Of a DNA stretch of 64,000 bases, positions 1 to 64,000 are shown in pieces (position 1 is the stretch's first letter; each line of letters begins with the position of its first letter). Made by a program: the position numbers and the translations under genes. The notes under the pieces are model-generated. The model was given only the letters and a program-made list of their open reading frames with translations. It had not been told where the DNA came from and did not search any database. Location: assembly GCA_003213115.1 (NCBI GenBank), contig QCNU01000001.1:310001-374000 (forward strand), read 5' to 3'. Origin of the DNA: Pelagibacteraceae bacterium AG-426-L23 (GTDB taxonomy: Bacteria > Pseudomonadota > Alphaproteobacteria > Pelagibacterales > Pelagibacteraceae).

Positions 1-1
1 A

Positions 2-229
2 CTTCTAATTGCATATGCCGCTTACAAATTTTATGAAGCTAAACAAAAAGGAAAAAAAATGTCAGAAGACACTAAAGCCAGAAATAGAAAAACAATCTTT
101 AGGTTTATTCAAGGAGTTGTACTTGGATCAGTTGTGACAGCAGCTATTTTTTACAGCCTTACGCATAAAGAGCATGAAAGAATGCATGATCTATTAGAAA
201 AACACGGCATAGAAAAACACGATCATTAA
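2..229 (+). CDS. small His-rich membrane protein, 5' end outside window
   Basis: The frame is open from base 2 and ends in TAA at 227-229. An internal ATG at 59 has an AAAGGA-like ribosome site about 7 bases upstream and would give a 56-aa protein. The upstream in-frame codons also read like a membrane segment followed by lysines, so the true start may lie outside the window. From the internal Met there is a basic N-terminus, one hydrophobic segment at about residues 17-33, and a tail with six histidines in the last 21 residues. It looks like a single-pass or two-pass inner-membrane protein, and the His-rich end might bind metal. I do not recognise the family, and function is unknown. Confidence 0.6.
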   Translation, partial: LLIAYAAYKFYEAKQKGKKMSEDTKARNRKTIFRFIQGVVLGSVVTAAIFYSLTHKEHERMHDLLEKHGIEKHDH

Positions 230-241
230 CAATTTTTTAAA

Positions 242-475
242 TTATGTTTTTCTAGGATCTTTGATACTTTTTAATTTGTCTGAAAGTCCAGATATTTTTA
301 GTGTTATATAAACCAGATATAAAATGCTAAATCCTAAAAACATTGTAGAAAACACCGTGAAAATTGCAGATAAAATTTTCTCCTGAAACCAATTTTCTAT
401 TCCAGAATTTGATTGATATAAAACGTTCCAGAAAAAAACAAACGCTATTTCATAAATAATTATTAATTTTAACAT
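242..475 (-). CDS. small two-helix membrane protein, hypothetical
   Basis: This 77-aa ORF starts at the ATG at 475-473, just after the stop of the upstream SDR gene. A longer frame reaching 532 exists, but its extra residues (Trp/Asn/Arg-rich) overlap the SDR coding end in another frame, so the shorter start is chosen. Two hydrophobic segments are visible (about residues 3-17 and 32-58), followed by a Lys/Ser-rich tail. It is last in a minus-strand run that begins with tas or argG. No family is recognised. The close spacing suggests co-transcription with the SDR gene. Confidence 0.5.
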   Translation of the reverse strand: MLKLIIIYEIAFVFFWNVLYQSNSGIENWFQEKILSAIFTVFSTMFLGFSILYLVYITLKISGLSDKLKSIKDPRKT

Positions 476-477
476 TT

Positions 478-1194
478 TTAACCTACGTTTGATCTTCCAC
501 CATCTACTCCAATTATTTGTCCAGTTATCCATGAACTATCATTAGATAATAAAAACTTTGCTAAGGCGGCTGAGTCTAATCCTTCACCTAATCTTTTAAG
601 AGGATGTTGTTTAGCTATGGCTTCGGATATTTTGGGGTTCCTAAGCATTTTGCTAGCCATTTTTGAATTAGACAAACTAGGTGCAATACAATTTATTCTA
701 ACATGAGGCGCTAATTCAGAGGCAAGTGATATAGTCAATCCCTCTAAAGATGCTTTAACCGGAGAAATAATGCTATGATTTGGAAAGCCTTGTTTTACTG
801 CTACTGTAGAAAAAAGAACTACAGATGACTTGTTTTTTTTTAAATTGTCTTGAAATTTTCTAATTACATCAACGATTGGAAAAAAATTAAGAGCAAAACT
901 ATTTAAATAATCTTTTTTTGTAACAAGATTTACTGGTTTTAAATCAATAGATCCAACGCAATATGCTATCCCAGCAATATCTATTTCTTTCAAATCTTCT
1001 TGTAATTTTTCAATGAAATTATTATCTAAAACATCGATTATGCTATAACTAAATCCATTTTCGCTACTTAATTTTGAAATTTCACTTTCATTTTTACCAA
1101 TAAGGTGGGCTTCAAAAGAATCTTTTTTCATTAATTTCGTTAATGAACTTCCTACTGCTCCTGTAGCTCCGAAAATTAAGAACTTTTTTTTCAT
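478..1194 (-). CDS. short-chain dehydrogenase/reductase, atypical active site
   Basis: A 238-aa Rossmann-fold SDR. The N-terminal nucleotide loop GATGAVGSS is at residues 9-17, a form of the classical TGxxxGxG motif. The expected Asn (N103) and Ser (S129) are present and Lys147 is in place. The residue four before that Lys, normally the catalytic Tyr of YxxxK, is Ile143, with His at 140. The C-terminus (SWITGQIIGVDGG) is typical of classical SDRs. Length is normal. NAD(P)-dependent chemistry on a carbonyl or alcohol is the family expectation, but the missing Tyr makes it uncertain. It lies 15 bases downstream of psiE on the same strand. Substrate unknown. Confidence 0.9.
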   Translation of the reverse strand: MKKKFLIFGATGAVGSSLTKLMKKDSFEAHLIGKNESEISKLSSENGFSYSIIDVLDNNFIEKLQEDLKEIDIAGIAYCVGSIDLKPVNLVTKKDYLNSFALNFFPIVDVIRKFQDNLKKNKSSVVLFSTVAVKQGFPNHSIISPVKASLEGLTISLASELAPHVRINCIAPSLSNSKMASKMLRNPKISEAIAKQHPLKRLGEGLDSAALAKFLLSNDSSWITGQIIGVDGGRSNVG

Positions 1195-1209
1195 ATTTTT
1201 GGAATTTAA

Positions 1210-1596
1210 CTAAATATCGTTACTTTTTTTTGTATCTAACTTAAGATACTTACTATTTCTAAGTCTAATAACAACAGTTGCTAACGCAACTATTAAAATT
1301 GCCGCTGATATATAAACTAATGAAGCAGGATCATCATTTTTATCTTGGAGGATTATATATCTAGCAAGAGCTGTTATCGCAATTATCATCGGATAGGTTA
1401 TTCTCACAGATCTAGTTTCCCAATATGATCTCACCAAGCCAATAACCTCAATGTAAATGAACAGTAATAATAAATCTGCCAAATCAATTTTTTTATTTTG
1501 AAACATTTCTACTACTTCTAAAATAAATCCTAACATTGTTGCAAAAAGAACAAACAGGACTGCTGTTAGTTGGATATTTCTGATTGTGTTATTCAT
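1210..1596 (-). CDS. psiE: PsiE family phosphate-starvation-inducible membrane protein
   Basis: A 128-aa protein with four predicted membrane segments (about residues 10-27, 41-57, 68-84 and 91-110) and the conserved stretch LLLLFIYIEVIGLVRSYWE, followed by a second motif around RITYPMIIAITALARYIIL. These match the PsiE family, named from the E. coli phosphate-starvation-inducible gene; its biochemical role is not established. The ATG overlaps the argG stop by one base (TAATG), indicating translational coupling with argG. No Pho box is visible close by, so phosphate control is not shown here. Confidence 0.85.
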   Translation of the reverse strand: MNNTIRNIQLTAVLFVLFATMLGFILEVVEMFQNKKIDLADLLLLFIYIEVIGLVRSYWETRSVRITYPMIIAITALARYIILQDKNDDPASLVYISAAILIVALATVVIRLRNSKYLKLDTKKSNDI

Positions 1597-2768
1597 TATA
1601 GTTTTTTTGCGTGATATTTAATAAAATTTTCAACTTTCTTTTTGTTAAAGTGCTTGTTCTCTTCAAAAGATACTTTTTTCATTGAATAAGCTTTATTATT
1701 ACTTCTTCTAGATAAAATTATCACATTACCCTTAAAAATCTTCAGGACAACTTGTCCTACAACCAGATTTCTTTTTTTATCAATAATTTTTTGAAGCTTC
1801 ATCCTTTTCTTTGAAAACCAATACCCATTATAAACAAGTTCTGAATAAAATGGCATTATTCTCTCTTTGTTGTGCATAGTGTCTTTATCTAATGTAATTG
1901 ACTCTATAGCCCTATGAGCACAATATAATATAGTCCCACCCGGTGTTTCATAAACCCCTCTAGATTTTATTCCAATAAATCTATTCTCAACTAAATCAAC
2001 TCTACCAACTCCATTTTTTCCTCCTATTTGATTTAGCTTCTCTAAAAGTTTTTCTGGTTTAAGTTTCTTTCCGTTAATAGAAATTGGATCTCCATTTTTA
2101 AAGTCTATTTTAATAAGTGTAGCTTTGTTTGGAGTTTTTTCTATTGGTTTTGTTCTTTGAAAAATAAACTCTGGAGCAGTATTTTTAGGATTTTCGAGCA
2201 CCTTACCCTCTGTTGAAGTATGAAAAATATTGTCATCAACTGAAAAAGGAGGTGCCCCTTTTTTATCTTTTGTTATAGGAATTTTATTTTTTTTAGCATA
2301 TCTGATTAAGTCAGTTCTTGATTGAAAATTCCATTCTCTCCAAGGAGCAATTACTTTAATTTTTTTTCCAAAATAAGCATAAGCTAATTCAAATCTTACT
2401 TGATCATTTCCTTTTCCAGTTGCTCCGTGAGAAACAGCGAAGGCTCCAAATTTTTTTGCAACAGCTATTTGTCTTTTTCCAATTAAAGGTCTTGCTATGG
2501 AAGTTCCTAATAAATATGTTCCCTCGTAAACTGCATGAGCCCTTATCATTGGAAATACATATTCTTTTACAAATGTATTTTTTAAATCTTCTATAATTAT
2601 CTTTTTAACTCCCAGTTTTTTTGCGTTTTTAATTATTTTTTTTCTATCAATTACTTGACCAATATCAGCCGTGTAAGCAATTATTTCTGCTTTATATTTT
2701 TCTTGAAGCCATCTAAGAATTATTGAAGTGTCCAATCCACCTGAATAAGCTAAAACAATCTTTTTCAT
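1596..2768 (-). CDS. argG: argininosuccinate synthase
   Basis: A 390-aa cytoplasmic enzyme that joins citrulline and aspartate with ATP hydrolysis in arginine synthesis. The N-terminal ATP pyrophosphatase P-loop AYSGGLDTS is at residues 7-15. Other family motifs include GTSIARPLI, a SHGATGKGNDQVRFE-like segment in the citrulline/aspartate site, and GVGRVDLVENRFIGIKSRGVYETPGG in the C-terminal half. Length is normal for ArgG. It begins directly after the stop of the IalB-family gene and its TAA overlaps the psiE ATG, so the three genes are probably one transcript. Confidence 0.97.
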   Translation of the reverse strand: MKKIVLAYSGGLDTSIILRWLQEKYKAEIIAYTADIGQVIDRKKIIKNAKKLGVKKIIIEDLKNTFVKEYVFPMIRAHAVYEGTYLLGTSIARPLIGKRQIAVAKKFGAFAVSHGATGKGNDQVRFELAYAYFGKKIKVIAPWREWNFQSRTDLIRYAKKNKIPITKDKKGAPPFSVDDNIFHTSTEGKVLENPKNTAPEFIFQRTKPIEKTPNKATLIKIDFKNGDPISINGKKLKPEKLLEKLNQIGGKNGVGRVDLVENRFIGIKSRGVYETPGGTILYCAHRAIESITLDKDTMHNKERIMPFYSELVYNGYWFSKKRMKLQKIIDKKRNLVVGQVVLKIFKGNVIILSRRSNNKAYSMKKVSFEENKHFNKKKVENFIKYHAKKL

Positions 2769-3266
2769 TTAGCCGCAAACTTTTTTGGCAGTATTGTATG
2801 CTTTTGTGAATCCCATCATAGAGTAATGATCTGTAGTTTGGGTGCCATTTTTTGCATTAGCTTTGACCATTAAATTTGTTGCTCTCTTCATTACCTTAAT
2901 AAATTTTTTTTCTTCTCTTTCATCAAGCAACCAAGCAAATTTTTCCTGCGAAAAAAAACTAAAACTATTTTTTCCAGATTTTGCAACTACACTCGATGGT
3001 TTATATAAGTGTCCACTAGTAATACTAACTTCATCTGTGATATTTTCTCCAGGTCTAAAAGTAACAAATATTCTAGAGTCCTCTCTTTTAAAACTTTCTG
3101 GACCTCTTTTAGAAGGAACTGATTGAGCAAAACATATTTTACCTTTGTCTGTATTTGTCGTAAAACTTTGCCAGTTTTTATATTTTCCAACTGACTTCGG
3201 AGTTTCTGCGATTGCTTCAAAAGATATTATAAAAAATAATGTTATTAAAAATAATTTAAACTTCAT
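2769..3266 (-). CDS. invasion-associated locus B (IalB) family exported protein
   Basis: A 165-aa protein with a Sec signal peptide (cleavage likely after residue 20, AIA). The mature part has the family pattern: a WxxF near the start, a KICFAQSVP strand, and a C-terminal TTDHYSMMGFTKAYNTAKKVC ending in Cys (residues about 144-164). This is the pattern of the alphaproteobacterial IalB domain family. The name comes from Bartonella, but the family is widespread in free-living species and its molecular role is unclear. It sits directly upstream of argG. Periplasmic or outer-membrane-associated location is inferred from the signal peptide. Confidence 0.85.
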   Translation of the reverse strand: MKFKLFLITLFFIISFEAIAETPKSVGKYKNWQSFTTNTDKGKICFAQSVPSKRGPESFKREDSRIFVTFRPGENITDEVSITSGHLYKPSSVVAKSGKNSFSFFSQEKFAWLLDEREEKKFIKVMKRATNLMVKANAKNGTQTTDHYSMMGFTKAYNTAKKVCG

Positions 3267-3315
3267 AATGAATATTTATACTAAAAAAAAAGTATTTCAA
3301 TGGTTGCTAAACATT

Positions 3316-4353
3316 TTATGGTGCTGGGTTAGGATTATTGTTATGTATTAAATTAATTTTTTCCATTATTTCTTCAGTTAGTTCAACTTTAATACTGTCT
3401 ATATTCTCTTTTAATTGATCCATTGTAGTTGCTCCTATAATATTACTTGTAACAAACGGTCTAGAATTTACAAATGCTTGTGCCAATTGAACCATCGTCA
3501 TATTATTTTCTTTAGAGAGTTTATGGTATTCATCATAAGCTTTCATCGCTAGAGGGTTGAGCATTCTTTCCCAGCCCTTAAATAAAGTCATCCTTGCATT
3601 TTTTGGCATTTGACCATTTCTATATTTTCCTGATAACGCGCCAGAAGCTAAAGGATAGTAAACTAATAAACCACATTTTTCTCTTATGGAAATTTCTGAC
3701 ATACCTATTTCATATGTTCTATTTACTAAGCTATAAGGATTTTGAACTGACATCATTCTAGGTAGATTTTTGTTTTTTGATATCTCTAAATATTTTGAAA
3801 GACCATAAGGAGTTTCATTTGATACTCCGATGTATCTAATTTTTCCATTTTTGATGAATTTTTCTAACGACTGTAAAACATTTTCAAAATCATTCCATTC
3901 CCCTTCATTTTTATCCACTTTATATTCTCTTCTACCGAAGCAATTTGTAGATCTTTCGGGCCAATGTAGTTGATAAAGATCTATATAATCTGTTTTTAAT
4001 CTCTTCAAACTGTTATCTATAGCTTCTTCAATCTTTTTTTCAGAAAAGCTATTTTTACCACCTCTTATCCAATCTAAACCTGGACCAGCAATCTTTGAAG
4101 CTAAAATTATCTTATCCCTATTTTTTCTTTTTTCAAACCAGTTGCCAATCATTGTTTCTGTTTTGCCATAGGAGTCTTTAGTAGGTGGAACAGAGTAAAG
4201 TTCAGCTGTATCAAAAAAATTAATACCTTGGTCAATCGAGTAATCCATTTGCTCAAAAGCATCTTTTTCTGAATTTTGAGTTCCCCATGTCATTGTTCCA
4301 AGACAAATGAGGCTTACATTCAAATTTGTATTACCTAGTTTTCTAAATTTCAT
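3316..4353 (-). CDS. tas: aldo/keto reductase, Tas type
   Basis: A 345-aa NADPH-dependent aldo/keto reductase. The catalytic tetrad of the superfamily is visible: D48 and Y53 (FFDTAELYSVP), K87 (IILASKIAG) and H130 (LYQLHWPERS). Length and the opening GTMTWGTQNSEKDAFEQMDY match the E. coli Tas/YgdS branch, which has 346 residues. Physiological substrate is unknown; Tas was found as a suppressor of tyrosine starvation, so the symbol indicates family only. It is transcribed away from the Bax inhibitor-like gene, and a 50-base gap separates it from the IalB gene downstream. Confidence 0.9.
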   Translation of the reverse strand: MKFRKLGNTNLNVSLICLGTMTWGTQNSEKDAFEQMDYSIDQGINFFDTAELYSVPPTKDSYGKTETMIGNWFEKRKNRDKIILASKIAGPGLDWIRGGKNSFSEKKIEEAIDNSLKRLKTDYIDLYQLHWPERSTNCFGRREYKVDKNEGEWNDFENVLQSLEKFIKNGKIRYIGVSNETPYGLSKYLEISKNKNLPRMMSVQNPYSLVNRTYEIGMSEISIREKCGLLVYYPLASGALSGKYRNGQMPKNARMTLFKGWERMLNPLAMKAYDEYHKLSKENNMTMVQLAQAFVNSRPFVTSNIIGATTMDQLKENIDSIKVELTEEIMEKINLIHNNNPNPAP

Positions 4354-4396
4354 AATTTTGTAATAATATGTTGAAAATTAAAGTAAATATTGCATG

Positions 4397-4424
4397 TTGA
4401 AAAGCAGAAAAAAATTATTATATT
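4397..4424 (+). promoter_or_regulatory. possible promoter of the Bax inhibitor-1-like gene
   Basis: TTGAAA (4397-4402) and TATATT (4419-4424) are spaced by 16 bases, close to a sigma-70 promoter. The expected start site would fall at or within a base or two of the ATG at 4431, so the mRNA could be leaderless; no ribosome site is seen in front of this ATG. Both hexamers are AT-rich in an AT-rich genome, so chance matches are common. Confidence 0.35.
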
Positions 4425-4430
4425 AGTGTC

Positions 4431-5186
4431 ATGGCTCTAAATAAACAAAGCACTACGGTAAAATCATCAGTATCTCAAGCTATAATAGATCAGGGATTAA
4501 GATCTTATATGCTTAACGTTTATAATTATATGGCATCAGGAGTTCTTCTTACAGGATTTGTTGCTTTAGTCTTGTTTAAGTTAGCTGTGGTTACAGACTC
4601 AACAACTGGGCAAATAATTGGCCTCACTACTGTTGGTAACGCAATATACAACTCTCCTTTAATGTGGGTTTTAATGCTAGCGCCATTAGGAATAGTTTTT
4701 TACTTGGGATTCAAAATAGCAAATATGAGTGTATCAAAAGCCCAAACTATGTTTTGGATTTTTGCAGCTCTAATGGGTGCCTCTCTTTCATCTATATTTT
4801 TGGTTTACACAGGAACAAGTATTACTAGAGTATTTTTTATTACATCTGGAACTTTTGGAGCTATGAGCATTTATGGTTACACAACAAAAAGAGACCTTAC
4901 TAAGTTGGGATCTTTCTTAATGATGGGTCTTATTGGAATTATAATTGCTTCAATTGTTAATATATTTATGAAATCTTCAATGATGTATTTTGTGATTTCA
5001 ATACTAGGAGTACTAATCTTTGTTGGTTTAACAGCCTATGATACTCAAAAAATTAAAAATATGTATTTAGCTAGTGATAGCGGAGAACTTATGGGCAAAA
5101 AAGCAGTAATGGGCGCTTTAACTTTATACTTGGATTTTATAAATTTATTTATAATGCTTTTGAGACTTTTCGGGCAAAGAAGATAA
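4431..5186 (+). CDS. Bax inhibitor-1 / YccA-YbhL family membrane protein
   Basis: A 251-aa protein with about seven membrane-spanning segments, from the first at residues 32-52 to the last near 225-245. The C-terminal part has GLTAYDTQKIKNMY and LYLDFINLFIMLLRLFG, the signature of the UPF0005/BI-1 family. In bacteria, family members act as inner-membrane pH-sensitive calcium leak channels or interact with FtsH; which role applies here is not known. It is a single gene between the divergent tas gene and the convergent DUF2794 gene, with only 7 bases to the latter's stop. Confidence 0.93.
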   Translation: MALNKQSTTVKSSVSQAIIDQGLRSYMLNVYNYMASGVLLTGFVALVLFKLAVVTDSTTGQIIGLTTVGNAIYNSPLMWVLMLAPLGIVFYLGFKIANMSVSKAQTMFWIFAALMGASLSSIFLVYTGTSITRVFFITSGTFGAMSIYGYTTKRDLTKLGSFLMMGLIGIIIASIVNIFMKSSMMYFVISILGVLIFVGLTAYDTQKIKNMYLASDSGELMGKKAVMGALTLYLDFINLFIMLLRLFGQRR

Positions 5187-5193
5187 AAAAATT

Positions 5194-5541
5194 CTACTTT
5201 ACTAATCTTAATTTATTCCAACCAGTTTTAGTTATTAATTTATTTAGATTTTCAGATTGATTAATAATTTTACCGTCTTTGTCTTTAATCAAAAATTTTT
5301 CATTAATGTATTTTGGTCTTAAATTTTTAAGTATTCTAATTACAGGTTTATCAGAAGCTCTTTGATACACATCAAAAGAAACCTCTTTATTTCCTGTTGA
5401 AAGCCCATAATCTTTCCAAGTTCCATTTGAAACCATTTTTGCGTAAAGATTTAAAATAGTCTGAAGTTCTTTCTTAATAAAAAAAATTTCTTTTTTATTT
5501 TTTTTAAAATTGTTATTTACAACTAGTTTTAAGTTTTTCAT
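5194..5541 (-). CDS. DUF2794 domain protein
   Basis: A 115-aa cytoplasmic protein without signal peptide or membrane segment. The core LYAKMVSNGTWKDYGL, FDVYQRASDKPVIRILK and the closing LNKLITKTGWNKLRLVK match the DUF2794 family found in Alphaproteobacteria. Function is unknown. The start overlaps the yciB stop by four bases (ATGA), so it is translationally coupled to yciB, a pairing consistent with the alphaproteobacterial neighbourhood. Confidence 0.8.
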   Translation of the reverse strand: MKNLKLVVNNNFKKNKKEIFFIKKELQTILNLYAKMVSNGTWKDYGLSTGNKEVSFDVYQRASDKPVIRILKNLRPKYINEKFLIKDKDGKIINQSENLNKLITKTGWNKLRLVK

Positions 5542-6083
5542 ATTTTGTGTTTATTTATCAATGGAATTTGTAAAGCTGTAAATATAAAAGTCAAAGGCAA
5601 TATGCCCCAAACTTTAAAGTTTACCCATATATGTTCACTTTGAGTTCTCCAAACTATTTCATTTAATAAAGCTAAAAAAATAAAAAAGTAAGCCCACCTA
5701 TTATTAAGTTTTTTCCAACCAATGTCATCGAGTTCTAGAGCATTTTTCAAGAAAAATTTTAAACAATTTTTGTTAAAAATTAAATTGCCAATTAAAAGAA
5801 CAGTAGCAAAAATTAAATTTATTATAGTAGGTTTTAAATATAAAAAAATTGGATTCTGAAAGTATATAGTTAATCCACCAAAAACTGAAATTATGATTCC
5901 TCCAACTAGAGGAATATAAGGTATCTTCTTTTCAACAAAATATACTATTACTACAGCGATGATTGTGGCTATAATTAAAGGAGGAATGGCTACAATTAAA
6001 TCTTTATCACTTTTGTAATATACTGTAAAAAAAATAAGAAGTGGACCAAAATCAGTTATAAACTTTAATAAAGACTTATTCAC
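5538..6083 (-). CDS. yciB: YciB/IspZ inner-membrane septation-related protein
   Basis: A 181-aa protein with about five membrane segments. The N-terminal KFITDFGPLLIFFTVYY and later ALNEIVWRTQSEHIWVNFKVWG are diagnostic of YciB (intracellular septation protein A). In E. coli it influences cell-envelope synthesis and division. The start codon is GTG at 6083-6081; no in-frame ATG lies nearby and the motif begins right after it. It is transcribed divergently from hspQ across an 86-base AT-rich gap and overlaps the DUF2794 gene downstream. Confidence 0.92.
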   Translation of the reverse strand: MNKSLLKFITDFGPLLIFFTVYYKSDKDLIVAIPPLIIATIIAVVIVYFVEKKIPYIPLVGGIIISVFGGLTIYFQNPIFLYLKPTIINLIFATVLLIGNLIFNKNCLKFFLKNALELDDIGWKKLNNRWAYFFIFLALLNEIVWRTQSEHIWVNFKVWGILPLTFIFTALQIPLINKHKI

Positions 6084-6169
6084 AAAATATTTTTAACACA
6101 AATTTATTCTTTAATAAATTTATATGTTGATTTTTTCATAAAAATTATTAACTATTAACTATATTATAA

Positions 6170-6490
6170 ATGTCTATTAATAATGCAAAGTTCTCAATTG
6201 GAAATGTCGTTAAACATCGTCACTTTGATTTTAGGGGTGTTATCTACGACGTAGACTTTGAGTTTAACAATTCAGAAGAATGGTACCAGTCAATACCCAA
6301 GGATGTCAGACCGAGAAAAGATCAACCATTTTATCATCTGTTAGCCGAGAGTAATGGAGTTACATATGAGGCTTATGTTTCAGAGCAAAATTTGCTACAC
6401 GACAAATCTGGTGAGCCGGTGAAACACCCGTTAATTGATGAGATTTTTTCTGGGAAAAAAGGTAGCAGTTATTTTAAGCTTTCAAATTAA
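6170..6490 (+). CDS. hspQ: heat shock protein HspQ / hemimethylated-DNA-binding YccV domain
   Basis: A 106-aa single-domain protein. Residues 6-100 carry the YccV-like domain: FSIGNVVKHRHFDFRGVIYDVD, EEWYQSIPKDVRPRKDQPFYHLL, and YEAYVSEQNLL. In E. coli HspQ is a heat-inducible protein that modulates Lon protease and was first reported to bind hemimethylated DNA. No transcription partner: yciB is divergent upstream and a 186-base gap with a stem-loop separates it from ccmC. Confidence 0.92.
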   Translation: MSINNAKFSIGNVVKHRHFDFRGVIYDVDFEFNNSEEWYQSIPKDVRPRKDQPFYHLLAESNGVTYEAYVSEQNLLHDKSGEPVKHPLIDEIFSGKKGSSYFKLSN

Positions 6491-6566
6491 TAAAAATATC
6501 GTTTCGCCACAAATTTAACATCATTAACTCAAAACTATGACAAAAATTAGAGTTATTTATTTGGGG

Positions 6567-6630
6567 TTAGAGCCTGATTGGGAATTACTCATACTTCTTT
6601 AACTCCCTCTCAATTCTCAATTAGGCCTAA
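6567..6630 (+). ncRNA. long stem-loop between hspQ and ccmC, candidate structured RNA
   Basis: Bases 6567-6586 pair with 6612-6630 to form a stem of 19 pairs with one bulged A (6571) and a 25-base loop. Two pairs are G-U (G6576/U6622 and G6581/U6617) only in the plus-strand RNA; the minus strand would have A-C mismatches there, so the structure fits a plus-strand transcript. No U-tract follows, so it is not a usual intrinsic terminator. A competing pairing of GGGG TTA at 6563-6569 with TAACTCCC near 6600-6607, and TAACTC/GAGTTA at 6525-6555, are also possible. It lies 46 bases before ccmC. Identity unknown. Confidence 0.5.
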
Positions 6631-6675
6631 ATTACTTCTTCACAAAAAAATAATATTCATGTAGTTAGTTAATTT

Positions 6676-7383
6676 ATGTTTAACTTTTTTTCACCTACTA
6701 ATATTTTTTTAATTTTAAGTAGAATACAAAAATTTATAAACTCAATATTTTTCCCAATCCTGATAGTAAGTTTAGTTTTTGCATTAATCTTATCACCTCC
6801 AGATCGTATTCAAGGCGATGCAATGAGAATAATGTACGTTCACGTTCCCTCAGCTTGGCTTGGTCTTGCATGTTTTTCAGCGATTACAGTATTATCAATA
6901 TTAGCTTTTATTTTTAAAATAAAAAATTTTTTTTACATTAATAAAAGCCTTGCTCCAATAGGATTGCTTTTTACTTTTCTTGCTATAGTAACCGGCTCAC
7001 TTTGGGGAGAACCTACATGGGGAACTTGGTGGGTTTGGGATGCAAGATTGACTTCTATGATGTTTTTAATGTTTTTTTATATCTCTTATATTTTATGTTT
7101 TAAATTTATTAAAAAAGAGCAACTTATGTTAAAGGTTTCATCTTTAATAGCAATTCTTGGAGCAATCAATTTACCAATTATAAAGTATTCAGTTGATTGG
7201 TGGACGACACTTCATCAGCCAGCAAGTATCAAATTGGGAGTCTCTAATAGTATACATTCGACAATGATGTTACCATTATTATCAATGCTGTTAGTTTTAG
7301 TGTTATATGGTGCGCTAATTTTTCTAATGAAATACAAAACGGAAATCATTAGAATAAAGAAAAAAAGTATTAAAAGATTATGA
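6676..7383 (+). CDS. ccmC: heme exporter/heme-handling protein CcmC
   Basis: A 235-aa inner-membrane protein with six membrane segments. The periplasmic tryptophan-rich WWD motif is visible (WGTWWVWDARLTSMMFLMF), with the conserved histidines in MYVHVPSAW and WWTTLHQPASI. CcmC presents heme to CcmE during cytochrome c maturation. Length is close to the usual 240 residues. It is first in the ccmCDEFGH run; its stop overlaps ccmD. The ABC subunits ccmA and ccmB, often just upstream, are not in this window. Confidence 0.95.
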   Translation: MFNFFSPTNIFLILSRIQKFINSIFFPILIVSLVFALILSPPDRIQGDAMRIMYVHVPSAWLGLACFSAITVLSILAFIFKIKNFFYINKSLAPIGLLFTFLAIVTGSLWGEPTWGTWWVWDARLTSMMFLMFFYISYILCFKFIKKEQLMLKVSSLIAILGAINLPIIKYSVDWWTTLHQPASIKLGVSNSIHSTMMLPLLSMLLVLVLYGALIFLMKYKTEIIRIKKKSIKRL

Positions 7384-7613
7384 TGTCTAATTTTATATTT
7401 ATGAATGGCTACGGTATTTTTGTTTGGTCTTCATTCGGATTAGTTTTAATTTCTGGTTTTATTCTTTTTTTAAAAACTAGAAAAACTTTAAAAAAATACG
7501 AGAAAGAATTTCTACTTGAATTACAGACTTTACCAGAAGCAAAAAAAAAACATGTATTAGAGAATTCTAAAATTGCTAACAAAATTTTAGTAGAAAATTC
7601 CAAAACAAATTAA
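7380..7613 (+). CDS. ccmD: CcmD small heme-exporter subunit
   Basis: A 77-aa protein with a single membrane segment at about residues 15-31 after the typical NGYGIFVWSSFGLVLI. A basic stretch follows (KTRKTLKKYEKE), then a longer polar C-terminus than most CcmD proteins have. CcmD holds CcmE with the CcmABC complex. It overlaps ccmC (ATGATG at the junction), so either of two Met codons may start it. Recognition rests on position plus the short WSSFG-type helix. Confidence 0.85.
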   Translation: MMSNFIFMNGYGIFVWSSFGLVLISGFILFLKTRKTLKKYEKEFLLELQTLPEAKKKHVLENSKIANKILVENSKTN

Positions 7614-7624
7614 AGCATTTTTAA

Positions 7625-8044
7625 ATGCTAACAAAAAAAGTTAAAAATAGAATAATATTTTTAATAGTAGTCATATTTATTTTTATAATTTCTATTTTTT
7701 TTGTATTGAAATCTTTAAATGAAAGTATTCTTTACTTTCATACTCCAACAGAAATTAATCAAAAAAAAAATTTATCTTTTGATAAAAAGATGAGAGTTGG
7801 TGGTATGGTTAAAAAAAAATCAATATTAAGTGATTCAAAAGGTGTAAAGTTTATCATTACCGATCTTAAAAATGAAATTATTGTATCTTATTCAGGTACC
7901 GTTCCAAACTTATTTGCTGAAGGTAAAGGAGTAATAGCCGAGGGGAAACTAAAAGATAAAAAGTTTTTTATAGCTGATAAAATTTTAGCTAAACATGATG
8001 AAAATTACATGCCGCCAGAATTAAAAACAAAGTCAGGAAATTAA
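7625..8044 (+). CDS. ccmE: cytochrome c-type biogenesis heme chaperone CcmE
   Basis: A 139-aa periplasmic heme chaperone anchored by an N-terminal membrane segment (about residues 9-29). The mature OB-fold domain ends with [12 protein letters not shown], where His124 is the covalent heme ligand and Tyr128 the nearby conserved residue. MRVGGMV and GKGVIAEG are other family motifs. Length is normal. CcmE takes heme from CcmC and passes it to CcmF. The stop is immediately followed by or overlaps the ccmF ATG at 8044. Confidence 0.96.
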
Positions 8045-9927
8045 TGCTAAGCAACACAGGAATAACTTTAGTAATATTAACAACCCTTTTAAGTGCATTA
8101 ATTATTTATAAATCTTTTACTGAACTTCATATTGAAAATAATTTTATTAATAAAAAGATTTTTAATTTAGTAACTTTTCAAACCACATTTTCCATTCTTA
8201 GTTTTTTTGTACTAATTGCAGGATTTGTTATTTCTGATTTTTCTTTAATTAATGTTTATGAAAACTCACACACAAAAAAACCATTTTTTTACAAAGTATC
8301 CGGGGCTTGGGGTAGCCATGAGGGAAGCTTATTACTCTGGATAAATATACTGGTAATTTTTTCATTTTTATTTTTAGTTTTCACTAAGCATAATAATAAA
8401 TCTTATCTACTTTATACTTTAATCTTTCAAAATTTTTTAATTTTAGGATTTTTAATTTTTTTACTTATTAATTCAAATCCTTTTAGTAAGATTTATCCTA
8501 TTCCAATAGAGGGACTTGGTTTAAATCCAATTTTACAGGATCCAGCTTTAGCAATTCACCCTCCTTTGCTTTACATTGGATTTGTCGGATCCTCAATTTA
8601 CTTTTCAGCAGGTATCGCGTCATTAATAAGTAATTGTAGAGATAAATTTTTTGCTAAATCTATAAAACCATGGGTATTAATATCTTGGTCATTTCAAACA
8701 CTTGGGATTACAGCTGGATCTATTTGGGCTTACTACGAATTAGGATGGGGTGGATTTTGGTTTTGGGATCCAGTAGAAAACGCATCCTTAATGCCTTGGT
8801 TTGTCATTACTGCACTAATGCATTCAGTTATAGTTTTAGAAAAGAGAAATTCAATTTACTCTTGGGTAATTATCTTATGTTTATTAACTTTTACCATAAG
8901 TGTTACTGGAACTTTTCTAGTAAGATCAGGCATATTAAATTCAGTTCACACGTTTGCAAATGATCCTTCAAGAGGATTATATATTTTAATTTTTTTGTCC
9001 CTAATGATATTTTTGGCATTAGCTGCTTTTTTTCGTTACAGCAAGAAAGAGGAATACAATTTCTTGTTAAAAAGTAAAGAGACATTAATATTAGCTAATA
9101 ATTGGTTTATGTTTTTTTTTCTAACTTCAGTTATGATAGGAACTCTTTACCCTATAATTCTGGAGGTTTTAAATGATACTAAAATTTCAGTAGGTCCACC
9201 ATTTTATAGTGCAGTTATATTTCCTTTTGTGATTCCATTTTTAATATTCATGGCTATAGGACCTAAAATAAATTGGATCAAGAATAAGTATAGCAGAATT
9301 TTGTCAAACTTTTATATTTTGATTGCATCAATTTTCCTAAATTTATTAGTTTATTTCATTTTTGGCAAATACAGTATTATTTCAAATTTAATTATAATTT
9401 CTTCAATTTTTTTAATTATACATTCAATAAAAGATTTTTTTATTTTTTTTAAAAAAAAAAATGAAAGTGACATTTCGAGAATTGTATCTCATTTAGGTTT
9501 TGGAATGTTAATTCTTTTTATAGGCATTAGTCATAATTTTACAGTTGAAAATGATTTTAATTTAAAAGTTGGAGAAGAAAAAAAATTTAGTGGTTATCAA
9601 ATTAATTTTAACTCTGTTAGAATGGAAAATGAGAAGAATTATAAAAAAATAATTGGGGAGTTTAAGTTAGTTAATCTCAAAAGCAATTTAGAGGAAATTT
9701 TATATCCTGAAATAAGAATTTATGACCAACCTGAAACATTAACTTATGAGGCTTCAATAAAAACAAAACTATCCGCTGATACATATCTTACTATGAGTAA
9801 TATTTCGCGGTCAGACTATTATAATATTAAATTCCAAAACAAACCTTTTATGATTTGGATATGGATTTCAGCAATATTAATTGCAAGTGGAGGGTTTATA
9901 AGATTAATAAAAATTAAGATGCAATGA
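8044..9927 (+). CDS. ccmF: cytochrome c heme lyase subunit CcmF
   Basis: A 627-aa multi-pass membrane protein (about 14 segments). The family motifs are present: GAWGSHEGSLLLW near residue 90, LHP-type segment AIHPPLLYIG, and the WWD-like motif GWGGFWFWDPVENASLMPW. TFLVRSGILNSVHTFA follows. CcmF attaches heme to apocytochrome c with CcmH. It is slightly shorter than the roughly 650-residue relatives in the periplasmic C-terminal loop. The stop overlaps the ccmG start (ATGA). Confidence 0.97.
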   Translation: MLSNTGITLVILTTLLSALIIYKSFTELHIENNFINKKIFNLVTFQTTFSILSFFVLIAGFVISDFSLINVYENSHTKKPFFYKVSGAWGSHEGSLLLWINILVIFSFLFLVFTKHNNKSYLLYTLIFQNFLILGFLIFLLINSNPFSKIYPIPIEGLGLNPILQDPALAIHPPLLYIGFVGSSIYFSAGIASLISNCRDKFFAKSIKPWVLISWSFQTLGITAGSIWAYYELGWGGFWFWDPVENASLMPWFVITALMHSVIVLEKRNSIYSWVIILCLLTFTISVTGTFLVRSGILNSVHTFANDPSRGLYILIFLSLMIFLALAAFFRYSKKEEYNFLLKSKETLILANNWFMFFFLTSVMIGTLYPIILEVLNDTKISVGPPFYSAVIFPFVIPFLIFMAIGPKINWIKNKYSRILSNFYILIASIFLNLLVYFIFGKYSIISNLIIISSIFLIIHSIKDFFIFFKKKNESDISRIVSHLGFGMLILFIGISHNFTVENDFNLKVGEEKKFSGYQINFNSVRMENEKNYKKIIGEFKLVNLKSNLEEILYPEIRIYDQPETLTYEASIKTKLSADTYLTMSNISRSDYYNIKFQNKPFMIWIWISAILIASGGFIRLIKIKMQ

Positions 9928-10445
9928 AAAAAAACCTTTTAAAAATTATTATTTCTGTTCTAGCAATTTTTATAATAGGAACTTTTTATGTAAGTTTAAA
10001 AAAAACAGAAATTTATGACACTAAAAATTTAGTTGGTACGAATCTAGATAATTTTGAATTAAATTCTTTAAACAAAAATTTAAAAATCAATCAAGAATTA
10101 GTTAAAAAGAGTCAATATACCTTAATTAATTTTTGGGCTTCTTGGTGTGCTCCTTGTAGAGCTGAGCACAAATATTTAATAAATTTAAAAAGAAATGCAA
10201 AAAATTTAAAATTAATTGGAATTAACTTTAAAGATGAAAAAAAAAACGCAAATAAATTTCTTTCAGAATTTGGAGATCCTTATCATTATTCTGCAGCTGA
10301 CTCAGAAGGTAAAGTCTCAATAAATTTTGGAGTTTATGGAATTCCAGAAAGTATTTTAGTAAATAATGATTTAAAGATTATTAAAAAGTTTATTGGACCA
10401 CTGAATCAAGAGGAATATACAAGTATATTAAGTTTAACAAACTAG
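9924..10445 (+). CDS. ccmG: thiol:disulfide interchange protein CcmG/DsbE
   Basis: A 173-aa membrane-anchored thioredoxin-fold protein. An N-terminal membrane segment (about residues 5-23) is followed by a thioredoxin domain with the WCAPC active site at residues 74-78 (LINFWASWCAPCRAEH), and the cis-Pro region GVYGIPESILV. It reduces apocytochrome c disulfides in the periplasm during maturation. The start overlaps the ccmF stop by four bases, and eight bases separate its end from ccmH. Confidence 0.95.
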   Translation: MKKNLLKIIISVLAIFIIGTFYVSLKKTEIYDTKNLVGTNLDNFELNSLNKNLKINQELVKKSQYTLINFWASWCAPCRAEHKYLINLKRNAKNLKLIGINFKDEKKNANKFLSEFGDPYHYSAADSEGKVSINFGVYGIPESILVNNDLKIIKKFIGPLNQEEYTSILSLTN

Positions 10446-10453
10446 TTAGTTTT

Positions 10454-10828
10454 ATGAAAAAAATAATCTTTATAATAATCTTTTCTTTAAATTTTTTTAA
10501 TTTAAATTCTGATGAAAAAACCAAACTTCATTTTGAAATTTATAAAAATATTCGCTGCTTAGTGTGTCAAGGCCAGTCAATAGCTGACTCGAATTCTGAA
10601 TTTGCTCAAACCGTGAAGTTAGTGGTGAAAGATAAAATAAATGAGGGTAAATCTGAAAAAGAAATTTATGAATTTTTAATAAGTAAGTATGGAGAGTGGA
10701 TAGTCTATAAGCCGCAGTTTAATAAAAATAATTTTTTATTGTGGTTTTTCCCTTATTTAGCTTTAATTTTTGGCGCAATAATTATTTATGCTTTAATAAA
10801 AAAAAAAGAGAATAATAAGGTTAATTGA
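10454..10828 (+). CDS. ccmH: cytochrome c-type biogenesis protein CcmH (CcmL-type)
   Basis: A 124-aa protein with an N-terminal signal sequence (residues 1-19), the redox motif RCLVCQGQSIADS (C35 and C38), and a C-terminal membrane anchor at about residues 94-112. This is the short CcmH/Ccl2 form, without the TPR domain (CcmI part). It works with CcmG and CcmF to deliver reduced apocytochrome. It ends the ccm operon; no ccmI follows, so that function must be elsewhere or absent. Confidence 0.94.
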   Translation: MKKIIFIIIFSLNFFNLNSDEKTKLHFEIYKNIRCLVCQGQSIADSNSEFAQTVKLVVKDKINEGKSEKEIYEFLISKYGEWIVYKPQFNKNNFLLWFFPYLALIFGAIIIYALIKKKENNKVN

Positions 10829-10867
10829 AGGTATACTTTTTAAAAATATGGTAGTATTTTTCTATAA

Positions 10868-11371
10868 ATGAAAAAAAATTTTTTTATAATTTTAGTCAGT
10901 ATATTGTTTTTAAATTCCAATTTGTCAGCTCAGGAGAGTAACAAGGATATATCTTTTTATATAGGTACTTTTGATACCAAAGACGAAGTTGGTGATGATA
11001 AAACAAATTTATTTGGTATTGAACACAAAAATCCAAACCTATTTAGAGATACGTTTTTAGGTAAAATTTCCCCGATTACCGGTGGATTTATATCTGGAAA
11101 GGGTTCTGCCTATTTATATACTGGTGTAGAGGCACAATATGATTTAGGACCTCTAAAAATTTTACCTAGTTTCACTCCAGGTTATTATCAAAAAGGAGAT
11201 GGAAAAGATTTAGGTGATGTTATTGAATTTAAAAGTGAAGTAAAAATAGGTTTCGATATATTTGAAAATTCTAAGATAGGTTATAGCTACAGCCATATTT
11301 CTAATAATGACTGGGGAGAAACTAACCCAGGTGCTGACAATCAACAATTTACATTCTCAAAAAAATTTTAG
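10868..11371 (+). CDS. PagL-like / acyloxyacyl hydrolase family outer-membrane protein
   Basis: A 167-aa protein with a signal peptide (cleavage near LSA-Q, residue 21) and alternating strand-like segments ending in Phe, the C-terminal signature of outer-membrane beta-barrels. SYSHISNNDWGETNPGADN (about residues 140-158) resembles the PagL active-site region HxSNxxxGxxNPG, with His143 and Ser145. PagL removes a 3-O-acyl chain from lipid A. The third catalytic residue is not clear, so activity is not assured. It sits 40 bases after ccmH and just 5 bases before the first lldD-type gene. Confidence 0.75.
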   Translation: MKKNFFIILVSILFLNSNLSAQESNKDISFYIGTFDTKDEVGDDKTNLFGIEHKNPNLFRDTFLGKISPITGGFISGKGSAYLYTGVEAQYDLGPLKILPSFTPGYYQKGDGKDLGDVIEFKSEVKIGFDIFENSKIGYSYSHISNNDWGETNPGADNQQFTFSKKF

Positions 11372-11376
11372 AGATC

Positions 11377-12528
11377 ATGAATTTAAAAGATTGTCATAAC
11401 TTTTATGATTTTAAAAAACTAGCTAAAAAGAAGCTACCTTCTCCAATATTTCATTATATCGACGGTGCTGCAGATGATGAAATTACTTACTCTAGAAACA
11501 CGAGTGCTTTTGATGATGTTGATTTAGTTCCAAACGTCTTAAGAGGAGTCGAGAATATTGATTTATCAACTACAATTTTTGGAAAAAAACTAGACTTACC
11601 TTTTTATCTCGCTCCAACTGCATTACAACGACTTTTTCATTACGACGGTGAACGAGCGGTTGGAAAAGCTGCTCAGAAATTTAATACTATGTTTGGTGTT
11701 TCTGCTTTGGCAACTGTGAGCGTAGAAGAAATATCTTCTATGATTGATACTCCAAAAATGTTTCAATTTTATTTCCATAAAGATAGAGGTTTAAATTCTT
11801 CGTGTTTAGAAAGGGCTAAAGCAGCAAAATTTGACGTTATGGCTTTGACAGTAGATACAATAACTGGTGGAAATCGGGAAAGAGATTTAAGAACTGGTTT
11901 TACATCTCCTCCTAAATTAACTCTATCAAGTCTATTTAGTTTTGCTACTAAACCAATGTGGGGAATAAATTACCTTACAAAAGGTAAGTTTGAACTGCCA
12001 CATATTCAAGATCATTTGGAAGCTGGGACTAACACTAATACTTCAATTGGAAACTATTTTTCTACAATGTTAGACCAATCTATGAATTGGAAAGATGCTG
12101 AAAAACTTTGTGCTCAATGGGGCGGTCACTTTGCGTTAAAAGGAGTGATGAGTGTTGAGGATGCAAAAAGAGCAGTTGATATCGGATGCACAGGCATAAT
12201 GGTTTCAAATCACGGTGGTAGACAATTAGATGGATCAAGATCTCCATTTGATCAACTTGCTGAAATTGTAGACGCAGTAGGAGATAAATTAGATGTAATT
12301 TGTGAAGGAGGAATTCATAGAGGTACTCATATGCTTAAGGCATTATCGTTAGGGGCTAAAGCTTGTTCAGGAGGTAGATTGTATTTATATGCTTTAGCAG
12401 CAGCTGGTCAAGCAGGCGTTGAAAGAGCTTTAGGTCAATATAAATCAGAATTAGAGAGAGATATGAAGCTGATGGGTTGTAAAACTATAAAAGATTTAAG
12501 TAGAAAAAATTTAAGATTCAGACGTTAA
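11377..12528 (+). CDS. FMN-dependent 2-hydroxyacid dehydrogenase/oxidase, LldD family, copy 1
   Basis: A 383-aa TIM-barrel flavoenzyme related to L-lactate dehydrogenase and glycolate oxidase. Family active-site residues can be placed: Tyr27, Tyr132 (MFQFY), Lys255 (LKGVM), His279 and Arg282 (SNHGGRQLDGS). The FMN-phosphate region differs from the norm: E310-GG replaces D-GG and His314 stands where the first Arg of the usual RRGT lies. It would oxidise an L-2-hydroxyacid to a 2-oxoacid. Its last base overlaps the next copy (TAATG). Lactate as substrate is only one possibility. Confidence 0.9.
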   Translation: MNLKDCHNFYDFKKLAKKKLPSPIFHYIDGAADDEITYSRNTSAFDDVDLVPNVLRGVENIDLSTTIFGKKLDLPFYLAPTALQRLFHYDGERAVGKAAQKFNTMFGVSALATVSVEEISSMIDTPKMFQFYFHKDRGLNSSCLERAKAAKFDVMALTVDTITGGNRERDLRTGFTSPPKLTLSSLFSFATKPMWGINYLTKGKFELPHIQDHLEAGTNTNTSIGNYFSTMLDQSMNWKDAEKLCAQWGGHFALKGVMSVEDAKRAVDIGCTGIMVSNHGGRQLDGSRSPFDQLAEIVDAVGDKLDVICEGGIHRGTHMLKALSLGAKACSGGRLYLYALAAAGQAGVERALGQYKSELERDMKLMGCKTIKDLSRKNLRFRR

Positions 12529-13676
12529 TGAATTTAAATGATTGCTATAACTATAACGACTTCAGAAAATTAGCAAAAAAAAATCTTCCTGCACCAATTT
12601 TTCATTACATAGATGGTGGTTCAGATGATGAAACTACACTTAAAAGAAATACAGATTCATTTTTAAAATGTGATTTAGTACCTAATATTCTAGCTAATGT
12701 TGGCGAGCCTGATCTATCAACAAATGTTTTTGGAAAAAAAATTGATATGCCAATATTTTTATCTCCAGTAGCAATGCAAAGACTTTTTCATCATGAGGGA
12801 GACAAAGCAAGCGCTAGAGCTGCAGCAAAATTTGGTACCTTTTATAGCATGTCTACTATGGCGACTTCTTCTATAGAGGAAATATCTAATATATCAGGTG
12901 GACCAAAAATGTTTCAAATATATATACACAAGATAAAAGGTTTGACCGATAACTTAATTGATAGATGTAAAAGCTCTGGCTTTAATGCAATGTGTTTAAC
13001 TGTAGACACTATAACAGCTGGGAACCGCGAAAGAGATCATCGATGGGGATTTACAACACCGCCAAAATTAACACTTAAAAGCATTTTAAGTTTTATGAAG
13101 CGTCCCAAATGGACATTTAATTATTTAAGTCACGAAAAATTTCAATTAGCTAATGTGGTTCATTTTACAAAAAAAGGGTCAAGTATAGCTAAGGGTGTTA
13201 TGGAATATATTAATGAACAATATGATCCAGCGATGAATTGGAAAGATGCAGAATATTGTATAAAAAGATGGGGAGGTCCTTTTGCAATTAAAGGAGTTAT
13301 GTCAGTTGAAGACGCTAAGAGAGCCGCAGATATTGGAGCTTCAGCAATATTACTTTCAAATCACGGAGGAAGACAACTTGATGGATCAAGAGCACCTTTT
13401 GATCAACTTCCTGCCATTGTCGATGCTGTGGCTGGCAAATTAGAAATTATTTTAGATGGGGGAGTTAGAAGAGGAACCCACGTTTTAAAAGCTCTTTCGT
13501 TGGGCGCAACGGCATGCAGTTTTGGTAAAGGATTTCTATTTGCTTTAGGAGCCGGCGGACAAAAAGGGGTTGAAGCTATCTTGCAAAGAATGCATGATGA
13601 GATAAAACGGGATATGATACTATTGGGCTGTAAGTCAATTAAGGAATTAAACAAAACAAAAATAGCGTATAGATAA
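12528..13676 (+). CDS. FMN-dependent 2-hydroxyacid dehydrogenase/oxidase, LldD family, copy 2
   Basis: A 382-aa paralog that aligns with the preceding gene without gaps over its first 330 residues or so. Tyr27, Tyr132, Lys255, His279 and Arg282 are at the same numbers. Here the FMN loop is canonical (D310-GGVRRGT), but the following segment is SFGKG, with Lys334 in place of the Arg found in copy 1. The pair probably arose by tandem duplication and then diverged, suggesting different substrates or a hetero-oligomer. It is translationally coupled to copy 1. Confidence 0.9.
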   Translation: MNLNDCYNYNDFRKLAKKNLPAPIFHYIDGGSDDETTLKRNTDSFLKCDLVPNILANVGEPDLSTNVFGKKIDMPIFLSPVAMQRLFHHEGDKASARAAAKFGTFYSMSTMATSSIEEISNISGGPKMFQIYIHKIKGLTDNLIDRCKSSGFNAMCLTVDTITAGNRERDHRWGFTTPPKLTLKSILSFMKRPKWTFNYLSHEKFQLANVVHFTKKGSSIAKGVMEYINEQYDPAMNWKDAEYCIKRWGGPFAIKGVMSVEDAKRAADIGASAILLSNHGGRQLDGSRAPFDQLPAIVDAVAGKLEIILDGGVRRGTHVLKALSLGATACSFGKGFLFALGAGGQKGVEAILQRMHDEIKRDMILLGCKSIKELNKTKIAYR

Positions 13677-13678
13677 TT

Positions 13679-14845
13679 ATGAAACTTGCAAAAAATTTAA
13701 ATAGACTTGGTACAGAGACGGCTTTCAGTGTTTTAGCGGAAGCAAAAAAACTTGAAGCTCAGGGTAAAAAAATGATTCATTTAGGATTAGGCCAACCTGA
13801 CTTTAAAACACCTAAACATATTGTAGAGGCAGCCAAGAAAGCATTAGATGATGGACATCATGGGTATGTTTTATCAAATGGAATTTTGGAATGCAGACAA
13901 GCAGTAACAAGAAAAATTAAAAAACTTTACAATCAAGATATTGATCCGGAGAGAATAATAATAATGCCAGGAGGCAAACCCACGATGCATTACGCTATAC
14001 AATGTTTCGGTGAACCGGGTGCTGAAATAATTCATCCTACTCCAGCATTTCCAATTTATGAATCTATGATTAATTATACTGGCTCCACTCCTGTTCCGTA
14101 TGATCTTACAGAAGATAAAGATTTAAAGTTTAATCCTGAAAAGATTTTATCCTTAATTACAAGCAAAACTAGACTGTTAATTTTGATTAATCCAAACAAT
14201 CCAACAGGAAGTTTTGTTGAAAAACCTGCAATAGATATTTTAGCTGAAGGTTTAAAAAAACATCCTCATGTAACAATTTTGAGTGACGAAATTTATAGTA
14301 GACAAATTTTTGATAACAAAGAGATGCCAACTTTTTTCAATTATCCAGAATTAAGAGAAAGACTAATTGTTCTTGAAGGCTGGAGTAAAGCTTATTCTAT
14401 GACGGGATGGAGACTAGGGTGGAGTTTCTGGCCTAAGCATTTAATTCAGCATGTAAATAAGCTTTTAATTAATAGTGTTTCTTGTGTAAATGCTGCCGCA
14501 CAATTTGCAGGGATTGCAGCGTTGGATGGCCCAGATGACTCAATCAATGCTATGATGGAAAAATTCACACAACGAAGAAAATTAATTCATGAGGGGCTTA
14601 ATAATCTTCCCGGTGTCGAATGTAGTTTGCCAGGAGGAGCTTTTTATGCGTTTCCGAAAGTAATTGGCACAGGAATGAACGGCTCCGAATTTGCAAAAAA
14701 ATGTATGCATGAAGCAGGCGTTGCTATAGTTCCTGGTACAGCATTTGGCTCTACTTGTACGGATTATGTTAGGTTTAGCTTTGCTGCATCTCGAGATAAT
14801 ATTTCCCAGGCCTTAGAAAATATTAAAAAAATGTTAGCTAAATAA
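13679..14845 (+). CDS. PLP-dependent class I/II aminotransferase
   Basis: A 388-aa fold-type I aminotransferase of the aspartate-aminotransferase Igamma/AspC-like group. The PLP lysine is K237 in WSKAYSMTGWRLGW. NPNNPTG (residues 171-177, with N174) and SDEIYSR (D203, Y206) contact the cofactor, and the C-terminal substrate Arg is in DYVRFSFA. It starts two bases after the second LldD-type gene. Context suggests it aminates the 2-oxoacid made by those enzymes or supplies one by transamination; the amino acid is unknown. Confidence 0.93.
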   Translation: MKLAKNLNRLGTETAFSVLAEAKKLEAQGKKMIHLGLGQPDFKTPKHIVEAAKKALDDGHHGYVLSNGILECRQAVTRKIKKLYNQDIDPERIIIMPGGKPTMHYAIQCFGEPGAEIIHPTPAFPIYESMINYTGSTPVPYDLTEDKDLKFNPEKILSLITSKTRLLILINPNNPTGSFVEKPAIDILAEGLKKHPHVTILSDEIYSRQIFDNKEMPTFFNYPELRERLIVLEGWSKAYSMTGWRLGWSFWPKHLIQHVNKLLINSVSCVNAAAQFAGIAALDGPDDSINAMMEKFTQRRKLIHEGLNNLPGVECSLPGGAFYAFPKVIGTGMNGSEFAKKCMHEAGVAIVPGTAFGSTCTDYVRFSFAASRDNISQALENIKKMLAK

Positions 14846-14881
14846 CTGTATTTTTTCTAAATTTTAACTAAAATCAGATTA

Positions 14882-16255
14882 ATGAAAGAACAAGTTCAAT
14901 CTGAACTAAAGAAAATTTTTAATGGTAGATTTTCTACATCTGTATCTACTAGAACAAATTATGCTAGAGGAGAGGATACCTACGACCCAGTATTGTCAGA
15001 GGCTGTAGTCTTTCCAGAAACCAATGCAGAAGTTTCAAAAATTTTAAAGCTTTGTAATGAACATAGAGTACCCGTTGTCCCCTTTGGAACAGGAACTTCA
15101 TTAGAGGGGAATGTTGTGGGAAATGAAAATGGAATAACAATCTCTCTAGAAAAAATGAACAAAATTTTAAGTGTAAATGTGGAAGACTTTGATTGTAGAG
15201 TTCAGGCTTGTGTAACTAAAGAACAATTAAATGATTATTTAAGGGAAGATGGAGTTTTCTTTCCGATTGATCCAGGAGCAAACGCTGCTATTGGAGGAAT
15301 GGCTTCAACCTCAGCATCAGGAACAATGGCCGTCAAATATGGAACCATGAAGACTGTGATCACAGGTCTAACAGTAGTTCTTCCTAATGGCGATATTATA
15401 AATACTGGCAGCAGAACAAAAAAGACCTCTGCAGGTTATAACTTAACAAATCTATTTATAGGTTCGGAGGGAACTCTTGGAATAATTACAGAAATACAAT
15501 TAAGATTATCCCCAATTCCTGAAAGCATTATGAGTGCTGTTTGTCATTTTCAAAGTTTGGAAGATGCAGTTCAGACGGCACAACAGATAATTCAATACGG
15601 TGTACCGATCGCAAGAATCGAAATGTTAAATAAAGACCAAATGGATATTAGCATTAATTATTCGAAATTAAAGGATCTCAAAGTTCTACCAACTTTATTT
15701 TTTGAATTTCATGGATCAGAGTCATCCAACAAAGAGAATATTAAAGTTGTAGAAGAAATTTCTAATGATAATAACGGAAGCTCTTTTAAATGGGCAAAAG
15801 ATTTAGAGGAAAGAAATAAACTATGGCAAGCCCGTTGGGATGTTTATTATTCTGTGAAAGCATTGATAAAAAATGGAAGAGTTTATTCTACTGATGTATG
15901 TCTTCCAATTTCAAAAATAACTGAATGTGTAAATTTTGCGGAAGAGCAGACAAAAAAATTTGGACTAAGAGCCCCAATGGTAGGACATCTAGGTGATGGA
16001 AATTTTCATGTAGTTTTACCTTACGATCCTCAAAAAAAAGAAACATATAAAAAGATAAGAGAATTTAGTGATTTACTCATTAAAAAAACTTTAGAGCTTA
16101 ATGGAACAATTACTGGTGAGCATGGTATAGGACTTCATAAAAAAGAATATCTTCTAAAGGAGCATGCAGACAACATTCCAGTGATGAAATCTATAAAAAG
16201 AACTCTAGATCCCAATAACATTATGAATCCCGGTAAGATTTTTGATTTAAATTAA
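14882..16255 (+). CDS. FAD-linked 2-hydroxyacid dehydrogenase, GlcD/D-lactate dehydrogenase type
   Basis: A 457-aa two-domain flavoprotein. The N-terminal FAD-binding domain (PCMH type) has VVPFGTGTSLEGNVVG, PGANAAIGGMASTSASGTMAVKYG and FIGSEGTLGIITE. The C-terminal FAD-linked oxidase domain has VGHLGDGNFHVVLPYD, with metal-type histidines, and GTITGEHGIGLHKK. Family members oxidise D-2-hydroxyacids such as D-lactate, glycolate or 2-hydroxyglutarate. GlcE and GlcF are not adjacent, so a one-subunit D-lactate dehydrogenase-like enzyme is more likely than glycolate oxidase. Confidence 0.92.
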   Translation: MKEQVQSELKKIFNGRFSTSVSTRTNYARGEDTYDPVLSEAVVFPETNAEVSKILKLCNEHRVPVVPFGTGTSLEGNVVGNENGITISLEKMNKILSVNVEDFDCRVQACVTKEQLNDYLREDGVFFPIDPGANAAIGGMASTSASGTMAVKYGTMKTVITGLTVVLPNGDIINTGSRTKKTSAGYNLTNLFIGSEGTLGIITEIQLRLSPIPESIMSAVCHFQSLEDAVQTAQQIIQYGVPIARIEMLNKDQMDISINYSKLKDLKVLPTLFFEFHGSESSNKENIKVVEEISNDNNGSSFKWAKDLEERNKLWQARWDVYYSVKALIKNGRVYSTDVCLPISKITECVNFAEEQTKKFGLRAPMVGHLGDGNFHVVLPYDPQKKETYKKIREFSDLLIKKTLELNGTITGEHGIGLHKKEYLLKEHADNIPVMKSIKRTLDPNNIMNPGKIFDLN

Positions 16256-16263
16256 TTATCCAA

Positions 16264-17217
16264 ATGAAAAAAATTCTTATTACTAGAAGGTTACTTAGAT
16301 CTAGCGAGGAAAAGGCTTCAAAAATATTTGATGCAAAATTTAACACCAACGATGAATTATACTCTCAGGAAAAATTAATAAAGCTTAGCGCTGGGTGTGA
16401 TGGAATTTTAACTGCTCTCACAGATAAATTAGATGCTGAAACAATAAACAAACTACCCAGTAGTATTAAGATATTATCAAACTTCGCAGTAGGATTTGGA
16501 AACATTGACTTAGAAGCTGCAAAAAAAAGAAATATTATAGTTACCAACACTCCAGAAGTTTTGACAGATGCAACAGCTGAAATTGGGATTTTGCTAATTT
16601 TAGGTGCATGTAGAAGGGCACCCGAAGGCATTGAAGCCGCTAAAGGTTCAAATTGGAAATGGTCTGCTGATTATTTGATAGGAAAACAATTAACAGGAAC
16701 TAGATTAGGAATTTTAGGGATGGGTAGAATTGGAAGAAAAATTGCAAGTATTGCAAAATCCTTAGGCATGATAATACATTATCATAATCGATCAAAACTC
16801 AGTGACGACAAAGAAGATGGAGCGATTTATCACAAAGATCTAAAAAGTTTTTTAGGTGTTTCAGATGTATTATCAGTTTGTTGTCCTGCCACGAAAGAAA
16901 CAGTTGATTTAATTAATAAAGAAACTCTGGAATATTTACCACAAGGAGCAGTAGTAACTAATGTTGCAAGAGGAGATATTGTAAATGACGACGCATTAAT
17001 TGATGCTTTGAATAGAAGAAAAGTTTATGCAGTTGGATTAGATGTATATAAAGGGGAACCAAATTTAAATCCTGGTTATCTAAAACATAAAAGTGCATTT
17101 ATTCTTCCCCACTTAGGCAGCGCCTCAAAACACACTCGAACGGCAATGGCGGATTTAGCAATAGATAATATGAATGAGTTTTTTAAAAGCGGAAGCTGTA
17201 AAAACAAAGTAAATTAA
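16264..17217 (+). CDS. D-isomer-specific 2-hydroxyacid dehydrogenase, glyoxylate/hydroxypyruvate reductase type
   Basis: A 317-aa NAD(P)-dependent dehydrogenase. The Rossmann motif GILGMGRIGRKIA is at residues 149-161 and the catalytic triad is R236 (VARGDI), E265 (YKGEP) and H283 (LPHLGSAS). VGFGNIDLEAAKKR is typical of the glyoxylate reductase group. It reduces a 2-oxoacid such as glyoxylate or hydroxypyruvate, or works in reverse. Eight bases separate it from the GlcD-like gene. It is the last enzyme before the TRAP transporter. Confidence 0.92.
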   Translation: MKKILITRRLLRSSEEKASKIFDAKFNTNDELYSQEKLIKLSAGCDGILTALTDKLDAETINKLPSSIKILSNFAVGFGNIDLEAAKKRNIIVTNTPEVLTDATAEIGILLILGACRRAPEGIEAAKGSNWKWSADYLIGKQLTGTRLGILGMGRIGRKIASIAKSLGMIIHYHNRSKLSDDKEDGAIYHKDLKSFLGVSDVLSVCCPATKETVDLINKETLEYLPQGAVVTNVARGDIVNDDALIDALNRRKVYAVGLDVYKGEPNLNPGYLKHKSAFILPHLGSASKHTRTAMADLAIDNMNEFFKSGSCKNKVN

Positions 17218-17324
17218 CTAATAATTAACTTATTCTAGCAAAAGTTGTAAGCGTCAAAATAATAAAATTTATGTGGGACTCTCAAAAATTTATATGTTTA
17301 AATATTTTTAATTATTAATAATTT

Positions 17325-17332
17325 AAGGGGGA
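17325..17332 (+). promoter_or_regulatory. strong Shine-Dalgarno of the TRAP binding protein
   Basis: AAGGGGGA lies three bases before the ATG at 17336, a purine run much richer in G than in front of the neighbouring genes, most of which have weak or no ribosome site. This and the C-ending codon preference of the gene itself point to very high translation of the periplasmic binding protein. The 110-base gap upstream should hold its promoter, but I could not pick out a convincing one. Confidence 0.55.
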
Positions 17333-17335
17333 CAT

Positions 17336-18487
17336 ATGTCAAAGAAAACGATCAAAGGAGTAAAAACTCCTTCAAGACGTAAGTTCTTTAAAGCAGCTGC
17401 AGTAACGGGTGCAGCAGCGGCAGCAACAGTTGCAATGCCTAACATTGCATTCGGTGCGCCGAAAACTTTAAAGATGCAAGCAGCTTGGCCTTCAGGAGCA
17501 AATATATTCTTCGAAATGGCTGGCGACTATGCAAAAATGGTTAGCGACATGTCAGGTGGTCAATTAAAGATTGACCTTCAACCTGTAGGTTCAGTTGTTA
17601 AAACTGGAGAAATAGGTCAAGCAGTAAGTTCAGGTGTACTAGATATGGGACACTGGGTAACTGCTTACTGGTATGGTAAAAATGCTGCCGCTTCATTATT
17701 TGGTACAGGTCCATCATACGGAATGTCATCTCAAGAAGTTATGGGATGGATGGAATATGGTGGAGGTAGAAAACTTTATAACGAAACGCTTTCTAAAGTT
17801 GGTTTCGACTATGTTGGTTTCTTCCACATGCCAATGCCTGCGCAGCCATTTGGTTGGTTCAAAAAGAACGTAACTAAAGTGTCTGACGTTAAAGGCATGA
17901 AGTACAGAACAGTTGGTTTAGCGACTAACGTATTAACAGCAATGGGAATGGTTGTAAGACAATTACCAGGTGGTGAAATTCAACCTGCTATGAAAACAGG
18001 TTTGATTGAAGCTGCTGAGTTTAACAACCCAACTTCAGACTCTCAATTTGGTATGCAAGATGTTTCTAAGCATTATCACTTAGGAAGCTTCCACCAATCT
18101 CAAGAGATGTTTGAAATTCCAGTGAATAAGAAGACATACAATGGTTTATCGCCTGCACACCAAGCGATAATAAAAAATGCTGCTTATGCTGCGAATACAG
18201 ACAACTACTTCAAAGCGTTAGTTAGATACTCAGCTGATTTATCTAAATTGATGAATCAACATAAAGTAAATGTGTATCAAACATCTGATGAAATCTTAGC
18301 TCAACAATTAAAAGGTTGGGATAAAGTAATAGGAGACTTTAATAAGAAGGATCCATTCTTTAAGAAAATTGTAGATTCTCAGAAGAAATACGCTAAGAGA
18401 GTTATGAAATACTTACTAATGAATCAGCCGAATTACAAATTGGCTTATGAGAATGAATTTGGAAGTATTGCAAAAGTTAAAATTTAA
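17336..18487 (+). CDS. TRAP transporter solute-binding protein, DctP/TakP family
   Basis: A 383-aa periplasmic binding protein. The N-terminus has a twin-arginine motif (SRRKFF, R14 and R15) and an Ala-rich segment with cleavage near AFGA (residue 41), so Tat export is likely. The ligand region MKYRTVGLATNVL contains the Arg that binds the substrate carboxylate in TRAP proteins, and LPGGEIQPAMKTGLIEAAEFNNP matches the 2-oxoacid-binding TakP branch. Codon use is more biased than in neighbours, suggesting high expression. The surrounding enzymes point to a 2-hydroxy- or 2-oxoacid ligand; this is inference. Confidence 0.92.
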   Translation: MSKKTIKGVKTPSRRKFFKAAAVTGAAAAATVAMPNIAFGAPKTLKMQAAWPSGANIFFEMAGDYAKMVSDMSGGQLKIDLQPVGSVVKTGEIGQAVSSGVLDMGHWVTAYWYGKNAAASLFGTGPSYGMSSQEVMGWMEYGGGRKLYNETLSKVGFDYVGFFHMPMPAQPFGWFKKNVTKVSDVKGMKYRTVGLATNVLTAMGMVVRQLPGGEIQPAMKTGLIEAAEFNNPTSDSQFGMQDVSKHYHLGSFHQSQEMFEIPVNKKTYNGLSPAHQAIIKNAAYAANTDNYFKALVRYSADLSKLMNQHKVNVYQTSDEILAQQLKGWDKVIGDFNKKDPFFKKIVDSQKKYAKRVMKYLLMNQPNYKLAYENEFGSIAKVKI

Positions 18488-18506
18488 TTAACTTTTTTAT
18501 AATTTT

Positions 18507-18535
18507 AAAAGGGGGCTTTTTGGCCCCCTTTTTTT
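18507..18535 (+). terminator. intrinsic terminator after the TRAP binding-protein gene
   Basis: GGGGGC (18511-18516) pairs with GCCCCC (18523-18528) around a six-base loop. Flanking A4 and T-run extend the stem and give the U-tract (18529-18535). It is the clearest terminator in the window. It stands between the binding-protein gene and the two permease genes on the same strand, so partial read-through would give much more binding protein than permease. Confidence 0.9.
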
Positions 18536-18571
18536 ATGGAAAAGATTGACAATTTAGAATAGTTTATTTTT

Positions 18572-19156
18572 ATGAGAGGATTTATTAGCTTTGCAGACCA
18601 TCTAAGCACTTCGGTAGGAAAGGCTTTTTCATGGTGCATCGTAATATTAATGGGTGGAACATGTTACGAAGTAGTAATGGCTTATGCTTTTAATGCTCCA
18701 ACTTTATGGAATTTTGATTTTAGTTTACAAATGTATGGGGCAATATTTATGATGGCTGGAGCTTACTGTTTATCAACAGAGTCCCATGTTAGAGGAGACG
18801 TAATTTACAGATTATTTAAACCTAAAATACAAGGTTATATAGATTTAGTTTTATATTTTATATTTTTCTTTCCAGGAGTAATTGCTTTAGCTTTCTATGG
18901 ATATGAGTACGCAGCACTAGCCTGGAAAATAAAAGAAACAAGTTGGAATAGTCCTGCACAAATTCAAATTTATATGGCAAAAGCTTTAATACCTTCAGCT
19001 GGAGTCCTTTTAATAATTCAAGGTATTAGTGAAGTCTTTAGGTCAATTATTTGTATTAAAACAGGACACTGGCCAGCTAGGATGGTTGTTGCAGAAGAAA
19101 CAGAAAAAATTTTAATGAGAACGTCTCAAGACGAGGATCAAAAAGATGTTATTTAG
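18572..19156 (+). CDS. dctQ: TRAP transporter small permease, DctQ family
   Basis: A 194-aa inner-membrane protein with four membrane segments (about residues 17-36, 47-65, 90-110 and 133-153). SFDFSLQMYGAIFMMAGAYCLSTESHVRGDVIY, here with NFDFSLQ, matches the DctQ pattern with the conserved HVRGD. It pairs with DctM in the TRAP uptake system driven by a sodium or proton gradient. It follows a terminator after the binding-protein gene and overlaps dctM by 11 bases. Confidence 0.92.
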   Translation: MRGFISFADHLSTSVGKAFSWCIVILMGGTCYEVVMAYAFNAPTLWNFDFSLQMYGAIFMMAGAYCLSTESHVRGDVIYRLFKPKIQGYIDLVLYFIFFFPGVIALAFYGYEYAALAWKIKETSWNSPAQIQIYMAKALIPSAGVLLIIQGISEVFRSIICIKTGHWPARMVVAEETEKILMRTSQDEDQKDVI

Positions 19157-20507
19157 TTTAACAAATCCAGAAGTTGCAATTTTAATGATGGCAATATTTT
19201 TATTTGCAGTGCTTCTTGGATTTCCTATCGCATTTACATTAATGGCAATGGGAGTTGGTTTTGGTTATTACGCTTACTTTGATCCTACTCGAATGGAACA
19301 TTTATTTGATAACAGAATTTTTCAATTATTTGTTCAAAATACTTATACTGTAATGGACAATACAGTACTAACAGCTGTCCCCTTATTTTTATTTATGGGA
19401 TATCTTGTTGAAAGAGCCGGGATCGTTTCAAGATTATTTTTTGCAATAAGGTTAGCTTCTCACAGACTGCCTGCTTCAATGGCTGTAGCTGCTTTAATTA
19501 CGTGTGCACTTTTTTCAACTGCAACAGGGATTATAGGTGCTGTAGTTACTTTAATGGGTTTGTTAGCCTGGCCAGCTATGATCAGAGCTGGATATGATAA
19601 AAAGTTCGCTTCAGGAGTAATTTGTTCTGGAGGATGCCTTGGAATATTAATTCCCCCAAGCATTATGTTAATTGTTTATTCGGTCATCGCCCAACTGTCA
19701 CCCTTAAGGTTATTTGCTGCCGCAATATTTCCTGGGTTACTATTAGCTGGCTTATATATAACTTACGCCATTACAAGAGCATATTTAAATCCTTCTATAG
19801 CACCGAGACCGCCTGAAGAGGAGATACCTCCAAGATCTGAAATAATGAGGGAGGTCTTAGTTTCTTTTCTTCCACTCTTCTCACTAATTATTTTGGTACT
19901 TGGAACAATTCTAGGAGGTTTAGCAACACCAGCTGAAGCAGCAGGAGTTGGAGCTTTCGGAGCAATTGTTTTATCCTTTTTTTACAAGACTTTAAAATGG
20001 AAGAATTTTAAAGAATCAGTTTTTCTCACAGCTAAGACAACAGCAATGATAATGTGGTTATTCATAGGGTCATGGACTTTTTCATCTGTTTTTTCTTATC
20101 TAGGAGGCCATGAAGTATTTGAGCATTTCTTCAAATCTATGGATCTTGCGCCTTGGCAATTTTTAGTTATTACTCAGATTATAATTTTCCTACTAGGATG
20201 GCCGTTAGAATGGACCGAAATATTAATTATTTTTGTTCCGATATTTTTACCATTGGTTGAGTTTTTTGGAGTTAATCCATATTTCTTTGCAATGCTGATA
20301 GCTTTAAATCTACAAACTTCTTTTTTAACACCACCCATGGCAATGTCTGCGTATTATTTGAAAGGTGTTCAAACAAGAAATGTAGAACTTTTGGATATCT
20401 TTAGAGGCATAATGCCTTTTTTAGCAATAGTAATTTTTGCAATGGTTTTAATGTATTTATTTCCGGGCATCGCACTTTGGCTACCTGACGTCTTATTTGC
20501 AAACTAA
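19146..20507 (+). CDS. dctM: TRAP transporter large permease, DctM family
   Basis: A 453-aa inner-membrane protein with about 12 membrane segments, the transport channel of the TRAP system. Visible motifs include LFLFMGYLVERAGIV, a STATGIIGAVVTLMG stretch and the SGGCLGILIPPSIMLIVYS loop typical of DctM, and near the end LQTSFLTPPMAMSAYYLKGV. Length is normal (about 430-450). With DctQ and the Tat-exported binding protein this forms a complete single transporter. The amidase gene follows after nine bases. Confidence 0.95.
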   Translation: MLFSLTNPEVAILMMAIFLFAVLLGFPIAFTLMAMGVGFGYYAYFDPTRMEHLFDNRIFQLFVQNTYTVMDNTVLTAVPLFLFMGYLVERAGIVSRLFFAIRLASHRLPASMAVAALITCALFSTATGIIGAVVTLMGLLAWPAMIRAGYDKKFASGVICSGGCLGILIPPSIMLIVYSVIAQLSPLRLFAAAIFPGLLLAGLYITYAITRAYLNPSIAPRPPEEEIPPRSEIMREVLVSFLPLFSLIILVLGTILGGLATPAEAAGVGAFGAIVLSFFYKTLKWKNFKESVFLTAKTTAMIMWLFIGSWTFSSVFSYLGGHEVFEHFFKSMDLAPWQFLVITQIIIFLLGWPLEWTEILIIFVPIFLPLVEFFGVNPYFFAMLIALNLQTSFLTPPMAMSAYYLKGVQTRNVELLDIFRGIMPFLAIVIFAMVLMYLFPGIALWLPDVLFAN

Positions 20508-20516
20508 CAACTTATA

Positions 20517-21848
20517 ATGATAGATACAGCTTCTTTAAATGCCAATGAATTGGTCTCCAAGTTAAAATCTGGTGACATTTCCTCTGTAGAGTTATGTAAA
20601 GCTTATATTAAAAGAATTGAAAAATTTGATAAAGAAGTTCAGGCCTGGGCCTTTTTAGATAAAAAGATTCTTTTAGAAAAAGCGGAAGAAGCAGACGAAT
20701 ACAGAAAGTCCGGTAAACCCTTGGGTTCTTTACATGGGCTTCCAATTGCAATTAAGGATATAATTGGAACATATGACATGCCAACAGAGTGTGGAACAGT
20801 TTTTAGAAAAAAAATGTCTAGTTCTCAAGACTCAGAAATAGTTAATTTATTGAAGACTGCCGGAGCTATTATTATGGGGAAAACAGTAACTTGTGAATTA
20901 GCTTATATTCATCCTAGCAAAACAAAAAATCCTCATGACTATTCTAGAACACCAGGAGGTTCATCAAGTGGATCTGCAGCTGTTATAGCTTCTCACATGG
21001 CACATTTATCAATTGGATCACAAACTGGCGGATCAATAATAAGACCAGCTTCTTACTGTGGAGTTGTAGGGTATAAGCCCTCTTATGGATTAATATCAAG
21101 AAATGGAGTTTTAAAAACTTCTGATAAACTTGATACAGTAGGAGTATTTGGAAAAACTGTAAAGGATGTAGCTCTACTAGCCAAAACTTTAATAAAAAAA
21201 GATTTGTATGATCCTGCTACAGTTCATTTTGCTGCTGACGATATGATAAAGATTTGTGAAGAAGGACCAATTTTTGAACCTAAGTTTATTTTTTATAAAA
21301 CAGATAATTGGAAAAATATTGATAAAGAATCACAAAAAGCATTTGAATTTTTAATTAAAAAATTAAATAAAAATATTGAGGTTTTTGATACACCTTCATA
21401 TTTTAAAAAAATTCCAAAATATCATCAAATTATTCATGAAACTGATTTAGCTAACAATTTTCAAGTTTATTATAAAAAAGATAAGAACAAACTCTCAAAA
21501 GAAATGAGAGATGCGATTGAGAGAGGAATGAAATATTCAGCAAAAGAATATACAGATGCAATTGATTTTATGAAACAGAGTTATGAGTCTTACAAAGAAG
21601 TTTTTGAGGATTATCATGGCGTTATTACACCTTCTTCAAGTGGGGTGGCAGATAAAGGTCTAAAATCAACCGGAAGTGCTGACTTTCAAAAAACTTGGAC
21701 ATATTTAGGTTTGCCAACTATTTCACTACCTTTACTAACTGGAGAAAATGACTTACCATTAGGAGTTCAGTTAGTTGGAAATAAGCTTGATGATTTAAGA
21801 TTTTTAGGTACTGCTAACTGGCTGGAGAAAAACTGTAAAGATGAATAA
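20517..21848 (+). CDS. amidase signature family hydrolase
   Basis: A 443-aa amidase. The Ser-cisSer-Lys triad is placed at K80 (PIAIKDI), S149 (PGGSSSGSAAVIA) and S173 (SQTGGSIIRPAS). Length and GVVGYKPSYG are typical. The family includes GatA, allophanate hydrolase and many carboxamide hydrolases; gatB/gatC are not adjacent, so a catabolic amidase is more likely than GatA. It probably shares a transcript with the TRAP permease, suggesting that an amide of a hydroxy/oxoacid could be processed, which is inference. Its end overlaps the next small gene. Confidence 0.9.
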   Translation: MIDTASLNANELVSKLKSGDISSVELCKAYIKRIEKFDKEVQAWAFLDKKILLEKAEEADEYRKSGKPLGSLHGLPIAIKDIIGTYDMPTECGTVFRKKMSSSQDSEIVNLLKTAGAIIMGKTVTCELAYIHPSKTKNPHDYSRTPGGSSSGSAAVIASHMAHLSIGSQTGGSIIRPASYCGVVGYKPSYGLISRNGVLKTSDKLDTVGVFGKTVKDVALLAKTLIKKDLYDPATVHFAADDMIKICEEGPIFEPKFIFYKTDNWKNIDKESQKAFEFLIKKLNKNIEVFDTPSYFKKIPKYHQIIHETDLANNFQVYYKKDKNKLSKEMRDAIERGMKYSAKEYTDAIDFMKQSYESYKEVFEDYHGVITPSSSGVADKGLKSTGSADFQKTWTYLGLPTISLPLLTGENDLPLGVQLVGNKLDDLRFLGTANWLEKNCKDE

Positions 21849-22017
21849 GATAACTTCTATAATTGGATGTGCTTTCTGTATTGCTTTTCTGATTGGTTTA
21901 GCAACGACATTAACTAGGTCAATGCTGATTAGTTTTTTTGATGTTTTGCCAGTTTATATTTTAATGGGCTTGGTAATTTTTATGATGATTTATGAAGCCT
22001 TCATCCAGAAAAAGTAA
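21841..22017 (+). CDS. 58-aa two-helix membrane protein nested between two genes
   Basis: ATG at 21841 overlaps the amidase stop (8 bases) and TAA at 22015-22017 lies inside the next gene (26 bases in). The 58 residues hold two hydrophobic segments (about 5-21 and 33-52) joined by a short TLTRSML link and end FIQKK. The tight overlap at both ends and the absence of any other feature in this stretch support a real, translationally coupled gene. No family is recognised. It could be a small partner of the transporter next to it. Confidence 0.6.
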   Translation: MNKITSIIGCAFCIAFLIGLATTLTRSMLISFFDVLPVYILMGLVIFMMIYEAFIQKK

Positions 22018-22894
22018 AAATCTTTTTTTTCCATACTTTTTATTATTTTTACAACCAGTATTTATGGCAAGCAATCTAATTGTAGCTAGGGGCGGAGTGG
22101 AATTTGTTCCACCAATTTCTTTAGCTTTTTGGAGATGGACAACAGTTTTTGTTTTACTCATACCTTTTTTTTATAAACCTATATTAATAAAAATAAAAAG
22201 TTTTAAAAAAGAGTTTCTTAAACTTTTTTTTTTAGGAATTACTGGCTGTGGAATATGTGGAGCATTTCCTTTCATAGCTGGTCAAACGACTACTGTTGTT
22301 AATATGGCAGTGATTTATACTTCTTCACCAATATTTATAATTTTGTTATCAAGTTTTATTTACAAAGAAAAAATAAATTTAATACAAATTTTGGGATTAA
22401 TACTATGTTTGTTTGGAGTTTTTTCAATTATTTTTAAAGGAGATATTTCAATCTTATCAAGTCTAGAGTTTACAGTTGGAGATATTTGGATGTTAGGAGC
22501 TGCAATTAGCTGGGCCCTTTATTCTATTTATTTACTTAATTGGAAATCAAAATTTAATTTATTGACTAGATTTGTTTTAATTGCAATGTTCGGGTCTATA
22601 TCATTATTCCCTTTTTATTTGTTTGAGGAATTTCAAAGACAAAGCACAAACTTTGATTTAAATTTTATTTTTTGGGTAATTTTTGCAGCAATCTCTCCTG
22701 CAATAATTGCTTTTACTCTTTATGCCAAAGTTCAAAAATATTTAGGAGCTTCAATAACTGGTTTTACATTATATTTATTTACAGTTTATGGTGCTTTTTA
22801 TGGTTTAATATTTTTTGGTGAAACTTTAGAATATTATCATTTAATAGGAGCTTTTTTAGTTTTTATAGGAATCTATCTTGCAAAAAAAAATTAA
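21992..22894 (+). CDS. EamA/DMT superfamily transporter
   Basis: A 300-aa inner-membrane protein with about ten membrane segments in two EamA repeats (about residues 10-140 and 158-298). FLQPVFMASNLIVARGG and the repeat ends (VIYTSSPIFIILLSSFIYKE, and YGAFYGLIFFGETL) are typical of the drug/metabolite transporter superfamily. It would export or import small metabolites; the substrate is unknown. It starts within the 58-aa gene and its end overlaps the alpha/beta hydrolase if the TTG start is used. Confidence 0.9.
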   Translation: MKPSSRKSKNLFFPYFLLFLQPVFMASNLIVARGGVEFVPPISLAFWRWTTVFVLLIPFFYKPILIKIKSFKKEFLKLFFLGITGCGICGAFPFIAGQTTTVVNMAVIYTSSPIFIILLSSFIYKEKINLIQILGLILCLFGVFSIIFKGDISILSSLEFTVGDIWMLGAAISWALYSIYLLNWKSKFNLLTRFVLIAMFGSISLFPFYLFEEFQRQSTNFDLNFIFWVIFAAISPAIIAFTLYAKVQKYLGASITGFTLYLFTVYGAFYGLIFFGETLEYYHLIGAFLVFIGIYLAKKN

Positions 22895-23690
22895 ATATAT
22901 GATTTCTTTTTTTACGGCAATAATCTTAATTTATTTGCTGATAATAGCTTTTATGTACTTTAATCAACGTAACTTACTTTACCATCCTTCTGAAAATAAT
23001 TATACAAATGACGTAGTAGAATTTACTTTTGAAGAAGTTAGCATACCAACACCAACTGGTATTAAGATCAAGGGATGGTTTCATAAAAAAGATTTAAACC
23101 AAAAAAAAACACTAGTTTTTTTTCATGGAAATGCAGGTGACTTATCTAACAGAATACACAAGCTTAATTTAATTAAAAATTTTGACATAAATTTTTTAAT
23201 AGTAGCTTATAGAGGCTTTAGTGGGAACGAAGGTAAACCAACGGAAAAAGGATTATACGAAGATGCGAAAAGCACTTTAAATTGGTTATCAAAAAAAAAA
23301 ATTACTGATGATAAAATTATTATTTACGGCGAGTCTCTAGGTACTGGTGTTTCAATAGAAGTAACACAAAATAAGAGATATGCTGGTCTAATTTTAGAGT
23401 CACCATTCACCTCAATGGTAGATGCAGCTAAATTTTATTATCCTTATTTACCTGTATCACTTATCCTTAAAGATAAATACGAAAGCTTAAAAAAATTAAA
23501 GAATATAAAGATTCCTATTTTAGTAATGCATGGAAAAAAAGACAGAATCGTTCCGTTTAAAATGGGAAAAATTGTTTTTGAAAGAGCGAATGAACCTAAA
23601 TACTCATATTTTCCTGAAGATGATGATCATATGATGGAATATAATGAAAATCTTTTAAAAATTTTAAATAAATTCTTTAACTCAATTTAA
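22878..23690 (+). CDS. membrane-anchored alpha/beta hydrolase, BEM46-like
   Basis: A 270-aa hydrolase with an N-terminal membrane anchor (about residues 9-27). LVFFHGNAGD (oxyanion), the nucleophile elbow IYGESLGTGVS and the acid/His region HGKKDRIVPF then DDDHMMEY complete the Ser-Asp-His triad. This matches the BEM46/ABHD13-like serine hydrolases. The TTG start has an AGGA seven bases upstream and adds a basic KKIK before the anchor; the ATG at 22899 is the alternative and lacks a ribosome site. Substrate unknown. The stop overlaps the converging ftsY stop. Confidence 0.88.
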   Translation: MQKKIKYMISFFTAIILIYLLIIAFMYFNQRNLLYHPSENNYTNDVVEFTFEEVSIPTPTGIKIKGWFHKKDLNQKKTLVFFHGNAGDLSNRIHKLNLIKNFDINFLIVAYRGFSGNEGKPTEKGLYEDAKSTLNWLSKKKITDDKIIIYGESLGTGVSIEVTQNKRYAGLILESPFTSMVDAAKFYYPYLPVSLILKDKYESLKKLKNIKIPILVMHGKKDRIVPFKMGKIVFERANEPKYSYFPEDDDHMMEYNENLLKILNKFFNSI

Positions 23691-24562
23691 TTTTCTAACA
23701 TCAACTTTGTAAATTCACTTGCATTAAATTGTCGTAAATCACTATCTTTCTCCCCAACCCCTACCGCAATTATAGGTAAATTAAATTTTTTACAAATAGA
23801 TAAAATTACACCTGCTCTTGCTTCACTATCTAATTTTGTGATTATTAAACTTGTTATATTAGATGCTTTTTGAAATTCACTTACTTGGTTTATAGCGTTT
23901 TGACCTGTGGTAGCATCTAAAACTAAAATTGTTTCATGAGGGTAGTCTGGATTTATTTTTTGTAAAACTTTGAATATTTTTTTATATTCATCCATTAGAT
24001 TTTTTTTATTTTGAAGTCTACCCGCAGTATCAATTAAAGCTAAATCAAATTTTTTTTCTTCAGCAAACTTTACAGTTTTATAAGCGACAGATGCAGGGTC
24101 AGATCCTAAATCTGATTTAACAAAATCAACATTGATTTTTTTTGACCAGACTTCAAGCTGTTCTATAGCAGCTGCTCTAAAAGTATCTGCTGCACCAAAA
24201 ACAATTTTTTTTCCCTCATTTTTATATAACTTACCCAACTTACCGATTGTTGTTGTTTTGCCAACACCATTTACCCCAGCTACAACTACAACTGTAGTAG
24301 AATTTTTTTGAAACTCATTAAGTCTTTTTTCATAAGGCTGAAGTATTTTTGTAATTTGATTACCTAGAAAATTAAATATTTCTTTTTCATTTTTTATCTC
24401 TTTACCAATCTTTTCTTTTTTAAACTCATTTTTTAATTGTGCAGCCATAGCTGGACCAACATCAGACTCAATTAGAAGCTCTTCGAATTTATCAAGCAAG
24501 TTTTCATCTATCTTTTTTTTACTTAATAAATTGCTAAATTTAAAATTTTCAAAAAATTTCAT
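23687..24562 (-). CDS. ftsY: signal recognition particle receptor FtsY, NG domain only
   Basis: A 291-aa SRP-receptor GTPase. The N domain (residues about 1-75) is followed by the G domain with P-loop GVNGVGKTT (96-104), DTFRAAAIEQL, DTAGR and TKLD. It lacks the long acidic A domain of the E. coli protein (about 200 extra residues), as in several Alphaproteobacteria. It receives ribosome-SRP complexes at the membrane, working with Ffh, which is encoded nearby on the other strand. It overlaps dapF by one base. Confidence 0.96.
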   Translation of the reverse strand: MKFFENFKFSNLLSKKKIDENLLDKFEELLIESDVGPAMAAQLKNEFKKEKIGKEIKNEKEIFNFLGNQITKILQPYEKRLNEFQKNSTTVVVVAGVNGVGKTTTIGKLGKLYKNEGKKIVFGAADTFRAAAIEQLEVWSKKINVDFVKSDLGSDPASVAYKTVKFAEEKKFDLALIDTAGRLQNKKNLMDEYKKIFKVLQKINPDYPHETILVLDATTGQNAINQVSEFQKASNITSLIITKLDSEARAGVILSICKKFNLPIIAVGVGEKDSDLRQFNASEFTKLMLEN

Positions 24563-25380
24563 TATATTTCAAAGTCTATCTTTTTAACCTTTGAGACAGA
24601 ACCAGTCATAAATATATTATCTGTTTTATCTATTTTTATATTTAAAAAACCTTCCTTAAACTTTATATCTACTTCATTATTTATTAATCTACTTTTAAAC
24701 GCAGCAACAGCCGTTGCACAAGCCGCTGTTCCGCATGCCTTCGTGAGTCCAGCACCTCTTTCCCAGACATTAACAGTTATATTTTTTTCATCTACAATTT
24801 GAGCAAATGTTACATTAGTTTTTTCTGGAAATAGATCATGGTTTTCGATTTGAGGACCTATCTTATTTAAATCATGCTCAAAACAATTTTTTACAAAAAA
24901 AATTATATGAGGATTTCCAACGTTTACACAAAATCCACCAGTAAATGTTTTGTTATTAATCTTGATAGTTATATCGGCTGGATTAATTGATTTTGATAAC
25001 GGAATATCCTTAAAACTTAACAAAGGCTTTCCTATTTCAAGCTGTACTTGAAAATCCTCTATTATTTTTGCATTAAGTAGCCGGTTGTTTGTTTTTAATT
25101 TAATTTCTGTAGCATTAAGTTTTTTACCCAAAAGGTAAGCCACACATCTAGACCCATTTCCACATGCGCTTACCTCACCTCCATCGGAATTAAAAATTGT
25201 TATTGGAAAAGAATTTTCTTTTTCTTTTTCTATAAAGATAATTTGATCAAAGCCAATATTAGTTCTGCTCCCTAATTTAATAATTTCTTCTTTTGTTAAA
25301 TTAATAGAACTTATTCTTCTATCGATAATGACAAAATCATTACCCAAGCCATCCATTTTGTAAGCGTTAATTGTTGCCAT
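24562..25380 (-). CDS. dapF: diaminopimelate epimerase
   Basis: A 272-aa enzyme interconverting LL- and meso-diaminopimelate for lysine and peptidoglycan synthesis. The two catalytic cysteines are C73 (SACGNGSRC) and C216 (KACGTAACAT). The opening MDGLGNDFVIID is typical, and length is normal. The gene heads the short dapF-ftsY minus-strand unit, divergent from ffh across a 160-base gap that holds the ffh leader. Confidence 0.96.
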   Translation of the reverse strand: MATINAYKMDGLGNDFVIIDRRISSINLTKEEIIKLGSRTNIGFDQIIFIEKEKENSFPITIFNSDGGEVSACGNGSRCVAYLLGKKLNATEIKLKTNNRLLNAKIIEDFQVQLEIGKPLLSFKDIPLSKSINPADITIKINNKTFTGGFCVNVGNPHIIFFVKNCFEHDLNKIGPQIENHDLFPEKTNVTFAQIVDEKNITVNVWERGAGLTKACGTAACATAVAAFKSRLINNEVDIKFKEGFLNIKIDKTDNIFMTGSVSKVKKIDFEI

Positions 25381-25441
25381 AAATGATTAGTATAATTATT
25401 CATTGACTTTTAAAACCCTTAATTGTAGCTTCTCGTCACTT

Positions 25442-25520
25442 CCGCAAACAGTAGATTTTGCGGTGCCTTTAGAAATAAAGGGATCGACACTAGTCAGCGA
25501 GGGTTCGCCCACTAGTGCGA
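25442..25520 (+). ncRNA. three-hairpin leader of ffh, candidate ffh RNA motif
   Basis: Three hairpins stand in tandem before ffh. CCGCAAA (25442-25448) pairs with TTTGCGG (25457-25463). CCTTT (25466-25470) pairs with AAAGG (25477-25481). TCG-A-CACTAGT (25484-25494) pairs with ACTAGTG-CGA (25511-25520), enclosing a GGG-TTCG-CCC hairpin (25501-25510). The region is much more GC-rich than its surroundings. A conserved RNA upstream of ffh has been described as the ffh motif; I recall the name but cannot confirm a match. It could control ffh expression. It lacks the SRP RNA GGAAGCA-type tetraloop region, so it is not 4.5S RNA. Confidence 0.65.
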
Positions 25521-25540
25521 TAGTTGTTGGGTGATTATAA

Positions 25541-26893
25541 ATGTTTGAAAATTTAACTAATAAATTAGAAAATATATTTTCTAAGCTTAAAAAAGCACCT
25601 TCATTGAATGAAGGACAAGTAGAATCTGGCCTAAAAGAAATTAGACAAGCATTGCTTGAAGCTGATGTTTCTCTACCTGTTACAAAAGAGTTTATTCAGA
25701 GTATTAAACCAAAAGCTATTGGACAAGAAATTATTAGATCAACATCTCCAGGACAGATGATTGTAAAAATTGTTAATGATGAATTAATAAAAGTCTTAGG
25801 AGTAAAAAATCAAGATTTAAACTTTAATGCTGTCCCACCTGTGTCTTTGCTTTTAGTGGGCCTACAAGGATCTGGAAAAACTACAACAGCAACAAAATTA
25901 GCTAAACTTATTGAAAAAAAATTTAAAAAAAAAACAATGTTAGTTAGTTTGGATGTTTATAGACCTGCAGCTCAAGAACAACTTAAAATTTTGGCTGAAA
26001 AAAATAATATTGCAAATCTTCCAATAGTAGAAAAACAATTACCTTTAGATATTACAAAAAGAGCTCTAGGAGCAGCTAATCTTAACGGCTCTGATGTTAT
26101 AATTTTTGATACAGCAGGAAGAACACAAATTGATCTCAATATGATGGCTGAAATAAAACAGATAAAGGAATTAACAAAACCTACAGAAACAATATTAGTT
26201 GCTGACGCACTTACTGGTCAAATTGCAGTTAATATAGCAAGAGAATTTGACTCAGCCGTTGATATTTCTGGAATAATTTTGACTAGAGTTGATGGTGATG
26301 GAAGAGGTGGAGCAGCTTTAAGTATGAAAAGCATTACCGGTAAATCAATTAAATTTATAGGTGTTGGAGAAAAAATAGAAGATCTTGAGGTATTTCATCC
26401 TGAGAGAATAGCAAATAGGATTTTAGGAATGGGAGACATTGTTTCTCTAGTAGAAAAAGCATCCCAGGATTTAGATGAAGAAAAAATTAAAAAAACTGAA
26501 GATGAACTTAAACAAGGTACTTTCACAATGAATTCTTATCTTGATCAACTTAGACAAATGAAAAAAATGGGAGGCATGGAGGGTGTAATGTCAATGATGC
26601 CGGGAGTTAGTAAAATTAAAGAAAAAATGAAAAATTTATCAATAGATGAAGATTTTTTAGCTGCAAATGAGGCAATTATTCTCTCAATGACAAAAAAAGA
26701 AAGAGAGAACCCAAAAATTATTGGCGGTTCTCGAAGAAAGAGGATTGCAGAGGGTTCAGGAGTTGATGTTTCCAAAATAAACAAATTATTAAAACAATTT
26801 AAAATGATGTCAGACATGATGAAAAAAATGTCAAAAGGTAAAAAAATTCCATCAGGAGTAATACCTGATGAAATGTTAAATCAACTTAAATGA
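25541..26893 (+). CDS. ffh: signal recognition particle protein Ffh
   Basis: A 450-aa SRP GTPase. The N domain (1-90) precedes the G domain with GLQGSGKTTT at 107-116, DVYRPAAQEQL, DTAGR and TRVDGDGRGG. The C-terminal M domain (from about residue 320) is methionine-rich (MKKMGGMEGVMSMMPGVSK and SDMMKKM). It binds signal sequences and SRP RNA and docks with FtsY. It starts an rpsP-trmD-rplS operon ten bases downstream and follows a structured leader. Confidence 0.97.
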   Translation: MFENLTNKLENIFSKLKKAPSLNEGQVESGLKEIRQALLEADVSLPVTKEFIQSIKPKAIGQEIIRSTSPGQMIVKIVNDELIKVLGVKNQDLNFNAVPPVSLLLVGLQGSGKTTTATKLAKLIEKKFKKKTMLVSLDVYRPAAQEQLKILAEKNNIANLPIVEKQLPLDITKRALGAANLNGSDVIIFDTAGRTQIDLNMMAEIKQIKELTKPTETILVADALTGQIAVNIAREFDSAVDISGIILTRVDGDGRGGAALSMKSITGKSIKFIGVGEKIEDLEVFHPERIANRILGMGDIVSLVEKASQDLDEEKIKKTEDELKQGTFTMNSYLDQLRQMKKMGGMEGVMSMMPGVSKIKEKMKNLSIDEDFLAANEAIILSMTKKERENPKIIGGSRRKRIAEGSGVDVSKINKLLKQFKMMSDMMKKMSKGKKIPSGVIPDEMLNQLK

Positions 26894-26903
26894 AAGGAAA
26901 AAA

Positions 26904-27449
26904 ATGTTAAAAATTAGATTGTCTATGGGCGGGGTTAGAAAAAGGCCTATCTACAAAATAGTAGTTGCAGATAGTAGGTTTCCAAGAGATGGAAGATTTG
27001 TTGAAAAATTAGGATCATTTAACCCTCTTTTACCTAAAGAAAAAAAAGAAAGAATTAAAGTTGAAATTGAGAGAGTAAAATATTGGATTAGCAAGGGCGC
27101 TAAACCAACTTTGAGAGTTTCAAGAATTTTAGGTGAAGCACAAATATTTCCTATGCCTAAGCCCGGAAATAATCCTCTAAAAGCTGTCCCTAAAAAAGAT
27201 AGAAAAAAAGAAGATAAAAAAGAAGAACCTAAAAAAGAAGCTCCAAAACAGGAAGCTAAAAAAGAAGAACCTAAAAAAGAAGCTCCAAAACAGGAAGCTA
27301 AAAAAGAAGAACCTAAAAAAGAAGCTCCAAAACAGGAAGCTAAAAAAGAAGAACCTAAAAAAGAAGCTCCAAAACAGGAAGCTAAAAAAGAAGAACCTAA
27401 AAAAGAAGCTCCAAAACAGGAAGCTAAAAAAGAAGAGGAAAAAAAATAA
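26904..27449 (+). CDS. rpsP: 30S ribosomal protein bS16 with a repeat tail
   Basis: A 181-aa protein. Residues 1-85 are the normal bS16 domain (LKIRLSMGGVRKRPIYKIVV, DSRFPRDGRFVEKLGSFNP, WISKGAKPT). Residues 86-181 are an extension rich in Lys, Glu, Pro and Ala, in which a 14-residue unit KKEEPKKEAPKQEA occurs five times (105-174). Typical bS16 has 80-90 residues, some with Lys-rich ends. The tail is probably disordered and surface-exposed. rimM, usually between rpsP and trmD, is missing here: the stop is followed by trmD after two bases. Confidence 0.95.
   Translation: MLKIRLSMGGVRKRPIYKIVVADSRFPRDGRFVEKLGSFNPLLPKEKKERIKVEIERVKYWISKGAKPTLRVSRILGEAQIFPMPKPGNNPLKAVPKKDRKKEDKKEEPKKEAPKQEAKKEEPKKEAPKQEAKKEEPKKEAPKQEAKKEEPKKEAPKQEAKKEEPKKEAPKQEAKKEEEKK
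27216..27425 (+). repeat. five tandem 42-bp repeats in the rpsP tail
   Basis: Five consecutive 42-base units encode the 14 residues KKEEPKKEAPKQEA within rpsP. The units look identical at the nucleotide level, which implies recent expansion or ongoing homogenisation by slippage or recombination. The reading frame is kept because 42 is a multiple of three. Copy number is likely to vary between strains and sequencing reads. Confidence 0.95.
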
Positions 27450-27451
27450 TA

Positions 27452-28156
27452 ATGTGGAAAGCAAGAATATTTACTTTATATCCAGAGGTATTTCCTGGCC
27501 CTTTGACTAAAGGGATTTACGGGAAAGCTTTAGATAAAAAAATTTGGAATTTAGATGTGATAAATATTCGAGACTCTGCTGAAGATAAACATAAAACTGT
27601 AGATGATACTCCTTTTGGAGGAGGAAGTGGTATGCTTTTAAAAGCAGATGTACTAGGAAAATCTATTGATAAAAATATGCAGAAAGGTGAAAGAATTTTT
27701 TATCTATCACCAAAAGGAAAAAAATTTGACCAAAAGTTTGCAAAAGAATTATCAAAAGAAAAAACTATTAATTTAATCTGTGGTCATTTTGAGGGTGTAG
27801 ATGATCGTATTTTAAATACAAGAAATATTGAAGAAATTAGTATTGGTGATTATATTTTGTCTGGCGGTGAGTCAGCAGCTTTTGTAATTATTGATAGCAT
27901 ACTTAGACTTTTACCTGGAGTTATAGGAAACGTCACTTCAAACAAAGAAGAAAGTTTTGAAAATGGATTATTAGAATATCCTCAATACACCAAACCCCAA
28001 CTTTGGGAGGAAAAAAGTGTTCCTGATGTCCTATTATCAGGAGATCATGCTAAAATTAAAAGCTGGCGTTTATCTCAATCAGAGGCTATAACACGTCGCC
28101 AGAGGCCGGATTTGTGGAAAAAACACATTAAAAAAAATAAAAATGAAAAACATTGA
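27452..28156 (+). CDS. trmD: tRNA (guanine-N1-)-methyltransferase TrmD
   Basis: A 234-aa SPOUT methyltransferase that makes m1G37 in tRNAs with G36. [13 protein letters not shown] opens the protein; [17 protein letters not shown] and [28 protein letters not shown] carry the trefoil-knot AdoMet site. Length is near the usual 230-250. It begins two bases after rpsP and overlaps rplS by 14 bases, so the three are translationally linked. Confidence 0.96.
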
Positions 28157-28655
28157 GGACATAAATAAAGAAGCAGTAAAAAAAATTACTTCTAATAAAA
28201 AAATTACTAATTTTGCCCCAGGAGACACGGTTAAAGTGGGAGTTAAAATAGTTGAAGGTAAGAGAGAAAGAATTCAGTACTTTGAAGGAGTTTGTATTGC
28301 TAAAAAAAATAGAGATATAAATTCCTCTTTTACAGTTAGAAAAATATCATTCGGTGAAGGAGTAGAGAGAACTTTTGCTTTGTATAGTCCTATTGTAGAC
28401 TCTGTTAAAGTGATAAGATCTGGTAATGTCAGAAGAGCTAAACTTTACTATTTAAGAACTAGACAAGGGAAATCTGCAAGAATAGCCGAAAAAATTAAAA
28501 AAAAAATCGGAGTTGACGTTTCTGTTAAGTCTGACGAACCAATAGCTAAATCTGATACAGTTTCTGTAAAAGAAGAGGTTAAAGTTGAGGAAACAAAAAA
28601 AGAAACACCAAAAGTCGAAACTAAAGTAGAGAAGCCAACTAGCAAAAAAAAATAA
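28143..28655 (+). CDS. rplS: 50S ribosomal protein bL19 with a charged tail
   Basis: A 170-aa protein. Residues about 15-118 are the bL19 core ([73 protein letters not shown]). The remaining 50 or so residues form a Lys/Glu/Val/Ser/Thr-rich tail not found in E. coli L19 (115 aa). It overlaps trmD and ends five bases before leuC, so translation continues into the leucine genes. L19 sits at the 30S-50S interface. Confidence 0.95.
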
Positions 28656-28660
28656 TTCAA

Positions 28661-30061
28661 ATGTCTAAAACGCTATACGATAAGATATGGGAAAACCATC
28701 TTGTTCATGAACAAAAAGACGGAACATCATTAATTTATGTAGATCGTCACTTAGTTCATGAAGTCACAAGTCCTCAAGCTTTTGAGGGATTAAGGTTACA
28801 AAAAAGAAAAGTAAGAAGACCTGAGTTTACACTTGCAGTCTCAGATCATAATGTTCCAACAACTGATAGATCTAAAGGAATTGATGATGAAGAGTCTAGA
28901 ATTCAAGTAGAAACTTTAAGAAACAACTGTAAAGAATTCGAAGTAGAACTCTTCGATGTAAATGATAAAAGACAGGGTATCGTTCATGTAATTGGACCTG
29001 AACAGGGGTTTACTCAACCAGGTGCAGTTATAGTCTGTGGAGATAGTCATACTGCCACTCACGGAGCATTTGGTGCACTAGCTTTTGGAATTGGAACTTC
29101 AGAAGTTGAACACGTCTTAGCCACACAGACACTCATTCAAAAAAAGACCAAAAATTTAAGAATAAATGTTAATGGCACATTACCTAAAGGTGTAACTGCT
29201 AAAGATGTAATTCTAAAAATTATTGGAACGATTGGTACTGCGGGTGGTACCGGCTATGTTGTTGAATACGCTGGAAGCGTTATTAGTAATTTGAGTATGG
29301 AAGAAAGAATGACAGTTTGTAATATGACCATCGAAGCCGGAGCAAGAGCAGGATTGATAGCACCTGATCAAAAAACTTTTGACTACTTAAAAGATAGAAC
29401 TATGTCTCCTAAAGGTGAAAATTGGGATAAAGCCGTTAAATTTTGGAAAACTTTGTACTCAGATAAAAATTGTGCATTTGATAAAGAGATTCTTATTCAA
29501 GGCGAAGATATAGAACCATTAGTAACTTGGGGTACTTCTCCTCAAGACGTTTCACCTGTTACTGGCTTAGTACCAGATCCTGAAAAAGAAAAGAATGAAG
29601 ATAGAAAAATGGCAATGAAAAGATCTCTAGAGTATATGGGCTTAAAAGCTAATACAAAAATTTCAGATATTAAAATTGATAAAATTTTTATTGGAAGCTG
29701 TACTAATGGAAGAATAGAGGATCTTAGAGTTGCTGCCGATCTTCTTAAAGGAAAAAAAATTGCAAAAAATATAAGTGCTATGGTAGTTCCCGGATCAGGA
29801 CTTGTTAAACAACAAGCAGAAAAAGAGGGACTAGATAAAATATTTAAAGAAGCAGGCTTTGAGTGGAGAGAGCCAGGATGTTCTATGTGTCTAGGAATGA
29901 ATCCTGATCAGCTTAAACCTAAAGAAAGATGTGCTTCTACTTCTAATAGGAACTTCGAGGGAAGACAAGGCAGGGGCGGCAGAACACATTTGGTTAGTCC
30001 TGGGATGGCTATTGCGGCAGCAATCAATGGGCACCTTTCTGATGTAAGAGAGATAAAATAA
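28661..30061 (+). CDS. leuC: 3-isopropylmalate dehydratase large subunit
   Basis: A 466-aa aconitase-family subunit that isomerises 2- to 3-isopropylmalate in leucine synthesis. Opening [12 protein letters not shown] is typical. The [4Fe-4S] ligands are the Cys of GSCTNGRI and both Cys of [42 protein letters not shown] is an active-site segment. Length is normal. It follows rplS after five bases and overlaps leuD by one base. Confidence 0.97.
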
Positions 30062-30669
30062 TGGAAAAGTTTACTAATTTTAAATCTATACCTTCTTATT
30101 TATCACTACAGAATATTGATACGGATATGATAATACCTAAACAATTTTTAAAAACTATTAAAAGAACAGGATTAGGAAAAAGTTTATTTTATGAAATGCG
30201 ATACGATGAAAATGGCAAAGAAATAAAAGACTTTATTTTAAATAAAGAGCCATACAACGATTCTAGAATTTTAATATCAGGTAAAAATTTTGGATGTGGA
30301 TCGTCAAGAGAGCATGCTCCTTGGGCTTTATTAGATTTTGGAATTAAATGTGTAATTAGCTCTAGCTTTGCAGACATATTTTATAATAATTGCTTTAAGA
30401 ATGGCATATTGCCAATTAAAATTGATGAGCAAAAAGTTTTAGAACTATCCGAGTATTCTAAAAGAAAAAAAGAGATAGAAATTGATCTAGAAAAACAAGA
30501 AATTAAATCTGGAAATGAAATCACTAAATTTGAAATTGATTCTTTTAAAAAGAAATGCTTGATGGAAGGTTTGGATGATATTGCTTTAACAATGGATAAA
30601 TTAAGCAAGATAAACAATTTTGAAAAAAATTTAATATCAGAAAAACCATGGATTAAAAATAATGCCTAA
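30061..30669 (+). CDS. leuD: 3-isopropylmalate dehydratase small subunit
   Basis: A 202-aa swivel-domain subunit that completes the LeuCD enzyme. [22 protein letters not shown] and [42 protein letters not shown] are the signature segments. Length is normal. It overlaps leuC by one base and leuB by eight, so the three proteins are made from a coupled message. Confidence 0.97.
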
Positions 30670-31765
30670 CAAAAGTAGAAAAATTTTGCTTTTACCAGGA
30701 GATGGTATAGGCCCAGAAGTAGTTAGAGAAGTTAAAAAAATACTAGAGTGGTTTAACAAAAACAAATCATTGGATTTTAAATTTGATGAAGAATTAATTG
30801 GTGGTGCGTCTATTGATAAAAATAAAATTCCAATAACTGATGAAGTTTTTTATAAATCATTAGAGTCAGATGCAGTAATTCTAGGTGCTTGTGGTGGTCC
30901 TAAGTGGGATAATTTAGAGTTTTCAAAAAAACCAGAAAGAGCTCTTTTAAAATTAAGAAAAGAATTAAAATTATTTGCAAATCTAAGACCCGCAATTTGT
31001 TTTAAACAGTTAGTTGACTCCTCTACTCTAAAACCAGAGATAGTTTCAGGCTTAGATATCATGATTGTTAGAGAGTTAACAGGCGGAATATATTTTGGTG
31101 AGCCTAGGGGTATACAGCCTATTAAAGATAATCAGAGAAAAGGCATAAATACTCACACCTATACAACAAATGAAATACACAGAATAGCAAGAGTCGCTTT
31201 TGATTTAGCAAAAAAAAGAAATAATAAAGTTACCTCTTGTGAAAAATCAAACGTGATGGAAGCTGGAGTTTTATGGAGAGAAGAGGTTCAAGCGTTAAAA
31301 GATAAAGAGTTTAAAAATATACAGTTAAATCATATGTTAGCAGATAATTGTGCAATGCAACTTCTTAGAAACCCTAAACAATTTGATGTTATACTTGCTG
31401 ACAACCTTTTTGGAGACATGCTCTCAGATGAAGCTGCAATGTTAACCGGCTCACTAGGTCTTTTGCCATCTGCCTCTTTAGGCGAAAAGGGTAAAGACGG
31501 AAAAACTAGATCATTATATGAACCTGTTCATGGCTCAGCGCCAGATATAACTGGAAAGAATATAGCCAACCCAATCGCAACAATATTAAGCTTATCAATG
31601 GCCTTAAAATATTCTTTAGATCTTGATAAAGAAGCTGATTTAATAGATTCTGCAGTACAAATAGTGTTAGACGAAGGTTTAAGAACAAAAGATATAATGT
31701 CACCAGGCAAAAAAGAAATCTCAACAACTGATATGGGTGATGCAATTATTTCAAAATTGAAATAA
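30662..31765 (+). CDS. leuB: 3-isopropylmalate dehydrogenase
   Basis: A 367-aa NAD-dependent oxidative decarboxylase that yields 4-methyl-2-oxopentanoate in leucine synthesis. [15 protein letters not shown] opens the fold. [14 protein letters not shown] binds substrate, and [27 protein letters not shown] is the family signature with the metal-binding Asp. [25 protein letters not shown] ends the nucleotide site. leuA is not in the window. Confidence 0.97.
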
Positions 31766-31778
31766 AATAAAGGCCATT

Positions 31779-32768
31779 ATGAATTTAGCGATAATTGGAG
31801 CCACAGGCAATGTGGGACGAAAAATAATAGAAGTACTTGAAAAATCAAAAATTGAAATTGAAGAATTATTTTTGATTGCATCTGAAAAGAGTGTTGGAAA
31901 AAAGTTAAAATTCAAAAATAAGGAAATTGAGGTTACTGTCTTGGAGGAATACGACTTTTCAAGTGCTGAGTTTACTATTTTTGCTGCTGGAAAAACTATC
32001 GCACAAGACTGGATACCTATTGCATCCAATCAAACTACTATCATCGACAATTCTAGTTGTTTTAGAATGGACAATAACGTTCCTTTAATTGTGCCAGAAG
32101 TTAATCCAGAAGCTTTAGAATCTCATGAAAATATAATTTCAAATCCCAATTGCTCCACAATACAGTTAGTTTTAGTTTTAAAACCTTTACATGAACTTTA
32201 TAAAATTAAAAGAGTTGTTGTTTCAACGTATCAAGCAGTTTCTGGAGCAGGAAAAGATTCTATGGACGAACTATTTACTCAAACTAGGGAGTGTTTAGAT
32301 AATAAAAAAATTGAGTCTAAAAACTTTACAAAACAAATTGCTTTTAATCTAATTCCACATATCGATACGTTTGTTGAAGACGGATACACTAAAGAGGAAT
32401 GGAAAATGGAAAATGAAACAAAAAAAATATTGGATAAAGAAATTGATTTAACAGCTACTTGTGTAAGAGTACCAGTAAAAACTTCTCATTCAGAATCGGT
32501 AAATATTGAATTTGAGAAAGACTATGATTTAAAAAAAATTAAAGAGACACTATCTAAATCGCCAGGGTGCAAAGTAATAGATGAGCATAAAGATGCTGGA
32601 TACATAACTCCTTTCGAAGCAGAGGGAGATAATTTTACTTACATTTCAAGAATTAGAAAGGATAATTCAAATAAAAAAGCTATAAATTTATGGATAGTTT
32701 CTGATAATCTACTTAAAGGAGCGGCTTTAAATACAGTTCAAATTTTAGAAACATTGATTAAAAAGTAA
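31779..32768 (+). CDS. asd: aspartate-semialdehyde dehydrogenase
   Basis: A 329-aa NADPH enzyme reducing aspartyl phosphate to aspartate semialdehyde for lysine/DAP, threonine and methionine. GATGNVGRKIIEVL is the nucleotide loop; the catalytic Cys lies in SNPNCSTIQLVL, with Glu/His motifs in VRVPVKTSHSESVNIE. The length is normal. It follows leuB after 13 bases and precedes sdhC by seven, so it bridges amino-acid and respiratory genes. DapF for the same pathway is encoded about 6.4 kb away on the other strand. Confidence 0.95.
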   Translation: MNLAIIGATGNVGRKIIEVLEKSKIEIEELFLIASEKSVGKKLKFKNKEIEVTVLEEYDFSSAEFTIFAAGKTIAQDWIPIASNQTTIIDNSSCFRMDNNVPLIVPEVNPEALESHENIISNPNCSTIQLVLVLKPLHELYKIKRVVVSTYQAVSGAGKDSMDELFTQTRECLDNKKIESKNFTKQIAFNLIPHIDTFVEDGYTKEEWKMENETKKILDKEIDLTATCVRVPVKTSHSESVNIEFEKDYDLKKIKETLSKSPGCKVIDEHKDAGYITPFEAEGDNFTYISRIRKDNSNKKAINLWIVSDNLLKGAALNTVQILETLIKK

Positions 32769-32775
32769 AATTATA

Positions 32776-33174
32776 ATGAAAGAAGAAAAAAAATATGAAA
32801 AAAATCCTCTAACACCTCATCTACAAATCTATAGATGGCATATATCTTCTTTGCTTTCAATAACTCATAGAATTATTACTGTGGTTAATTTATTTGCAAT
32901 AACACTAATTTGTTTTTGGATAATTTCATTATATTTTGGCCCGACTAGCTATGATGCAATAAATTTATTTTTGAAATCATATTTTGGAAAATTTTTTATT
33001 ATATCCTTATGTTGGTCTTTTAGTTTTCATATATTAAATGAGATCAGACACTTAGCCTGGGATTTAGGATACGGGTTTGATCTAAAAGTTTCAAAAATTA
33101 CTGGACTTATTACTATTTTTGGATCTTTTGTTTTAACTATAGTTATTTATTTAATAGGAAAGAATTTATTATAA
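32776..33174 (+). CDS. sdhC: succinate dehydrogenase cytochrome b556 subunit
   Basis: A 132-aa membrane anchor with three membrane segments. NPLTPHLQIYRWHISSLLSITHRITG-like opening (here ...SITHRIITVVN) and SFHILNEIRHLAWDLG contain the Ser/Arg quinone-site residues and the heme-ligand histidine. Length is typical. It is the first gene of sdhCDAB (Complex II) and follows asd closely; sdhD starts two bases after its stop. Confidence 0.93.
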   Translation: MKEEKKYEKNPLTPHLQIYRWHISSLLSITHRIITVVNLFAITLICFWIISLYFGPTSYDAINLFLKSYFGKFFIISLCWSFSFHILNEIRHLAWDLGYGFDLKVSKITGLITIFGSFVLTIVIYLIGKNLL

Positions 33175-33175
33175 G

Positions 33176-33505
33176 ATGCATATATCTACAAAAAAATGGT
33201 TATTCCAAAAGTACAGCTCAGCTATTTTAGTGCCTTTAATGATTTGGTTCATTATTAATTTAGTTTCAATTTTTCAATTTGATCACTCTAGTTTAATAGA
33301 ATTTTTTACAGCTCAGCCATCTAGCTTATTGTTCTCTACATTTCTCATTATTGCGTTCTTTTTCTTATCGCTGACTGTTAGTGAGATATTTGAGGATTAC
33401 ATACATAATGAAAAAATAAAAAATGTCGCAAACAAATTACTATTTATCTTTGCTATAATAATGCCATTAATTACGATTTTAACAATATTTAATTTGGAGA
33501 TATGA
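33176..33505 (+). CDS. sdhD: succinate dehydrogenase membrane anchor subunit
   Basis: A 109-aa hydrophobic protein with three membrane segments (about 17-33, 52-69 and 82-104). Sequence conservation in SdhD is low; the position between sdhC and sdhA and the Asp/His-containing region [11 protein letters not shown], which resembles the heme/quinone segment, support the call. It overlaps sdhA by four bases (ATGA). Confidence 0.88.
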
Positions 33506-35277
33506 AAAGTTACAAAATTATAGATCACGAATATGATGTAGTAGTTCTAGGCGCAGGTGGATCTGGTCTAAGAGCTGCGGTAGGATTATCTGAAGCAGGC
33601 TTGAAGACTGCATGTATCTCAAAAGTTTTTCCAACTCGAAGTCATACTTCAGCTGCTCAAGGTGGAATCTCTGCAGCATTAGGAAACATGGGTGAAGATG
33701 ATTGGAGATGGCACATGTATGACACTGTTAAAGGATCAGATTGGTTAGGAGATCAAGACGCGATAGAATATTTATGTAAAGAGGCTCCTAGAGCAGTAAT
33801 AGAACTTGAAAAATACGGAGTCCCATTTAGCAGGACTAAAGAAGGCAAAATATATCAAAGACCATTTGGAGGTATGACAAAAAATTATGGCAACGGAACA
33901 GTTCAAAGAACTTGTGCAGCAGCTGATAGAACTGGCCATGCTATTTTACACACTCTTTACGGACAAGCTTTAAAACACAATACTGAATTTTTTATAGAAT
34001 ACTTTGCTTTAGACTTAATAATGAAAAATGGAGAATGCAAAGGGTTAATTGCATGGAATTTAAACGATGGAACAATACATAGATTTAGATCTCACATAAC
34101 AATAATTGCAACAGGTGGTTATGGAAAGATTTATTATTCAGCAACATCTGCACACACTTGTACTGGAGATGGAAATGCTATGGTTTTAAGAGCAGGACTT
34201 CCTTTACAAGATATGGAATTTGTGCAATTTCATCCCACAGGAATTTATGGAGTTGGATGCCTAATATCAGAGGGTGTTAGGGGCGAGGGAGGATTTCTAT
34301 TAAATTCAAAAGGAGAAAGATTCATGGAAAGGTATGCTCCAACGGCAAAAGATTTAGCTTCGAGAGATGTGGTTAGCAGATCAATAGCAATAGAAATAAA
34401 TGAAGGTAGAGGAGTAGGAAAAGAAAAAGATCATGTCCATCTGCACCTAGATCATTTAGATCAAAAAGTAATTGATGAGAGACTTCCAGGAATTGCCGAG
34501 TCAGCAAAAACTTTTTCTGGCGTTGACGTTACTAAAGAACCAATACCAGTAGTGCCTACAGTACATTATAACATGGGAGGAATACCAACGAATTATAGAG
34601 CTGAAGTACTTACTCTCAATGGCTCAGAACAAACCGTTCCAGGTTTAATGGCAATAGGTGAAGCCGCATGTGTATCTGTTCATGGAGCAAATAGATTGGG
34701 CTCTAACTCATTAATTGATTTAGTTGTTTTTGGGAAAGCTGCAGCAAAAAGGGCAGCTGAATTAGTAAAACCAGGAAAACCTCATTCAGAAATTGACAGC
34801 GTAGAGACTGAAAGATGTTTAGATAGATTTGATAAAATTAGAAACTCTAAAGGGAAAACCAAAACTTCTGAACTCAGGTTGTCTATGCAAAAAACAATGC
34901 AAAGTAAGTGTGCTGTTTTTAGAACAGAAAAGACTTTAAAAGAGGGTGTAGACGCAATAAGAGAACCTTTTGCAGGTATGGAGGATTTATCAATTAAAGA
35001 TCAATCGCTTCTTTTTAATACTGATTTAGTTGAAACTTTAGAGTTTGATAATCTTATACGTCAAGCCATGACCACAATGGATTCTGCTTATCACAGAAAG
35101 GAAAGTCGAGGAGCTCACGCTAGAGAGGACTTCTCTAAAAGGGATGATAAAAACTTTATGAAACACACTTTAGCTTGGCAAAGAGGCAAAGAAGTTAAGG
35201 TAAAATATAGGGATGTACATTCAAGAACTTTAACTAATGATGTTCAATACTTCCCACCTAAGGAAAGAGTATATTAA
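33502..35277 (+). CDS. sdhA: succinate dehydrogenase flavoprotein subunit
   Basis: A 591-aa flavoprotein that oxidises succinate to fumarate. [20 protein letters not shown] binds FAD, and the covalent flavin His is in [18 protein letters not shown]. Active-site motifs include [35 protein letters not shown] and [21 protein letters not shown]. Length is typical. It abuts sdhB with a one-base overlap. Confidence 0.98.
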
Positions 35278-36053
35278 TGTCACAATTCAGCTTACCAAAA
35301 AATTCAAAAATTTTAAAAGGTGAGTTTTACGAAGACAAGACAGGATCAGATAATATCAAGAAAATTAATGTTTATAGATGGAACCCAGATGATGGTAGAA
35401 ATCCAAGAGTTGATACTTTTGAAGTTGATATGAACAATTGTGGTCCAAAAGTTCTAGATATTCTTTTCAAAATTAAAAATGAATTTGATTCTTCTTTAAC
35501 TTTTAGAAGATCATGCGCCCATGGAGTATGCGGTTCATGCGCGATGAATGTTGATGGTGTCAATACTCTATCTTGTATAAAATCTCATTCAGATATTAAA
35601 GGAGAAATTAATATTTATCCTTTACCCCATCTTAAGGTTGTAAAAGATTTAATTGGAGATCTTAGCAACCTTTACAAACAGTATGAGTCGATTCAACCAT
35701 GGCTTAAAACTTCAAAAACAAAACTAGAAAAAGAAGAAATTTTACAATCTGAAAAAGATAGATCAAAATTAGACGGGTATTACGAATGTATTCTTTGCGC
35801 ATGTTGTTCAACTTCCTGTCCTAGTTATTGGTGGAATGGTGAAAAATATCTTGGTCCAGCAGTTCTCTTACAGGCCTATAGATGGATAGCAGATAGCAGA
35901 GACGAAGAAAAAAAAGAAAGATTAAAAAAAGTAGCAGATGAATTTAAACTTTATAGATGTCATACAATTATGAACTGTGCTAATTCTTGCCCAAAAGGTC
36001 TAAATCCAGCAAAAGCAATCGGATCTATAAAAAAAATGCTTGCATCGAGTTAA
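35277..36053 (+). CDS. sdhB: succinate dehydrogenase iron-sulfur subunit
   Basis: A 258-aa electron-transfer subunit. The [2Fe-2S] ligands are in [18 protein letters not shown] plus the Cys of NTLSC. The [4Fe-4S] ligands are in [12 protein letters not shown] and the [3Fe-4S] ligands in [17 protein letters not shown]. The CAHGVC form rather than CREGVC is a minor variant. Length is normal. It completes sdhCDAB; mmsA follows 23 bases later. Confidence 0.97.
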
Positions 36054-36076
36054 AAGCTTATTTATTCAATTAAGAT

Positions 36077-37570
36077 ATGGATTTAATTGAACACTTTGTA
36101 AGTGGAAAAAAATTCTCTGGAAACTCTAAAAATACCGGGAAAGTTTTTAACCCTGCCACTGGTGAGCAAAGTGCAGAAGTAAAATTAGCCTCCTCAGATG
36201 ACTTAAATAAAGCTGTAGAAAGTGCAATTAATGCTTTTGAATCATGGTCTAACAAACCTGCTCTTCAAAGATCTAGAGTAATGTTTAAATTTAAAGAGTT
36301 GATTGAAAAAAATTTTGATGAATTAACCAAGATAATAGTATCAGAACATGGAAAAGTATATGAGGATGCAAAAGGATCATTAACTAGAGGATTAGAAGTA
36401 GTTGAGTATGCATGTGGAATATCTCAAATGCTTAAGGGAGAATTTACCGAGAATGTTGGTACTAATGTGGATAGTTGGTCTGTTAGGCAACCATTAGGTG
36501 TTTGTGCTGGTATTACCCCCTTTAATTTTCCAGCTATGGTTCCAATGTGGATGTTTCCAATGGCTATAGCCTGTGGAAATACTTTCGTTCTAAAACCATC
36601 AGAAAAAGATCCCTCATGCTCGATAAGGTTAGCAGAATTATTTATTGAAGCTGGATTGCCTAAAGGAGTGTTCAATGTCATTAACGGTGGAAAAGAAGCA
36701 GTTGATGCTATTATTAATAACAAAAATATATCAGCAGTAAGTTTTGTAGGTTCTACTCCTATAGCAAAATATATATATGAAAATTGTGCAAAAAATGAAA
36801 AAAGAGTTCAAGCGCTTGGAGGAGCGAAAAATCATTGTGTTGTTATGCCCGACTGCGATTTAGATCAAGCAGTTAATGGCTTAATGGGCGCTGCTTATGG
36901 CTCAGCCGGCGAAAGATGTATGGCTCAATCAGTTGTAGTTGCAGTTGGAAATATTGCAGATTTACTTGTAAAAAAACTGGCAAAAAAAGTTGAAATTTTA
37001 AAAATTGGACCGGGGCTAGATAAGAAATCTGAAATGGGCCCTCTAATTACAAAAGAACATTTACAAAAAGTTAAAAATTATGTTGATATAGGCGTTAAAG
37101 AAGGAGCCAAGTTAATTGTCGATGGAAGAAAATTGAATTTACAAGGTTTTGATAAAGGATTTTTTATGGGTGGTTGTTTGTTTGATCATGTTGAAAAAAG
37201 TATGAAAATTTACAAAGAGGAAATATTCGGTCCTGTATTATCTGTAGTTAGAGTAAAAAATTTTGATGAGGCTCTTAAATTAGTTAATGATCATGAGTTT
37301 GGAAACGGTGTAAGCATTTTTACCAGAGACGGAGATACTGGCAGGACATTTTCAAATAAAGTAAAAATCGGTATGGTAGGTATAAATATACCTATACCGG
37401 TGCCAGTTGCTTTCCATAGCTTTGGGGGATGGAAAAGATCATTATTTGGAGACCAGCACATGCATGGTCCAGAGGGTGTAAGATTTTATACAAAACTTAA
37501 AACAATTACTTCAAAATGGCCTTCAGGGTTGAGATCTGATCCAGAATTTACAATGCCAACAATGAAATAA
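36077..37570 (+). CDS. mmsA: CoA-acylating methylmalonate-semialdehyde dehydrogenase
   Basis: A 497-aa aldehyde dehydrogenase of the MmsA/IolA group. [39 protein letters not shown] is the family segment, and the catalytic Cys is in [11 protein letters not shown]. The usual Glu268 of most ALDHs is replaced in this group, matching the CoA-dependent reaction. It converts methylmalonate or malonate semialdehyde to propionyl- or acetyl-CoA in valine, beta-alanine or inositol breakdown. It lies between sdh and mdh. Confidence 0.94.
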
Positions 37571-37571
37571 A

Positions 37572-38531
37572 ATGAAAAAAAAAATTACTTTAATTGGTGC
37601 AGGGCAAATAGGCGGTACGTTAGCTCACTTAATTGCTTTAAAAGAATTAGGCAACGTTGTTCTTTTTGATATAGCTGAAGGAATAGCTAAAGGAAAAGCT
37701 TTAGATATAGCACAATCATCCCCGGTAGAAGGGTTTAATGTTAATATTTCCGGAACAAGTAATTATGAAGATACAAAAAATTCTGATGTCATAATTATAA
37801 CTGCAGGTATTCCTAGAAAACCTGGGATGTCTAGGGATGACCTTTTAGGAATTAATCTAAAAATTATTAAGCAAGTAGCTTTAGGAATTAAAAATACTTC
37901 GCCTAATGCATTTGTAATTTGTATTACTAACCCTTTAGACGTTATTGTAATGGCGCTTCAAAAATATTCAGGTCTACCTAAAAAAAAAGTAGTTGGCATG
38001 GCAGGAATATTAGACTCATCAAGATTCATATATTTTTTATCCCAAGAATTAAAACTTCCAGTTAACAAAATTAAATCTTTAGTTCTCGGTGGACACGGAG
38101 ATAGTATGGTTGCAATGACAAATCATACTTTTGTAGATGGTAAAAGTTTAAAACAGTTAATAGAGAATGGAATAATAAAAAAAGAAAAATTAGATAGTAT
38201 AGTAGAAAGAACTAAAAAGGGTGGAGCGGAAATTGTAAAATATCTTGAGAAAGGTTCTGCATTTTATGCTCCCGCAGCATCTGGTGTTGAAATGGCAGAA
38301 AGTTATTTAAAAGATTTAAAAAAAGAATTGCCTTGTGCTGCTTTTCTAAATGGCGAATATGGTGTAAAAAACCTTTATGCAGGAGTTCCTGTTAAAATTG
38401 GTAAAGATGGTGTTGAGAAGGTAATTGAGATAAAGTTGTCAGAAGAGGAAAAAAAGCAGTTTGATAATTCTATCAGCGCTGTTCAAGAGTTGTTTGATGC
38501 AGCAAAAAAAATTGATAATTCTTTAGTTTGA
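37572..38531 (+). CDS. mdh: malate dehydrogenase, LDH-like type
   Basis: A 319-aa NAD-dependent enzyme converting malate to oxaloacetate. The nucleotide loop GAGQIGG is at residues 7-13; [17 protein letters not shown] has substrate-binding Arg residues and [13 protein letters not shown] the catalytic His. [11 protein letters not shown] contains the Asp-Arg pair. The form is the LDH-like type common in Alphaproteobacteria. It abuts mmsA (two-base gap). sucC, its usual partner, is 4.4 kb downstream behind a surface-type island. Confidence 0.96.
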
Positions 38532-38606
38532 GATAGGAATTAAAAGCTTTAATGCTATTAGACTATAAAAATCTTAGAAATAAATATTTAAAATATTTTG
38601 ATAATT

Positions 38607-40172
38607 ATGAATAAATTGAAAACTTTATTTTCTAATAAAGAGTTTTTAATAATAATTTTTTTAATTTTATTTTCTACGTTGTTCAACCAGTATTATGGTA
38701 ATAAAGGAGTTTTTCCTCACGATAGTTTTTCACATTTTGAAACTGGTTATAGAATTTTACTTGGTGAATTTCCATTTAAAGATTATTGGGTAATATCAGG
38801 TCCCTTTATAGATTATTTACAAGGTCTATTTTTTTTAATATTAGGTGTCAATTGGCAAAGCTATGTTTTTCATGCCTCAGTAGTCAATTGTCTAGTCACA
38901 GTAGCAACATTTACCCTTCTAAGAAATTTTAATTTAAATATTTTTTATAGTTTACTCTATTCAATATTTTTTTCTATACTTGCTTATCCATCTAGTGGGA
39001 CTCCATTTGTAGATCATCACTCTACATTTTTTTCTTTACTAGGAACTTACTCTCTTATTCTTGCTATTAAAAATGACAAAAAACACTATTGGATTTTTTT
39101 TCCTGTCCTATTTATATTTGCCTTTTTATCTAAACAAGTGCCTGCCTCATATATAATTTTATTTATTTTTCCCCTCTCAATTTTTTATTTAATCACAAAA
39201 AATAAATATCATTTTATAAAAACAATTTTTTTAAGTGGCACCCTACTTTTATTTATTTTAATAATAATAGGATACATTAATGGTATTAATTTATTATCGT
39301 TCATGGAACAGTATATTTTTTATCCTCCAAGTATAGGTGAAAGTAGAATTGAAAACTTAAGGGTTTCACCTTCAGGTTTTTTAAATCACTTTAAATTTAT
39401 TTTAATAGCCTTGATTCCATTGGTTTATATAAACATCAAAAGATTTTTTTCTCACAATGGTTATTCAAAAGATAAAGATTTTTATTATTTTTTAATTATA
39501 TTTATCTTTTCTGTGTGTTTAATATTTCATCAAGTATTAACTAGAAATCAAACATTTATATTTTTTTTAATTCCACTAATAACTGCTTTTTCTCATATTT
39601 ATATTGGAAAAATTAAAAACTCATTCAATTACTTAATTATTATATTCTGTTTATTTGTAACATTGAAATATCATTTGAGATTTAATGAAGGCAGAAAGTT
39701 CCATGAACTTGCGGGAGCAAATTTTAAATTAGCAATCAATGCGGAAAAGATTGATGTCAAACTAAAAGGTTTAAAATGGATTTCACCTCAATATAAAAAT
39801 CCAAAAACTGAAATTCTACTTATTAATCAAATTAAAAAAATCTTAAAAAATGATGAGAGAAATATTATGGTTTTAAGTAATTATCCTTTTTTATCAGTTA
39901 TATTGGAAAAAAATTATTCTTCAACTACAAGGTGGCATATTTTTGATGGTACAGACTACCCTCAGATAGGAAATAGGTATTATTCAAGCTATAAGAATTT
40001 ATTTATAAAAATTTTAAAAGAAAAAAAGATTAAAGTTATTTACTCAATTACTCCTATTAAAGAGTCAAATATTTATGATTATATATCTAAAGATTGTTTT
40101 GACGAAACTAAAGTAAATGAAAATGTTAAGTCTTACGAATTGAAATTTTGTAAAGATTTAAACTTTTCTTAG
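38607..40172 (+). CDS. multi-pass membrane protein, GT-C glycosyltransferase-like
   Basis: A 521-aa protein with about 11 membrane segments. After the first helix a luminal/periplasmic loop has HDSFSHFETGYRILLGEFPFKDYW, with acidic residues as in GT-C enzymes that use lipid-linked sugars (ArnT/PMT type). The C-terminal 130 residues are soluble. The ATG at 38607 is preferred to the TTG at 38598. Donor and acceptor unknown. It points toward the methyltransferase gene and overlaps it by 15 bases at the 3' end. AT content is higher than in the flanking TCA genes. Confidence 0.75.
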   Translation: MNKLKTLFSNKEFLIIIFLILFSTLFNQYYGNKGVFPHDSFSHFETGYRILLGEFPFKDYWVISGPFIDYLQGLFFLILGVNWQSYVFHASVVNCLVTVATFTLLRNFNLNIFYSLLYSIFFSILAYPSSGTPFVDHHSTFFSLLGTYSLILAIKNDKKHYWIFFPVLFIFAFLSKQVPASYIILFIFPLSIFYLITKNKYHFIKTIFLSGTLLLFILIIIGYINGINLLSFMEQYIFYPPSIGESRIENLRVSPSGFLNHFKFILIALIPLVYINIKRFFSHNGYSKDKDFYYFLIIFIFSVCLIFHQVLTRNQTFIFFLIPLITAFSHIYIGKIKNSFNYLIIIFCLFVTLKYHLRFNEGRKFHELAGANFKLAINAEKIDVKLKGLKWISPQYKNPKTEILLINQIKKILKNDERNIMVLSNYPFLSVILEKNYSSTTRWHIFDGTDYPQIGNRYYSSYKNLFIKILKEKKIKVIYSITPIKESNIYDYISKDCFDETKVNENVKSYELKFCKDLNFS

Positions 40173-40964
40173 TACAATTTGTCTACCGGTAGCGAAAATT
40201 TTAGGGAAAAATTTTGTTAAGAAAACATCAAATTTATCTAAAAGTTTCAAAAATAAATTGTTAAGAGGTATGTAAAAAGTTGTTGAGTGGACGCCTCCTG
40301 AATTTAAAAAAACCAAACATTCATTTATTTTTTCGTGTTCAATTTTATAAAGATTACCTATTTTTTCCTCAAAAAGTTTTATATCATCAAAAATTAGATT
40401 AGGAACTGCAGCATTTCCCATCCATACATTATTTTCGTCGGTAACCGGTTCTTCTTTACTCCAAGGATTAACAGTAAAATCAAAACCCTCGTGTTTCATT
40501 AATATTATTACAATTTGTAAAATCAAAGAACAATAAGCTTCTTGAATAATTAACCTACCACCTTTTTTTAAAATTCTATGTGTTTCTTTAAAAAACTTAA
40601 TTGGGTAAGGAATGTGGTGCACCATATTTGATGCAATAATATAGTCAAAAGAATTTTCATTAAAGTGAGTTTTTTGTGCATCAATATTTTTAAAATCTAA
40701 GTGTTGATGTTCTGAAAAATCACTAATTTTTAAGTTTTTATTTAAAATAAATTTTTTTGATAAACCTGCGCCAGCTCCAACTTCAAGACCTATATCATTG
40801 TTTTTTATAAATTTATTCATCCAAGAATATCTTTTTGATAATAAATACTTTAAATTTTTATTCTGATCTTTTTCAAAATTCTCAATTACTTTTTCTACCG
40901 CTCCTACATTAGACATCCTATCCTCTTGTTCTTTAAATTTTATTTTTTTTAAAATTTTAAGCAT
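40158..40964 (-). CDS. class I SAM-dependent methyltransferase
   Basis: A 268-aa protein with a Methyltransf_11/25-type domain. Motif I is GLEVGAGAGLSKKFI, motif II SFDYIASNMVHHIPYP, and motif III ILKKGGRLIIQEAY. The N-terminal 45 residues are basic and may bind membrane or partner. The surrounding glycosyltransferase-like genes suggest methylation of a sugar or lipid-linked intermediate; this is inference. It is 20 bases downstream of the small anchored protein on the same strand. Confidence 0.85.
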   Translation of the reverse strand: MLKILKKIKFKEQEDRMSNVGAVEKVIENFEKDQNKNLKYLLSKRYSWMNKFIKNNDIGLEVGAGAGLSKKFILNKNLKISDFSEHQHLDFKNIDAQKTHFNENSFDYIIASNMVHHIPYPIKFFKETHRILKKGGRLIIQEAYCSLILQIVIILMKHEGFDFTVNPWSKEEPVTDENNVWMGNAAVPNLIFDDIKLFEEKIGNLYKIEHEKINECLVFLNSGGVHSTTFYIPLNNLFLKLLDKFDVFLTKFFPKIFATGRQIVLRKV

Positions 40965-40984
40965 ATAATTTGATGCCTTAATAT

Positions 40985-41251
40985 TTATTGATTATTTTTT
41001 GATAATTCTAATTTTATTTTATTAATAAAATCATTAATTAGCTTAGCATCCTCAGGACTTAAATAATTTTCTTTTTCAACTGCACTTTTAAGTTCGTCTC
41101 TTAGCTTTTCTTTATAATAAATTATATTTTCTTTAGATTTAATTTGGTTTAGTTCATACTTAAATTCTTTAATTTTTACGCCAATGGTTAGTTGAAATAA
41201 TAAAAATATACAACCAAAAACAAACAATGTTTTGTAAATAAATAATTTCAT
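40985..41251 (-). CDS. small membrane-anchored coiled-coil protein, hypothetical
   Basis: An 88-aa protein with one N-terminal hydrophobic segment (about residues 6-24), which may be an anchor or uncleaved signal, and then a charged, helix-prone region rich in Lys, Glu and Leu (about 30-85). No family is recognised. It starts three bases after the GT-C-like gene and so is probably in its operon. Role may be scaffold or regulator of the neighbouring membrane enzyme; not supported beyond position. Confidence 0.6.
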   Translation of the reverse strand: MKLFIYKTLFVFGCIFLLFQLTIGVKIKEFKYELNQIKSKENIIYYKEKLRDELKSAVEKENYLSPEDAKLINDFINKIKLELSKNNQ

Positions 41252-41254
41252 ATT

Positions 41255-42916
41255 TTAATTCTTTTTATATACCTCATAAACTACAACATTATCGATTGTG
41301 AATGTATTTATTTTTGAAAAGTTTGAGGGTATTTCATACTTATCATTGTACTTTTTATCCACTTCAGACATGAAATTTGTATAGATATAATCAGCATTTT
41401 GATACTCCTGACCAACGATTTTAATTTTTTTTCTATCTTTTTCATTTAACAGCTTTTTGCTTCTTTCCAAAGGAAGATATGATGCTGAAGCGACAGATAT
41501 ATAATTTTTATCTTTTTCAATTTCTAAAATTTCTCTAAGAAACTTATTTCCTGAAAGTCCCCAGTAGTCTACCTCAAATTTTTTATGAATAGATTTCGTT
41601 TTATTAAAAAAACTATTAAAATAAACATTTTGATAAGGATGATATATGATCATTTTATATGCAATGAAGATTAGGTAAAGAGATATAGATAATAAAAATA
41701 AATTTTGTTTTGATTTAAAATTTGAATTTAATAAAATTAAATAAAGTGAATAACTGGCAATATAAATAATAAATATATTATTAAAGTAGAGATGCCTCCA
41801 TCCAGTAAATATACTCACATCAAATAAGATTAAATAAAAAATAATACATGTTAAATTAAATAAAATAAATAAGTCTTTTTTTTCTTTTTTACTTCTCCAT
41901 AGATCGTAATAATAATTTTCAGTTTTGATATTTAAAAATTTTAAAAAAAATCTTTTTAAAATATAAAAATAACCAATGATAAATAAAACTATGTAGAGAA
42001 CTGGAGTAGTAATACTTATCCAAGTTATTATATAGCTATAAGGTACAGAGTCGCCTCTAACGTATTCAGAATTAAAAAGCATTTTGATTCCCGTTAAATG
42101 AGAATGGTGAGAAAAGTATTTGTAAGCCTCTATAAAGTTTGTAAACGGGTTACTCCATAAGTAAGGCCAGAATAAAGTTAAAAATAATAAAAATATAAAA
42201 CAAAAAAAAATTACACCCTTCATATATTTTATGTTTTCCCCTTTTGATAAAAGACTTAGAAAATAGAATCCTATAAATGATAGTGGTAAAAAAATTCCGT
42301 ACATTCTCTGCGAGGTACTTAATGCAGTAAAAAACGCAAAAAGAAAAAAATTTTTATAATTCATTTTGTCAAATAATTTAAAACAAAAATAAATTGATAT
42401 GCTTAAAAGAGATAAGAAGATTATATCTTTAGGATTATAAAAACTATTACCATAAATTCTAGGGGATAAAATAAAAAATAATCCTCCAATTAAAGCTACC
42501 CTATAGTTCGAGAATCTATTTAATAATGTTTTGTAAAAAAAAATTACTCCAACAAAAAATAAAACAAAAGTTAAAAAATGTTTTAAGTGAAAATAATTTT
42601 TTGGATCATTTATTTTAAAAATAACTTCTAGGAAAGCTGCGGGCAAATCAAAAATGACACCATAAAATGGATGATCCTCTACATGTGAAACAGTAAAACC
42701 TTTTGATTGGATAAACTTATCAGCTACCTCTCTACTCAATTCTTCAAAAGGAGTAAATTCTAATACATATTTCAACCAGTATAATCCAGATGATCTTTGA
42801 AATTCTTCATCTATAGATATTCCATAATCCTTATAGGTCAAAGCGCCTACTAAAAAAAATAATAGAAATAATACAAATGTAATTTTTTTTGAATTACTAA
42901 TATTTTTTTCAATCAT
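41255..42916 (-). CDS. multi-pass membrane protein, GT-C (GT39-like) glycosyltransferase candidate
   Basis: A 553-aa protein with about 11-12 membrane segments. The first large loop has DYGISIDEEFQRSSGLYWLKY and VEDHPFYGVIF, where the acidic pairs and the Asp-His resemble the catalytic loop of GT-C enzymes. SPRIYGNSFYNPKDIIFLSL is a further recurring motif of such proteins. Soluble C-terminal portion of about 110 residues. It would transfer a sugar from a polyprenyl carrier to lipid or polysaccharide on the periplasmic side. Divergent from sucC across a 60-base gap. Confidence 0.75.
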   Translation of the reverse strand: MIEKNISNSKKITFVLFLLFFLVGALTYKDYGISIDEEFQRSSGLYWLKYVLEFTPFEELSREVADKFIQSKGFTVSHVEDHPFYGVIFDLPAAFLEVIFKINDPKNYFHLKHFLTFVLFFVGVIFFYKTLLNRFSNYRVALIGGLFFILSPRIYGNSFYNPKDIIFLSLLSISIYFCFKLFDKMNYKNFFLFAFFTALSTSQRMYGIFLPLSFIGFYFLSLLSKGENIKYMKGVIFFCFIFLLFLTLFWPYLWSNPFTNFIEAYKYFSHHSHLTGIKMLFNSEYVRGDSVPYSYIITWISITTPVLYIVLFIIGYFYILKRFFLKFLNIKTENYYYDLWRSKKEKKDLFILFNLTCIIFYLILFDVSIFTGWRHLYFNNIFIIYIASYSLYLILLNSNFKSKQNLFLLSISLYLIFIAYKMIIYHPYQNVYFNSFFNKTKSIHKKFEVDYWGLSGNKFLREILEIEKDKNYISVASASYLPLERSKKLLNEKDRKKIKIVGQEYQNADYIYTNFMSEVDKKYNDKYEIPSNFSKINTFTIDNVVVYEVYKKN

Positions 42917-42976
42917 TTGTAATTAAGATAAAATTTACTATAAAAAAGAAAACAATTAAAGTATAAAACCTTTCAG

Positions 42977-44137
42977 ATGAACATTCATGAATATCAAGCC
43001 AAAAAGATTTTAAAAGATAATGGCGCTCCAGTTTCAAATGGTTTCGTAATCTCTAAAATCTCTGAAATTGAGAACAAGTTAATTCAATTAAAAGGAAAAA
43101 AATTTGTTTTGAAAGCTCAAATTCACGCTGGAGGCAGGGGTAAGGCCGGAGGCATAAAGTTAGTAGATGGAATAGACAAGCTTAAAGATGAAGCTAAAAA
43201 AATGTTTGGAAAAGTTTTAATTACTCACCAAACAGGATCTAAAGGCAAAGAAATTAAAAAGCTTTATATTGAGGAAGCTTCAGATATTGCTAAAGAGTTT
43301 TATCTTTCATGTTTAGTTGACAGAGCTAGTTCGAAAATTGCTTTTATAAGTAGCACTAAAGGTGGAGTGGATATTGAAAAAGTTGCTAAAGAAAATCCTG
43401 AAGAAATTATAACAACTAAGATTGATCCAACGATAGAAATTAAAAAAGAACAAGTCGATCAAATTATAAAACCCTTCAACCTAAATGAGGAACAAAAAAG
43501 AGAGGGAAAAAAATTAATTTTTTCTTTATTTAAAATTTTAAAAGATAAGGATGCTAGCTTAATTGAGATTAACCCACTTATAATAACTACTGAGGGAAAA
43601 ATAATTTGTTTGGACGCTAAAATGAATTTTGATGATAATGCAATGTTCAGACAGCCAGAGATATTAAAGCTCAGAGATTTAGATGAGGAGGACCCTAAAG
43701 AAATCGAAGCTAAAAAACATGACTTGGCGTATATTAAGCTTAATGGGTCGATAGGTTGTATGGTTAACGGAGCTGGTTTAGCAATGGCCACAATGGATAT
43801 AATAAAACTTTATGGTGAAGAACCTGCAAATTTTTTGGATGTGGGAGGAGGTGCTTCAAAGGAAAAAGTTTCAGCTGCATTTAAACTCATACTTTCTGAC
43901 AAAAATGTTAAAGCTATTTTAATAAATATTTTTGGAGGTATCATGCGCTGTGATGTTCTAGCCCAAGGAGTAGTAGATGCAGCTAAAGAAAGTAAATTGA
44001 ATATACCTCTTGTTGTAAGACTAGCGGGAACGAATTTTACTGAAGGTAAAGCAATATTAGATAAATCTGGTTTAAAGATATTGTCTGCTTCAGACTTAAA
44101 TGATGCAGCAAAAAAAACAGTTGAGGCAATAAAATAA
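42977..44137 (+). CDS. sucC: succinyl-CoA synthetase beta subunit
   Basis: A 386-aa ATP-grasp subunit of the TCA enzyme that makes ATP (or GTP) from succinyl-CoA. MNIHEYQAKKILKDNGAPV opens the ATP-grasp domain, KAQIHAGGRGKAGGIK binds nucleotide, LDVGGGASKEKVSAAFK and VVRLAGTNFTEGKAIL lie in the CoA-ligase domain. Length is normal. sucD starts directly after its stop. Confidence 0.97.
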   Translation: MNIHEYQAKKILKDNGAPVSNGFVISKISEIENKLIQLKGKKFVLKAQIHAGGRGKAGGIKLVDGIDKLKDEAKKMFGKVLITHQTGSKGKEIKKLYIEEASDIAKEFYLSCLVDRASSKIAFISSTKGGVDIEKVAKENPEEIITTKIDPTIEIKKEQVDQIIKPFNLNEEQKREGKKLIFSLFKILKDKDASLIEINPLIITTEGKIICLDAKMNFDDNAMFRQPEILKLRDLDEEDPKEIEAKKHDLAYIKLNGSIGCMVNGAGLAMATMDIIKLYGEEPANFLDVGGGASKEKVSAAFKLILSDKNVKAILINIFGGIMRCDVLAQGVVDAAKESKLNIPLVVRLAGTNFTEGKAILDKSGLKILSASDLNDAAKKTVEAIK

Positions 44138-45013
44138 ATGTCAGTTTTAGTTAACAAAAAAACTAGGTTAATTTGTCAAGGTTTTACTGGCACTCACGGA
44201 ACATTTCACTCTGAACAAGCAATAAAATATGGCACTAATCTAGTTGGTGGCGTGACGCCAAAAAAAGGGGGTACAAAACATTTAGATTTACCAGTTTTTA
44301 ACACTGTAGAAGAAGCTAAGAAAAATACAAATCCAAATGCCACAATGATTTATGTTCCCCCAAAATTTGCAGCAAATGCAATAATAGAAGCAATAGAAGC
44401 AAAAATAGAATTGATTGTTTGTATAACTGAAGGCATTCCAATTAATGATATGTTAAAAGTAAAAAGCGAACTATCTAAAAGTAAAAGTAGATTAATTGGA
44501 CCTAATTGCCCAGGCATAATAACTCCTGGAGAATGTAAAATTGGTATTATGCCAGGAAACATCCACAAAAAAGGCTCAGTTGGAATTGTTTCTAGATCAG
44601 GAACTTTAACCTACGAAGCAGTCGCTCAAACGAGTAAAAATAAAATGGGACAGTCTACCTGTATTGGCATAGGTGGAGATCCTATTAATGGAACAAACTT
44701 TATTGATTGTTTAGAGTTTTTTTTAAACGATGAAGAAACACAATCTATTGTTATGATTGGTGAAATTGGCGGCTCGGCTGAGGAAGAGGCTTCAGAATTT
44801 TTAAAAAAGTCTAAAATTAAAAAACCTGTAGTTGGTTTTGTTGCTGGACTTACTGCTCCTCCAGGAAGAAGAATGGGACATGCTGGCGCAATAATATCTG
44901 GAGGAAAAGGTGGAGCTGAAGATAAGATAGAATTTATGAAATCAGCTGATATTACCATTTCAAAATCTCCTGCTGATATTGGTAAAACACTTTATGATAA
45001 ACTTAATGGTTGA
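44138..45013 (+). CDS. sucD: succinyl-CoA synthetase alpha subunit
   Basis: A 291-aa subunit with the CoA-binding Rossmann domain ([15 protein letters not shown]) and the phosphorylated His in [33 protein letters not shown] is the CoA-ligase signature. Length is typical. With SucC it links the 2-oxoglutarate dehydrogenase product succinyl-CoA to succinate, the substrate of the sdh genes in this window. sucA follows after 33 bases. Confidence 0.97.
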
Positions 45014-45046
45014 TTTTTATAAATTTATGTTAAAATAAGCCATTAA

Positions 45047-47932
45047 ATGTCTTCTTCAAAAGATAATAACATCTACAAAAAAACTTCATTTTTAACTGGA
45101 GTTAACTCCTCTTTTATCGAGAAGTTTTACTCTGATTATTTATCTAATCCAGAGGAACTACCTAAAGACTGGAAGTTATTTTTTGATGGTCTCAAAGATA
45201 ATGAGGAAATTATATTAAAAAATTTAAGAGGACCAAGTTGGTCTAGGGCCAAAAAAAATTATATAGGCACAAAAAATATTGAAAAAAATTTAAAAGAAAA
45301 TTTGTTAACAGACGATAATACTAAAATAGACACTGAGGAGTCCGTAAAAGCTATAGCCTTAATAAGAGCATATAGAATAAGAGGACATTTGATAGCAAAA
45401 TTAGATCCCTTAGGAATGATGGAGAGAAAATACCTTGAAGATTTACACCCAAGCGATCATGGCTTTAAAAAAGAGGATTACAATAAGAAAATTTACGTAG
45501 GCGCTTACATGAAAGGTGGCTTCTCTACAATAAATGAGATCCTCACATTTTTTAGGAAAATATATTGTTCAACTATTGGTGTTGAGTATATGCATATATC
45601 TGATCCAGCTGAAAAAACATGGTTTAGAGAAAGAATGGAAAAAAAAGAAAATCATTTAAAATTTACAGAAAATGGAAAAAAAGCAATTTTAAATAAACTT
45701 ATCCAAGCAGAGGGCTTCGAAAAATTTTTAGCTGTAAAATTTGTTGGAACTAAAAGATTTGGACTTGATGGAGGAGAAGCTCTAATACCCGCTTTGGAAC
45801 AAATAATAAAAAGAGGGGGACATCTTGGTTTTAAAGAGGTAAAAATAGGGCAACCTCATAGAGGTAGACTAAATATCCTAGCAAATGTGTTACAAAAATC
45901 TTACAAAAGAATGTTTAACGAATTTGCAGGAGAGTATGCTTCTTTCAGTTCTGATTCTACTGGAGATGTAAAATACCATTTAGGAGCTTCATCTAATAGA
46001 GAATTTGATGGCAACCTAGTTCATGTATCCTTGACCGATAATCCTTCACATCTTGAGGCTGTAAATCCTGTTGTGCTCGGACAAGTAAGAGCCAAACAGT
46101 TTTTTCACAAAGACCAAAAAAGAAAACAAGTAGTACCAGTATTAATTCATGGTGATGCATCATTTGCTGGACAAGGTGTTGTTGCGGAGTGTTTTGCCAT
46201 GTCAGGTCTGCCTGGCCACAATACAGGAGGAACAATACACATAATAGTAAATAATCAAATAGGATTTACTACAAGCCCTAAGTTTGCTCGTTCCTCACCG
46301 TATCCATCTGATTTAGCAAAAATGGTTGACGCGCCTATCTTACATGTTAATGGCGACGATCCAGAAGCAGTGACACATTGTGCAAAAATTGCCACTGACT
46401 ACAGACAAAAATTCAATAAAGATGTAGTTATAGATATGATTTGTTATAGACGATTTGGTCACAACGAAGGAGACGAACCATCCTTTACTCAACCTACAAT
46501 GTACAGAAAAATAAAAAAACATCCAACTACACTTAATATTTATTCAAAAAAATTAATTGAAGAAGGTGTAATCACTTCTGAAGAATTTAATAATATGAAA
46601 ATAAAATTTAAAAATCTTTTGGAGGAACAATTCAAGACTGCTAAAGAATACAAACCAAAACTAGAGTGGTATGAGGGTGTATGGTCAAGATTTAAACCAG
46701 AAAGAGGAAAAGATAAACGAGGTATTACAGGAGTACCAGCAGAAAAAATAAAAAAAATTGGTGAAAAAATTACTTTTATACCTGACATTTTTAATGCTCA
46801 TCCAACTTTAAAAAAGATATTCAAAAATAAGAAAAAAATGTTTCAGGATGGGAAAGGCTTTGATTGGTCAACAGCAGAACATCTTGCGTTTGCGACTTTA
46901 CTAGATGAGGGTTATCCAGTGAGATTATCAGGACAGGACTCTGCAAGGGGAACTTTTAGTCAACGTCATTCTGTTCTGAAAGATCAATTAAATGGAGGTA
47001 AATACATTCCATTAAATAATATTTCAAAAAATCAAAAAAGATTTGAAATAATAGATAGTTTACTTTCAGAAATGGCTGTTCTAGGTTTTGAGTATGGTTA
47101 TGCTCTATCAGAGCCAACTACTCTTGTTATTTGGGAAGCACAGTTTGGAGATTTTGCAAACGGGGCTCAGGTTATTATAGATCAATTTATTGCATCGGCT
47201 GAGAGAAAATGGGCAAGAGCTAATGGTCTTGTAATGTTATTACCACATGGTTACGAAGGACAGGGACCAGAGCATTCCTCAGCTAGACTAGAAAGATTTT
47301 TACAATTATGTGCTCAGGAAAATATTCAAGTTGTGAATTGCACAACCCCAGCAAATTATTTTCATGCTTTGCGTAGACAAATCCATAGAGATTTTAGAAA
47401 ACCCTTGATCATTATGACACCAAAATCGCTTTTAAGAAATAAAATGTGCACTTCTAACATTGAGGATTTTACTAAAAAGAATACTTTTCATAGAGTTCTA
47501 GTTGACCATGCAGACTCACAAAAAAATAATTTAATCAAACTTGTAGAAGATAAAAAAATAAAGAAAGTAGCAATCTGTTCTGGAAAAATTTATTTTGACC
47601 TTATCCAAGCAAGAGAAAAAAACAAAAATAAAAATGTATTTATTATTAGAATAGAACAATTATATCCATTTCCCGTAAAAACACTTGCTAATGTATTAAA
47701 AAGATTTAGAAAAAAAACTGAATTTTTTTGGTGTCAAGAAGAGCCTCAAAATATGGGTGCGTGGAATACTGTTAGAAACTATATCCAATGGAGTTTAAAC
47801 TATATAAAAGCGGATAATAAAGAAATTAAATATATTGGTAGAAAGCCAGCTGCTTCACCAGCTAGTGGATATCTAAAAAAACATCTTGCAGAGCAAAATG
47901 AAATATTAGAAAAGGTAGTAGGAAAGTTTTAA
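45047..47932 (+). CDS. sucA: 2-oxoglutarate dehydrogenase E1 component
   Basis: A 961-aa thiamine-diphosphate enzyme. FLTGVNSSFIEKFYSDYL opens the N-terminal E2-binding part. HRGRLNILANVLQK and DYHLGAS-like KYHLGASSNREF hold active-site histidines; HGDASFAGQGVVAE and HIIVNNQIGFTT bind thiamine diphosphate. Length is normal for SucA (about 930-980). It decarboxylates 2-oxoglutarate and passes the succinyl group to SucB. Confidence 0.98.
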   Translation: MSSSKDNNIYKKTSFLTGVNSSFIEKFYSDYLSNPEELPKDWKLFFDGLKDNEEIILKNLRGPSWSRAKKNYIGTKNIEKNLKENLLTDDNTKIDTEESVKAIALIRAYRIRGHLIAKLDPLGMMERKYLEDLHPSDHGFKKEDYNKKIYVGAYMKGGFSTINEILTFFRKIYCSTIGVEYMHISDPAEKTWFRERMEKKENHLKFTENGKKAILNKLIQAEGFEKFLAVKFVGTKRFGLDGGEALIPALEQIIKRGGHLGFKEVKIGQPHRGRLNILANVLQKSYKRMFNEFAGEYASFSSDSTGDVKYHLGASSNREFDGNLVHVSLTDNPSHLEAVNPVVLGQVRAKQFFHKDQKRKQVVPVLIHGDASFAGQGVVAECFAMSGLPGHNTGGTIHIIVNNQIGFTTSPKFARSSPYPSDLAKMVDAPILHVNGDDPEAVTHCAKIATDYRQKFNKDVVIDMICYRRFGHNEGDEPSFTQPTMYRKIKKHPTTLNIYSKKLIEEGVITSEEFNNMKIKFKNLLEEQFKTAKEYKPKLEWYEGVWSRFKPERGKDKRGITGVPAEKIKKIGEKITFIPDIFNAHPTLKKIFKNKKKMFQDGKGFDWSTAEHLAFATLLDEGYPVRLSGQDSARGTFSQRHSVLKDQLNGGKYIPLNNISKNQKRFEIIDSLLSEMAVLGFEYGYALSEPTTLVIWEAQFGDFANGAQVIIDQFIASAERKWARANGLVMLLPHGYEGQGPEHSSARLERFLQLCAQENIQVVNCTTPANYFHALRRQIHRDFRKPLIIMTPKSLLRNKMCTSNIEDFTKKNTFHRVLVDHADSQKNNLIKLVEDKKIKKVAICSGKIYFDLIQAREKNKNKNVFIIRIEQLYPFPVKTLANVLKRFRKKTEFFWCQEEPQNMGAWNTVRNYIQWSLNYIKADNKEIKYIGRKPAASPASGYLKKHLAEQNEILEKVVGKF

Positions 47933-47935
47933 TTC

Positions 47936-49303
47936 ATGTCTCAAAAAATATTAGTTCCAACTTTAGGTGAGTCGGTAACAGAAGCGACAGTATCAAAGTG
48001 GTTAAAAAATCAAGGAGATCAAGTAACTTCCGATGAGCCTCTTGTTGAATTAGAGACAGACAAAGTAAATGTTGAAGTTCCATCTCCATCTGATGGTACT
48101 TTACAAAATATAACAGTTAAAGAAGGTCAAACAGTTAACGTGGGTTCTGTGTTAGGAACTATTGGTTCCAAAATTAATTCAACCGAAAAAGAAGTAAAAG
48201 AAGTAAAAGAAGTAAAAAAATATACTCCTCCAATAAAAAAACAAGAGAAAGTAGAAAAAGTTACAAAATTAAAAACTGAAAAAAAACAATCAGTACCTGA
48301 GCCTCTTGCTTTAGAAAAAGAGGATACCTCAGATATAGAGGAAACACCACTGATCTTAGACGAACAAAATCTTGATAAGAAAGAAGAGCCATTAATACTT
48401 AACAATTTATCAGAAAAGAAAAAAATAAAAGAAACTAAAAAGGTTGAAAAAACATTCTCTCCAGCAGCAAGAAAGTTAGCCGCAGAAACTAATTTAAACT
48501 TAGATGAGATCGAGGGGTCAGGAAGAAACGGAATTATCTTAAAAGAGGATTTGCTAGGACTTATGGGTACTAAACCGGAGCCATCTAAAAGAAGATTGGC
48601 TCATGGACCCGAAGAAAGAATTAAAATGACAAGATTGAGACTAACTATTGCTAAAAGACTTAAAGATGCGCAAGAAAGTGCTGCTATGTTAACAACTTTC
48701 AATGAGGTTAACATGCAAGAGGTTATTCAAATGAGAAATAATTATAAAGATGAGTTTCAAAAAAAATATTCTACTAAGTTAGGATTTATGTCTTTCTTTG
48801 TAAAAGCATGTGTTATCGGACTCAAAAATTACCCTGTAATTAATGCTGAAATACAAGACGATGAAATAGTTTATAAAAATTATTATAATATTAGTATAGC
48901 TGTCGGAACAGATAGAGGACTTGTAGTTCCTGTTTTAAGAAACACTGACCAAATGTCTTTTGCTGATATCGAAAAAAATATTTCTTTATTAAGTCAAAAA
49001 GCGAGAGATGGAAAAATTAATATTGACGATCTACAAGGGGGAACTTTTACAATTACTAATGGCGGCATATATGGATCTATGCTATCAACGCCAATATTAA
49101 ACCCACCTCAGTCAGCAGTTTTGGGTATGCATAATATTATTGAAAGACCAATAGTAGAAAACGGGAGTGTAAGTATAAGACCGATGATGTATTTAGCCTT
49201 ATCTTATGATCACAGAATCATAGATGGCAAAGAAGCAGTTTCTTTTTTAAAAACTGTGAAAGAAAGCTTAGAGCAACCAAAAAGATTATTTTTAAATTTA
49301 TAA
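47936..49303 (+). CDS. sucB: dihydrolipoyl succinyltransferase E2 component
   Basis: A 455-aa protein with three parts. The lipoyl domain (1-80) has Lys43 in [10 protein letters not shown] long Lys/Glu-rich linker (about 80-155, with a KEV repeat) follows, then the E3-binding domain ([25 protein letters not shown]). The catalytic domain (about 225-455) ends with [16 protein letters not shown], carrying the active-site His. It is longer than the E. coli protein because of the linker. It forms the core of the 2-oxoglutarate complex. Confidence 0.97.
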
Positions 49304-49304
49304 A

Positions 49305-50708
49305 ATGGAAAACAATTTTGACGTCATTGTTATTGGTGGAGGACCTGGCGGCTATGTTTGTGCAATTAGAGCTGCTCAACTAGGTTTAAAAACTGCTTGT
49401 ATTGAGTCAAGAGGTGCTTTAGGCGGTACCTGCTTGAACGTTGGCTGCATACCTTCAAAGAGCCTATTAAATCTTTCTGATAATTATAAAAAAGCAAAAA
49501 AAGAATTTAATGAACAAGGCATAGAAATTTCTGACATCAAACTTAATATTGAGAAGATGATGGTGAATAAAAATAAATCAATTCAAGTTTTAACAAAGGG
49601 TGTTGAATTTTTATTTAAAAAAAATAAAGTAACATATGTTAAAGGCAAAGGAGCAATTTTTTCTAAAAATGATGTTGTAGTATATGAAAACGGAAAAAAG
49701 AACTCTTATAAAGGAAAAAATATTATAATTGCTACCGGATCGAGCCCAGCCTCCCTTCCAGGGGTAGAAATAGATGAAAAAAACATAATTTCATCTACTG
49801 GCGCACTGTCTTTATCCAAAGTTCCAAAAACTTTAGCTATTATTGGAGGAGGTTATATAGGTCTAGAAATGGGATCAGTTTGGTCTAGACTAGGTTCTAA
49901 AGTTACTGTAGTCGAGTTCTTAGATCACATAACTCCTGGAATGGATAGAGAAATTTCAAATGAATTTCAGAAAATTTTAAAAAAACAAGGAATTAATTTT
50001 AAATTAAACTGTAAAGTTACTGGTGTTTCTAGCGGCTCTAATAAAGCAATCATAGAATTCATAGATAATAAAAATTCCGAAAAAACAAGATTGGATTGTG
50101 ACAAGGTTTTAGTTTCAGTAGGCAGAAAACCTTATACAGAAGGATTAAATTTAAACAAAATTGGAATTAAAAAAGATGAAAAGGGAAGAATAGAAATTAA
50201 TGATAAATTTCAAACTTCAATTAATAATATTTATGCAATAGGAGATGTAATTAAAGGACCAATGTTAGCACATAAAGCTGAGGAGGAGGGAATAGCTGTA
50301 GCAGAAATTATAGCTGGTCAAGCAGGGCATGTTAATTATAACGTTATCCCTGGTGTAATATACACTTCTCCAGAGGTTGCAGCTGTTGGAAAAACTGAGG
50401 AAGAACTTAAAAAAGAAAAAATAAATTACAAAATAGGAAAATTTCCATTTTTGGCTAATTCAAGAGCTAAAGTAAATAATGAAACAGATGGATTTGTAAA
50501 AATATTGGCTGATGCTAAAACAGACAAGGTTTTAGGTGTTCACATTATCGGTCCTCACAGCGGAGACATGATAGCTGAAATGGCTTTAGGAATGGAGTTT
50601 GGTGCGAGTGCTGAGGATATAGCTAGAACTTGCCATGCACACCCAACTCATACTGAAGCAATTAAAGAAGCTGCGTTATCTGTTGATAAAAGACCAATTC
50701 ATTTTTAA
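49305..50708 (+). CDS. lpdA: dihydrolipoyl dehydrogenase E3
   Basis: A 467-aa flavoprotein disulfide reductase. FAD loop GGGPGGYVCAIRAAQLG, redox pair C43/C48 in GGTCLNVGCIPSK, NAD loop IIGGGYIGLEMGSVWSRLG, and the C-terminal His-Glu pair in ARTCHAHPTHTEA. It reoxidises the lipoyl group of SucB with NAD. Length is normal. It abuts sucB (one-base gap) and may also serve pyruvate dehydrogenase or the glycine system. Confidence 0.97.
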   Translation: MENNFDVIVIGGGPGGYVCAIRAAQLGLKTACIESRGALGGTCLNVGCIPSKSLLNLSDNYKKAKKEFNEQGIEISDIKLNIEKMMVNKNKSIQVLTKGVEFLFKKNKVTYVKGKGAIFSKNDVVVYENGKKNSYKGKNIIIATGSSPASLPGVEIDEKNIISSTGALSLSKVPKTLAIIGGGYIGLEMGSVWSRLGSKVTVVEFLDHITPGMDREISNEFQKILKKQGINFKLNCKVTGVSSGSNKAIIEFIDNKNSEKTRLDCDKVLVSVGRKPYTEGLNLNKIGIKKDEKGRIEINDKFQTSINNIYAIGDVIKGPMLAHKAEEEGIAVAEIIAGQAGHVNYNVIPGVIYTSPEVAAVGKTEEELKKEKINYKIGKFPFLANSRAKVNNETDGFVKILADAKTDKVLGVHIIGPHSGDMIAEMALGMEFGASAEDIARTCHAHPTHTEAIKEAALSVDKRPIHF

Positions 50709-50736
50709 AAATTAAAATTTTAATTAGTATCTAGAA

Positions 50737-52692
50737 ATGTATATTCCTGTTTTAATTCCTAGGATATTTAATTACCCACTGACATATCGTTCAGATAATA
50801 CAACATCATTAAAAGAAGGGGATTTTGTAATTGTACCTTTCGGAAAAAGCAAAGAGGTTGGTGTTATTTGGGACAAAATTGTATCTACGCCCAAAAATAT
50901 TAAAATTAGAAGTATTGAAAAAAAATTAGAAAAAATTTCAATTAATAGAAGTCTTATAAGCTTTATCAACTGGTTTTCAATGTACAATCTCGTTTCTAAA
51001 GGAATGGTTCTTAAAATGTGTATAGGAAACAAAAGTAATCTTCTTAAGATTGAAAAAAATATAAATATAAAAATATCAAAAAAAAGAAAAAATTTTTTTC
51101 TAAATAAAGAACAAGATAAATCTTTAAAAAGCCTTCAAAGTTATGGAAACACTTTTAATGTATCAGTGCTTCAGGGCGTAACTGGGTCTGGAAAGACACT
51201 GGTTTATTTTGAAAGAATAAAAGATATTTTAAATAAAAAAAAACAAGTATTGATAATGTTGCCTGAAATTTTTTTAACTAATCAATTTCAACAAAGATTT
51301 ATGGATTTTTTTGGATTTATTCCTGCTGTTTGGCACTCAAAAATTACAATTAAAAATAAAAGAAAAATTTGGCAAGGAGTATTAAACAATAAAATAAAAC
51401 TAGTCATAGGAGCGAGATCATCACTGTTTTTACCTTTTAAAAAATTAGGTTTAATAATTGTAGATGAAGAACATGATCAATCATATAAACAAGGAGAGGG
51501 ACTCATTTATAATGCAAGAGACATGGCTATTTCAAGAGCATCATTTGAGAACGTTCCAATACATCTTGTTTCATCAATTCCATCATTAGAAACGTTTAAT
51601 AATATAAAAGATAGAAAATATAATTTAACTAAAATTTCAAAAAGATATAGTGATTTTCCTTTGCCCAATACTGAGGTAGTAAATTTAAATTATTCATCTT
51701 TAAAAAAGGATCAATTCATAGCATTTGAGACTTTAGAACTAGTTAAAAAATATTTAAATAAAGGAGAACAAGTTTTATTTTTTTTAAATCGCAGAGGATA
51801 CGCTCCGTTTTTAATTTGTAAAAAATGTGGTTTTAAACATATTTGTCCTCACTGCTCAATATATTTGACATACCATAAACTTATTAAAAAATTAGTATGT
51901 CACTACTGCGGCTTTAAAAATAAAAAAGAAGTAAAATGCAAAACTCAAAAAAATTGCGATTTTCAAATGTATGGACCAGGCGTTGAAAAAATATATGATG
52001 AATTGAAAGAAGTTTTTCCGAATAAAATAACAAAAATAATCTCTAGTGATTTTTTATTAAAAAAATCAGAAAGTAAAAATATTTTAAAAAAAATTGAAAA
52101 AAATGAGATAAATATTCTTATTGGAACGCAATTAATTTCAAAAGGTTTTAATTTTCCTAAATTAAATTGTATAGTTGTAGTAGATGCTGATTTCTCAGGA
52201 ATGGGATACGACTTAAGAACTACAGAAAAAAATATACAGCTTTACAATCAATTAAGTGGTAGAGCAGGAAGATTCTCAAATAAATCTCTAGTAATTTATC
52301 AGACTTATTTCCCATTAAATGAAACTTTGAAAGATCTAATATCTAACGATCCAGAAAAATTTTTAAAAAATGAACTCTTAATGAGAAAAAAAAATAATCT
52401 TCCTCCCTTTTCACGATTGATAGCTCTGATTGTGTCTTCAAAATCTAATGATAATAGTTTGAGAGGAGCTCAAGAAATAAAAAAAAAACTTATAAAAATC
52501 AGAGAACTGAAAGTTTTAGGGCCAATTTCTTCTCCAGTTTTTAAAATACGAAAATATTATAGAACTAGACTTTTGTTAAAAACAGGAAGCAAAGTTTTGA
52601 TACAAAAGCAGCTTGCATTATTTTTGCAAAATCTTCAAATTTCAAAAAAAATTAAACTTACAGTTGATGTTGATCCAATAAATTTTACTTAA
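50737..52692 (+). CDS. priA: primosomal replication protein PriA (helicase)
   Basis: A 651-aa superfamily 2 helicase that restarts stalled forks. N-terminal DNA-binding domain, then Walker A GVTGSGKT (147-154), Walker B VDEEHDQSYKQ, the eight-Cys zinc module (CKKCGFKHICPHC to CKTQKNC) and C-terminal motifs GTQLISKGFNFP and QLSGRAGR. E. coli PriA has 732 residues, so the termini and insertions are reduced. The gene sits between lpdA and atpH and is not part of either pathway. Confidence 0.94.
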   Translation: MYIPVLIPRIFNYPLTYRSDNTTSLKEGDFVIVPFGKSKEVGVIWDKIVSTPKNIKIRSIEKKLEKISINRSLISFINWFSMYNLVSKGMVLKMCIGNKSNLLKIEKNINIKISKKRKNFFLNKEQDKSLKSLQSYGNTFNVSVLQGVTGSGKTLVYFERIKDILNKKKQVLIMLPEIFLTNQFQQRFMDFFGFIPAVWHSKITIKNKRKIWQGVLNNKIKLVIGARSSLFLPFKKLGLIIVDEEHDQSYKQGEGLIYNARDMAISRASFENVPIHLVSSIPSLETFNNIKDRKYNLTKISKRYSDFPLPNTEVVNLNYSSLKKDQFIAFETLELVKKYLNKGEQVLFFLNRRGYAPFLICKKCGFKHICPHCSIYLTYHKLIKKLVCHYCGFKNKKEVKCKTQKNCDFQMYGPGVEKIYDELKEVFPNKITKIISSDFLLKKSESKNILKKIEKNEINILIGTQLISKGFNFPKLNCIVVVDADFSGMGYDLRTTEKNIQLYNQLSGRAGRFSNKSLVIYQTYFPLNETLKDLISNDPEKFLKNELLMRKKNNLPPFSRLIALIVSSKSNDNSLRGAQEIKKKLIKIRELKVLGPISSPVFKIRKYYRTRLLLKTGSKVLIQKQLALFLQNLQISKKIKLTVDVDPINFT

Positions 52693-52780
52693 TTCAATTA
52701 TTCTGTCATCTTGAAGAGTATATTCTCATGTGATACGAAACTTTATAAAATTCTTTAAAATAATCATTAATAGGTAAAAA

Positions 52781-53338
52781 TTGAGCTCAAATAAATCTTT
52801 TTCAACAGAAACATCTGAGAGATATGCTCTTGCTCTATTTGAGCTTTCTAAGGAAAACTCAGAATTAGATATTGTTGAAAAAAATGTGTGTGATTTTTTA
52901 GAATTATATAGTTCAAGTCAAGAACTAGAAAATTTTGTAAAAAACCCTACTCAACTTTATATCAATCAAATTAGAGTTATTAAAGAAATTTCTAAAATTA
53001 TGAAATTTTCTCAAAATTTAGAAAAATTTTTATCAATTTTAGTTGTGAAGAGAAGAATTTTCTATACTAAACAAATTTTTTCTAAATTTTTAATATTAAG
53101 CTCTAAAAAAAGAGGAGAACTTACTGCTACATTAACCTCATCGAAAAAACTATCTTCTGAGGAAATTACTACTTTAAATAGCGAATTATCTCAGGCAATT
53201 GGTTCGAAAATAGTTTTTAACAATAGAGTTGATGAAAGTTTATTAGGCGGTCTTAAAGTTCAGATAGGAAGTCTTATGATTGACACTTCTATAAAAAATA
53301 AATTAAAAAAAATTGAAAAATTAATGTTGGAGCAATAA
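52781..53338 (+). CDS. atpH: ATP synthase F1 delta subunit
   Basis: A 185-aa protein beginning at TTG (52781) with no closer [16 protein letters not shown] and VKNPTQ-like segment open the fold; the C-terminal [30 protein letters not shown] is the OSCP/delta signature. It connects F1 to the peripheral stalk. It heads atpHAGDC. The 88-base gap before it has a weak TTGAAG/TACGAA pair (52711 and 52734, 17-base spacing) that may be the operon promoter. Confidence 0.94.
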
Positions 53339-53339
53339 T

Positions 53340-54869
53340 ATGTCAATTAATCCATCCGAAATAACAAAAATCTTAAAGGAACAAATTAAAAATTTCGGTG
53401 ATAAAGCCGAAGTTACAGAAGTAGGAAAAGTTTTAACCGTTGGAGATGGTATCGCTAGAATATATGGCCTAGACAATGTACAGGCTGGAGAAATGGTGGA
53501 ATTTGACGATGGTTCTAAAGGAATGGCATTGAACTTGGAGAGTGATAACGTTGGAGTAGTTATATTTGGTGATGACAGAAAAATAAAAGAAGGCGATACA
53601 GTTAAAAGAACAGGGTCTATTGTTGATGTTCCTGTTGGAAAAGATTTATTAGGAAGAGTTGTTGATGGACTAGGAAATCCAATTGATGGAAAAGGTAATT
53701 TAAATGATAAAGCTCAAAGAAAAAGAGTAGAAGTTAAAGCTCCCGGTATTATTCCTAGACAGTCTGTGAGCGAACCTATGCAAACAGGTTTAAAGGCAAT
53801 TGATAGTTTAATTCCTATAGGGAGAGGGCAAAGAGAATTAATAATTGGAGACCGTCAAACAGGGAAAACAGCTGTTGCTATAGATACAATAATAAACCAA
53901 AAAGAAATTAATGAGTCTAATGAAGAGAAAAAAAAGTTGTATTGTGTTTATGTAGCTATTGGCCAAAAAAGGTCAACAGTAGCGCAAATTGTAAAAACTT
54001 TAGAGGATGCAGGAGCTATGAAATATACGACCATAGTATCTGCTACAGCGTCAGACTCCGCTCCATTACAATTTTTGGCACCTTATACTGGCTGTACAAT
54101 TGGAGAGTACTTCAGAGATAATGGAATGCATGCCTTAATAATTTACGATGATTTATCTAAACAAGCTGTTGCATATAGACAGATGTCACTTTTATTAAGA
54201 AGACCTCCAGGGAGAGAAGCTTATCCTGGCGACGTATTTTATTTACATAGTAGATTATTAGAAAGAGCTGCAAAACTTAGTGATGCTAACGGCGGTGGTT
54301 CACTAACTGCTTTACCAATTATTGAAACTCAAGCAGGTGATGTTTCTGCTTATATTCCAACTAATGTAATCTCTATTACAGATGGACAAATTTTTCTTGA
54401 AACAGAACTATTTAACCAAGGAATTAGGCCAGCTGTTAACGTTGGTCTTTCAGTTTCTAGAGTAGGATCAGCTGCCCAAACTAAGGCAATGAAGAAAGTT
54501 GCAGGATCAATTAAGTTAGAATTAGCTCAATATAGAGAAATGGCAGCATTCGCTCAGTTTGGTTCTGATTTGGACGCTTCTACACAAAAACTTTTAAATA
54601 GAGGTTCTAAATTAACAGAAATTTTAAAACAGAACCAATACTCTCCATTAAAAGTTGCTGAACAAGTGATAGCAGTGTTTTCAGGAGTAAGAGGTTTTTT
54701 AGATGATGTAGAATTAAATAAGATTAAATCATTTGAAACAGGTCTTATTGAAAAAATTAAAAGTGATAAACCAGAACTGATAGATAAAATTCAGTCTACT
54801 GGAAAGCTAGAAGAAGATACAGAGAAGACTTTAATGCAAACAATAGAGGAATATAAAAAAAGCTTATAA
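53340..54869 (+). CDS. atpA: ATP synthase F1 alpha subunit
   Basis: A 509-aa non-catalytic nucleotide-binding subunit. P-loop GDRQTGKT at residues 170-177; [48 protein letters not shown] is the family signature. Length matches relatives. Located one base after atpH and followed by atpG. Acts in the F1 head at the inner face of the inner membrane. Confidence 0.98.
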
Positions 54870-54872
54870 ATT

Positions 54873-57173
<2,301 letters not shown>

Positions 57174-57174
<1 letters not shown>

Positions 57175-57566
57175 TGTCAGAAAAATTTAATTTAGAAATA
57201 ATTAGTCCAAATGAAATAGTTTTAAAGTCTGAAGCAGAGGAAGTAATTATACCAGCATTTGAAGGTCAAATGACAATTCTGAAAGATCACATAGCTTTGA
57301 TTACTTACTTAAGACCGGGTTATATAAAGGTTTCTAATAGTAATAAAAAAGAAGTTTTTTTTGTTGAGGAAGGTACTGTAGAGTTTTCAAAAAATAATCT
57401 CCTAATACTATCATCTAACGTTATAAATGTTAAAGATTTAACAGGAACAATAAAAGAAAATATTATAAAAGACTCGACGGCTAAATTAAGTTCAAATGAA
57501 ATAAGTGATAAAGAAAGATATATTCTATCCTATAAAATAGAATCTCTCAAAGAGATTGCTCAGTAA
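57174..57566 (+). CDS. atpC: ATP synthase F1 epsilon subunit
   Basis: A 130-aa subunit. The N-terminal beta domain FNLEIISPNEIVLKSEAEEVIIPAFEGQMTILKDH and a short helical C-terminal part (about 95-130) are seen. It modulates ATPase activity. The gene closes atpHAGDC; F0 genes (atpB, E, F) are elsewhere, as usual in Alphaproteobacteria. Its 3' end overlaps the converging rppH stop by 20 bases. Confidence 0.94.
57522..57557. terminator. two overlapping hairpins at the atpC/rppH convergence
   Basis: ATTCTAT (57522-57528) pairs with ATAGAAT (57537-57543), and AATCTCT (57541-57547) pairs with AGAGATT (57551-57557). They share bases 57541-57543, so only one can form. They fall inside the ends of two converging genes. 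A bidirectional transcription barrier is a possibility, but the stems are AT-rich and no clean U-tract follows on either strand. Confidence 0.3.
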
Positions 57567-58026
57567 TTCTTTTAAGCTCAATAAGCAATTTTTCATAAAC
57601 GTGTTTTTTAAAATCTACAATTACATCTGGTAAATCATCTATTTTTAACCATTTCCACTCTATAAATTCAGGTTTTTGGGTATTTAAATCAATTTCACTT
57701 TCATCGCCTAAAAATCTAGTTATAAACCACTTCTGTTTCTGTCCTCGAAACTTTCCTTTCCAAATTATTCCAATAAGGTCCTTTGGCAAATTATATTCAA
57801 GCCAATAATCTAATTCTTTTAAGATTTTTATATTTTTTATACCTGTTTCTTCTTGAAGCTCTCTTTTCATTGCATCAGATAAACTCTCTCCATCATCAAC
57901 TCCTCCTTGAGGCATTTGCCACTTATCTACTGGATTATCTTTTCTTTTGCCAACAAAAACCATGTTATCTGAGTTTAATACAACAACTCCAACCCCAACT
58001 CTTAAAGGCAATGGATTTTTTTGCAT
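57547..58026 (-). CDS. rppH: RNA pyrophosphohydrolase, Nudix family
   Basis: A 159-aa Nudix hydrolase with the box GGVDDGESLSDAMKRELQEETGI (residues 41-63). LPLRVGVGVVVLNSDNMVFVGKRK and DKWQMPQ match RppH/NudH, which removes pyrophosphate from 5' ends of mRNA; Ap4A hydrolysis is a related activity. It is the last gene of the rplU-to-rppH run on the minus strand, two bases after ctpA. Confidence 0.93.
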   Translation of the reverse strand: MQKNPLPLRVGVGVVVLNSDNMVFVGKRKDNPVDKWQMPQGGVDDGESLSDAMKRELQEETGIKNIKILKELDYWLEYNLPKDLIGIIWKGKFRGQKQKWFITRFLGDESEIDLNTQKPEFIEWKWLKIDDLPDVIVDFKKHVYEKLLIELKRITEQSL

Positions 58027-58028
58027 GA

Positions 58029-59171
58029 TTAAGATTTTAATAGATTAATAGCATAGTTTAACTGATTATCTGTTTCGCTATTAATTTTAAAACCATCTAC
58101 TTTTTCTTCAACAAGAATGTCAGGAGTTACACCTACTTCTGAGATAGATTTTCCCGAAGGTAAGTAATATTTCGAAATAGTTAGTCTCATTCCACCTCCA
58201 TTTTTAAGAGGGATTATGGATTGAACAGAACCTTTTCCATAAGTATTTTCTCCTAAAATAATAGCCCGTTTATGATCTTTCAATGCTCCGGCAAAAATTT
58301 CTGATGCTGAAGCTGAGCCACTATTAGTAATTACAATTATAGGCTTTCCATTTATTGCATCTCCTTTACGTGCAAAAAATCTTCGAGTTTCAGATATTTT
58401 TCTTCCTTTAGTAGAAACTATTTCACCATCATTTAAAAATAAATCAGTAATATTAATTGCTTGAGTCAAGAGTCCCCCCGGATTATTTCTAAGGTCAACT
58501 ATATATCCAATGGGTGAATTAGACTTTTTTTCAAAATCTTTAATAATCTTAAAAAATTGCTTGTCACTTTTCTCATTAAATGATTTTAATTGAATGTAGG
58601 CGATATTTTTTTTCTCTCCAAGAATTCTAGAGTCAACTGATGAAACTTCGATAATTTTTCTTTTTATATTAAATTCTAAAGCTTTCCTGTTACCTTTTCT
58701 TCTAATTGTTAATTTAATGCTTGTGTTCACCGGTCCTCTCATTAACTTTACTGCTTCCATTAAGGATTTACCCTGAACTTGTTCATCATCAATTCTAACT
58801 ATATAGTCCCCAGCTTTTATACCAGCTTTGTCTGCAGGAGTATCTGGTATAGGAGCAATAACTTTTACCACGCCTGCTTCCATGCCAATTTCAATTCCAA
58901 GTCCACCAAATTCACCCTTTGTATCGGTTTGCATGCTTTTAAATAACTCTGGACTCATGTAAGAAGAATAAGGATCTAATGACTGAAGTACTCCATTGAT
59001 GGCTGAGTCCATTATTTCTGTTTGGTCAACTTCATCGATATATTCATCTTTTACCTTTTCTAGAACCTCTCCAAACAGATCAATTTTTTCATATAATGAT
59101 TTATTGGTACTAGAAAACGAATTATTAAATAGAAATAAAAATGTTAAAGTAAAAAAAATTAGTTTATTCAT
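58029..59171 (-). CDS. ctpA: carboxyl-terminal processing peptidase, S41 family
   Basis: A 380-aa protein when started at the ATG at 59171. This start overlaps the rsfS stop (ATGA) and precedes a signal peptide (NKLIFFTLTFLFLF...FSS). A frame extension to 59207 inside rsfS is ignored. A PDZ domain (GGLGIEIGMEAGVVKVIAPIPDTPADKAGIKAGD) follows, then the S41 domain with the catalytic Ser in NSGSASASEIFAGALKDH and Lys in GENTYGKGSVQ. It is a periplasmic or membrane-linked protease. Confidence 0.95.
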   Translation of the reverse strand: MNKLIFFTLTFLFLFNNSFSSTNKSLYEKIDLFGEVLEKVKDEYIDEVDQTEIMDSAINGVLQSLDPYSSYMSPELFKSMQTDTKGEFGGLGIEIGMEAGVVKVIAPIPDTPADKAGIKAGDYIVRIDDEQVQGKSLMEAVKLMRGPVNTSIKLTIRRKGNRKALEFNIKRKIIEVSSVDSRILGEKKNIAYIQLKSFNEKSDKQFFKIIKDFEKKSNSPIGYIVDLRNNPGGLLTQAINITDLFLNDGEIVSTKGRKISETRRFFARKGDAINGKPIIVITNSGSASASEIFAGALKDHKRAIILGENTYGKGSVQSIIPLKNGGGMRLTISKYYLPSGKSISEVGVTPDILVEEKVDGFKINSETDNQLNYAINLLKS

Positions 59172-59515
59172 ATCATTGCCTTTTCTTTTGGAATGGGTTC
59201 TGACCACATTTTTTCAAGGTCATAGAACTTTCTTTTTTCAGGGTGAAAAATATGAACTATAATATCAATGGCATCAACCAATTTCCAATAGTCACTTTCT
59301 TTACCCTCAATTCGACAGTTATCTATTCCAAATTTTTTTAATTCAAATACTAAAATTTCCGATAAGGACTGCAAATGCCTTGATGAAGTACCAGAAGCAA
59401 TAATCATATAATCAGCCACAAAAGATTTTTTTTTTAAGTCAATAGTGATTATATTTTTGGCCTTATTGTCATTTAATATTTTTTCAATAATAACTTTTAT
59501 TTTGTTAATTTTCAT
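59168..59515 (-). CDS. rsfS: ribosomal silencing factor RsfS
   Basis: A 115-aa protein of the Iojap/RsfS family. NIITIDLKKKSFVADYMIIASGTSSRHLQSLSEILV and ESDYWKLVDAIDIIVHIFHPEKRKFYDLEKMWSE are diagnostic. It binds uL14 and blocks subunit joining when nutrients are low. It overlaps nadD by one base and ctpA by four, an arrangement that supports translational coupling. Confidence 0.95.
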   Translation of the reverse strand: MKINKIKVIIEKILNDNKAKNIITIDLKKKSFVADYMIIASGTSSRHLQSLSEILVFELKKFGIDNCRIEGKESDYWKLVDAIDIIVHIFHPEKRKFYDLEKMWSEPIPKEKAMI

Positions 59516-60060
59516 TAAGAAACTAACTTTAAATAATTTTTTCTCAATTTTGAAGAAGAAATATCTATTTTTTTACCTTTTATAAATATTATATTTTTGT
59601 TGTTAAGATATCTTGATATTATTGATTTTTTGGCCTTTTTTTGGAACTTATTTCTTGGATATACAACCAAAGTACTAATTTTTATAATTTTTTTCCAAGA
59701 CTTCCACTTATGAAAATTTATAAGATTATCAGAGCCGATAATTAAAAAAAATTTTGAATTTTTATTTTTTCTTATCAAATACATAATATTATTTATTGTT
59801 CTTGAGGACTTTATTCGATTATCTAAAAATTTAACTATAATTTTTTTTTCATTTTTTACCAAATTTTCACTTAACTCCATTCTTTTTTTTTGATTAAAAT
59901 ATGTTTTTTTTTTAAATGGGTTTTTTTTCGCAACTATCCAAAATAATTTATGCAGTTTTATTTTTTTTATAACACTCTGAGCTATTATCAAATGGCCTTT
60001 ATGTGGTGGATCAAAACTCCCTCCAAAAATACCAATATTTTTTTTTTTAGCTAAATTCAT
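59515..60060 (-). CDS. nadD: nicotinate-nucleotide adenylyltransferase
   Basis: A 181-aa nucleotidyltransferase making deamido-NAD. The ATP motif GGSFDPPHKGH (13-23) and the second motif IDISSSKLRKNY near the C-terminus are visible, as is the FFLIIGSDNLINFHKWKSW segment. It is shorter than E. coli NadD (213), with a compact C-terminus. It follows proA by five bases and overlaps rsfS. Confidence 0.93.
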   Translation of the reverse strand: MNLAKKKNIGIFGGSFDPPHKGHLIIAQSVIKKIKLHKLFWIVAKKNPFKKKTYFNQKKRMELSENLVKNEKKIIVKFLDNRIKSSRTINNIMYLIRKNKNSKFFLIIGSDNLINFHKWKSWKKIIKISTLVVYPRNKFQKKAKKSIISRYLNNKNIIFIKGKKIDISSSKLRKNYLKLVS

Positions 60061-60065
60061 TTAAA

Positions 60066-61307
60066 CTAAGATCTCACTGAGTTTTTTCCTACGACAATAT
60101 ATTTATATGAAGTCAGTTGATCAACTCCTACAGGACCTCTAGGCGGAAGTTTATTTGTTGAAATTCCAACTTCTCCACCAAACCCAAATTCACCACCATC
60201 TGCAAATTGTGTAGACACGTTATGCATCGCTATTGCACTATTTACTCTACTTAAAAAAACCTTTGCTGTTTTAAAATTTCTTGAAATAATACTATCCGTA
60301 TGCATAGTTCCATATTTTGAAATATGATCTAAAGCATCGTGAACACTACTTACAGATTTTACAGAAACTTTAGGAGATAAATATTCTGTTTCCCAGTCAA
60401 TCTTTTTAGCTAATTCTAATTTATTTTTAAATATTTTATTTATTTTTTTATCCACCAATACTTCACAACCAGAAGAAATTAATTTTTTAATTATTGGGAC
60501 ACCATGAGATTTTAAGCACTTCGAGTGAATTAATAAAGTTTCTAATGCGCCACAAATACTCGTTCTTCTCATTTTTGCATTTATAATAATTTTTTTTGCA
60601 GCACTTAAATTTGCATCTTTATCAACATAAATATGACACAAGCCCTCTAAATGACCAATAACTTGTACCTTAGAAAATTTTTGTACTTTTTTAACTAAAT
60701 TTTTTCCTCCCCTAGGTATTATTACATCAATAAAATTTGTCATAGATGACAATAAATAATTTACAATTTTTTTATCTTTCTTTTCAATAAATTGGACACA
60801 ATTTTTATTTAATTTATTCTTCTGTAATGATTTTCTAAAAAGATTTGCTAAAACTTTATTAGTTTCAAATGCATCTGATCCCCCTCTCAGTATAGAGCAG
60901 TTTCCTGATTTAAGGCAAAGCGCTGCAACATCGACAGTAACATTTGGTCGGCTTTCATAAATGACGCCAATTACTCCAATTGGAGTAGTTACTTTTTTGA
61001 TTCTAAGACCATTAGGCCTTTTCCACTGTTCTAAAATTCTATTTAACGGATTTTTAAATTTTTCTATTTGTTTTATTGATTTTCTTATTTCATCAATTTT
61101 TTTATCATCAAGGATTAAACGATCCAACAATTTTTTATTTTTTGATTTTTTGATATCCCTTTTATTAGCAGAGAGAATCTTTTTTTTTTCTTTTAAAAGT
61201 AACTTATTGAAATCTTTAAGAACCAGATTAATCTTTTTGTGGTTTACGCTACTCAAACTTTTTTGTGCTTCTTTTGCGTTTTTACCTGTATTTTTTAAAT
61301 ATTTCAT
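60066..61307 (-). CDS. proA: gamma-glutamyl phosphate reductase
   Basis: A 413-aa enzyme reducing glutamyl phosphate in proline synthesis. GVIGVIYESRPNVTVDVAALCLKSGNCSILRGGSDAFETN opens the NADPH domain; the catalytic Cys is in MRRTSICGALETLLIH; FADGGEFGFGGEVGISTNKLPPRGPVG and LTSYKYIV end the fold. Two bases downstream of proB. Confidence 0.96.
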   Translation of the reverse strand: MKYLKNTGKNAKEAQKSLSSVNHKKINLVLKDFNKLLLKEKKKILSANKRDIKKSKNKKLLDRLILDDKKIDEIRKSIKQIEKFKNPLNRILEQWKRPNGLRIKKVTTPIGVIGVIYESRPNVTVDVAALCLKSGNCSILRGGSDAFETNKVLANLFRKSLQKNKLNKNCVQFIEKKDKKIVNYLLSSMTNFIDVIIPRGGKNLVKKVQKFSKVQVIGHLEGLCHIYVDKDANLSAAKKIIINAKMRRTSICGALETLLIHSKCLKSHGVPIIKKLISSGCEVLVDKKINKIFKNKLELAKKIDWETEYLSPKVSVKSVSSVHDALDHISKYGTMHTDSIISRNFKTAKVFLSRVNSAIAMHNVSTQFADGGEFGFGGEVGISTNKLPPRGPVGVDQLTSYKYIVVGKNSVRS

Positions 61308-61309
61308 AA

Positions 61310-62404
61310 TTAAATTTTTACCATATCATCTTTATGTACAATCTCTGATTTACTTGGATAGCCTAAAACATTTTCTATTTGGTCACTTTGTAAACCTTTA
61401 ATTTTATTTATTTCAATAGATGAAAAAGATGAAAGACCTCTAGCTAAATCTATACCATTTTCATTTACTATTAAAATATTTTCACCTTTTTTAAAGTCTC
61501 CCGTGACTTTTATTATTCCTGCAGGCAATAAACTTTTACCATTTAATAATGCTTTAGCTGCTCCAGCATCTATAAAGATCTTTGCAGATGAACTTAAAGA
61601 ACTTATGATCCATTTCTTCCTAGCATCGAGTGTAGATATTTTTGGAATAAAAGATGTATATATTTTATCTTTTATCATTCTTCTCAATGGATTTAAATTT
61701 TGACCGTTTGCTATAAACATTCTACAACCAGAATTCATACATATTTTTGCTGCCTCTAGTTTCGTCATCATTCCTCCTGATCCATAAGTATTAATATTTT
61801 TATTTGCTAGAGAATATATTTTTTTATCTATTTTTTTAATTTCTTTAACTAAAGTTTTATTTTTTTTCGAGTTGTCATAAAATCCATCTACATCAGAGAA
61901 AATTATTAAGGTATCTGCACCAATTATCTGAGCTACTCTTGCTGCCAATCTGTCATTATCACCGTATTTAATTTCTGTTGTAGCGGTAGTATCATTTTCA
62001 TTTACAATAGGTATTGCCCCAAGTTTAAATAAATTTTCAAAAGTTCTTCTAGCATTTAGTGCTCTTCTTCTTTGTTCAGTATCATCAGGAGTAATTAAAA
62101 TTTGTCCTATATTAATTTTATTTTTATTAAATAATTTTTTAAACTCATCAACCAAATTAATTTGTCCCACAGATGCTATTGCTTGACTCATTTCAAGTTT
62201 TATTTTACTTTTTTTAATCTTTAAATAACTCTGACCTAAAGCTATTGCGCCTGAGGAAACTATTACAATATCTCTGTTTTTTTTAATTTTTTTAATATCT
62301 TTAATAAGAGAGGAAAACCATTTCTTTTTAAAAACTCCTTTTTTATCAACAATAGTTGAAGAACCAAGCTTCAATACTAATTTTTTTGTATTATCTAACA
62401 ACAT
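61310..62404 (-). CDS. proB: glutamate 5-kinase
   Basis: A 364-aa kinase, first step of proline synthesis. LVLKLGSSTIVDKKG, VSSGAIALG and GTGGMMTKLEAAKICMNSGCRMFIANG (here GSGGMMTK) are family motifs; the C-terminal PUA domain spans about residues 275-360 (LDARKKWI, SLLPAGIIKVTGDFKKGE, LARGLSSFSS). Length is normal. It overlaps obgE by 14 bases and directly precedes proA. Confidence 0.96.
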   Translation of the reverse strand: MLLDNTKKLVLKLGSSTIVDKKGVFKKKWFSSLIKDIKKIKKNRDIVIVSSGAIALGQSYLKIKKSKIKLEMSQAIASVGQINLVDEFKKLFNKNKINIGQILITPDDTEQRRRALNARRTFENLFKLGAIPIVNENDTTATTEIKYGDNDRLAARVAQIIGADTLIIFSDVDGFYDNSKKNKTLVKEIKKIDKKIYSLANKNINTYGSGGMMTKLEAAKICMNSGCRMFIANGQNLNPLRRMIKDKIYTSFIPKISTLDARKKWIISSLSSSAKIFIDAGAAKALLNGKSLLPAGIIKVTGDFKKGENILIVNENGIDLARGLSSFSSIEINKIKGLQSDQIENVLGYPSKSEIVHKDDMVKI

Positions 62405-63377
62405 TTTTTAGTAAAATTTTTTTAATATTTTTTAAATCCTTATCTAAAAAAACAGAAATTATTTCATATTTTTTTTTTATTTTATTTTTAAATATTCTTA
62501 ATTTCTTATCTATTTCTGCTTTAGTTACAAGATCTGATTTATTGAATACAACCAATTCTTTTTTTTTAACAAGAGAATCATTATATTTTCCAAGTTCATT
62601 TCTAATTTTTAGATAATTGTTAATCAAATTTTCTTCTGTTAAATCAATTAAATGCAGTAAAACTTTACATCTTTCTATATGTCTTAAAAATTTATCTCCT
62701 AAACCAACGCCTTTGTGCGCTCCTTCTACAAGTCCAGGTATATCAGCTAAAGTCATTTCTTTATTATTTGTAAAGGCAACTCCAAGATTAGGGTTTATAG
62801 TTGTAAATGGATAACTGGCAATTTTAGGTTTAGCTCTAGTCAGTGCAGATAGTAAACTAGACTTACCTGCATTTGGTAGTCCAACTATTCCAATATCTGC
62901 GATTACTTTTAACTGCAACCAAATCCAAAATTCTTCTCCCATTTTACCACTAGTTTTTTTTCTTGGTGCTCTATTCGTTGAACTTTTGAAACGTAAATTT
63001 CCAAATCCTCCTTTTCCGCCAGAGGCAATTAAGTATCTTTCTTTATTTTTGGTAAAATCATAAATTAAAGTGTTATTGTCCTCCTCATAAACTTGAGTTC
63101 CGACTGGAATTTTTATAATACAATCTTTTCCATTAGCTCCAGTTTTATTTCTTTTACTACCAGCCTTGCCAGATCCAGCTTTGAAGTGCTGAGTATATCT
63201 AAAATCAATTAAGGTATTTAAATTACGTTCTGACTCTAGAATAATCGCCCCACCATTTCCACCATCACCTCCATCTGGACCACCAAATTCTATAAATTTT
63301 TCTCTTCTAAAACTAGAAGACCCAGGTCCTCCATCACCCGCTTTTATATAAATTTTTGCTTGATCTAAAAATTTCAT
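62391..63377 (-). CDS. obgE: GTPase ObgE/CgtA
   Basis: A 328-aa essential GTPase in ribosome assembly and stress. The glycine-rich Obg domain (1-155; GDGGPGSSSFRREKFIEFGGPDGGDGG) is followed by the G domain with P-loop GLPNAGKSS (166-174), DIPGLVEGAH and NKSD. The C-terminal OCT domain seen in some relatives is absent, as is usual in Alphaproteobacteria. Its AUG is 33 bases after rpmA with a palindrome between. Confidence 0.96.
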   Translation of the reverse strand: MKFLDQAKIYIKAGDGGPGSSSFRREKFIEFGGPDGGDGGNGGAIILESERNLNTLIDFRYTQHFKAGSGKAGSKRNKTGANGKDCIIKIPVGTQVYEEDNNTLIYDFTKNKERYLIASGGKGGFGNLRFKSSTNRAPRKKTSGKMGEEFWIWLQLKVIADIGIVGLPNAGKSSLLSALTRAKPKIASYPFTTINPNLGVAFTNNKEMTLADIPGLVEGAHKGVGLGDKFLRHIERCKVLLHLIDLTEENLINNYLKIRNELGKYNDSLVKKKELVVFNKSDLVTKAEIDKKLRIFKNKIKKKYEIISVFLDKDLKNIKKILLKNVVR

Positions 63378-63387
63378 TTTGGAATAT

Positions 63388-63407
63388 AAAATAACTTAAG
63401 TTATTTT
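63388..63407. repeat. perfect 20-bp palindrome between rpmA and obgE
   Basis: The 20 bases read the same on both strands and are centred at 63397/63398 (AACTT/AAGTT core). They lie in the 33-base gap between the rpmA stop and the obgE start. It could be a dyad operator or form a weak AU hairpin near the obgE start. In AT-rich DNA chance palindromes are common, though 20 perfect bases is long. Confidence 0.45.
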
Positions 63408-63410
63408 TTA

Positions 63411-63665
63411 TTAATTGGGAATTACAGAAACAAAAGTTCTATTTAACTTAGATTTTTTGAACTTTACTTTACCTTTTACTAATGAAAAAATTGAATGGTC
63501 TTTACCCATACCAACATTTTCACCTGGGTGTATTTTGGTACCTCTTTGTCTAACAATAATATTTCCTGGTATTACATTTTGGCTTCCATACTTTTTAACA
63601 CCTAGACGCCTTCCTTTACTATCTCGTCCGTTTCGCGATGATCCGCCAGCTTTTTTTGTTGCCAT
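63411..63665 (-). CDS. rpmA: 50S ribosomal protein bL27
   Basis: An 84-aa ribosomal protein. [26 protein letters not shown] and [38 protein letters not shown] are diagnostic. The N-terminus reaches toward the peptidyl-transferase centre. Ten bases separate it from rplU upstream. Confidence 0.97.
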
Positions 63666-63674
63666 TTAAATTAC

Positions 63675-64000
63675 CTATTTTTTTATATCTTTTTTAACTT
63701 TAGCTTTTTTATCTTCAATTTTATCTTTTTCAACTTTTTGTGTAGGTTTAGTTAATTTTTTTTCAATTTTTGCTTCAGCAATTACTTTCCCCCCACCAGA
63801 TAAAATTTTCGTTATCTGTACTTTTGAATGAACTTGTCTATGACCATTTTTTTTTCTAGAATGTTTTCTTCTTCGCTTATGGAAAACTAAAATTGTTCTA
63901 TCTTTAATATTGTCAAGTAATTTTGCCTCGACTATAGCACCATTAATATTTGGGCTACCAATCTCAGTATTTTTGCTATCGTTTAAGAGTAGCACATTTT
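63675..64000 (-). CDS. rplU: 50S ribosomal protein bL21, N-terminus outside window
   Basis: The C-terminal part of bL21: ...NVLLLNDSKNTEIGSPNINGAIVEAKLL followed by ILVFHKRRRKHSRKKNGHRQVHSKVQITKI, the family signature. The frame runs off the end of the window; the roughly 35-residue N-terminal part must lie beyond it. A GTG at 63995 is an internal Val, not the start. Beyond the core there is a tail of about 35 residues rich in Lys, as in rpsP and rplS here. It leads the rplU-rpmA-obgE order typical of bacteria. Confidence 0.93.
   Translation of the reverse strand, partial: NVLLLNDSKNTEIGSPNINGAIVEAKLLDNIKDRTILVFHKRRRKHSRKKNGHRQVHSKVQITKILSGGGKVIAEAKIEKKLTKPTQKVEKDKIEDKKAKVKKDIKK

Follow-up and report, generated by a model that had tools for sequence, protein, structure and literature searches.

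Comparison of SAR11 genomes gives good support to a stand-alone RNA gene, read from the plus strand and equipped with a promoter of its own, in the gap between hspQ and ccmC. The strand of the RNA, its stem, the fixed sequence of its loop, the architecture of its promoter and its independence from both neighbouring genes all emerge from this comparison. We think it probable, with some reserve, that the gene encodes a small RNA (sRNA) that is switched by a response regulator of the OmpR family and acts in trans through an anti-Shine-Dalgarno loop. The element appears to be undescribed so far.

The window, i.e., the whole stretch of 64,000 nucleotides analysed, is part of a 987-kb SAR11 genome. 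The features of the hspQ-ccmC region are listed in Table 1. The gap between the two genes was compared in 28 further genomes of the genus, where it measures 165-194 nt and has the same stem inside. A Bax inhibitor-1 family gene (ybhL-like; 4431-5186, plus strand) lies shortly upstream of the hspQ-element-ccmC block; a marine study made in situ (PMC5069720) lists ybhL of HTCC7211 as having the second most active start.

Table 1. Observed and predicted features of the hspQ-ccmC region (positions in the window)
Feature	Position	Strand	Basis
hspQ, 5' neighbour of the element	6170..6490	+	PF08755 YccV-like, E 7e-29
Putative operator, four direct nnCA half-sites with an 11-bp period	6506..6542	+	Cytosine conservation, family PWM
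Half-sites GCCA, AACA, CTCA and GACA	6506-6509, 6517-6520, 6528-6531, 6539-6542	+	
Putative -10 box TATTTA, 11 bp past GACA	6554..6559	+	TAnnnT at fixed offset
Predicted transcription start and short 5' leader GUUAGA	6566..6571	+	6-7 nt past the -10 box
Hairpin, 5' arm	6572..6586	+	14 conserved covarying pairs and one inner pair
C/U-rich single-stranded loop with anti-Shine-Dalgarno-like motif ACUCCCUC at 6602-6609	6587..6611	+	CTCCC conservation, G scarcity
Hairpin, 3' arm	6612..6626	+	Same pairs as the 5' arm
Second promoter-like block before ccmC, TTCA-N11-TATTCA	6639..6659	+	Kept in the genus
ccmC, 3' neighbour of the element	6676..7383	+	PF01578, E 9e-32

A covarying hairpin read from the plus strand

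The minimum-energy fold of the RNA from 6566 to 6640 (-21.0 kcal/mol) is a 19-pair stem with one bulged A, which is where a first-pass annotation of the sequence had placed it. None of 200 shuffled sequences was equally stable (z -5.3); for the fold of the entire hspQ-ccmC gap, z is -2.6. The conserved core comprises 14 pairs (6572-6585 with 6613-6626). An inner pair, 6586-6612, is additionally present in many relatives, and the outer pairs TTAG/CTAA (6567-6570 with 6627-6630) lie outside the conserved pair set. RNAalifold predicts from the genus alignment a single helix of these 14 pairs, with compensatory changes in 4, and no conserved alternative pairing or expression platform was found in that alignment. 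The competing pairings proposed earlier are present in the sequence of the window but are not conserved. GGGG at 6563-6566 is not kept in relatives, and the pairing of TAACTC at 6525 with GAGTTA at 6550 falls inside the promoter, ahead of where transcription is predicted to start.

Fifty-four diverse hairpins were aligned with MAFFT on sequence alone. In this alignment, 98.9% of pair cells are paired, and double changes occur at all 14 pairs, with 131 double-change cells versus 39.9 in column shuffles, a control that leaves the relatedness of the sequences in place. When the partner is shifted by one column, pairing falls to about 50%. The helix is secure because of this sliding control and because the stem sequence is almost wholly different between genera. 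Once hand-found members from genera g5, g7 and g8 are included, covariation is seen at 14 of 15 pairs and 98.2% of cells are paired.

Two G-U pairs in the window had been taken to favour the plus strand, and the relatives bear this out, since the 54 hairpins hold 82 G-U or U-G cells versus 8 non-pairing cells. The opposite strand would turn the G-U cells into A-C mismatches, which identifies the plus strand as that of the RNA. On these comparisons, the stem is a plus-strand RNA under strong selection. The arms do make a 14-bp inverted repeat, as would be expected of a protein site or a mobile element acting at the level of DNA; however, with G-U tolerated on one strand only and a single copy per genome, such a reading is hardly credible.

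A promoter of its own

Ahead of the stem, the window reads GCCA-N7-AACA-N7-CTCA-N7-GACA-N11-TATTTA, following a grammar of fixed internal spacing that is seen upstream of every stem: nnCA-N7-AACA-N7-nTCA-N7-GACA-N11-TAnnnT, then 3-13 nt to the stem. Among 111 distinct upstream sequences, numbered from the G of GACA, the cytosines at -31, -20, -9 and +2 are invariant, T reaches 98% at -25 and -14 and 94% at -3, and TA at +15/+16 reaches 98% and 93%; the alignment was anchored on AACA, CAAA and GACA, so that conservation of these letters is partly built in, but the anchors included neither the C at -31 nor the T's nor the TA. The same columns stand out in the genus alignment made by MAFFT alone. 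Within the TAnnnT box, T1 is present in 111, A2 in 105 and T6 in 86 of 113 sequences. The family PWM gives the site in the window 47.7 bits and the next best place in the 64 kb -3.3, and it detected no second operator site in the 64-kb window and 370 kb of other loci.

Transcription would begin about 6 bases ahead of the stem, where a GTT is nearly invariant within the genus. Between the stem and ccmC, a block of the form TTC[AC]-N11-TAnnnn, mostly with TATTAT, occurs in 26 of 29 genus members and is probably the promoter of ccmC. It had been remarked that no U-tract follows the stem. This is right for the window's genus, in which no terminator was found, and no terminator is common to the relatives, but a run of at least five T's lies within 20 nt past the stem in 19 of 47 Pelagibacter-type relatives.

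Distribution and independence from hspQ and ccmC

Searches with a covariance model of the core hairpin gave matches in other genera of the family, all of them behind hspQ except two weak chance matches. A second model matched 300 of 397 genomes of the order, with a single match each among the genomes listed. The element is kept in at least eight genera; members of g5, g7 and g8 score low with the model, yet the element is present after hspQ. All named carriers are Pelagibacteraceae or Pelagibacterales. Among genomes without the element, eight were examined for hspQ and ccmC; they have neither gene and are therefore uninformative about the element. In the other family of the order (f2), hspQ is present and the element was not found, and viral contigs gave no exact match to its Pelagibacter form. 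A class-wide sample yielded matches in SAR11 genomes only, plus one genome (G569).

G569 is filed under another family of the class and carries an hspQ-element-ccmC contig of SAR11 type (C48; L164/L165), whose hspQ is 84% identical to that of the window. This genome may be, and probably is, mis-binned or mis-classified.

Most genomes have ccmC on the same strand as the element, a few tens of nucleotides downstream of it. In g10 and g12, the element is intact behind hspQ, a PagL-like gene comes next, and ccmC is on another contig; the homologue of the PagL-like gene in the window is at 10868-11371, after the ccm operon. In AG-439-F03 (L083), a methyltransferase-like gene of 234 aa (2872-3576) stands between hspQ and an intact promoter-hairpin block, and the conserved promoter block starts at most a few bases from where that gene ends. 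It follows that the element is neither the tail of hspQ nor the leader of ccm itself.

Two other readings are affected by these arrangements. In one, the element is a 5' leader that acts in cis on the ccm operon: RNA runs from the same promoter into ccmC, and the hairpin governs stability or translation there. The usual closeness and orientation of ccmC and the lack of a terminator in the genus would suit this possibility, but we regard it as unlikely, given the intact element without ccmC behind it in g10 and g12, the second promoter-like block after the stem, and the want of any conserved pairing with the ccmC ribosome-binding site or any conserved alternative fold. Its more specific version in the first-pass annotation, a heme, iron or redox switch for ccm, is not supported and was rejected for reasons of linkage, the element keeping its form without ccm downstream. 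In the other reading, the element belongs to the 3'-UTR of hspQ, as an mRNA stabiliser or a processed 3'-UTR sRNA, which would agree with its nearly constant place immediately behind hspQ. We hold this to be very improbable: the block upstream of the stem shows promoter grammar, and the gene insertion in L083 led to rejection of the reading. What the comparison upholds is the annotation's remaining suggestion, an independent small RNA, with a conserved promoter of its own, a plus-strand hairpin that covaries in full, and a position separated from ccmC in two genera and, in a single genome, from hspQ.

Contig C12 of another genome (G022) has two copies of ccmC with equal score and opposite orientation (2520-3224, minus strand; 23007-23711, plus strand). 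They sit near both contig ends and are probably an assembly artefact.

The candidate regulator

Direct half-sites with an 11-bp period that end 11 bp before a -10 box, with no -35 element, are the layout of activators of the OmpR/PhoB family. The Pho-box promoter of E. coli pstS likewise has half-sites with an 11-bp period, the last of them about 11 bp ahead of the -10 box, but their sequence is unlike that of the operator here. In the window's own genome, the pstS promoter has a classical Pho box, TTGTAAC-ACAT-CTGTAAT (L250, ~9214-9420, minus strand), which differs in sequence from the operator and told against PhoB control. The ChvI motif of S. meliloti, N-GCC-N8-GCC (PMC9731502), has the same 11-bp period, and its GCC half-sites resemble the operator of the element. 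A response regulator of the OmpR family probably activates the promoter, with ChvI and PhoB as candidates; ChvI is slightly preferred because the pstS Pho box has another sequence.

A two-component-controlled sRNA, ChvR, is known from Caulobacter (PMC6237742), and ChvG, the sensor of its system, is listed for SAR11 too (PMC13198564). Like the element, ChvR is a small intergenic RNA with its own promoter; in contrast, it has at least three stem-loops and another gene context, and its control by a two-component system corresponds, in the element, to a ChvI control that we only infer.

The loop and its possible targets

While the stems vary, the loop motif UCUCCCUC/ACUCCCUC is fixed and almost free of G: G accounts for 1.8% and C for 33% of loop bases, and G for 22.6% of stem bases. 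CTCCC is found in every compared hairpin but one, which has CTCAC, and the usual motif is (A/U)CUCCCUC around the fixed CUCCC core. Loop length (~17-40 nt) and the count of C (CUCCC, CUCCCC, CUCCCCCC) are variable, and the motif is nearly invariant.

AGGGAG, the complement of the loop, lies within the ribosome-binding sites of several membrane-protein genes, those for proteorhodopsin, ammonium transporters and acetate-type symporters, and, in one genome only, of phoU, these names being read off the protein sequences alone. The proteorhodopsin site is an invariant GAGGGAG in g1 and g6 and AAGGGAG in g8 and g9, and one genome of g8 (G133) has a loop, CUCCCUU, that is complementary to AAGGGAG; the site is absent in g5 and g12. 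Across ~40 genomes, loops with extra C (CUCCCCUC and longer) had no matching extra G at the proteorhodopsin site, which did not covary with the loop variants. In six genomes, AGGGAG-N3..10-ATG was not clearly enriched over a reversed control.

As a separate observation, the bases just 5' of the proteorhodopsin start codon are strikingly conserved across genera as GAGGGAGG or GAGGGAG, often with AAACTAAC ahead (L270-L284, L290-L312). This conservation perhaps exceeds the need of a plain Shine-Dalgarno site.

Alternatively, the RNA might serve a protein or the ribosome as a decoy or scaffold, its C/U loop being bound by an RNA-binding protein rather than paired with an mRNA. A motif that is nearly invariant despite varying loop length and C number would be compatible with this, as would a proteorhodopsin site that did not covary with the loop. 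However, there is no candidate protein, and the extreme scarcity of G in the loop suits a base-pairing seed at least equally; we therefore rate this alternative as quite unlikely.

Anti-Shine-Dalgarno motifs in loops on sequence-free stems are a known design of alphaproteobacterial sRNAs (PMC3927594). The rhizobial SmelA075/SmelA099 RNAs share with the element a fixed C-rich anti-Shine-Dalgarno loop, free stems and a trans-encoded location (PMC3927594), but they have three or four hairpins with CCUCCUCCC in each, whereas the element has one hairpin with CUCCCU.

Discussion

The first-pass annotation had recognized no known RNA family, and Rfam has no match for the element. At gathering score, no Rfam 15 family occurs in the window except the unrelated ffh RNA at 25473 (RF01793, 25473-25525, plus strand, E 8e-08), a known SAR11 structured RNA; a lax threshold brought up nothing credible in the gap, and the versions from other genera had no match either. 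The SAR11 RNAs described by Meyer et al. 2009 (ffh, rpsB, SAM-V, the SAR11_0636 element and others; PMC2704228) are likewise conserved intergenic structured RNAs; hspQ and ccm are not named there as neighbours, both terms being absent from the paper. Publications that deal with SAR11 RNAs, with iron limitation or with the mapping of marine transcription starts do not mention the hspQ-ccmC gap in their main text.

Two-component control combined with anti-Shine-Dalgarno action in trans appears to be the most likely mechanism. A response regulator, ChvI or PhoB, would bind the four phased half-sites, which take the place of a -35 element, and recruit RNA polymerase to the -10 box. Transcription from about 6 nt before the stem would then give an RNA dominated by one hairpin of 14-15 bp, in which the stem may be a mere scaffold that presents the nearly G-free, C/U-rich loop with (A/U)CUCCCU. 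The loop would pair in trans with purine-rich Shine-Dalgarno regions of target mRNAs and block their translation. The 3' end may be formed by a terminator in Pelagibacter and by read-through or processing in the window's genus. Distinctly improbable, in our judgement, is a wider version, in which a family-wide SAR11 sRNA under one of the few two-component systems retained by these bacteria would repress strongly translated membrane proteins with GAGGGAG-type sites, such as proteorhodopsin and the ammonium and acetate transporters.

SAR11 bacteria rank among Earth's most abundant cells, and their conserved trans-acting RNAs are little known. They have retained very few regulators of transcription and are believed to rely on post-transcriptional control (PMC13198564). 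A single-copy RNA gene with a defined predicted start, operator and loop would make both the signal and the targets directly testable.
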